A stretch of DNA of 33,016 nt from Fidelibacterota bacterium (GTDB lineage: Bacteria; Fidelibacterota; Marinisomatia; Marinisomatales; Marinisomataceae): assembly GCA_017856055.1 (NCBI GenBank), contig JAFMFP010000007.1:1-33016 (forward strand). Direction: 5' to 3'. Below the pieces are notes generated by a model. The model was not told where the DNA came from, did not search any database, and worked only from the letters and a program-made list of their open reading frames with translations. A program made the position numbers and the translations under genes. This document shows, in pieces, positions 1 to 33,016 of this stretch. How positions within the stretch are numbered: the stretch's first letter is position 1; every line of letters starts with the position of its first letter.

Positions 1-216
1 GAAGAAAAACAAGTTATTAAAAACTATCTACCAAAAGATGAAAATCTTCAAAAACTACCTCTTTATAAAATTATCACAGATGACGAATTATTCGCCACAA
101 GAGGTATTCCAACGACATTTATTATTAATAAAGATGGAGAAATTGTTGTCAAGGATGTTGGTTCTGCTTTATGGAATGATTCATCTGTCGAAGATTATCT
201 AAACTCAATTTTATAA
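1..216 (+). CDS. Thioredoxin-fold (TlpA/AhpC-like) protein, C-terminal part
   Basis: The frame is open from the window edge and ends in TAA at 214-216, giving the last 71 residues of a protein whose start lies outside. The segment GIPTTFIINKDGEIV is the cis-proline strand-turn-strand typical of the thioredoxin fold in the TlpA/ResA/AhpC-TSA group. It is followed by a short helix ending in YLNSIL, where such proteins normally stop. The redox-active CxxC, if present, would be upstream and cannot be seen, so a periplasmic thiol-disulfide role is an inference from the fold. The next gene begins 2 bases downstream, which suggests co-transcription. The fold call is fairly secure; the exact function is not. 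Confidence 0.72.
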   Translation, partial: EEKQVIKNYLPKDENLQKLPLYKIITDDELFATRGIPTTFIINKDGEIVVKDVGSALWNDSSVEDYLNSIL

Positions 217-218
217 AA

Positions 219-1829
219 TTGAAAAATCATATTGAAATAAATAATCATGGACATTTCCCTTATCTTGGACATGGTATCAATTTTCATGAAGAACTGTTTG
301 GGCTAAAATTTGACGCTCTCCTAGTACAAAAAACTTCAGATTTTATCTGGAGTAGTGATTCTACTTTACCAAAATTTACATGCAAACCACTCCCAGGAAA
401 ATTTTCTGAAATTTCTGAACTAGCTCAAAATATGACAGTTAATCTTAATGGTAAAAAAGGACTAATTGGAAAATTTGAATTATTTAAGGAAGTAGAACGT
501 TTAGATCCTTCCTTAATGGATGGGTTTATAGAAATTGTTAAAAATCATATAATAGATCCTAGCAAACAATCTTCAAACTTAATTGCTGATTTTCGATGCT
601 GGTCATCCTGGCTAGCTAACGGTATCAAAATCGAACCAATCTTTAATGGTGAAAAAAGAGCAAACTCGTTTATTCCATGGCCTTTGGCTGGAATTTTACT
701 TTTAAGCTCTAAAATTTTAGGACAACAACCAGAGTTTGAATATGCTGCAGATTATGTATTACGATCTGGAATTTTACCTGAAGGAGATGTCAATACACTA
801 TCCAACTCCAAGCAGAGAATAGACTATATTAGGTCAATTAAACCTATTGTAGCATTTCATGATTTTGACAGCAATGAACAGGGTTTTAGGATGACTCATT
901 TAGCTATGGAAGAAACTTCAAGAAAGCTTTTAAGTAATGCAAATAAAGCAATTATTAAAGATCAGTTTACAACGGATTTGTTAAAACAAATGCAAGAAGC
1001 TTTATGTCAATCTAATCAACTTTTTAATTGCATGTGGGATGTTAGTAATCCAGAGCTTTACAACAAAGAAGTTCGAATCTTTATCCAAGGCCTTAATGGA
1101 AATCAAGGTTCAATTTATGATGAAAATGGACTTTTTTTTGAAAATTGTGGTAACGATTCAAGCGCTACATACAATTCAAAAGGATTATTTATTTCTAATC
1201 TTCATGGACAAACTGGAGCTAATAGCTCTTATTATCCTTTAGCTGATGAAATAACTGGAATTGGTAATCATACTAAAGCGTATATATACGATGAAAAAAT
1301 TGATCCTATTATAATTGAGAAAATTCTGCTTTCTGGATATGTCAAAAATAGTGATTTACCTGAACATTTTAAGATTGATTCATTATCAAAATTATTAAAA
1401 TCTTTTCGAGTAGGATATAGACCTCCCTCTCATCATAAGCTAATTGTTAACATTCGGAATCAAATTCAAAACTCTTCATTCGAGAAACAAATACAATCTG
1501 ATAATGAGAAGAAAAAAGCTCTAGCAAATTGCATCAGATGGATTATTCAACATAGAATTGATCATTATAGCATGGTCGTTAGCTATATTCTTAAATCTCC
1601 AGATCCCTACTCAACTCAAACTAAAAATAGAGGTACCGGTGGATCGCCAACTCCTTCTTTCTTACCAAGTATTTTTATACAAACAATTGAAAGATTAAAT
1701 GATCTTGTTGAGAACAATGACGAGCAATGGGTAAAAGATATTCTGTCTATCACTGATAATCATCAAGAATCAATGAATAGTTTCATTGAAATAGCCAAAA
1801 AATCTTCAAGAAAAGAAAGACTTAGCTAA
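219..1829 (+). CDS. Indoleamine 2,3-dioxygenase (IDO) family haem protein
   Basis: The 536-residue product matches the IDO family in its C-terminal half, in family order. It has an Arg-containing strand EVRIFIQGL (R286), GLFISNLHGQTGANSS (322-337) where IDOs have the GGSAGQSS segment, RPPSHH (401-406) equivalent to the family RPPAHR, RIDHYSMVVSYIL (446-458) whose H449 aligns with the proximal haem ligand, and RGTGGSP (471-477) matching the GTGG loop near the substrate. IDO-family enzymes cleave the indole 2,3 bond of tryptophan to N-formylkynurenine, a cytoplasmic step of the kynurenine route. The protein is clearly longer than human IDO1 (about 400 residues) and the N-terminal 200 residues are poorly recognisable. 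The start is TTG at 219; the next in-frame Met is residue 72. No other kynurenine gene is in the window, so the substrate is unproven. Confidence 0.72.
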   Translation: MKNHIEINNHGHFPYLGHGINFHEELFGLKFDALLVQKTSDFIWSSDSTLPKFTCKPLPGKFSEISELAQNMTVNLNGKKGLIGKFELFKEVERLDPSLMDGFIEIVKNHIIDPSKQSSNLIADFRCWSSWLANGIKIEPIFNGEKRANSFIPWPLAGILLLSSKILGQQPEFEYAADYVLRSGILPEGDVNTLSNSKQRIDYIRSIKPIVAFHDFDSNEQGFRMTHLAMEETSRKLLSNANKAIIKDQFTTDLLKQMQEALCQSNQLFNCMWDVSNPELYNKEVRIFIQGLNGNQGSIYDENGLFFENCGNDSSATYNSKGLFISNLHGQTGANSSYYPLADEITGIGNHTKAYIYDEKIDPIIIEKILLSGYVKNSDLPEHFKIDSLSKLLKSFRVGYRPPSHHKLIVNIRNQIQNSSFEKQIQSDNEKKKALANCIRWIIQHRIDHYSMVVSYILKSPDPYSTQTKNRGTGGSPTPSFLPSIFIQTIERLNDLVENNDEQWVKDILSITDNHQESMNSFIEIAKKSSRKERLS

Positions 1830-1839
1830 TCTCTTTAAA

Positions 1840-4047
1840 CTATTTCAAATATTGAAAAAAGAAATCGGCCATCTTTTTATATAGATGTCTACTATTTTTA
1901 GATCTTTGCGCTTCGAATTCGGTAGCTAAAAAGTTATTATTACCCATGCCATGATCAGCATTTGAGTAAATAAACATTTCCATATGCTTTCCATGCTCTG
2001 CATAAGCCTTGGCAAGCTTAATTGAATGTTGATGATGGACGTTATCATCAGCATTTCCATGAATTTGAAGTAGATATCCTTTGGCTTTATCGACATGAGT
2101 TAAGACTGAAGCATTTTTGTAACCCTCAGGATTTTCATCAACCAATCCCATATACCTCTCAGTCCAAATAGTGTCATAAAGTAATGGATCTACATTCGGA
2201 GCCACTGAAACTCCAGCTTTAAAATAATCGCTAGCTAAAGTCATACACATATTGGTTAAATAACCACCTCCACTCCAGCCCCATACACCAATATTATCTC
2301 CATCAACGTATGTTAAACTTTTAAGGTATTTTGCAGCTGCAATATGATCTTCAACTAAATATTTCCCATAATCTCCATAAGCGTAATCTTTAAAAGCTTT
2401 ACCTCTACCTCCAGTACCTCTATTATCAAATGAAAAGATAATAAATCCATTTTCAGCAAAATATTGATGGAAAGTATGTCTACCAGCTCCCCAGCTATTT
2501 TGGACTATTTGAGAGCCTGGTCCACCATAATTATGTAGGATGACTGGGTATTGCTTAGCAGGATCAAAATCATGAGGTAGGGTAATTAAACCATTTAATC
2601 TTATCCCGTCATCAGTAAAAATATCAACAACATTTGGATAAGTAAACCCATACTCTTCATAGATAGATCTAGAATTTTCTACCAGTGTTCTTTTAAGGCT
2701 ACCAGTATTCGATTTAACTTTAATCTGAGTTGGAAGTTCTAAATTTGAATAGTAATCGATAAAATAATTTAAGGTTGGAGAAAAAGAACCATAATGAGAA
2801 CCATCTTCTTTAGATAATCTCTTTAATCTAGTACCATTAAAACGAACAGAATAAATATGATTTTCAATCTCAGATTCTTTTTTGGCATTGAAATAAATAA
2901 CTTCGTTTTCCTCATCAATTCCATAAATACCATTAACTTCCCAATCTCCTCTTGTTATTTGATTGATGAATCTTCCATCAGGACGACTTCTGTAGATATG
3001 CTTATATCCATCTCTTTCAGAGGTCCAAATAATATCCCCATTAGAAAGAATGTCAATATTAAAAACTCCAGACATTCCAAAGAAATCAAAAGCATCAATC
3101 CAAGTATCGTTTTTATCATTTAAAATCAAGTTGAAGCTATCAGTGGAAAGATCATAGGAAAAAAGCTTCCAATCATTTTGTTTTCTATTCAATGTAGTAT
3201 AGAAAAGATTATCAGTGTCTTTTTGCCAAAAAATTCTTGGAAAATAATACCCATCTTCTGGAGTGATTATGGGGGAAATTTCTCCAGAATTAATATCAAT
3301 TAGCTTTAAAGAAATAGTTGGATTATCTTCTCCAGACTTTGGGTAGTAAATATACTTGACAGTAGGATACTTTGTTTCAAAATCAACCAAAGGATATTTT
3401 TTAACTAAAGATTGGTCTTCTTGAGCAAATGCAATGAAATTGCTTGTTGGGCTCCATTTGTAAGAATCGTAACTACCAAATTCTTCTTCATAAACCCAAC
3501 CATGATGTCCATTGAGAAGTGTATCACTTCCATCAAAAGTTAATTGAGACTCCTCATCGTTTTGTAAAGAGTAAACATATAGGTTATTATCGTTTCTAAC
3601 ATAAGAAATATACTCAGAGTTTGGAGAAAACTTAACATTTCTCAAGCTGTCAGGATTTGAAGAAACTGAGGTCAAATTCTGGGAACTGATATCATAAACA
3701 TGATAGGTTCCATAAGATGAATGTCTCCATAATTTTCTATTATTAGTCTTAAGTAATAGTTTGGTTTGATCAGCATTGAAAGAGTAAGAAAAGTTCTCAA
3801 TTAGATCATTTGAAATACTAAAAACTTCAGAAGTGTCTCCATTTGCAACATCATATTTTAAAATGTTTGTTCCTAGGGAGTCTTTCTTGGAAAAATAGTA
3901 AGCATCCTCATCGTTTACCCATTGATAGCTTCCGATAGATTTACTTCTAAAAGTTCCATCTAATACTGACTCTAATGTTATTTCATTTTGGGCATTTATA
4001 GTGGTAAAAAGCCCTAGAATTCCGTAAATAAATATATTTTTTTTCAT
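1840..4047 (-). CDS. Secreted dipeptidyl-peptidase IV-type serine peptidase (S9 family)
   Basis: The 735-residue protein has a signal peptide (about residues 1-19, ending TINAQ), a DPP-IV-type beta-propeller domain (about 40-460) and a C-terminal alpha/beta-hydrolase domain. The nucleophile elbow is GWSGGG with S592; Asp in HGNADDNVH (D667) and His in NADHG (H699) complete the triad in S9 order. WVYEEEF (184-190) matches the DPP-IV double-Glu motif that binds the free amino terminus of the substrate, so dipeptide release from peptide N-termini, often after proline, is likely. It probably acts in the periplasm or outside the cell. It is transcribed alone, divergently from ppiD, and meets the IDO-like gene tail to tail 10 bases apart. 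The residue after Ala or Pro preferred at P1 cannot be read from sequence. Confidence 0.93.
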   Translation of the reverse strand: MKKNIFIYGILGLFTTINAQNEITLESVLDGTFRSKSIGSYQWVNDEDAYYFSKKDSLGTNILKYDVANGDTSEVFSISNDLIENFSYSFNADQTKLLLKTNNRKLWRHSSYGTYHVYDISSQNLTSVSSNPDSLRNVKFSPNSEYISYVRNDNNLYVYSLQNDEESQLTFDGSDTLLNGHHGWVYEEEFGSYDSYKWSPTSNFIAFAQEDQSLVKKYPLVDFETKYPTVKYIYYPKSGEDNPTISLKLIDINSGEISPIITPEDGYYFPRIFWQKDTDNLFYTTLNRKQNDWKLFSYDLSTDSFNLILNDKNDTWIDAFDFFGMSGVFNIDILSNGDIIWTSERDGYKHIYRSRPDGRFINQITRGDWEVNGIYGIDEENEVIYFNAKKESEIENHIYSVRFNGTRLKRLSKEDGSHYGSFSPTLNYFIDYYSNLELPTQIKVKSNTGSLKRTLVENSRSIYEEYGFTYPNVVDIFTDDGIRLNGLITLPHDFDPAKQYPVILHNYGGPGSQIVQNSWGAGRHTFHQYFAENGFIIFSFDNRGTGGRGKAFKDYAYGDYGKYLVEDHIAAAKYLKSLTYVDGDNIGVWGWSGGGYLTNMCMTLASDYFKAGVSVAPNVDPLLYDTIWTERYMGLVDENPEGYKNASVLTHVDKAKGYLLQIHGNADDNVHHQHSIKLAKAYAEHGKHMEMFIYSNADHGMGNNNFLATEFEAQRSKNSRHLYKKMADFFFQYLK

Positions 4048-4136
4048 AGCAGAGATATAATAGATATTAATTATTTAAAAATCATCAATTAGTTTAGCTT
4101 TGCTTTCCTTTTGTTCATGTTATAAATTCTTCCCCA
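4048..4136. promoter_or_regulatory. Divergent promoter region between S9 peptidase and ppiD
   Basis: This 89-bp intergenic region must drive both flanking genes. On the plus strand an extended -10-like sequence TG-T-TATAAA lies at 4118-4126, only 10 bases before the ppiD ATG, with a weak TTGCTT at 4100-4105. On the minus strand TATTAT (4057-4062) lies 9 bases before the peptidase ATG. Neither start has a Shine-Dalgarno sequence. If these boxes are used, both leaders would be only a few bases long. The boxes are seen directly; their use is inferred. Confidence 0.42.
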
Positions 4137-5963
4137 ATGGGTATTATAACAAATATGCGCAGTCAAATGAAAGTAGTCATGTGGACTATTTTGATTCTAT
4201 TTATTGCTAGTATGGCTGTTGGTGGCCTTGTTGGAGGAGCAAGTATTAGTGAAATTTTTGGGCAACGATCTCCAAACCAAATAGGCTCATTAAATGATAA
4301 ACCAATCTATCTTGAGGATTTTAATCAATTAGTTTCAGATGAAATTTTGAGACTTCAAGGAGATTCTGGTCAAAATATTTCTGATGCTGATAGAGAATAT
4401 GTTAGAGCTATCGTTTGGGAAAGATTAATTCAAGACCTAATTATTCAAGACGAAATCGAAAAAAGGAATATTTTGATTTCTGATAATGAAGTTTTATTTC
4501 AATTGAAAAACAATCCTCCTCCCTTCCTCCAATCTAATCCAGGATTTCAATCAAATGGGAGATTTGATATTGAAAAATATATGGGAGCTATTATAACTCC
4601 TGAGAACGTTGATTGGAGACCAGTTGAACAATTTATGCAGTCTGTATATTTACCAAATTATAAACTTCAACAATATGTAGTAAATGGAGCATCTATATCG
4701 AATAAAGATATTAGAGAAAGCTATAAAAAGAGATTTGTCAATTACACGTTAGAAATTCTCCATATAACAGATAAATCATTACCTGAAGATATAGACATAT
4801 CCAATGATTTAATTTTAGATAAATATAATCTAGAAATTGATAAGTTTAAAAAGCCTGAAATAAGAAATTTGAAATATGTTTCATGGCCCATTGTCTCTAG
4901 TGAATTGGATTCATCTCGAGTTCTTTCTGATGCAGAGAAACTTTTAACTAGAGCGAAAAATGGCGAGGATTTTTCTATTCTAGCAAATAATTATACTGAA
5001 GATCCTAGTAACTTTTCTGACCCAAATAATCTTAAAGGTGGAAGTTTAGGATGGTTTGGAAGAGGTGTTATGATTTCAGAATTTGAGGAAGCAGTTTTTA
5101 ATGGAAATAAAGGGGATATTGTTGGCCCAATACTTACTCAATTTGGATACCATATTATTAAAATAAATGATAAAAAAGTCACAGAAGATGGAGACGAACA
5201 AGTGGATGCATCTCATATACTATTAAGAATTGTTCCTTCTAGAGATACTGAAGATTTATTAAAAAACAATGCTGAAGTATTTTCTTTCGATTCAAGAGAA
5301 TTCGGTTTTTTTGCTATGGCTGACTCATTAAAACTCTCTATTTCAGATGCTAGCCCTGTTCAAAAAGAGTCTATTTTTATTGACAAACTTGGAGTAGCTA
5401 GACAAGCCGTTAGTTTTGCTTTTAATAATCCTGTAGGAACAGTATCTGATGTCTATCAAAATGATAACTTTTATATGGTTTTTTATTTAGAATCTATCGA
5501 CAAACCTTCAACAATTTCTTTTGAAGAACTTGAAGATAGCTTGAAAAATGAACTTTTAGTTCAGAAAAAAAGAGAGTTATTGAATGAATTATCAAAATCA
5601 ATTTCTTCAGAAGTAATGGACTTTAAACAACTAAAAAATCAAAATGATACTTTCGAATACATTGAAGAAGATTCTGGAACGCTTATTGGAAGTTTTGAAT
5701 CCATTGGAAAAAGTAACTATTTAGTTGGAGCAATTTCAAATGCCAAGGAAGGTGATTTGGTAGGGCCAATTAGAACCATTAGAGGGAATGCTTTTGTCAA
5801 AGTAAAATCTATTGGTGAAATTAACGAAGCGGATTTTGAAGAAAAGAAAGATTCAATCAAATTTAGCCTTCTAATTGATCGTCAAAATTATTTATGGGGT
5901 CATTGGCTACAAGCATTAAGAGACAATTCAGATCTTAAAGATTATAGATTCGATTTTTATTAA
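4137..5963 (+). CDS. ppiD: PpiD/SurA-like peptidyl-prolyl isomerase, membrane-anchored periplasmic chaperone
   Basis: At 608 residues the protein is close to the length of PpiD (E. coli 623). The N-terminus MGIITNMRSQ is followed by a single membrane anchor (about 13-34) and then a SurA_N-like helical region (50-200). A parvulin (PpiC-type) rotamase domain at about 240-347 shows the diagnostic GGSLGWFGRG and FEEAVFNGNKGDIVGP, then TQFGYHIIKI. A second parvulin-like unit begins VDASHILLRI (356-365) but lacks the usual GG-LGWF core and looks degenerate. Family members fold outer-membrane and secreted proteins as they leave the Sec channel. The gene stands alone on the plus strand, and its stop codon overlaps that of accA in a shared TTAA at 5960-5963. 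Confidence 0.88.
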   Translation: MGIITNMRSQMKVVMWTILILFIASMAVGGLVGGASISEIFGQRSPNQIGSLNDKPIYLEDFNQLVSDEILRLQGDSGQNISDADREYVRAIVWERLIQDLIIQDEIEKRNILISDNEVLFQLKNNPPPFLQSNPGFQSNGRFDIEKYMGAIITPENVDWRPVEQFMQSVYLPNYKLQQYVVNGASISNKDIRESYKKRFVNYTLEILHITDKSLPEDIDISNDLILDKYNLEIDKFKKPEIRNLKYVSWPIVSSELDSSRVLSDAEKLLTRAKNGEDFSILANNYTEDPSNFSDPNNLKGGSLGWFGRGVMISEFEEAVFNGNKGDIVGPILTQFGYHIIKINDKKVTEDGDEQVDASHILLRIVPSRDTEDLLKNNAEVFSFDSREFGFFAMADSLKLSISDASPVQKESIFIDKLGVARQAVSFAFNNPVGTVSDVYQNDNFYMVFYLESIDKPSTISFEELEDSLKNELLVQKKRELLNELSKSISSEVMDFKQLKNQNDTFEYIEEDSGTLIGSFESIGKSNYLVGAISNAKEGDLVGPIRTIRGNAFVKVKSIGEINEADFEEKKDSIKFSLLIDRQNYLWGHWLQALRDNSDLKDYRFDFY

Positions 5964-6910
5964 GATTCGTTAAAAATTCCTAAACCACTATATCTCTCTA
6001 CTCTGGAATTTAGAAAATCAAAATTTAGATCATGTTTTTCCTTCCATAAGCTAAATTCTTCAAGAATAGATTTCTTAAGAATTTTTGAAGTTTCTTCAAA
6101 ATTTCTATGAGCACATCCAACTGGTTCAAAAATTATTTTATCACATATATTTAACTCAACAAGATCTTTCGGAGTGAGCTTCAATGCATCAGCTGCTTCT
6201 GGAGCTTTTTGAGAATCTTTCCAAAGTATTGAGGCACACCCTTCTGGACTGATTACAGAAAACCAAGTATGTTCAAGCATTAACATCTTATCGCAAAGAC
6301 CTATTCCAAGCGCTCCTCCACTAGCTCCTTCTCCAATTACAACCGATAAAATTGGAGTGTTAATTGATGCCATCTCAAATAAATTCTTTGCTATTGCATA
6401 TCCTTGTCCTCTTTCTTCCGCAGCTATTCCAGGATCTGCACCTGGAGTATCAATTAAAGTAAGAATTGGAAGTTTAAATTTTTCTGCAAGCTTCATAACT
6501 CTAAGAGCTTTCCTATAACCTTCGGGTTTCATCATTCCAAAATTTCTAAAAATATTATCTTTTGTATTTCTTCCCTTTTGTTGGCCAATAATGGCAAGTT
6601 TTAAGCCATCAATACTTCCTATTCCTGCAACCACCGCATGATCATCCGCAAAAGCTTTATCACCATGTAATTCAATGAAATCATTGGACCAATCATTAAT
6701 ATAGTCTAAAGTATACGGCCTATTGGGATGCCTAGCTAACTGAACGGTTTCCCATGGAGAAAGATCCGAAAAAACTGATTTTTCTATTTCATTTTTTTTG
6801 ATTATTAAATCATTATTATTTTCTACTTCTGGCTGTGTGGAATTAAAAGTCTCAATTTCAAAATCAATCTCTCTTAAAGGCTTTTCAAATGGTAAGTAAT
6901 ATTTCTTCAT
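5960..6910 (-). CDS. accA: Acetyl-CoA carboxylase carboxyltransferase subunit alpha
   Basis: AccA, with AccD, moves the carboxyl group from biotin on AccB to acetyl-CoA, giving malonyl-CoA for fatty-acid synthesis. The 316-residue product matches the usual length of about 319. It begins MKKYYLPFEKP as the family does and carries PWETVQLARHPNRP, ELHGDKAF, IGQQKGR, then GMMKPEGYRKALR, the oxyanion-region GEGASGGALGIG and the SPEGCASILWKD segment. A longer in-frame start exists 13 codons upstream, but the family N-terminus and the ATGA overlap with the preceding gene favour the start at 6910; TAGGAA lies upstream as a possible ribosome site. It is the last gene of the long minus-strand run. AccD is not in the window. 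Confidence 0.95.
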   Translation of the reverse strand: MKKYYLPFEKPLREIDFEIETFNSTQPEVENNNDLIIKKNEIEKSVFSDLSPWETVQLARHPNRPYTLDYINDWSNDFIELHGDKAFADDHAVVAGIGSIDGLKLAIIGQQKGRNTKDNIFRNFGMMKPEGYRKALRVMKLAEKFKLPILTLIDTPGADPGIAAEERGQGYAIAKNLFEMASINTPILSVVIGEGASGGALGIGLCDKMLMLEHTWFSVISPEGCASILWKDSQKAPEAADALKLTPKDLVELNICDKIIFEPVGCAHRNFEETSKILKKSILEEFSLWKEKHDLNFDFLNSRVERYSGLGIFNES

Positions 6911-7617
6911 TTTTTTGTTCCTAAAATTCTCCAAATCCCAAACAACCATACTTTAAAAATAGTTTCTAAAACTATTTTTTTACTCATTTTAGATTCTCCA
7001 ACAGTTCTATCTGTAAAAACGATGGGATGTTCTACCAATTTACAATTCTTTTGATAAGTTCTGAAAGCAGTTTCAATTTGAAAGCAATAGCCTTGAGATA
7101 AACACTCTTGAATATTTATTTTTTTTAAAGTCTCTGCTCTCCATGCTCGATATCCTGCAGTTAAATCTGAAATTGGAACTCCAGTAATCACTCTTGCATA
7201 AAAATTGGCAAAATAGCTTAAATAAAGCCGTCTAATTGGCCAATTAATTACACGAAGACCTCCATTATATCTGCTCCCAATCACCAAGTCATTTTCATCT
7301 AAAAGATTAAACATTGAAGGAATTTCCTTTGGGTCGTGAGAAAAATCAGAATCCATTTGGATGATTTGTTGATAGTTTCTTGCAATAGCCCATTCGAATC
7401 CAAAAATATATGCTGTTCCAAGTCCCATTTTTTTATTCCTTACTTCGAGGAATAAATTCTCCTTAGCAAATTCTTTAACTAATTGAGAAGTCTTATCAGG
7501 AGAATTGTCATCTATAACTAAGATATCAATAGATTTATCAACTTCATCAATAGCTGATAGGACTGAAATAATATTCTTAGATTCATTATAAGTAGGTAGT
7601 ATGACTAATCTTTTCAT
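6907..7617 (-). CDS. Polyprenol/dolichol-phosphate mannosyltransferase-like glycosyltransferase (GT2)
   Basis: The 236-residue protein is a compact GT2 enzyme of the DPM1/Ppm1 type. LPTYNESKNI opens the GT-A fold, DDNSPD (36-41) binds the nucleotide, MDSDFSHDP (88-96) contains the DxD-like metal site, GSRYNGG (115-121) follows, and DLTAGYRAW is the usual late acceptor-loop motif. Family members transfer a sugar from GDP-mannose (or a related donor) to a polyprenyl phosphate, making a lipid-linked sugar donor for envelope glycans. There is no C-terminal membrane domain like that of ArnC/GtrB, although the tail VWLFGIWRIL is hydrophobic. The start overlaps the DUF4837 stop as ATGA and the stop overlaps the accA start likewise. 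The sugar is not determinable here. Confidence 0.88.
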   Translation of the reverse strand: MKRLVILPTYNESKNIISVLSAIDEVDKSIDILVIDDNSPDKTSQLVKEFAKENLFLEVRNKKMGLGTAYIFGFEWAIARNYQQIIQMDSDFSHDPKEIPSMFNLLDENDLVIGSRYNGGLRVINWPIRRLYLSYFANFYARVITGVPISDLTAGYRAWRAETLKKINIQECLSQGYCFQIETAFRTYQKNCKLVEHPIVFTDRTVGESKMSKKIVLETIFKVWLFGIWRILGTKK

Positions 7618-8624
7618 GGATTACTCTTAAACGTTTTAGCAATTAATTCCATTTGCTTTAAATAAAAAACTTTTTTTCCTCCTGGGTTAAAAACTAAATA
7701 GGTAATAAAAAAGGTCCTATTTGTCTCTTGGTCAAAAAAAACAAAGCTGGAAAATGGACCACCTTTAGCTTCTTCAATAGATTCCCATAAACCATCTATT
7801 TTGTACCCATAATCCTCATTATAATTTTGCCATTCAGTAAAAATATAATCCTGATTAAATTGAATATTTTTAAAGTTCTTAATCGGTAATTCAAGGGTAA
7901 GATTTCTAATTTCTTTTTCTGAAAAAAATTGTCCATCAACCCAGTGAACTGCTATCCATCTAAATGGCATTTCTTGCCCCATCCAAAAAAAATTATTTTT
8001 GGCATCATCCTTTATGATTTCCCAGCCCCAAGGAATATTGATTGTCCAATTATACTTTTCTTTTAATTCACCTTCAATAATCTCTTGTCTTTTAGATTGA
8101 AGAATAAATTGACTTTGTTTGTTGATAAAATTTTGATCAAATTGTTCTTTGATGAATTCAGCATTTTTATCTGCAAAATTTTGTAATTCATTAATTTCTT
8201 TAGAACCAATGATCATAAAAACTTGATTCATTGCAAATTGATTTTTGCTAATTATTATCTGATCTTTCTCAATCAATTGATTGTATTTTTTTTCACCTAA
8301 AAGCTCTTTTGTTAATTTGCTTCCAGGATTTAACTCGTAATCTCCTAAACTGGCTATTATTAAATTAGTTTGATTTTTCAGAGCACTAAAATCTTCAGGA
8401 TTAGCAAAAATTATTCTATAAAAGGATTCAGGTGAAGGAGTTAGAATATTTTCCTGAAAAATTTGGTTTAATATTAAGCTTACTTTTTCTCTGTCTTCTT
8501 TAGCGGAAAGAACAACAATTTCATCGCTCCCTCCAATTGCTTCTCTTTTGTAATCACAGTTGAAAACAAATAAAACAGAAAAAAATAACAAAAAAACTTT
8601 AATTCTTTTTCTTTGATTTTTCAT
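7614..8624 (-). CDS. DUF4837 family lipoprotein
   Basis: The 336-residue protein starts with basic residues and a hydrophobic stretch ending LFVFNC, a lipobox-like site with C23, so it should be lipidated and face the periplasm. The rest resembles DUF4837, a family found mainly in Bacteroidota and relatives: GGSDEIVVLSAKED early on, then a predicted alternating alpha/beta body with NQFAMNQVFMIIG, WGWEIIKDD, FFWMGQE and IAVHWVDG. No function is known for the family. The gene overlaps the end of the upstream unknown envelope gene by 26 bases and the start of the GT2 gene by 4, so the three are likely translated from one mRNA. The family call is from memory of its architecture and is fairly confident. 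Confidence 0.75.
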   Translation of the reverse strand: MKNQRKRIKVFLLFFSVLFVFNCDYKREAIGGSDEIVVLSAKEDREKVSLILNQIFQENILTPSPESFYRIIFANPEDFSALKNQTNLIIASLGDYELNPGSKLTKELLGEKKYNQLIEKDQIIISKNQFAMNQVFMIIGSKEINELQNFADKNAEFIKEQFDQNFINKQSQFILQSKRQEIIEGELKEKYNWTINIPWGWEIIKDDAKNNFFWMGQEMPFRWIAVHWVDGQFFSEKEIRNLTLELPIKNFKNIQFNQDYIFTEWQNYNEDYGYKIDGLWESIEEAKGGPFSSFVFFDQETNRTFFITYLVFNPGGKKVFYLKQMELIAKTFKSNP

Positions 8625-9327
8625 AATTAAAAATAATAAATAAACCCATTATCAAAACTACAATCATAGGTTGCCAAGTTAAAAATGGGTATCGTTTAAT
8701 ATTATCAATTCTTGTCGAATTTGGCTTTTCAGTTTCTTGGGCGTTAAATGCAATGTTTGAAGCATATTCAATAGAAGTTTGCCCATGAGGGTTATAGTAT
8801 CTCAAGCTTAAGTCTATGCTTTCATTTTGAGAAAAATCTAATATTTCTGTTTGAAAAAAAGTTAAACCATTTTGGTCTCGAACTCTTTCTTCAATTTCAT
8901 TTTGATTGACAACAAATGATATATTTTCAGATCCAAAAGGAATTTGTAAGCTCAAAACAATACTGTCATAACTCTTATTAGATGAAAATCTATAAGAAAA
9001 TATTCTTTCTGATGGAATTTTTTCAAATTGGTCTAAGAAGGCATAAATTGTATGCAATCCCTTTTCTTCTTTTGAAAAAATTGTATTTTCAGCTATTGGC
9101 ACAATTTCTTCTTTTTGAAAATTGGAATCAGAAATGGTATATAAGACTGAATCAACATTTGATGGAACGTTTAATTCTAAAATCTCTCCACTCGAAAAAA
9201 ATTTATATTCAATAGATATACCTTGATAGGAAAATTCTGGGTAAATGGTTAATGACAATGAATTAGTTGAAGACTGTGAAAAAATTAGACTTTGAAAAAC
9301 AGTAAAAAATAGAATAATAGATCTCAT
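8599..9327 (-). CDS. Unknown secreted protein with C-terminal membrane anchor
   Basis: I do not recognise this 242-residue protein. It has a signal peptide (about 1-17, ending SLIFSQ), a middle region of about 180 residues rich in alternating hydrophobic/polar residues that reads as beta-sandwich (for example SLTIYPEFSYQGISIEYKF), and one membrane helix near the C-terminus (about 215-233) followed by the basic tail EKSKKKN. The predicted topology is a periplasmic beta domain held in the inner membrane with a short cytoplasmic tail. It sits between a CPBP membrane protease 9 bases upstream and the DUF4837 lipoprotein it overlaps by 26 bases. No enzyme motif is visible. The reading frame is supported by the overlap, signal peptide and anchor. 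Confidence 0.75.
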   Translation of the reverse strand: MRSIILFFTVFQSLIFSQSSTNSLSLTIYPEFSYQGISIEYKFFSSGEILELNVPSNVDSVLYTISDSNFQKEEIVPIAENTIFSKEEKGLHTIYAFLDQFEKIPSERIFSYRFSSNKSYDSIVLSLQIPFGSENISFVVNQNEIEERVRDQNGLTFFQTEILDFSQNESIDLSLRYYNPHGQTSIEYASNIAFNAQETEKPNSTRIDNIKRYPFLTWQPMIVVLIMGLFIIFNYEKSKKKN

Positions 9328-9336
9328 GGGAAGAAG

Positions 9337-10020
9337 TTAACTGAAAAATACCAAAATATCATAAAGAGAATGAGTAACTGATGCCATTGCAAATCCACGA
9401 AATTGATAAATCAAGGATAAATAAATTCCACCTATAAACCTTAATGTGAAAGCATCTTGGGAAAATGTATCAATACCTACAAAATGAAAGAGTGAAAAAA
9501 TAATTGAACTTAAAAATATGGGTGTCCAAAAAAATTTGGACGAATTAGAAAAAATAAACCTCAGAATTTTTGTAAAAAAAGTTATTAAAATTACTCTAAA
9601 AAATAGCTCCTCATAAATCCCTGCTCCAATTATTAACGTTAAATCGAAATATGATATCGACCTTATTTGAATAAAAAGAGGGATATTTTTTATGATAACA
9701 AACAATAGGATACTATATAATATTGATTCTATAAGAAAAAATAGAAAATAACTGAATCGTAGTTTCAAAGATTTGAAATCTTTTTGATGTTTCCAGGAAA
9801 AAAATAAAGCAAAAAACAGCAACAATAAGGAAAGAGTATAAAAAATATTAACTCCAAAAAAAGAAAGGATATCCTCAATTATAACATCGGCACCATTTTT
9901 TAAAGTTGATACTTCTGTTTTATGTGCAAAAAAAATCCCGAGTTCATATAAAACAAAAAGTGGAATAGTAATTATTAAAGAAAAGAAAGGTGATTTTGAA
10001 ATTTTAAAATAATCAGTCAC
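9337..10020 (-). CDS. CPBP family intramembrane metalloprotease
   Basis: The 227-residue, very hydrophobic protein has about seven to eight membrane segments and the motifs of the CPBP (CAAX protease and bacteriocin-processing, ABI) family. These are EELFFR (E137, E138, R142), FSLFHF (H179) and HSLYD (H217, D221), within membrane helices and in family order. Relatives include eukaryotic Rce1, which cleaves prenylated CAAX proteins; bacterial members have varied or unknown substrates. The start is GTG at 10020, immediately after the lepA stop, so coupled translation is likely. Its neighbour downstream is an unknown anchored periplasmic protein, but no substrate link can be shown from sequence. 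Confidence 0.87.
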   Translation of the reverse strand: MTDYFKISKSPFFSLIITIPLFVLYELGIFFAHKTEVSTLKNGADVIIEDILSFFGVNIFYTLSLLLLFFALFFSWKHQKDFKSLKLRFSYFLFFLIESILYSILLFVIIKNIPLFIQIRSISYFDLTLIIGAGIYEELFFRVILITFFTKILRFIFSNSSKFFWTPIFLSSIIFSLFHFVGIDTFSQDAFTLRFIGGIYLSLIYQFRGFAMASVTHSLYDILVFFS

Positions 10021-11802
10021 TTAAATTTTTAATACAGCTAGCAGAGCCTCTTGAGGAACCTCTACTTTACCGATCATTCTCATTCTTTTTTTACCTTTTT
10101 TCTGTTTTTGAAGAAGCTTGTTTTTTCTTGTAACATCTCCCCCATACAGTTTCTCCGTCACATTTTTACGAAATGGCTGAATATTGGTACGAGCAATCAC
10201 TCTACTGCCAATTGATGCTTGAATAGGAATTTGAATTTGATGTCTAGGAATAAGTTCTTTTAATTTCTGACAAAGAGCTAATCCTCGGTGATAAGAATCT
10301 TCTTTTGCGCAAATCATCGACAATGCATCTACTGGTTCTTTATTAATCAGAATATCTAGCTTATCAAGCTTAGCTATTCGATATTCCTTGAATGTATAAT
10401 CAAATGAAGCATATCCTTTAGAACATGATTTCATTCTATCATAAAAATCAAAAAGTATCTCTCCAAGAGGAAGATCATAGATTAATTGAACTTTAGTAGA
10501 AGATAGATAGGATGTAGATTTATATTGACCTCTCTTATCTTGACATAACTTCATTACATTGCCAATATATTCCACTGGGGTAAGAATTTCTGCCCTTACA
10601 ATTGGCTCCATTAGACTTTCTAAAAATTTTGGTTCAGGTAATAATGCAGGTCTTTGAACTTCAACTTGAGATCCATCTTTAAGATTAGCTAAATACTTAA
10701 CATTCGGAGGAGTTGTTACGATTGATAAACCAAACTCTCTATCTAATCTTTCCTGAATAATTTCCATATGAAGCAACCCTAAAAACCCACATCTATAACC
10801 GAAACCCAGTGCATCACTTACTTCAGGTTCAAAAAGTAAAGAAGCATCATTTAATTTGAGTTTCTCTAAGGCGGTTCTTAAATCATCATAATCCTCTGCG
10901 TCAGATGGAAATAAACCCGAAAATACCATTGGTTTTATTTTTTGAAATCCAGGCAACGGTTCATTACAAGGTTTCTGAAAATTAGTAATAGTATCACCAG
11001 ATAACACATGTTCAATATCACGGATGTTGGCAATGACATATCCAACTTCTCCAACAGAAAGGGAATCTGACTTTTTTCTTTCAATAACAAAATGACCTAC
11101 CTCATCAACATCATAAATAGTTCCATGGGAAAAAAATTTAATTTTATCACCTCTTTTAATTTCCCCCTCATATACTCTAACATATGCAACTACTCCTCGG
11201 AAACGATCAAAAATTGAATCAAAAATTAAAGCTTTAAATTCATCTGAATCTGGAAGATTAGGAGTAGGAATACGATCAATTATTGCATCCAATACATTTT
11301 CAATTCCTAATCCTGTTTTTGCACTAACGTGTAATATTTCTTCCTTCCTACATCCTATTAAATCGATAATTTGCTCTGAAACATTCTCAACATCAGCATT
11401 GGGTAAATCGACTTTGTTAATCACTGGAATGACTTCTAGGTTATTTTCTAAAGCCAGTAAATAATTAGTAACAGTTTGAGCTTCAATTCCTTGTGCTGCA
11501 TCTACGACCAATAGAGCACCTTCACTAGCAGATAAAGTTCTTGAAACTTCATAAGTAAAATCGACATGTCCAGGAGTATCAATTAAATTGAGAATATGAT
11601 TTTTATAGTTGATTCTGATGGAATGACTCTTAATAGTTATTCCTCGTTCTCTTTCTAAATCCATGCTATCAAGGATTTGATCTTGCATTTTCTTTTTAGA
11701 TATAGTTTCAGTATGCTCAAGGATTCTATCCGCTAAAGTGGATTTACCATGATCAATATGAGCAATGATACAAAAATTTCTTATAGAACTAATTTTATTC
11801 AT
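10021..11802 (-). CDS. lepA: Elongation factor 4 (LepA), ribosome-associated GTPase
   Basis: LepA/EF4 is a translational GTPase that binds the ribosome and affects elongation or ribosome assembly. The 593-residue product (E. coli 599) has G1 AHIDHGKST, the switch region DLERERGITIKSH, G3 DTPGHVDF, G4 NKVD and G5 SAKTG, followed by domain II, then the EF-G-like domains III and V, and the LepA-specific C-terminal domain with YASFDY and the basic KLLQKQKKGKKRM tail. The open frame extends 13 codons further upstream, but MNKISSIRNF at 11802 is the family N-terminus. That start overlaps the nadE stop by 8 bases. No good Shine-Dalgarno precedes it, so translational coupling with nadE is likely. Confidence 0.97.
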   Translation of the reverse strand: MNKISSIRNFCIIAHIDHGKSTLADRILEHTETISKKKMQDQILDSMDLERERGITIKSHSIRINYKNHILNLIDTPGHVDFTYEVSRTLSASEGALLVVDAAQGIEAQTVTNYLLALENNLEVIPVINKVDLPNADVENVSEQIIDLIGCRKEEILHVSAKTGLGIENVLDAIIDRIPTPNLPDSDEFKALIFDSIFDRFRGVVAYVRVYEGEIKRGDKIKFFSHGTIYDVDEVGHFVIERKKSDSLSVGEVGYVIANIRDIEHVLSGDTITNFQKPCNEPLPGFQKIKPMVFSGLFPSDAEDYDDLRTALEKLKLNDASLLFEPEVSDALGFGYRCGFLGLLHMEIIQERLDREFGLSIVTTPPNVKYLANLKDGSQVEVQRPALLPEPKFLESLMEPIVRAEILTPVEYIGNVMKLCQDKRGQYKSTSYLSSTKVQLIYDLPLGEILFDFYDRMKSCSKGYASFDYTFKEYRIAKLDKLDILINKEPVDALSMICAKEDSYHRGLALCQKLKELIPRHQIQIPIQASIGSRVIARTNIQPFRKNVTEKLYGGDVTRKNKLLQKQKKGKKRMRMIGKVEVPQEALLAVLKI

Positions 11803-13372
11803 TAAAGTTGTTGATAATAGGCATTCTTCTTCCAACACCAAACGACTTTGAACTAACGCGTAAAATTATTGGGGCCTGCCTTCTCTTAAATTCATTTTTT
11901 AGAATTAATTTTTTAAATGAATTACTCAAGTCAGAATTATGATTTGATGTGATAAATTCATCGACAATTGGACTAATGTGATCATAATCAAAAGGGTCTA
12001 CTTGATTTGGGGAAAGTTCTGCAGAAGGTGTTTTATCTAAAATATTTTGAGGTATATGATTACCGTGTTCGTTTAAATAATTACAAAGATTATAAACTTC
12101 TATCTTGGTTAAATCACCAATGGGAAGAATAGCGCCACTCATATCTCCATAAATTGTTGAATAGCCAAGAGCTATTTCTGTTTTATTCCCAGTTGCTACA
12201 ACTAGCGCATTATCATTGTTGGATAAGGCCATAAGAATGTTTGCTCGAATTCTTGATTGTATATTTTCGAAAACGATACTTTGGTCATTAATATTCAACT
12301 CCACTCCAAGCAAGTTGATATAACTTTGAAAAATTGGGTCAATATCAACAGTTTGAAAATTACATTCTAAATTTTGTGCCAACTGTAATGCGTCAATCTT
12401 GCTATGGTTACTTGAAAATCGTGATGGCATTGAAATCAAAGAAACATTATCCTTACCCAAAGCTTTAACAGTCAAAACGGCAACTAAAGCTGAGTCAATT
12501 CCCCCGCTTAATCCGATCACAGCCTTCTTATGACCTGATTTTGTAAAATAATCTTTTATCCCCAATTCAAGAGCATTAACTAAATTCTCTTTATCAGATG
12601 AAATTTTAAAATCTTTACTATCTGCAAGATTAGAAATTAATAAATCTTCGACAAAAGCTTTTCCTTTAGAGATCAAATTATAATCTTTATCAAAAATCAA
12701 AGAATTTCCATCGAAAATTATCTCATCTTGAGCCCCAACAAGATTGCAATAAATAAATGGACAATTTGTATTGCTATACTGTTTTTTTATAAGATTTATT
12801 CTAGATTGAATTTTTTCATTTGAAAAAGGTGATGCGGAAATATTGACAATCAAATCTGGATTCAATTTCATAATACTTGAAGATAATTTGCTATCATGCA
12901 AATCCTCCCAAAGGTCTTCACAAATTTGAATAACAACTTTCTTTTCTGAATGTCCTATCTTAATTATGACTTCTCCTAAGGATTTTCCAGGGGTAAAATA
13001 TCTTTTTTCATCAAAAATATCATAATTAGGAAGAAGCATTTTATCGTATGAAAAGTCAATTTTTCCATTACTGCAAACTGCAGCTGAATTAAATATTTTT
13101 TCTTCAAACGAATTTACATATCCAATGATTGCTGGAATTGTCGACTGCTTTGAAAAACTGTGTAATAATTCAATATTCTTTTCAATTAACTTCGAATTAT
13201 ACAATAAATCTTGCGGTGGATAACCAACGCTAACCAGTTCAGGAAAAACAACTAGGTCAGCGCCCTTAGCTAAGGATTCATTGTAAAAATCAATTATTTT
13301 AAGATAATTACCTTCAATATCTCCAACAATTGGGTTTACTTGGCAAACCGCTACTTTGATTTGATCAGACAA
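11795..13372 (-). CDS. nadE: Glutamine-dependent NAD+ synthetase
   Basis: NadE amidates nicotinic acid adenine dinucleotide to NAD+, the last step of NAD synthesis, in the cytoplasm. The 525-residue protein is the two-domain glutamine-using form. An N-terminal nitrilase-type amidase domain (1-250) has the catalytic set E45 (FPELVSVGYPPQDLL), K111 (DKMLLPNYDIFDE) and C151 (IQICEDLWED). The C-terminal ATP-pyrophosphatase synthetase domain has the P-loop GLSGGIDSA (288-295), then ATGNKTEIALGYSTIYGDM. The start is TTG at 13372, 22 bases inside the upstream LOG-like gene; no ATG lies near, and the family N-terminus IKVAVCQVNPIVGD begins at once. It overlaps lepA by 8 bases. Confidence 0.95.
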   Translation of the reverse strand: MSDQIKVAVCQVNPIVGDIEGNYLKIIDFYNESLAKGADLVVFPELVSVGYPPQDLLYNSKLIEKNIELLHSFSKQSTIPAIIGYVNSFEEKIFNSAAVCSNGKIDFSYDKMLLPNYDIFDEKRYFTPGKSLGEVIIKIGHSEKKVVIQICEDLWEDLHDSKLSSSIMKLNPDLIVNISASPFSNEKIQSRINLIKKQYSNTNCPFIYCNLVGAQDEIIFDGNSLIFDKDYNLISKGKAFVEDLLISNLADSKDFKISSDKENLVNALELGIKDYFTKSGHKKAVIGLSGGIDSALVAVLTVKALGKDNVSLISMPSRFSSNHSKIDALQLAQNLECNFQTVDIDPIFQSYINLLGVELNINDQSIVFENIQSRIRANILMALSNNDNALVVATGNKTEIALGYSTIYGDMSGAILPIGDLTKIEVYNLCNYLNEHGNHIPQNILDKTPSAELSPNQVDPFDYDHISPIVDEFITSNHNSDLSNSFKKLILKNEFKRRQAPIILRVSSKSFGVGRRMPIINNFNE

Positions 13373-13818
13373 TTCTCAACTTCCTCAATTAAAGAATTAA
13401 TAGAATCAACTTTTATAGAATTTTTTATATCCCAGCTTTTGTATGAGATCAGAGGTTTATCTTGAGATAACGTGTAAGCTATTTCACTAAGGGTTCCAAA
13501 TGCTCCAGAGATTGCTACTCCTACTTCACAATTATAACTCAAGAGACAGTTTCTAGAAATATCCATTCCTGTTGAAATAGGGATCGTCAAAAAAGAGTTT
13601 CCTTGATCAAATTCCTTTTCTTTCAAAATACCAATACAAACACCATTTTTGTTAGAAACTCCCTTGGCAATTGCTTCCATTACTCCACCATACCCTCCAC
13701 AGAAAACTAACCAATTTTTTTCTGCCATAAGTTCGCCAATTCTTACAGTGTCATTATAAATTTCTTCAGTGATTTCACGACCACCAAAAACAGCAATTCT
13801 TCCTTTAAAATTTTTCAC
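13351..13818 (-). CDS. LOG/TIGR00725-like Rossmann-fold nucleotide-binding protein
   Basis: The 155-residue protein resembles the TIGR00725 branch of the LOG (lysine decarboxylase-like) superfamily. It has an N-terminal Rossmann strand RIAVFGGR, CGGYGGVMEAIAKG (40-53), the middle IPISTGMDISRN and SGAFGTLSEIA (104-114), where LOG proteins carry PGGxGTxxE. LOG enzymes cleave the N-glycosidic bond of cytokinin nucleotides or other nucleoside monophosphates; the role of the TIGR00725 branch is uncertain. The first glycines of the motif are altered (SGAFGT), so catalytic activity should not be assumed. The start is GTG with GGAG 8 bases upstream, directly after the asnS stop. It overlaps nadE by 22 bases, which hints at nucleotide metabolism but proves nothing. 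Confidence 0.8.
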   Translation of the reverse strand: MKNFKGRIAVFGGREITEEIYNDTVRIGELMAEKNWLVFCGGYGGVMEAIAKGVSNKNGVCIGILKEKEFDQGNSFLTIPISTGMDISRNCLLSYNCEVGVAISGAFGTLSEIAYTLSQDKPLISYKSWDIKNSIKVDSINSLIEEVENCLIKSK

Positions 13819-15105
13819 TTAAGGCTCCAATCTTGTCATAGTTCTTGGAAATGGAATTGTTTGTCTAATATGATCTGTACCACAAATCCATCCTACTGTT
13901 CTTTCTAAACCCATTCCAAATCCTGAATGTGGAACAGAACCATATTTTCTCAAATCAAGGTACCATTTAAATGCTCCGAGAGGTAACCCATGTTCTTCAA
14001 TTCGCTTAACTAGAATATCATGATTATCTTCTCTTTGTCCCCCTCCAACAATTTCTCCATATCCTTCGGGTGCAATTACATCCACTCCTAAAGCTAATTT
14101 ATCTGACTTATCTCTTTTCATGTAAAATGCTTTTGTTTCAAAAGGCCAAGAATGAATCATAACTGGTTTATCATAAAAAGAAGCAATTTTTTCTTCATCA
14201 GGAGCGCCAAAGTCACTGCCATATTTGAATTCATGACCATTATCATTAAGCATCTTAACAGCATCATCATATGAAATTCTTGGAAATGGTTTAGTAATAT
14301 TCTGCAATTTAGAAATGTCCCTCTCTAAGATATTCAATTCTAAAGAACAATCTTTAATTACAGAAGAAATAATAGACTCGATAAAATCCTCAATCAAATC
14401 CATATTTTGATTTAGATCATAATATGCCATTTCAGGTTCGACCATCCAAAATTCTGTTAGATGCTTTCGAGTTTTAGACTTTTCTGCCCTAAAACAAGGT
14501 CCAAAACAATATGTTTTTCCAAAGGCTAAAGCACCTGCCTCTTGATACAATTGGCCGCTTTGGGTTAAGTATGCTGATCTGTTAAAATAATCCGTTTCGA
14601 AAAGAGTAGTTGTCCCTTCAACAGCGTTACCAGTAAACATTGGAGAATCAATTAAAACAAATCCATTGTTATCGAAATAATTTCTTATTGCCTTAATAAC
14701 TGAGTGGCGAATTCTTAATACTGCAAATTGTTTTTTAGACCTAAGCCATAAATGGCGATTGTCCATAAGGAAACTTGTCCCATGTTCTTTTAAGGAGATT
14801 GGATATTCCTCTGCGATTTGAATCACCTCTATATTTTTGACTAATATCTCAACACCAATCTCTGAACGCTTATCTTCTTGAACAACTCCATGAACTATAA
14901 CTGAAGATTCTTGAGTCAGTGAGTCTTCAAGAGAAAAAATTGATTCATCAACATCTTGCTTAGAAACAACGCATTGAATAAAACCGCTTCCATCTCTCAG
15001 TATCATAAACCAAACTTTTCCAATTGAACGGATGTTATAAACCCATCCTTTTAGTTCAACAGATTCATTTAAATGTTTTTTTAATTTGTTAATTGTGTAA
15101 TCCAT
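13819..15105 (-). CDS. asnS: Asparaginyl-tRNA synthetase
   Basis: A class IIb synthetase charging tRNA-Asn. The 428-residue protein has an N-terminal OB-fold anticodon-binding domain (VELKGWVYNIR through about residue 105), then the class II catalytic core. Motif 1 lies around SPMFTGNAVEG; motif 2 is FRAEKSKTRKHLTEFWMVEPEM, the AsnRS form; and motif 3 is GFGMGLERTVGWICG near the C-terminus, followed by the typical ending RQTIPFPRTMTRLEP. It differs from the E. coli enzyme (466 residues) by being shorter, but the AsnRS-type ending and motif 2 argue against AspRS. It begins 3 bases after the lptE stop and abuts the GTG of the next gene. A direct AsnRS suggests the cell need not rely on the AspRS/GatCAB route for Asn-tRNA. 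Confidence 0.94.
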   Translation of the reverse strand: MDYTINKLKKHLNESVELKGWVYNIRSIGKVWFMILRDGSGFIQCVVSKQDVDESIFSLEDSLTQESSVIVHGVVQEDKRSEIGVEILVKNIEVIQIAEEYPISLKEHGTSFLMDNRHLWLRSKKQFAVLRIRHSVIKAIRNYFDNNGFVLIDSPMFTGNAVEGTTTLFETDYFNRSAYLTQSGQLYQEAGALAFGKTYCFGPCFRAEKSKTRKHLTEFWMVEPEMAYYDLNQNMDLIEDFIESIISSVIKDCSLELNILERDISKLQNITKPFPRISYDDAVKMLNDNGHEFKYGSDFGAPDEEKIASFYDKPVMIHSWPFETKAFYMKRDKSDKLALGVDVIAPEGYGEIVGGGQREDNHDILVKRIEEHGLPLGAFKWYLDLRKYGSVPHSGFGMGLERTVGWICGTDHIRQTIPFPRTMTRLEP

Positions 15106-15108
15106 TCT

Positions 15109-15687
15109 TTACCAAGTTCCTAAAATTTCGTTAACAATATCTACCGCAATTTTATTTAAAGCAACATTAATCGCTAAATCTCTCGAATCTCCAATTTCAT
15201 CAGAATCATCCCCATCTATTAGTCCATCATTATCATTATCTAATCCATCCATACTTGGATCTAAATCAATGTTATAAATTCCAAAAGAAGTGAATTTTTT
15301 TTCAAAAAACACTTCTTGAGTAAGAGTATTAATCCAAGATACTTCAATTTCAATCGTAAATCTGTAATCTGAGACTTGTTCATTCTCATTGAAAGTATAC
15401 GGAGTATCCAAGATTGAAATTATTACTCCTTTGAGTAAACTCTGGCTTGACTCTTCAAAATTAACTAGCTCCAAAATATTTTGATCAGAAATCTGATTAG
15501 ATATTTGTGTTGTAAGAGTTTCAGAAACATTAGCAACCGTTGTTTCATTTTCAAATAATGGTATATAAACAGACCTTATTCCTGGAGGAAGGTTTCCTGC
15601 TAATGAATAATAGGAACAACCAACTGCGAGAAGTGAAAATAAAATTGTATTAAGATTTAATAATTTTCTTATCCAAGCCATATTCAT
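15109..15687 (-). CDS. lptE: LptE-like LPS-assembly lipoprotein with acidic insert
   Basis: The 192-residue protein has a signal peptide with a lipobox (LLAVGC, C24) and the LptE-like layout: CSYYSLAGNLPPGIRSVYIPLFEN after the cysteine, a helix with SETLTTQISNQI, then beta strands, ending with a long helix VALNKIAVDIVNEILGTW. LptE plugs the LptD barrel that places LPS in the outer leaflet. Between the last strand and the final helix (about residues 141-167) sits an acidic DxDxDGxxD stretch resembling a calcium loop of thrombospondin type 3 repeats, unusual for classical LptE. It overlaps the upstream regulator gene by 38 bases. An alternative ATG at codon 3 exists. The LptE call is by architecture (lipobox, size, helix) and context with waaA and the GT9 gene. 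Confidence 0.8.
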   Translation of the reverse strand: MNMAWIRKLLNLNTILFSLLAVGCSYYSLAGNLPPGIRSVYIPLFENETTVANVSETLTTQISNQISDQNILELVNFEESSQSLLKGVIISILDTPYTFNENEQVSDYRFTIEIEVSWINTLTQEVFFEKKFTSFGIYNIDLDPSMDGLDNDNDGLIDGDDSDEIGDSRDLAINVALNKIAVDIVNEILGTW

Positions 15688-16852
15688 TTATTTTTCTATA
15701 TAATGTTCTTTCACTCATTTGTAATGACTTAGCAGAAGCTCTTCTATTTCCATTAAAATGTTCGAGCGTTCTAACAATCATTTCTTTTTCTAAGTCCTTA
15801 GTATTAAATGCACCAATAGCATCGTTTTTAAGTAAGGTTTCTTCTGTCACCTCATTGATAAAATTATCGTCAATTGGTTTGTTGTAATGAGTACTAATAT
15901 TCTTATGATAATTTAATGAGGAATCACCACTTTCTTTTAGCATTAATTTTATCTCCTCAATATCCTGCCTTAAAAATAATAGCTGTCTCAAGATTAATTC
16001 TCTTTCGGCTTGATCGGGATCTTGTCTAACTATTACTGGAAGAGATGGATTCTGAGAAAAAGAAGCAAGATTTTCATTTTCAAGCTGTTGTTCAACCAGT
16101 TCTCCAGTGATTCGTTCACCTTTCTGTAAAATTAAAATACTTTCTACAAAATTTCTTAATTCTCTAATATTCCCTGGCCAATTTGCACGTTGAAGTGCCT
16201 TAATAGCTTCAGGCGTAAATCCTTTATACTTGATGTTATTTGTTCGACTAAATTGAAGAGCAAAGCGATCAACTAAAGAACGAATATCTGACTTTCTTTG
16301 TCTCAGTGCAGGAAGATTAATGGTTACAGTCTTTAGTCGATAATATAAATCCTGTCTAAACTTTCCCTCTTGAACAAGTTTTGATAAATCCTTATTTGTA
16401 GCAGCAATTACTCGAGTATCAGTTTTTTTTATTTTCGAATCTCCAACACGCATATATTCTCCTGATTCAAGCACTCGAAGTACTTTAACCTGTGTTTCTA
16501 AGGGCATATCTCCAATTTCATCTAGGAAAATGGTACCTTTATCTGCAGCTTCAAAATATCCTTTTCTATCTTCTGTTGCATCCGTATAAGCACCTTTTTT
16601 GTGTCCAAAGAGTTCACTTTCAATAATGCCTTCAGGAATAGCGCCACAATTGACAATAATAAGATCATTATTTGCTCTTTTACTTCCCAAATGAATCGCT
16701 TTACTTATTAGTTCTTTTCCCGTTCCAGATTCACCATTAATCAACACAGAAATTTCAACGCCAGCGACCTGATGAACCATATCCAACACTTGATTAATCT
16801 GTTCGCTGTCTCCAACAATACCAGCTTTTTGTTTTATCAATTCAATATTCAT
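15650..16852 (-). CDS. Sigma-54-type AAA+ transcriptional regulator without receiver domain
   Basis: The 400-residue protein starts almost directly with the AAA+ sigma-54-interaction domain, lacking a receiver or GAF domain, as in PspF. Walker A is GESGTGKE (40-47), Walker B is IFLDE (108-112), and the sensor region NKDLS with the arginine finger region FRQDLYYRL follows, with WPGNIRELRN. The surface loop reads GAYTDA (87-92) where activators carry GAFTGA. A linker (about 265-350) leads to a Fis-type helix-turn-helix (355-395; NRRASAKSLQMSERTLYRKI). It should bind DNA and, if the loop works, drive sigma-54 RNA polymerase; targets are unknown. It overlaps uvrB (ATGA) and lptE (38 bases). In Bacteroidota a similar short regulator commonly sits beside lptE, as I recall. 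I saw no clear -24/-12 promoter in the window. Confidence 0.9.
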   Translation of the reverse strand: MNIELIKQKAGIVGDSEQINQVLDMVHQVAGVEISVLINGESGTGKELISKAIHLGSKRANNDLIIVNCGAIPEGIIESELFGHKKGAYTDATEDRKGYFEAADKGTIFLDEIGDMPLETQVKVLRVLESGEYMRVGDSKIKKTDTRVIAATNKDLSKLVQEGKFRQDLYYRLKTVTINLPALRQRKSDIRSLVDRFALQFSRTNNIKYKGFTPEAIKALQRANWPGNIRELRNFVESILILQKGERITGELVEQQLENENLASFSQNPSLPVIVRQDPDQAERELILRQLLFLRQDIEEIKLMLKESGDSSLNYHKNISTHYNKPIDDNFINEVTEETLLKNDAIGAFNTKDLEKEMIVRTLEHFNGNRRASAKSLQMSERTLYRKINEYGLDKKIIKS

Positions 16853-18861
16853 TTTTTTCCTTTGGTTTTTTTAAAGATTTCTTTTTCTAGCTTAGTAATT
16901 TCATCTCTCAAGCTTGCCGCTTTTTCAAATTCAAGTCTTTCAGCAGCTTCAAGCATTTCTTCAGACAACATATCTATTAATAATTTTTTATCCTCAATCA
17001 AAAACTTGTCAGTTTGGATATCTCTTTTTGGCTGAAAATCTTGTTCTCGATATGATTCTGCAACTCGTGTAGATTGCATGATATCTTCAACAGATTTTAT
17101 AATGCTTTTAGGAACAATATTATTTTCTCTGTTAAATTGAATTTGAATAGATCTTCTCCTCTTGGTCTCATTTATCAAAAATTTCATTGATTCAGTCACT
17201 TTATCAGCGTATAAAATTACTTTCCCATCTAGATGTCTTGCGGCTCTACCAGCTGTTTGAACTAAAGAACTTTTTGAACGAAGAAACCCCTCTTTGTCTG
17301 CATCAAGAATTGCCACTAAAGAAACTTCAGGAAGATCTAACCCCTCTCTTAATAAATTAATTCCTACTAATACATCAAAATCGCCCAATCTCAAATCTCT
17401 TAGAATCTTCACTCGCTCAATGGTTTTTACTTCTGAATGAAGATAACGCACTCGCACTCCCATTGTACTTAAGTATTCTGAAAGATCTTCAGCCATTTTT
17501 TTTGTTAGAGTTGTAACCAAAACTCTCTCATTTTTTAATTTTCTTTTTTGAATCTCATTAATCAAATCATCAATTTGACCTTTGGTTGGTTTAATAGCGA
17601 CCTCAGGATCAAGTAAACCAGTGGGGCGATTAACTAGCTCAGCAATGACTCCTTGGGATAATTCTAACTCCTTCTCACCAGGAGTAGCTGAAGTGTATAT
17701 AGTCTGATTTAAAAGTCCTTCAAATTCTTCGGATTTTAATGGTCTATTGTCATACGCAGACGGAAGTCTAAACCCGTAATCAACTAGATTATCTTTTCTT
17801 TTTTTGTCTCCATGATACATTCCTTTGATTTGAGGTAAAGTAACATGAGACTCATCAATAACCGTTAAAAAGTCTTTTGGGAAAAAATCTATTAATGTAA
17901 AAGGTCTCTCACCTGGTTTTCTTTTATCAAAGTATCTTGAATAATTTTCAATTCCAGAACAATATCCAATTTCTCTTATCATTTCAATGTCAAAATTTGT
18001 TCTCTGGTTTAACCTTTGTTCTTCTAAAAATTTTTCATTTTTATTAAAAAAAGCTAATTGACTTTTCAAATCCTTTTTGATTTCCTTAATTACAGAATCA
18101 TTTTGATCTTTATCTGAAACAAAATGACGAGCAGGAAAAAGAGAGCAGTAGCTCAATTCTTCCATTTCTTCGCCAGTTAGCGAATCAAATTTGACAATTG
18201 ATTGAACTTTATCATCAAAAAGGTCTATTCTTATAGGATTTTCGGCATAGGCTGGAAAAATCTCAAATACATCACCCTTTATAGAAAAATTACATCTTTC
18301 TAAAACTTGATCATTTCGCTGATAATAAATGTCTACTAATGCAGCTGATAATTTTTGAAGTGAAACTTCTTCGTTTATCTTCAACTGGACTAATTGTTTT
18401 TTCCACTCTTCAGGAGAACCTAAGCCATAAATGCACGAAACAGAACTTACAACTATGACATCTTCTCTCTCAATCAATGAACTTGTGGTTTTAAGTCTTA
18501 AACGATCTATTTCTTCATTCATCGAAAAATCTTTTTCAATAAACGTATCAGTCACTGGAAGATAAGACTCAGGTTGGTAATAATCATAATAGCTAATAAA
18601 GTATTCGACGGCATTATTTGGAAATAAATTTTTAAGTTCAGAAAATAATTGAGCCGCTAAAGTTTTATTGTGACAAATAACCAAGGTTGGCTTTTGAACT
18701 TTCTCAATTATTTTAGCTACAGTAAACGTTTTTCCTGAGCCTGTAACTCCTAATAATGTTTGGTGCTTAACATTAGATTTAATCCCCGCAACAATCTGTT
18801 CAATTGCTTCTGGCTGATCCCCTGAGGGTATATAATTTGTACTAACTTTAAAGTATGTCAT
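16849..18861 (-). CDS. uvrB: Excinuclease ABC subunit B
   Basis: UvrB is the damage-verifying helicase-like subunit of nucleotide excision repair, loaded by UvrA and then recruiting UvrC. The 670-residue product (E. coli 673) has Walker A GVTGSGKT, the beta-hairpin YYDYYQPESYLP (about 91-102) that clamps the strand, the DESH Walker B, the helicase motifs LREGLDLPEV and QTAGRAAR, and a C-terminal UVR domain (LSEEMLEAAERLEFEKAASL) that contacts UvrC. The start follows a 61-bp intergenic gap, the largest inside the long minus-strand run, suggesting its own promoter. GAGA lies a few bases upstream as a weak ribosome site. The stop overlaps the regulator ATG as ATGA. Confidence 0.98.
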   Translation of the reverse strand: MTYFKVSTNYIPSGDQPEAIEQIVAGIKSNVKHQTLLGVTGSGKTFTVAKIIEKVQKPTLVICHNKTLAAQLFSELKNLFPNNAVEYFISYYDYYQPESYLPVTDTFIEKDFSMNEEIDRLRLKTTSSLIEREDVIVVSSVSCIYGLGSPEEWKKQLVQLKINEEVSLQKLSAALVDIYYQRNDQVLERCNFSIKGDVFEIFPAYAENPIRIDLFDDKVQSIVKFDSLTGEEMEELSYCSLFPARHFVSDKDQNDSVIKEIKKDLKSQLAFFNKNEKFLEEQRLNQRTNFDIEMIREIGYCSGIENYSRYFDKRKPGERPFTLIDFFPKDFLTVIDESHVTLPQIKGMYHGDKKRKDNLVDYGFRLPSAYDNRPLKSEEFEGLLNQTIYTSATPGEKELELSQGVIAELVNRPTGLLDPEVAIKPTKGQIDDLINEIQKRKLKNERVLVTTLTKKMAEDLSEYLSTMGVRVRYLHSEVKTIERVKILRDLRLGDFDVLVGINLLREGLDLPEVSLVAILDADKEGFLRSKSSLVQTAGRAARHLDGKVILYADKVTESMKFLINETKRRRSIQIQFNRENNIVPKSIIKSVEDIMQSTRVAESYREQDFQPKRDIQTDKFLIEDKKLLIDMLSEEMLEAAERLEFEKAASLRDEITKLEKEIFKKTKGKK

Positions 18862-18920
18862 TTTGTCTCTTTAATTTAACTTTATTGAAATAAGAAAACA
18901 ATAATAAGTATGACAAAATG
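18859..18920 (-). promoter_or_regulatory. uvrB upstream region with inverted repeat over the start codon
   Basis: The gap between pgsA-type gene and uvrB holds a 9-base inverted repeat: CATTTTGTC (plus 18859-18867) and GACAAAATG (18912-18920), 44 bases apart. In minus-strand RNA the second arm contains the uvrB AUG, so a hairpin could hide the start codon. The same distal arm provides TTGTCA (minus strand, 18916-18911), a good -35 match, with a poor -10 (TATTTC or TTATTT) at suitable spacing. Promoter and hairpin use would be mutually exclusive in part, since transcripts starting here would lack the first arm. Function is inferred. Confidence 0.3.
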
Positions 18921-18922
18921 TT

Positions 18923-19465
18923 TTATTTTTGAATCAAGAAAAATTTGATATAGTCACTCAAGCTTACAGATAATAATACTGCAGCTATGATTAGTAAATT
19001 ATTTGTATAGGAATAAAATTGAGGTAATTCAATTGCATAAATGCAAAGAACGATAGCTAAAACACAAACTCCAGTTTTGCCCAGAAAATTTGAGCCAATT
19101 ACGGTTTTTAATTTTGGTACATACACTAATGAAAAAATTAATAAAACCAATTGTCTCAAAAAATAAAACCAACAAAACCACAAGCCAATAAGTCCCTTTT
19201 TAGTCAAAAGAATTGTAAAAGCAAAAAGTGTAATTCCATCTGCTATTGGATCTAAGGTTTTACCTAATTCAGATGTCTGATTTAATTTTCTAGCAATGAT
19301 TCCATCAATAAAATCGGTAAACAAAGAAACAAAAAGGATTATGTAGAAATAATCTTTCATGCCATTATTAAAAGTATAAATCATTGGAGCGATCAATATG
19401 AATCGAAGATAGGTTATCAAATTGGGAATAAGAAAAAAGTCTTTAGCTGGAAATAATTTACTCAT
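18923..19465 (-). CDS. pgsA: CDP-alcohol phosphatidyltransferase, probable phosphatidylglycerophosphate synthase
   Basis: The 180-residue membrane protein carries the complete CDP-alcohol phosphatidyltransferase signature D-G-x2-A-R-x8-G-x3-D-x3-D, with D54, G55, A58, R59, G68, D72 and D76. The first membrane helix starts with NLITYLRFILI, which is the PgsA style (PNxLTxxR). About five to six hydrophobic helices follow. PgsA makes phosphatidylglycerol phosphate from CDP-diacylglycerol and glycerol-3-phosphate in the inner membrane. Size and N-terminal motif favour PgsA over phosphatidylserine or cardiolipin synthases, but the acceptor alcohol cannot be proven. The start overlaps the waaA end by 8 bases, with AAAGG upstream. 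Confidence 0.85.
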   Translation of the reverse strand: MSKLFPAKDFFLIPNLITYLRFILIAPMIYTFNNGMKDYFYIILFVSLFTDFIDGIIARKLNQTSELGKTLDPIADGITLFAFTILLTKKGLIGLWFCWFYFLRQLVLLIFSLVYVPKLKTVIGSNFLGKTGVCVLAIVLCIYAIELPQFYSYTNNLLIIAAVLLSVSLSDYIKFFLIQK

Positions 19466-20717
19466 TGATTAACCTTTCTAATAGTTTTGAGACTGCACCA
19501 CTATTTTCTTTAACAAAATTAGCTCCTTCATCAGCAGAACTCAAAAACTTTTCTTCATTGTGAAAAAATGCAGAAAGTTTTTTTAAAAAATCTTCCCCAC
19601 TATCAATCTTAAATGCAGCATTTCTATTCATTAATCCTTCAGCATCAAATAAATTGTTATTTCGATAGTTTGGTCCAAAAAATATAATATTAGAAGCGAC
19701 TGCTGGTTCTATTAGGTTATGCACTCCACTAGATGAGAATCCTCCACCAACATAACAGAAAAATGATTGCCAACAGAACTGATAGAGTAATCCAATTGAA
19801 TCAACAAGGATTATCTTTTCTTCAATGCTTTGAATATCAATAATGGAACTTATTCTACGATATGAATGTCCTCTTGACTTAATGATTTGTTCATAGCTTG
19901 TCACAGTCTCTTCATCCACTTCATGTGGAATGATTATAATCTTTTCAAATAATTTTTCATCAAGCATCGAAAAAACTTTCGGGAATAAAGTTGCATTATC
20001 ACTTCTTTTAATACTTGCTAACAATAACGCTTTTCGATGATTTCTATCAAGAATAGATGATTGAAAATCAATAGAGCTAATTTTTGATAGAATTGAGTCA
20101 TAACGAGCATTACCTAGCATTTTAATTTTTTTACCAGGAAGAAATTTTTCTAACTCATTTTGATCTTTATTAGTTGCAGCAAAAATATGAGATAAGCCTT
20201 TATATACATTTTTGTAGATATACCTTTTAAAAAAAGAGGAAGATTGCAAATCAAGTTTTGCAGACACTAAAAAAGTGGGGATTGACATTTTGTTTGCGGC
20301 AAAGATAAAATTGGGCCAAACATCATACGTAGTAAAAATTAATTTTTTTGGAAGAACTGTCCTTAATGCAATAGAACCCATCCATAAAAAATCAAAAGGT
20401 AGAAATATTTTACAATCAATATTATTATTTTTGACATTTTCATATCCTGAAGGCGAGTAAAAAGACACTACAATTTTTGAACCATTTTTGCCAATCTGAT
20501 TGATAACTGGCTCTATCTGAAGATATTCCCCTAATGAAGACGCATGAAACCATAAAATATCACTTTCTGGAAATTGAGCTCTGAGCGCTTTAAGTTTTTT
20601 GATAGAACGGACTCTTCCTTTAATAGCTATTCTAAGCTTTTTGCTTAATGGAGAAAGCAATAATGCTAATAAAACCACTACAAGGTTTAGCACAGAATAA
20701 AAAATTCTAAAAATCAT
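19458..20717 (-). CDS. waaA: 3-deoxy-D-manno-octulosonic acid (Kdo) transferase
   Basis: WaaA/KdtA adds Kdo from CMP-Kdo to the lipid A precursor on the inner face of the cytoplasmic membrane. The 419-residue protein (E. coli 425) has an N-terminal membrane-associated helix (about 5-25), then WFHASSLGEYLQIEP with E64 at the position of the catalytic base in the HAxSxGE motif. SFYSPSGYE matches the family TYFSPSG-type segment, and ATNKDQNEL, GNARYDSI, then YVGGGFSSSGVHNLIEPA in the C-terminal donor domain are family landmarks. It overlaps the heptosyltransferase by 4 bases upstream, which fits LPS inner-core assembly. How many Kdo residues it adds cannot be told. Confidence 0.94.
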   Translation of the reverse strand: MIFRIFYSVLNLVVVLLALLLSPLSKKLRIAIKGRVRSIKKLKALRAQFPESDILWFHASSLGEYLQIEPVINQIGKNGSKIVVSFYSPSGYENVKNNNIDCKIFLPFDFLWMGSIALRTVLPKKLIFTTYDVWPNFIFAANKMSIPTFLVSAKLDLQSSSFFKRYIYKNVYKGLSHIFAATNKDQNELEKFLPGKKIKMLGNARYDSILSKISSIDFQSSILDRNHRKALLLASIKRSDNATLFPKVFSMLDEKLFEKIIIIPHEVDEETVTSYEQIIKSRGHSYRRISSIIDIQSIEEKIILVDSIGLLYQFCWQSFFCYVGGGFSSSGVHNLIEPAVASNIIFFGPNYRNNNLFDAEGLMNRNAAFKIDSGEDFLKKLSAFFHNEEKFLSSADEGANFVKENSGAVSKLLERLINE

Positions 20718-21703
20718 AACTGGCTTAATACTGTTTTTGCAATTAGTTGGGGTTCAAGATTTTCCATACAAAATTGCTTTGATTGATAACATTTCCTCTT
20801 TCCATTTTGAGAGCATGGACGACATGATAAATTATCCACCTGAAAATTAAATGAAGTTGCATGATTTACTCCTGCACCAGTTTCTCTAGAAGTTGGACCT
20901 AAAATCATTCCAACCGGCGTTCCCAGCGCCTCTGAAATATGAACTAAACCAGTATCACTTCCAATCGTAAATTGAGCAAGTTTCAACAAAGACATTGCTT
21001 CCAAAAGCGATGTTTTTCCTTTCAGGTTTATTAAACCTTTTTTGGATTCAATTTCATCGCAAATTGTATCATTAGGTCCTCCCAAAAGAACAAAATTGAA
21101 TGATTTATTTTTATCTAGATTATCTATTAAGGTATTATATTTTTCTTTCGGCCACTGTTTTTGTTTCCAAGCAGCTCCAGGCACGAGAGCAATAAATGGC
21201 TTATGAATACTATATTGATCTAAAATACTTTTGGCAGCATCTAGATCACTCTGATCAAGATACAAATTAGTCAGTGGAAATTCCTTGATAACAGGCAATA
21301 AAGAATGGTACATCTTAATATGGGAAAAACTGCTGGAAAAAAGGTTTTTCTTGAAATAAAAAAGGAGAAAACGCTTCCATCTAGGTTTTTGAATTCTTTT
21401 AACATTCCTTAAAAATAACCCTATCAATCTTGATCGAAACACATTATGGATATCAAAAACAGAATCATATTTTTTTGAACGAAGTTCTATAATCAAATTA
21501 ATCAAACCTTTAAAACCTTTAGCTCTATCATAGCAAATCAATCGATTGATTTGTGGGTGCTTTGAAAGAATGGGAGCAAATTCTTTCTTAATCAGAAAAT
21601 CAATTTTAGCGCCTGGGAATTGGTTTTTAACGGAAGAAAGAAATGAAGTGCCTAAAACAATATCTCCTATTGAACTCATCCGTATAACCAGAATTCTTTT
21701 CAT
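20714..21703 (-). CDS. Glycosyltransferase family 9 (LPS heptosyltransferase-like)
   Basis: The 329-residue protein belongs to GT9, the WaaC/WaaF/WaaQ family that adds heptoses to the LPS inner core from ADP-heptose. It opens RMSSIGDIVLGT with D14 at the catalytic-base position. LVPGAAWKQKQWPKEKY starts the donor domain, and GSDTGLVHISEALGTPVGMILGPTS binds the nucleotide sugar. A cysteine cluster near the C-terminus (CRPCSQNGKRKC, then C) is common in WaaF-type enzymes. It lies next to waaA with a 4-base overlap. Which core position it modifies, and whether the sugar is truly heptose, is not visible, so no symbol is given. Confidence 0.9.
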   Translation of the reverse strand: MKRILVIRMSSIGDIVLGTSFLSSVKNQFPGAKIDFLIKKEFAPILSKHPQINRLICYDRAKGFKGLINLIIELRSKKYDSVFDIHNVFRSRLIGLFLRNVKRIQKPRWKRFLLFYFKKNLFSSSFSHIKMYHSLLPVIKEFPLTNLYLDQSDLDAAKSILDQYSIHKPFIALVPGAAWKQKQWPKEKYNTLIDNLDKNKSFNFVLLGGPNDTICDEIESKKGLINLKGKTSLLEAMSLLKLAQFTIGSDTGLVHISEALGTPVGMILGPTSRETGAGVNHATSFNFQVDNLSCRPCSQNGKRKCYQSKQFCMENLEPQLIAKTVLSQL

Positions 21704-21705
21704 AA

Positions 21706-22428
21706 TTAGTTCTTGAAAATTTTATTAGCAAGCATTGAAATAAAAATACTGATTTCATATAGCAAGCAAATTGGAATGGCAAGAATAAATAAACTGATTG
21801 GATCAGGTGGAGTAATAATTGCTGAGAGAATTACTGCAATCATAATGGCTTCTCTGCGATATTTTCGAAGAAAATCAGGAGTCAAAAGACCAATAGATGA
21901 AAATAAAAAAGAGATAACAGGTAATTCAAAGACTAAACCAGAACCTAGGATCAGTGCCAGTACAAAACTAAAATAATAATTAATTGAAAAGTTATTTTGA
22001 ATGTTGGCCGTAATCATCGATGAAAAAAAATCCAGCGAGAATGGTAAAATAATTTTATAGGCAAACACACCTCCAATGATAAAGCAGGCAAAAGCCGATA
22101 AAATAATGGGTAGAAGAATCTTTTGCTCTTTCTGGTATAATCCTGGAGAAATAAATTTCCACAATTGAATAGTAATGATGGGAATAGAAAAAATGATTCC
22201 ACCAATAAAAGCTAAATTCCATTTTAAAACAAACATCCCTTGAATAGTTAAGACTTGTAAGGCGAGTTGTTGAGAAATATTTTTAGTAGGCGCAATTAAT
22301 AACTCAACAAGGGTATCTGCAAAGTTGAAAGTTAAGATTGCAAATAAGAAAATTGAACCTAAGGATTTAAATATTCTCCATCTCAATTCTTCTAAATGAT
22401 CAAAGATTGACATTTCTCCAGTCTTCAT
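21706..22428 (-). CDS. tatC: Sec-independent (Tat) protein translocase subunit TatC
   Basis: TatC is the inner-membrane receptor that binds twin-arginine signal peptides of folded proteins. The 240-residue protein has six hydrophobic helices and the two diagnostic sites: HLEELRWRIFKS in the cytoplasmic N-terminus, whose Glu contacts the twin arginines, and VFELPVISF in the fourth region (FExP motif). The segment TPDFLRKYRREAIMIAVILSAIITPPDP is the typical second cytoplasmic loop and helix. The gene has AAGGA 7 bases before its ATG and overlaps meaB by 4 bases. No tatA/tatB gene is in the window. Tat substrates could include cofactor-binding enzymes, but none is recognised here. Confidence 0.97.
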   Translation of the reverse strand: MKTGEMSIFDHLEELRWRIFKSLGSIFLFAILTFNFADTLVELLIAPTKNISQQLALQVLTIQGMFVLKWNLAFIGGIIFSIPIITIQLWKFISPGLYQKEQKILLPIILSAFACFIIGGVFAYKIILPFSLDFFSSMITANIQNNFSINYYFSFVLALILGSGLVFELPVISFLFSSIGLLTPDFLRKYRREAIMIAVILSAIITPPDPISLFILAIPICLLYEISIFISMLANKIFKN

Positions 22429-23378
22429 TTGACATCCTTAATTTTTTTAATCAAATCATATGGAGAGATGGTCTTATTATCTTTTGAGATTATTTCTTCA
22501 AATGTTTTTAGACGATTATCAGTCCAAAATTCTTTCAATATTTCTTTTTCTACTAAACTTTTAATTCTACGCTCAAACCTTACCTTTTTTCTTGCAACAA
22601 TGTTAGCATTATCAAATCGTGATTTAAAACTGGAAGCAATAAACTTTGACAATTCATCGATTCCATCTTCTTGTTTACAGCTTGTTTTAATAATTGGTAT
22701 ATCGGAAAAATTTGATTTGGTAGACGACATAATATTAGTGATAGATTTCACTAAGAGGTTTGCGTCTTTTCGATCGGATTTATTCACCACAAATACATCA
22801 GCTAACTCTAGAATTCCAGCTTTTAGCAACTGAATTTCGTCCCCAGATTCAGGTACAAAAACAAATAAAGTCAAATCGGCAATTTCATAAACTCCGTATT
22901 CGGATTGACCTACTCCAACCGTTTCGATGAAAATAATGTCTTTTCCACTAAAAGCTAAAATGTCACTAAAATCCTCAGCAAGCTCAGTCACTCCTCCTAA
23001 CTCAGCTCTGGAACCCATGCTTCGAATGAAAACTTGATTATCTTGCAAAGAATTAGTGATGCGTACTCTATCCCCTAAAAATGATCCTCCTGAAACCGGG
23101 CTTGATGGATCAACAGCTATTACTCCAATTGAGAGACCTTCGTTTCTCAAGAGAGGAATTAATTTATTCATCAAAGAACTTTTTCCTGCTCCTGGAGGAC
23201 CCGTAATTCCAATTTTTAAAGCAGATTGAGAATTAGAAAAAATTGCTTTTGATACTTCTTGACGAGAAAATTGATTTTTCTCAACGGCATTCATCAAATC
23301 TGAAATGGCTAAGAAATCATTTCTCTGAATTGCTTCAAGTAATCCGGTAAGGTCTTTACGTTTCATTTCACTACACAT
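22425..23378 (-). CDS. meaB: MeaB/ArgK-type G3E GTPase, methylmalonyl-CoA mutase chaperone
   Basis: MeaB (MMAA, ArgK) is a P-loop GTPase that guards cobalamin loading and reactivation of acyl-CoA mutases, usually methylmalonyl-CoA mutase. The 317-residue protein has Walker A GPPGAGKSS (60-68), AVDPSSPVSGGSFLGDRVRI, an MeaB-specific switch segment, then IRSMGSRAELGGVTE, the Walker B-like FIETVGVGQSE, and the base-recognition motif NKSD. A C-terminal helical dimerisation arm ends the protein. An alternative start at codon 5 (23366) is possible; neither has a clear Shine-Dalgarno. It heads the minus-strand run, with no mutase gene nearby in the window, unlike the usual arrangement beside mutA/mutB. 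Confidence 0.94.
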   Translation of the reverse strand: MCSEMKRKDLTGLLEAIQRNDFLAISDLMNAVEKNQFSRQEVSKAIFSNSQSALKIGITGPPGAGKSSLMNKLIPLLRNEGLSIGVIAVDPSSPVSGGSFLGDRVRITNSLQDNQVFIRSMGSRAELGGVTELAEDFSDILAFSGKDIIFIETVGVGQSEYGVYEIADLTLFVFVPESGDEIQLLKAGILELADVFVVNKSDRKDANLLVKSITNIMSSTKSNFSDIPIIKTSCKQEDGIDELSKFIASSFKSRFDNANIVARKKVRFERRIKSLVEKEILKEFWTDNRLKTFEEIISKDNKTISPYDLIKKIKDVK

Positions 23379-23400
23379 TATTGATTGAATGGGTTAAAAT

Positions 23401-23461
23401 AATCATAATAGAAATATATTGACATCAATTTCTAACTAAGATAATTTGCGTAGCATTTTTT
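23401..23461 (+). promoter_or_regulatory. rpsT promoter and short leader
   Basis: A perfect -35 hexamer TTGACA lies at 23419-23424. Two -10 candidates follow: GATAAT at 23440-23445 (spacer 15) and TAATTT at 23442-23447 (spacer 17). Either places transcription start about 10 bases before the ATG. The leader contains no Shine-Dalgarno sequence; the bases before the ATG are a run of T. Boxes are read directly, use is inferred. The divergent meaB promoter must also lie in or beside this 83-bp gap but no clear boxes are seen for it. Confidence 0.55.
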
Positions 23462-23755
23462 ATGGATAGACACAAACAACAAATTAAACGCGATAGACAA
23501 GATTTAAAACGTCGAGCTGTCAATGCTCAAAATAAATCTAAAATGCGTACTCTTATCAAGAAAGTTATGAAAGACTCTGATTCTACATCTGTTCAGGAAA
23601 CTTATACTGATGCAATCTCTTTTATTGATAAAATGGCGAGTAAAAATTTGATTCATAAAAATAATGCTGCTAGAAAAAAATCTAAATTAACAATCCATGT
23701 TAATTCACTTTCTTCAAAGAAGGCTCCAAAAAAAGCTGTTAAAGAAGAAGAGTAA
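23462..23755 (+). CDS. rpsT: 30S ribosomal protein S20
   Basis: S20 binds 16S rRNA at the bottom of the small subunit body and is needed early in assembly. The 97-residue, highly basic protein has the S20 pattern: HKQQIKRDRQDLKRRAVNAQNKSKMRTLIKKV in the first helix, then a middle helix AISFIDKMASKNLIHKNNAARKKSKLT, matching the typical KGxIHKNxAARxKSRL. It carries a longer acidic-ended tail (KKAPKKAVKEEE) than E. coli S20 (87 residues). It stands alone on the plus strand with its own promoter. The stop lies 2 bases from the stop of the convergent unknown membrane protein gene. Confidence 0.97.
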   Translation: MDRHKQQIKRDRQDLKRRAVNAQNKSKMRTLIKKVMKDSDSTSVQETYTDAISFIDKMASKNLIHKNNAARKKSKLTIHVNSLSSKKAPKKAVKEEE

Positions 23756-23757
23756 GT

Positions 23758-24477
23758 TTAGTCAAACTCTAACCAACGAAATTTTTCATTCCTTACAAAA
23801 TATGCATATTGGCTTAAAATAAACCAATAGAACATAAAAAATATTCCCGCAGAAAATTCTTTTGAGGATATAAATAGGATTAAAAAAAGCGCTAAAGCTT
23901 TACGAAACGCTATCATGGTGGACTCTTTTTTAAACAATAGATACCAAATTAAAACTGGAAAAGAAACCAAAACAGTGGATGATAAAATAGGGTTCTCATT
24001 TTGAATTCCAATGATGAAAACAATGATTAATAATAACAATGAAAGTAAGACTGTTTTAAGCTTTTGAGAGCGATAAAGTAGATATAATACTAAGTAAATT
24101 AATGATAAAGCAAAAATTTGCATTGAAAACAGCCCTAAAACCGCTGTTATGATCACAAATAACAAGATAAAATTAGACTGAGAATCCACTCTCACGGCTC
24201 GAAACATGCTAAACATAGGGTATTGATGCCACAATAACGAAAGTGCTCCGTAAATGAGGATTATTGTTCCCCAGTGAATCAAGAAACTTGTCCAATCAAA
24301 ATAAAGAAATTGAGGACTCATTACGTTTCTCTCTAAATAATAAAGATAAGGAATAAGGGTTATCAAAAGATAAATTACATTTTCTCTTCGATTTACAGTT
24401 TCTTCTTGTATCTTAGAGAGCAAATTTTGAAAAAAAATAAATCCGCTAGACCCAACAGGAAATATTCTTTTTCTCAT
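23758..24477 (-). CDS. Unknown polytopic membrane protein
   Basis: I do not recognise this 239-residue protein. It has a cytoplasmic-type N-terminus (MRKRIFPVGSSG) and an amphipathic helix (LLSKIQEETVNRRE), then about seven hydrophobic segments, the most obvious around residues 37-48, 68-83, 103-133, 141-158, 166-181 and 190-225, with basic loops (RSQKLK, KKESTM) between them. No transporter or protease motif is visible. It starts 4 bases after the SLC6-type symporter stop, is the last gene of the alaS group, and ends 2 bases from the convergent rpsT stop. The high hydrophobicity, consistent topology and tight spacing support a real gene; function is unassigned. Confidence 0.72.
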   Translation of the reverse strand: MRKRIFPVGSSGFIFFQNLLSKIQEETVNRRENVIYLLITLIPYLYYLERNVMSPQFLYFDWTSFLIHWGTIILIYGALSLLWHQYPMFSMFRAVRVDSQSNFILLFVIITAVLGLFSMQIFALSLIYLVLYLLYRSQKLKTVLLSLLLLIIVFIIGIQNENPILSSTVLVSFPVLIWYLLFKKESTMIAFRKALALFLILFISSKEFSAGIFFMFYWFILSQYAYFVRNEKFRWLEFD

Positions 24478-24481
24478 CAGA

Positions 24482-25876
24482 TTAAATTAATCCAAATTGA
24501 TAAAGAAAGACTAAAAAGATTAATAAAGGACTGATAAATTTTACAAGAAATCCGAAAACACTCACTACTGTTGCATTTTTAAAAATTGAGTTTCCAAATC
24601 TTGAATTATTTGAGTCGCCCATTAATAGACCTTTAATAGCTTTATCTACACCCCAAGCATGTCCCACAAACAATGCAATAAAGAATCCACCAAGAGGAAG
24701 ATAGATATTTGAAGCTAGGTAATCAAAAATGTCAAATATTGTATATGGTTTAGCTCCAATGTTCAAAGTTACATCGCTCAAGACATTAAATGATAATGCG
24801 CAAGGAATCGCTGCAAGATAAACTGCTATTGACATGATTGAAGTTGCTCTTTTTCTTGAAAAACTAAACTCATCCATTAAATAGGCTACACTGACCTCAA
24901 GAATCGAAATAGCGGAAGTGATCGCCGCAATTGATAAGAGTAAAAAGAACATAATCGACATAATATACCCTAAAGGTAATTTCGCCAGTAACGGTGGTAA
25001 AACATGAAAAACAAGTCCAGGTCCAGCGGTTGGAGAATACCCGGAAGAAAATACCACTGTAAAAATGGCAACTCCAGCAAGGATAGCAATGAAAGTATCT
25101 AAGAATGCAATGATATTTGAAGCATGGACAATATCATCTTTTTTACTTAAATAACTTCCATAAGTCATCATAGCACCCATTCCTAAACTCAAAGTAAAGA
25201 AAGCATGTCCCAAAGCTAATAAAAATGTTTGGGCATTGATTTTTGACCAGTCAGGTGCAAACAAAAACTCTAACCCTTTTTCAGATTCCGGTAAAAATAA
25301 TCCTTGGAAAACTAAAAAAAAGAGGATCAACAAGAGCAAAGGCATTAAATAGCGACTAACTTTCTCTAGTCCTTTTCGAACACCTGATAAGATGATTCCT
25401 ACTGTAATAAGAAAAAATAATGTGTGAAAACCTAGGACCCAGTTTGCATTTGAATTCTTTAAATTAAAAAATTCACCAGCTACTTGAGGATTCTCAAATC
25501 CTTTAAAAGTTCCATTAATGGCTTCAAGCATATAGGCAATCGACCAACCTCCGACAACACTATAAAATGACAGAATAGTAAAACTTGCTACAACACCGAG
25601 GCCTCCCACATATTGCCATAAAGGATTTGTCGATAATTGCTTGAAAGCTCCCACTGGATTTTTTTGGGTTTCTCTTCCAAGAAGAATTTCAAGATTGAGA
25701 ATTGGAATCCCAATCATTAGGATACATATTACATAAATAATTAAAAATGCTGCTCCTCCATTCTCTCCAGCGATGTATGGAAATTTCCAAATATTTCCTA
25801 ATCCAACAGCTGAACCGGCAGCAGCTAAAATAAAGTTTCTTTTTGAAGTCCAATTTTCTCTAGTAGTTGTAGACAT
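24482..25876 (-). CDS. SLC6 (neurotransmitter:sodium symporter) family transporter
   Basis: The 464-residue membrane protein has the NSS signature in the first helix, GSAVGLGNIWKFPYIAGENGG (residues about 16-36), which forms the Na+ and substrate site. IPILNLEILLG follows in helix 2 and about 11-12 helices in total are visible. Bacterial members such as LeuT, MhsT and TnaT import amino acids (or indole-type amino acids) with sodium. The substrate cannot be read from the sequence. An AAAGGA Shine-Dalgarno precedes the ATG. It is cotranscribed with DUF5683, ridA, the PPC-domain gene and alaS, and followed by an unknown membrane protein, a set that could link amino-acid uptake with amino-acid metabolism, though this is only inferred. 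Confidence 0.93.
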   Translation of the reverse strand: MSTTTRENWTSKRNFILAAAGSAVGLGNIWKFPYIAGENGGAAFLIIYVICILMIGIPILNLEILLGRETQKNPVGAFKQLSTNPLWQYVGGLGVVASFTILSFYSVVGGWSIAYMLEAINGTFKGFENPQVAGEFFNLKNSNANWVLGFHTLFFLITVGIILSGVRKGLEKVSRYLMPLLLLILFFLVFQGLFLPESEKGLEFLFAPDWSKINAQTFLLALGHAFFTLSLGMGAMMTYGSYLSKKDDIVHASNIIAFLDTFIAILAGVAIFTVVFSSGYSPTAGPGLVFHVLPPLLAKLPLGYIMSIMFFLLLSIAAITSAISILEVSVAYLMDEFSFSRKRATSIMSIAVYLAAIPCALSFNVLSDVTLNIGAKPYTIFDIFDYLASNIYLPLGGFFIALFVGHAWGVDKAIKGLLMGDSNNSRFGNSIFKNATVVSVFGFLVKFISPLLIFLVFLYQFGLI

Positions 25877-25877
25877 T

Positions 25878-26297
25878 TTATTCCTTTGTGTTTAACGGAT
25901 CATTCTCAATGACCAGCTGATCAAAATTATCAAGATGTGCTTCTACATAAGCATCAACTAAGCTATAAAAATACAACCCTATAGCTATCCAAGCAAAACG
26001 ATTTCTTTCAGAAATATAGTGCTCAGATGAGTAAGGAAAATCAGGGGTATAATTTTTGACGTCTTGACGATATTGATCAAAATTATAAATGGCCCATACC
26101 TCTCCAGCAAGAATCAATGCCCCTTTCCACCACTGATCGTTGTAAATTTGTCCATATCCTGGAAAAATCATTGCTTTTTTTAAAGCAATTTTGGGATCCT
26201 TTTGCTGCTCTTCTTTTGTTCTAAAATCTGTTTTTTCTTGAGCTAAAACCAAAGAGAAACAAAGCAAAATGGAAAGAAATTTTACTATCCTAGGCAT
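25878..26297 (-). CDS. DUF5683 family membrane/periplasmic protein
   Basis: The 139-residue protein starts with a signal peptide (MPRIVKFLSILLCFSLVLAQ) and matches the DUF5683 layout typical of Bacteroidota and related phyla: KKAMIFPGYGQIYNDQWWKG (an amphipathic segment with PGxGQxYN), then the hydrophobic ALILAGEVWAIYNF, and a second hydrophobic segment NRFAWIAIGLYFYSLVDAYVEAHL. The function of the family is unknown. The ATG lies 13 bases inside the ridA 3' end, and the stop is 1 base from the SLC6-type ATG, so it is clearly part of the group. GAGA upstream could serve as ribosome site. Confidence 0.82.
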   Translation of the reverse strand: MPRIVKFLSILLCFSLVLAQEKTDFRTKEEQQKDPKIALKKAMIFPGYGQIYNDQWWKGALILAGEVWAIYNFDQYRQDVKNYTPDFPYSSEHYISERNRFAWIAIGLYFYSLVDAYVEAHLDNFDQLVIENDPLNTKE

Positions 26298-26647
26298 TCG
26301 ATCTCTACATTAGCTCCCATAGGTAAGCCTGCTACTTGTATAGTCGATCTCGCTGGAAACGGCTTATTGACTCTTTTTTCAATTTCAGCATTAACTAAGG
26401 GAGTAATAGAAAGGTCTGTTAAAAACACTAGGAATTTCTTTACATCGTTGATTGACTTATTGTGATCAGAAAGAACTGCTTCTATATTATTAAAAACCTG
26501 AATGACTTCACTCTGATGAGAATCATTATTTAGATTTCCTGAAACTGGATCTATTGGGATTTGACCAGAAGTAATCCAACCTCCAGAAGAAAGTTCTCTA
26601 AACATTGAATAGGGTCCGACAGGGTTTGGTGATTTAAAATTTGACAT
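26285..26647 (-). CDS. ridA: RidA family enamine/imine deaminase
   Basis: RidA hydrolyses reactive 2-aminoacrylate and related enamines from PLP-dependent enzymes to keto acids and ammonia, protecting the cell. The 120-residue protein (usual 120-130) has the family motifs SPNPVGPYS near the N-terminus, the middle GGWITSGQIPIDP, then PARSTIQVAGLP with R100 at the essential arginine and VEIECLG with E117 at the water-activating glutamate. The family works as a cytosolic trimer. A clear Shine-Dalgarno AAGGAGA (plus 26652-26658) precedes the ATG. It lies between the PPC-domain gene (9 bases) and the DUF5683 gene, which it overlaps. Confidence 0.95.
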   Translation of the reverse strand: MSNFKSPNPVGPYSMFRELSSGGWITSGQIPIDPVSGNLNNDSHQSEVIQVFNNIEAVLSDHNKSINDVKKFLVFLTDLSITPLVNAEIEKRVNKPFPARSTIQVAGLPMGANVEIECLG

Positions 26648-26651
26648 AATT

Positions 26652-26658
26652 TCTCCTT
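26652..26658 (-). promoter_or_regulatory. Strong Shine-Dalgarno of ridA
   Basis: On the minus strand the sequence AAGGAGA lies 4 bases before the ridA ATG. It is the clearest ribosome binding site in the window and contrasts with the SD-less starts of genes that begin transcription units. Similar but weaker sites precede the SLC6-type, PPC-domain and tatC genes. Confidence 0.7.
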
Positions 26659-27088
26659 ATAAATTGCATAATTTTAATGTTGCTAAACCAATATCATCAT
26701 TGTATTGGCGTAAAGTATTTTTATTTTGAAAGTCATGAATAATAAATTCTCCTACTGCTGCAACTTCCATTTCAAATAAATGTCCTCCGTAAACTTCCAT
26801 ATCATGTGTTCCTAAAGTAATGTGTGCATGTAAAAATGGTTCTCCATCTTTGATTGCTACATTTCCTTGGAATGACAAAAGCTCTAAGATGTTTTCGAAA
26901 ATACGATGAATATAGTCTTTATTTGAAATATCATAGGCACCAATATCAACGTTTCTAACGGCTCCAATACCTGAGATTTGCGCAGAATAAATTCCCTTTT
27001 CAATACAAAAGTTAGTTAGGGTTTGCATGACTTTTTCACCCTTTTCAACATGTACGATATATGAATGATTTATTTTTTGAAATTGCAT
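26657..27088 (-). CDS. PPC/DUF296 domain protein
   Basis: The 143-residue protein is a stand-alone PPC (plants and prokaryotes conserved, DUF296) domain. It shows YIVHVEKGEKVMQTL at the start, ISGIGAVRNVDIGAYD, then the histidine set H87, H89 and H103 in LHAHITLG and VYGGHL, which in prokaryotic structures can bind metal in a trimer. In plants the domain is joined to AT-hooks in DNA-binding proteins; single-domain bacterial forms have no agreed function, so the frequent label DNA-binding should not be taken as proven. GGAGA lies before the ATG. It overlaps the alaS stop by 1 base and precedes ridA by 9 bases. Confidence 0.9.
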   Translation of the reverse strand: MQFQKINHSYIVHVEKGEKVMQTLTNFCIEKGIYSAQISGIGAVRNVDIGAYDISNKDYIHRIFENILELLSFQGNVAIKDGEPFLHAHITLGTHDMEVYGGHLFEMEVAAVGEFIIHDFQNKNTLRQYNDDIGLATLKLCNL

Positions 27089-29628
27089 TATTTTTTCTCC
27101 ATAATTTTATCAATAGAATCTTTAATTGTTTGAATGATTTCAACCTCAGAATTATTAATACTTATTCCTCCAGCCATTGCAAAATCATTCTTTCCACCTC
27201 CACCTCCACCTAAAAGAGATGCAATCAATTTAACAAGTAAACCAGCATTGAATGAATCGTTGATTAATTCAGTTGAAAGACTGACTGACAAAGAGATTTT
27301 ATCATCAATCTTTGTGAAAAGTATTATAAGCCCTTTGGAAAAATTATTACGAATTCTTTTATCTATAACTCTTAAATCTCCAGCATTTCCCAAATGCACT
27401 TTGCTAATGATTGTTGGTATGCCATTGATAAAAATTTCCTGTGATAGTATTTGTGGAATATCTGCAGATTCTACCAGTTGCTTTTCTAATTCTTTTTGCG
27501 TTTGTCTTTCTTGTTCAACAAGGATCTGATTTTTTTTAGAATCCTCAAGATCTTTCATAAAAAGATCAACCTCACTACTAGAAATCGCATGAATCCTTCT
27601 AACACCGGACGAAATTGCCTTTTCATGTTTAATTTTAAATTTTTCTATTTCAGAGGTATTGGAAACGTGAGTACCTCCACATAATTCTTTAGAAAAACTT
27701 CCAATGGTAACCACTCGAACCATCTCTCCATATTTTTCTCCAAAGAGAGCTGTTGCTCCTTCCTTTTTCGCCTCATCCAGGCTTTGAATATTTGTTTCAA
27801 TGTTGATTGAATCGTTGATTTTTTGATTGACGATTTCTTCAATTTGTTTGATTTCGTTTTTTGAAATTTTATTTGGATGTGTGATGTCAAATCTTAGGTA
27901 GTCTGGATCGACTAATGAACCTGCCTGATTGACATGATTTCCAAGGGTATCTTTAACTGCTTGATGTAAAAGATGTGTCGCAGTATGATTATTTTTAATC
28001 TTTTTTCTTCTAACTGAATCAATAATAGTATTCACTACTAGATTCTCAGCAATAGCACCACTATTAATCTGACAGTAATGCAAAATAAATTCTCCGTTTC
28101 TTTGGGTATCTAATACTTGGGCTGAAAAATCACTATTTTCGATAATTCCTGTATCGCCAATCTGTCCACCTGACTCGGCATAAAATGGAGTATGGCTAAG
28201 GACAAGAATTAGGTGATCATTTTCCAACGCATAATTAACAATCTCAGATTCGATTTGATCATTCAGATACCCCTCAAAAATAGAATGTTCTTTGTCAAAA
28301 CTTAACTGCCAATCAAAATCAATACTGTCTGATATAAATTTTTGTCCAGATTTTGCTAATTCTCGTTGTTTTTTCATTGCGACATCGAATCCATCAGTAT
28401 CAACCGTCATCTGCCTTTCTTCTGCCATTAACTGTGTCAAGTCTAAGGGAAAACCATAGGTATCATATAATTTGAAGGCATCAACTCCATCAATAATAGT
28501 TTTCTTAGATTCAGAAATAATTTTTTCGAATTGAAGAACTCCCTTTTCAAGCGTTCTCAAAAAAGATTCTTCTTCATTTAAAATTGTTTCCTCTATGTAT
28601 TGCTGTTTTTCTTTGATTTCAGGATAATGAGAAGACATCACTGACACTACCGCTTTTACTAATTGATTAAGAATTGGCTCTTTTACACCTAGATTCATAG
28701 CAAATTTGGATGCCCTTCTGAGCACTCTTCGAACTACATATCCTCTTCCATCGTTGGAGGGAATTACACCATCTGCTATAGAAAAAGTTAACATTCTAAT
28801 ATGATCACAAAGTACGTTATAAGATACTTCATGATCATTGTATGATGTATGAGAAATTGATTCAATTTCAGAAATGATTTCTGCAAAAAGGTCTGTTTGG
28901 TAATTGGAATTTTTTTGTTGAAGAACAGAACAAAGTCTCTCAAGACCCGCACCAGTATCAACATGTTTTTTTGGTAGTTCTTCCATGGAACCATCTTTAA
29001 GTCTATTGTATTGAATAAAAACAAGATTCCATAACTCCCAATATTCTGAAGAGTGGTTTACCATTGTTGCATCCTGGCTTGAAGGATCATCACCAACATA
29101 GTAATGAATTTCAGAACAAGGACCGCAGGGACCGGTTTCAGCCATTTCCCAAAAATTATCTTTTGCTCCTGAACGAATGATTCGCGATGGATCAATATCT
29201 GTATATTCTTTCCAAATTTCAAAAGCCTCATCATCCTCTTCAAAAACCGTAACCCAAAGTTTATGCTTGTCTAATTTCCAAACCTCAGTGAATAATTCCC
29301 AAGACCATTGAATTGCTTCTTTTTTATAATAATCTCCAAAAGACCAATTTCCAAGCATCTCAAAGAACGTATGATGAAATCCATCTCTGCCAACTTCTTC
29401 TAAATCATTATGTTTTCCACTGACACGTATACATTTTTGACTATTGACTACTCGAAGATCTTTGGGTTGTTCTGTATTTAAAAAAATTGATTTGAACTGA
29501 TTCATCCCTGCATTAGTGAAAAGGAGTGACTTATCTCCTATAGGTAGTACAGGAGCGCTTTTCACTCTTTTGTGAGCCTTACTTTCAAAAAAAGTAATAA
29601 ACGATTCTCTAATTTCGGAACTTTTCAT
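27088..29628 (-). CDS. alaS: Alanyl-tRNA synthetase
   Basis: AlaRS charges tRNA-Ala and edits mischarged Ser or Gly. The 846-residue protein (E. coli 876) has the class II catalytic core (1-240; TNAGMNQFK, GNWSFGDYYKKEAI, AETGPCGPCSEIHY, DTGAGLERL), tRNA-recognition helices, and the editing domain with the zinc set H548 and H552 (NHTATHLLH) and C650, H654 (CGGTHV). The C-terminal C-Ala domain ends in the glycine loop GGGGGGKNDFAMAGG, encoded by a CCACCT-type simple repeat on the plus strand. All catalytic and editing residues are present. It is the first gene of the six-gene minus-strand group; no Shine-Dalgarno is visible before its ATG. Confidence 0.98.
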   Translation of the reverse strand: MKSSEIRESFITFFESKAHKRVKSAPVLPIGDKSLLFTNAGMNQFKSIFLNTEQPKDLRVVNSQKCIRVSGKHNDLEEVGRDGFHHTFFEMLGNWSFGDYYKKEAIQWSWELFTEVWKLDKHKLWVTVFEEDDEAFEIWKEYTDIDPSRIIRSGAKDNFWEMAETGPCGPCSEIHYYVGDDPSSQDATMVNHSSEYWELWNLVFIQYNRLKDGSMEELPKKHVDTGAGLERLCSVLQQKNSNYQTDLFAEIISEIESISHTSYNDHEVSYNVLCDHIRMLTFSIADGVIPSNDGRGYVVRRVLRRASKFAMNLGVKEPILNQLVKAVVSVMSSHYPEIKEKQQYIEETILNEEESFLRTLEKGVLQFEKIISESKKTIIDGVDAFKLYDTYGFPLDLTQLMAEERQMTVDTDGFDVAMKKQRELAKSGQKFISDSIDFDWQLSFDKEHSIFEGYLNDQIESEIVNYALENDHLILVLSHTPFYAESGGQIGDTGIIENSDFSAQVLDTQRNGEFILHYCQINSGAIAENLVVNTIIDSVRRKKIKNNHTATHLLHQAVKDTLGNHVNQAGSLVDPDYLRFDITHPNKISKNEIKQIEEIVNQKINDSINIETNIQSLDEAKKEGATALFGEKYGEMVRVVTIGSFSKELCGGTHVSNTSEIEKFKIKHEKAISSGVRRIHAISSSEVDLFMKDLEDSKKNQILVEQERQTQKELEKQLVESADIPQILSQEIFINGIPTIISKVHLGNAGDLRVIDKRIRNNFSKGLIILFTKIDDKISLSVSLSTELINDSFNAGLLVKLIASLLGGGGGGKNDFAMAGGISINNSEVEIIQTIKDSIDKIMEKK

Positions 29629-29675
29629 TGATAAAAATGTTTCATAAGAATCTAAACAAATAATATATTCTTAGG
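29629..29675. promoter_or_regulatory. Divergent promoter region alaS / AMIN-like gene
   Basis: In this 47-bp gap the plus strand reads TTCATA (29641-29646), 17 bases, then TATATT (29664-29669), which would start transcription essentially at the ATG at 29676, giving a leaderless mRNA; AGG directly before the ATG is too close to act as a Shine-Dalgarno. On the minus strand only a weak TTGTTT (29659-29654) is seen and no well-placed -10 for alaS. The match is modest. Confidence 0.3.
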
Positions 29676-30248
29676 ATGAAAAATATAATAATTATCGCTC
29701 TGTTTTTAGTACTTTTTTCTTCAAATCTCTTCGCTCAAAACAATGCAATTCAATCTATGAAGGTCTCCAGTAAAGAAAATGGAACTGTCATTGAAGTCTT
29801 TTCGGAAAAAAATATTCCTCTAGAAAATGTCTCTGCCTGGTATTCAAATGATTGGTTTTATTTAACCTTTTTTGACTCAAGCATCGATTTTGAAAACGGA
29901 CAAGATTTTTTAAAAGGCGATATTAAGGATATTGAAATTCAAAATAACGATGAGTCGGGACAGATTGCTGTTAAATTGGCAAAAAATATTGAATCTTTTG
30001 ATATTTTAGACTCCTCTCGATTAACCACTTCTTTTTTATTAAGATACTCTCAAGAAGCGTCGAAAAAAATCATTTCAAAAAACGTGGATGATGACGAAAT
30101 AGAGATTGCATCTTCATCTTGGAAACCATCTGGTAGTAATATGTTGCCTATCTTAGGTGCGATTATTGCTCTAAGTGATATCTCCAATCCAAATACATTT
30201 GTTCTTGGAAGTATCACTGCATTGCTTCATTTTGTTTTAAAATTATAG
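29676..30248 (+). CDS. Secreted protein with AMIN-like domain, function unknown
   Basis: The 190-residue protein has a signal peptide (about 1-21, ending NLFAQ). Residues about 22-128 resemble the AMIN domain found in envelope proteins that bind peptidoglycan or secretin partners: SMKVSSKENGTVIEVFSEK, DWFYLTFFDSSIDF and a final SFLLRYS strand. A Ser/Asp-rich linker follows, then a hydrophobic C-terminus (about 153-189; LPILGAIIALS and VLGSITALLHFVL) that could be a membrane hairpin. No catalytic amidase domain is present. It stands alone on the plus strand between alaS and pip, and its last six bases overlap the pip stop region on the other strand. The domain call is by pattern only. Confidence 0.62.
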   Translation: MKNIIIIALFLVLFSSNLFAQNNAIQSMKVSSKENGTVIEVFSEKNIPLENVSAWYSNDWFYLTFFDSSIDFENGQDFLKGDIKDIEIQNNDESGQIAVKLAKNIESFDILDSSRLTTSFLLRYSQEASKKIISKNVDDDEIEIASSSWKPSGSNMLPILGAIIALSDISNPNTFVLGSITALLHFVLKL

Positions 30249-31187
30249 TTCAGAATATTTTTCAGTGTATTCTAAAAGTTTATTCTTGATTCCCTCTTCA
30301 TAAATAGAATGCCCTGCATCAGGTATAATATGTAAATCAGCCTCAGGCCAAGCTTGATGAAGATCCCAGGCTTGAATTACAGGACAAATAATGTCATATC
30401 GACCATGAACGATTACTGCAGGTAAATGACGTATCTTATAAATATTCTCGATTAAAAAATTATCAGTTGGAAACCAACAGTTGTTCATAAAATAATGACA
30501 TTCTATTCTGGCAAACGCTTCCGCAAAAGAGGCATCGGTAAAATGAGAGATAAATTCATCTTCTAAAATTAATCGTACTGAACTTCCCTCCCATGTACTC
30601 CAGGCTTGAGCAGCTTCTATTTTTTTTTGACGATCTTCTCCTGTCAAAATATCGTAATATGCACTCATTAAATTATCTCTTTTATGCTCAGGAATTGGTT
30701 TCAAAAATCCTTCCCATTTATCCGGAAAAATATTGTGAGCACCAGACTGATAAAACCAGTCGATTTCTTTTTTTCTTACAAGAAAAATACCGCGTAAAAT
30801 TAACGCCTTACAAGAATCAGGATGCGTTTGACTGTACGCTAAAGACAAAGTGCTCCCCCAACTGCCACCGAAAACGACCCATCGATCAATGTTTAAATAT
30901 TTCCTTATTTTTTCGATATCTTCGACTAAATCCCAAGTAGTGTTCTCTCTTATCTCAGCATAGGGAAGACTTTGACCACACCCTCGCTGATCAAACATTA
31001 TAATTCTCCATTTCTCTGGATTAAAGTATTCTCGATAAGATGGATCGATTCCTCCTCCAGGTCCTCCATGAAGAAAAATAACAGGTTTTCCATTGGGATT
31101 TCCAGACTCTTCAACAAAAATGGAGTGGAGATCTGAAACATCCAAATGGAAAGAATTAAACACGGTTGCTCTAGGAAATAAGTCCAT
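30243..31187 (-). CDS. pip: Proline iminopeptidase (S33 family)
   Basis: Prolyl aminopeptidase removes N-terminal proline from peptides in the cytoplasm. The 314-residue product (usual 310-320) is an alpha/beta-hydrolase with the oxyanion motif HGGPGGG (40-46), DQRGCGQS (66-73), the nucleophile elbow GGSWGST (S109), an alpha-helical cap (about 130-245), D265 in HGRYDIICP and H293 in DAGHS. The open frame continues 47 codons upstream, but that extension is Lys/Asn/Phe-rich and MDLFPRATVF is the family N-terminus, so the start is set at 31187. No signal peptide remains. With the secreted DPP-IV-type peptidase it would suit use of proline-containing peptides. Confidence 0.94.
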   Translation of the reverse strand: MDLFPRATVFNSFHLDVSDLHSIFVEESGNPNGKPVIFLHGGPGGGIDPSYREYFNPEKWRIIMFDQRGCGQSLPYAEIRENTTWDLVEDIEKIRKYLNIDRWVVFGGSWGSTLSLAYSQTHPDSCKALILRGIFLVRKKEIDWFYQSGAHNIFPDKWEGFLKPIPEHKRDNLMSAYYDILTGEDRQKKIEAAQAWSTWEGSSVRLILEDEFISHFTDASFAEAFARIECHYFMNNCWFPTDNFLIENIYKIRHLPAVIVHGRYDIICPVIQAWDLHQAWPEADLHIIPDAGHSIYEEGIKNKLLEYTEKYSEL

Positions 31188-31276
31188 ACAATTTAAATTT
31201 AATAAAAAATCAATTGTATCGAATAAATATAATTGACGAAAATTTTTATTTGTGTAATTTATCGGGTCTTTTTTGT
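31188..31276. promoter_or_regulatory. Divergent region pip / pntAA with pnt promoter
   Basis: On the plus strand TTGACG (31233-31238), 16 bases, then TAATTT (31255-31260), preceded by TGTG, would start transcription about 10 bases before the pntAA ATG. The layout resembles the rpsT promoter (TTGACA, 17 bases, TAATTT). No Shine-Dalgarno is present. For pip on the minus strand TACAAT (31218-31213) is the best -10 but lacks a good -35. Boxes are seen, function inferred. Confidence 0.42.
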
Positions 31277-32398
31277 ATGAAAGTTGGCGTATTAAAAGAA
31301 AATAAAAATGGCGAAAAAAGGGTGGCAATCATCCCTCAAACTGTCGCAACCCTTTCTAAAAAGGGTTACCATTTTTGTATTGAAGCAGGTGCTGGAGCGA
31401 ACTCCTTTTATTCTGATCAAGAGTATGAAAACGCTGGCGCTACTATCGGTGACTCAAATACGGTTTATCAATCTGATATTATTATTAAAGTAAATGCTCC
31501 CACTCTTGAAGAAATCAATCAGATTTCTAAAAATACTCTCTTAATTAGTCTTTTTCAGACGATTCGTGATATTGAATTAGTGAAAGCATTGAAAGAGCGA
31601 GGATGCTCTGCTTTTTCTTTAAATTTATTACCGAGAACTACTTTAGCTCAAAAAATGGATATCTTAAGCTCTCAAGCTAACATCGCAGGATACAAAGCGG
31701 TTATTATTGGCTCGGATCATTTAGGAAAATATATGCCTTTACTAATGACTGCAGCTGGAACCATCTCTCCTGCCAAAACCTTAATTATTGGAGCGGGTGT
31801 TGCTGGATTGCAAGCTATCGCCACTGCAAAAAGGTTAGGTGCTCAAGTTGAAGCCTTTGATGTTCGCCCTGAAGTCAAGGAACAAGTAGAAAGCTTAGGA
31901 GCGAAATTTGTTGAAGTGGAAAGTAGTAGCGATGATGGTGTAGGAACTGGAGGATACGCGAAAGAAACCAGTGATGAGTATAAAGCTAAACAGCAAGAAA
32001 TCATGAAAGAAAGAATTTCTGTTTCAGATCTAGTTATTACCACTGCTCTTATCCCTAATAGACCAGCTCCAAAGTTAATTACCACTGAAATGGTAGAAAT
32101 GATGAAACCAGGTTCAATTATCATGGATTTAGCCTCTGAGAATGGAGGAAATTGTGAATTAACTTCTCCTGATGAAATTGTCAATCATAAGCAAATTTTT
32201 ATTGATGGAAATACCAATTTACCAAGCACAATGCCTACGCACGCAAGCCAACTTTTTTCAAAAAATATTGAAGCGATTATCGACCACTGTCACGGTGAAA
32301 ATGGTTTTCATTTAAATAAAGAAGATGAAATTGTTAATGGGATGCTTTTCCTTGATAATGGTGAAATAACTCATCAACCAACTAAAGAGGCTTTATAA
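31277..32398 (+). CDS. pntAA: NAD(P) transhydrogenase subunit alpha part 1 (PntAA)
   Basis: Proton-translocating transhydrogenase passes hydride between NADH and NADP+, using the proton gradient to make NADPH. The 373-residue product is the soluble NAD(H)-binding domain I of the three-gene (PntAA/AB/B) form seen in Rhodospirillum rubrum. It begins MKVGVLKENKNGEKRVA as in the family and shows RTTLAQKMDILSSQANIAGYKAV (120-142), the Rossmann motif IIGAGVAGLQA (170-180) with AFDVRPEV as acceptor for the adenosine ribose, and the mobile-loop region. No membrane helices follow. The open frame starts 21 codons earlier, but the family start is 31277. The stop overlaps pntAB by 1 base (TAATG). Confidence 0.95.
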   Translation: MKVGVLKENKNGEKRVAIIPQTVATLSKKGYHFCIEAGAGANSFYSDQEYENAGATIGDSNTVYQSDIIIKVNAPTLEEINQISKNTLLISLFQTIRDIELVKALKERGCSAFSLNLLPRTTLAQKMDILSSQANIAGYKAVIIGSDHLGKYMPLLMTAAGTISPAKTLIIGAGVAGLQAIATAKRLGAQVEAFDVRPEVKEQVESLGAKFVEVESSSDDGVGTGGYAKETSDEYKAKQQEIMKERISVSDLVITTALIPNRPAPKLITTEMVEMMKPGSIIMDLASENGGNCELTSPDEIVNHKQIFIDGNTNLPSTMPTHASQLFSKNIEAIIDHCHGENGFHLNKEDEIVNGMLFLDNGEITHQPTKEAL

Positions 32399-32667
32399 TG
32401 GATGTCAATTTAATCACAATATTTATCTTAGCAATCTTTGTTGGAAATGAAATTATCAATAAAGTTCCTCCAACCCTTCATACTCCATTGATGTCTGGTT
32501 CCAATGCTATTTCAGGGATTGCTATTGTTGGAGCTTTGTTAGCTATTAAAGTTGGTGGTGAAATTGGAACGTATATTGGTCTTGCTGCTTTGATTTGTGC
32601 TACCATCAATGTAGTTGGCGGTTTTTTAGTTACTGATAGAATGTTAAAAATGTTTAAGAAAAAATGA
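32398..32667 (+). CDS. pntAB: NAD(P) transhydrogenase subunit alpha part 2 (PntAB)
   Basis: The 89-residue protein is the membrane part of the alpha subunit. It has about three helices, with the family motif NKVPPTLHTPLMSGSNAISG (21-40), whose His lies in the transmembrane proton path region, then IVGALLAI and LICATINVVGGFLVTDRML. It forms domain II of the transhydrogenase with PntB. The gene starts in the pntAA stop (TAATG) and its own stop overlaps the pntB start as ATGA, so all three subunits are translationally coupled. Confidence 0.96.
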   Translation: MDVNLITIFILAIFVGNEIINKVPPTLHTPLMSGSNAISGIAIVGALLAIKVGGEIGTYIGLAALICATINVVGGFLVTDRMLKMFKKK

Positions 32668-33016
32668 ATTTATTTTACCTTTTATCCGCAGTTTGTTTCA
32701 TCTTAGGTTTAAAAAGACTTTCTCATCCAAGAACAGCCAGAAGTGGAAACTTTTTAGCTGCTTTAGGGATGCTGATTGCTATTGCTGCCACCCTAACCTC
32801 TTCAAATGTTTTAGATTTAAATCTAATTCTTATTGGTGTAGGGGTTGGTGCATTGATTGGCTTTTTATTTGCAACTAGAGTTCAAATGACTGAAATGCCA
32901 CAGATGGTGGCAATTTTTAATGGACTAGGTGGTGCTGCTTCCGCTCTGATTGCTTCAGCGGAATTTCTTTCAAATCCAAACAGTCCTTATATTATTGTTT
33001 GTCTAAGTGTTTTTAT
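32664..33016 (+). CDS. pntB: NAD(P) transhydrogenase subunit beta (PntB), N-terminal part
   Basis: The frame runs off the window edge after 117 complete codons, so only the membrane helices near the N-terminus are present. Visible family features are LKRLSHPRTARSGN, AALGMLIAIAATL, GVGVGALIGF and the conserved VQMTEMPQMVAIFNGLGGAAS segment of domain II. The missing C-terminal part should hold the NADP(H)-binding domain III. The start is ATG in the ATGA overlap with pntAB. No frameshift is seen in the part that is present. Confidence 0.95.
   Translation, partial: MNLFYLLSAVCFILGLKRLSHPRTARSGNFLAALGMLIAIAATLTSSNVLDLNLILIGVGVGALIGFLFATRVQMTEMPQMVAIFNGLGGAASALIASAEFLSNPNSPYIIVCLSVF

Follow-up and report, generated by a model that had tools for sequence, protein, structure and literature searches.

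By default, an IDO-family enzyme is taken to open the route to kynurenine and NAD. The window analysed here, a stretch of 33,016 nucleotides from a small-genomed bacterium of the Marinimicrobia (SAR406), carries at positions 219–1829 of the forward strand a gene with a TTG start and 536 encoded residues, and its predicted product, judged from profile matches and a structural model, is a genuine, though divergent, haem protein of the IDO family (PF01231). The window-type IDO gene is a core gene of its Marinimicrobia genus. By the evidence of kynureninase, KynB-type formamidase and nadC, the clade appears to be an orphan one that stands outside the kynurenine-to-NAD route. What is known here is the IDO family and its distal-His type; what is new is a divergent, conserved clade in genomes without the pathway genes tested. 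We infer that the protein binds haem and catalyses a reaction, and likewise its substrate, product and role in the cell; we lean, with modest confidence, towards an IDO-type oxygenase that acts alone on tryptophan, or on an amino acid resembling it, and whose product does not go to NAD.

Family membership and predicted fold

The window opens contig C32 in a genome of 840,877 bases and 59 contigs that is 95.2% complete. Its named relatives assign it to Candidatus Marinimicrobia (SAR406), whose phylum label is Fidelibacterota. Over residues 145–463, the protein matched the Pfam IDO family PF01231 with E 1.5e-14 and 54 bits against a cut-off of 26, and this was the sole Pfam family above its cut-off. 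All 22 members of the window-family alignment matched the same model at E up to 0.01. The Pfam models for TDO and PrnB gave no match to the window protein at E up to 1, and an NCBIfam scan returned no family, only chance-level matches. Among solved structures, phmmer ranked human IDO1 at the top, the best entry being 6cxu (E 1.7e-5), which its record title gives as the human IDO1 S167H mutant. The preliminary description of this DNA had proposed a divergent IDO branch, a proposal now backed by the Pfam match, the fold, the tree and the invariant haem and substrate residues. It had also put the protein some 130 residues above human IDO1 in length; the difference is about 133 if IDO1 has, as we take it, 403 residues. 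Compared with 13 ordinary bacterial IDOs, the protein carries 146 extra residues, mainly at 7–26, 81–99, 178–188, 354–386 and 496–535.

We rejected a chance open reading frame or a pseudogene. Between the window gene and its nearest relative (L002), dN is 0.053 and dS 0.394, a dN/dS of 0.13, and intact full-length copies occur across the genus. Four further pairs were likewise low. These comparisons show a gene under purifying selection and retained genus-wide. The TTG start is not an oddity either, and its assignment is upheld by the aligned start regions: of 19, the window and three relatives (L002, L003 and L006) have TTG at the same position and the other 15 have ATG.

A first AF2 model, made from an alignment of 22 close relatives, was weak (pLDDT 59). 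That alignment, A1, left out L017, L039 and L044 (runs of N), L040, L041 and L043 (fragments) and duplicate copies. Adding ordinary IDOs improved the prediction: with a 34-row alignment, A2, pLDDT rose to 85.8 and pTM was 0.89. A2 joins 17 of the 22 A1 rows to 17 ordinary or intermediate IDOs; L053 (X), L056, L090, L094 and L097 (fragments or stop) and L096 (a copy of L004) were left out. In a VIA comparison, the resulting model superposes on human IDO1 6e46_A with Z 35.4 and an rmsd of 2.5 over 361 residues, and on 6cxu with Z 35.0, at 20–21% identity to IDO1 in the structural alignment; Foldseek matched it to IDO1 at E ~3e-13. The IDO fold on which the earlier reading had been staked is thus the one that the model predicts. 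Its nearest structures are human IDO1 and IDO2, and among the matches listed, 50 rows in each of two structure searches, all are IDO, which says nothing on PrnB or TDO folds.

Predicted haem pocket and comparison with other IDOs

Pocket residues were placed by phmmer alignment to human IDO1, in which we take H346 to be the proximal haem ligand and R231 to bind the substrate carboxylate; the Ser167 position was fixed by the title of 6cxu. All codons below lie on the forward strand. H449 (1563–1565) aligns with H346, in keeping with its earlier naming as proximal ligand, and R286 (1074–1076), the predicted substrate-carboxylate arginine, aligns with R231. The distal position of Ser167 is taken by H227 (897–899). 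The active-site loop HGQTGANSS (residues 329–337, 1203–1229) is the counterpart of GGSAAQSS or RGETGAQSS, and the GTGG loop covers residues 472–475 (1632–1643). Besides Met1, the positions invariant in all 34 rows of A2 are P51, P153, F213, E220, F223, R286, G330, A334, D343, L393, R446, H449, T473, G474 and G475. H227 is kept in 17 of 17 window-family rows and in 9 of 9 rows of H-type IDOs.

These residues suggest how the protein might work. It would be a haem enzyme with the IDO fold, located in the cytosol, with His449 as the ligand that holds the haem. Arg286 and the GTGG loop would grip an amino-acid-type substrate by its carboxylate, and O2 would be activated on ferrous haem in a pocket with a TDO-like distal histidine, His227. 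The indole side chain would then be oxygenated, the substrate most likely being an imported compound, L-tryptophan or a near analogue of it.

Seven of the ordinary IDOs aligned have Thr at the distal position and the loop GGSAAQSS, much like human IDO. Nine others, the H-type, have a distal His and RGETGAQS[S/G]; these are PF01231 proteins of ~383–439 residues (L081, L083–L087, L089, L091 and L093). The window protein has in common with the H-type the distal His, the [R/H]G[E/Q]TGA[Q/N] loop, the proximal His, the substrate Arg and the GTGG-[T/S]P loop. It is, however, only ~21–24% identical to these proteins, its family is ~100–150 residues longer, HH stands for HR after PP, and N282, Q290 and H329 are found in the window family. 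Profile-profile comparison gave E 3.5e-13 to the H-type and E 5.8e-12 to the S/T-type, values that leave the nearer type unclear. HGQTGANSS and RPPSHH do read as the preliminary description gave them, and HGQTGANSS and RPP[A/S]HH are conserved within the window family. But HGQTGANSS is less odd than was then supposed: it resembles the loop of nine distal-His bacterial IDOs, and we rejected it as a unique change in favour of a variant of the H-type RGETGAQSS.

Human IDO1 (6e46, 6cxu) shares the fold and the aligned pairs H449/H346 and R286/R231. The window protein is unlike it in having a distal His for Ser, inserts, and Y281 and N282 in place of F226 and F227; Q290 also differs. These near-pocket differences may mean another substrate. 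The preliminary description, too, had named another indole substrate as a possibility. Of the rows compared, only those of the window family have R224, N282, Q290, H329, N335 and H406, and such residues, which lie within or close to the pocket motifs, would suit an enzyme that takes a different substrate, or that stops after one oxygen atom in the manner of MarE, acting on another indole or aromatic amino acid in a small unrecognised pathway. The same reading is favoured by the lack of kynureninase, KynB and nadC over threshold in all 24 genus genomes. MarE, PrnB and TDO belong to the superfamily of histidine-ligated haem-dependent aromatic oxygenases. MarE resembles the window protein in its distal His (His55), and a report on MarE describes a single oxygenation by this enzyme and other chemistry among haem-dependent aromatic oxygenases (PMC11904535). 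A second report describes TzpB, a fungal IDO recruited to secondary metabolism (PMC7448278). Against a changed substrate or reaction, the carboxylate-binding Arg, the distal His, F223, Y281 and the GTGG loop are all as in H-type IDOs, and no biosynthetic cluster surrounds the gene in the relatives read. We regard this alternative as rather unlikely.

A second alternative is that catalysis has been lost and that the protein binds O2 or haem as a sensor, store or carrier. IDO-like myoglobins of abalone, which became O2 carriers, provide a precedent (PMC4191572), and the handling of haem would gain importance in a genus where ferrochelatase is over its cut-off in only 4 of 24 genomes. However, R286 and the GTGG loop are invariant, and a protein that did no more than bind haem or O2 would have no need of them; this explanation seems quite unlikely.

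Distribution within SAR406 and beyond

When 245 genomes of the phylum were searched in six frames, the window-type IDO turned up in 23 of the 24 genomes of the window's genus. Twenty of these copies are full or near-full single genes; the others contain a run of N (G036), lie over two contigs (G045) or are cut by a contig end (G049). Most genomes of the genus are incomplete (8 of the 24 reach 90% or more), and the sole one in which this search found no window-type IDO, G053, is 72% complete. The same search gave a weak match to an ordinary IDO in G064. The PF01231 family as a whole is present in 30 of 244 phylum genomes. In a genome of another family (G124, 2.4 Mb), contig C76 (L037) carries an IDO that is 87–89% identical to those of genus members L022, L023 and L028, in a genus-like gene order; this contig is thus probably misbinned.

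A scan of named genomes returned 17 loci, of which 16 are titled Marinimicrobia, Neomarinimicrobiota or “bacterium” and one (L004) lies in a bin labelled Flavobacteriaceae AqS4. PF01231 occurs in 16 of 395 genomes of AqS4's class, and a search of 345 genomes of that class with the window-family profile matched AqS4 alone. Identity between the AqS4 protein and SAR406 members reaches 81.7%, and in the tree the protein is nested inside the SAR406 clade. Its locus (5253–10548) holds, in order, sdhA, a VOC-family gene, the IDO gene, a small ORF and sdhB. The simplest reading is lateral transfer from SAR406 into the AqS4 lineage, where the gene would have entered a succinate dehydrogenase operon; a chimeric contig could also account for the locus. 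Searches of plasmids and phages by tblastn found no relatives of the window protein, and a profile scan of viral contigs gave 37 pattern matches, none of them confirmed.

In the tree, the window family forms one clade with support of 100/100, and the branch that leads to it measures 5.1 changes per column. Its partner, supported at 100/99, is L057 from G174, a genome of the same class. Because both branches are very long, and long branches meet, the partnership is unsure and may be an artefact. L057 (1258–2643, reverse strand) is a 461-residue IDO-family protein that reads YRGQTGAQDN, with RPKCIQ in place of the PP-x-H motif, and appears to be another divergent branch. Its distal His and RGQTGAQ are like those of the window protein, as is the lack of a kynureninase over cut-off in its genome.

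A search of the open-licence literature, with subscription papers outside its scope, found no paper on a SAR406 orphan IDO clade. The accessible portion of the text of an mBio paper on streamlining in surface-ocean Marinimicrobia contains neither “dioxygenase” nor “tryptophan” (PMC6143742). It is possible, though we hold it with more doubt than belief, that the clade is an IDO subfamily new to science that belongs to the core genes of a small-genomed SAR406 genus and seems to have crossed once to another phylum. Such a subfamily would act on a non-tryptophan or tryptophan-derived substrate, by undescribed chemistry and outside any kynurenine pathway.

Pathway genes, neighbours and possible role

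Kynureninase (TIGR01814), the KynB-type formamidase (PF04199) and nadC (QPRT, TIGR00078) were over their cut-offs in 0 of the 24 genus genomes, and in 2, 7 and 12, respectively, of 14 control genomes. Two weak kynureninase matches within the genus were rejected: one in G000 (17 bits) has four internal stops, and one in G054 (L049; 20 bits) falls in a 409-residue open reading frame that is presumably a SufS-type cysteine desulfurase. In a set of 24 further genomes that carry an IDO-family gene, 21 had kynureninase over its cut-off. These comprise 19 of the 21 genomes with an ordinary IDO of the H- or S/T-type (the exceptions being G075, with a 162-bit partial match, and G614), together with AqS4 and G124; kynureninase was not over the cut-off in G174, which is 72% complete. 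Ordinary IDOs can also lie in a kynurenine-pathway context, with a PF04199 gene immediately upstream in one case (L056) and kynureninase ~1.4 kb away in another (G427). Thus, genomes with an ordinary IDO nearly always carry kynureninase and those of the window genus do not.

The preliminary description had also raised the possibility that the IDO feeds NAD synthesis together with the nadE-like NAD synthetase (NF010588) at 11795–13372 of the window. As the first step of a de novo route from tryptophan to quinolinate, the enzyme would fit its family name, that gene and a transhydrogenase alpha-type gene at 31214–32398. The distribution of nadC, kynureninase and PF04199 in the genus and the controls contradicts this proposal, and the nadE-like gene is uninformative on the quinolinate route because salvage needs NAD synthetase too. 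We consider the NAD route very improbable. In the reading that we prefer, a stand-alone oxygenase, the product would not be passed to NAD, since kynureninase, the KynB-type formamidase and nadC were not found in the lineage, and the step would serve the clearance of tryptophan or indole, or the release of N-formylkynurenine-like products.

It is also conceivable that the protein is an ordinary tryptophan dioxygenase in a partial kynurenine route with non-KynB enzymes, such as an alpha/beta-hydrolase formamidase, and that kynurenine is excreted. A DLH-type alpha/beta hydrolase (PF01738, cluster c6) does lie a few genes away in many relatives. However, it is on the opposite strand, its Pfam placing is dienelactone-hydrolase-like only, and it is absent from the neighbourhood examined around the AqS4 copy. 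We judge a partial route of this kind unlikely. The earlier remark that no other kynurenine gene is nearby holds for the neighbours examined, among which none was recognised.

The window starts at the beginning of contig C32, so the upstream context was taken from relatives. The first 216 positions of the window (1–216, forward strand) hold the 3′ end of a gene for a TlpA/ResA-like membrane-anchored thiol-disulfide protein, which ends 2 bases before the IDO gene; its family was assigned from a full-length relative and its membrane anchor read from sequence. In 41 of 44 rows, in which many genomes are counted twice, once per search tool, the IDO is immediately preceded by a TlpA/ResA-like gene of the same orientation. 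The two genes are separated by 2 or 5 bases, overlap by 11–20, or are 83 apart where the start of the IDO gene is masked by runs of N. This arrangement suggests that they are probably co-transcribed as operon partners. Such a gene is missing in three rows: that of AqS4 (L004) and those of two fragments at contig edges (L041 and L043). The TlpA partner is not obligatory, given that the IDO stands without it in AqS4.

The retention of this gene may have wider consequences. A pared-down genome of ~0.84 Mb, and the genus to which it belongs, keep an IDO apparently without its namesake pathway, and a bacterium of another phylum has apparently acquired it. If active, the enzyme could represent an unrecognised O2-dependent sink for dissolved tryptophan and indoles in the ocean, or new haem-oxygenase chemistry; with either outcome, it would be unsafe to let automatic annotation assign marine “IDO” genes to kynurenine or NAD metabolism.

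Several further features of these genomes were recorded. The gene for tryptophan synthase beta, trpB, is over its cut-off in 6 of the 24 genus genomes, and 5 more have a weaker trpB-like match of ~150 bits; it is present in the nearest relative (G043), and the window's own genome has neither type. Ferrochelatase, over its cut-off in 4 of the 24 genus genomes (G000, G036–G058), is found in 0 of the 8 best genomes. With 23 of 24 genomes against 6 and 4, the IDO is thus kept more steadily than tryptophan synthase or ferrochelatase, and haem auxotrophy may be widespread across a lineage in which a haem enzyme is retained. The scarcity of ferrochelatase also weighs against the oxygenase reading, as it puts the haem supply in doubt. 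A gene of 574–582 residues without a Pfam or NCBIfam match (cluster c13; L005, 11871–13595, reverse strand, and relatives) is absent in some genus members and in others lies between a peptidase gene and a SurA/PpiD-like gene. Finally, a sodium-dependent transporter (NF037979) is encoded on the reverse strand at 24482–25876 of the window, 22 kb from the IDO gene; some relatives of this transporter family carry aromatic amino acids, and the protein may be a source of substrate.
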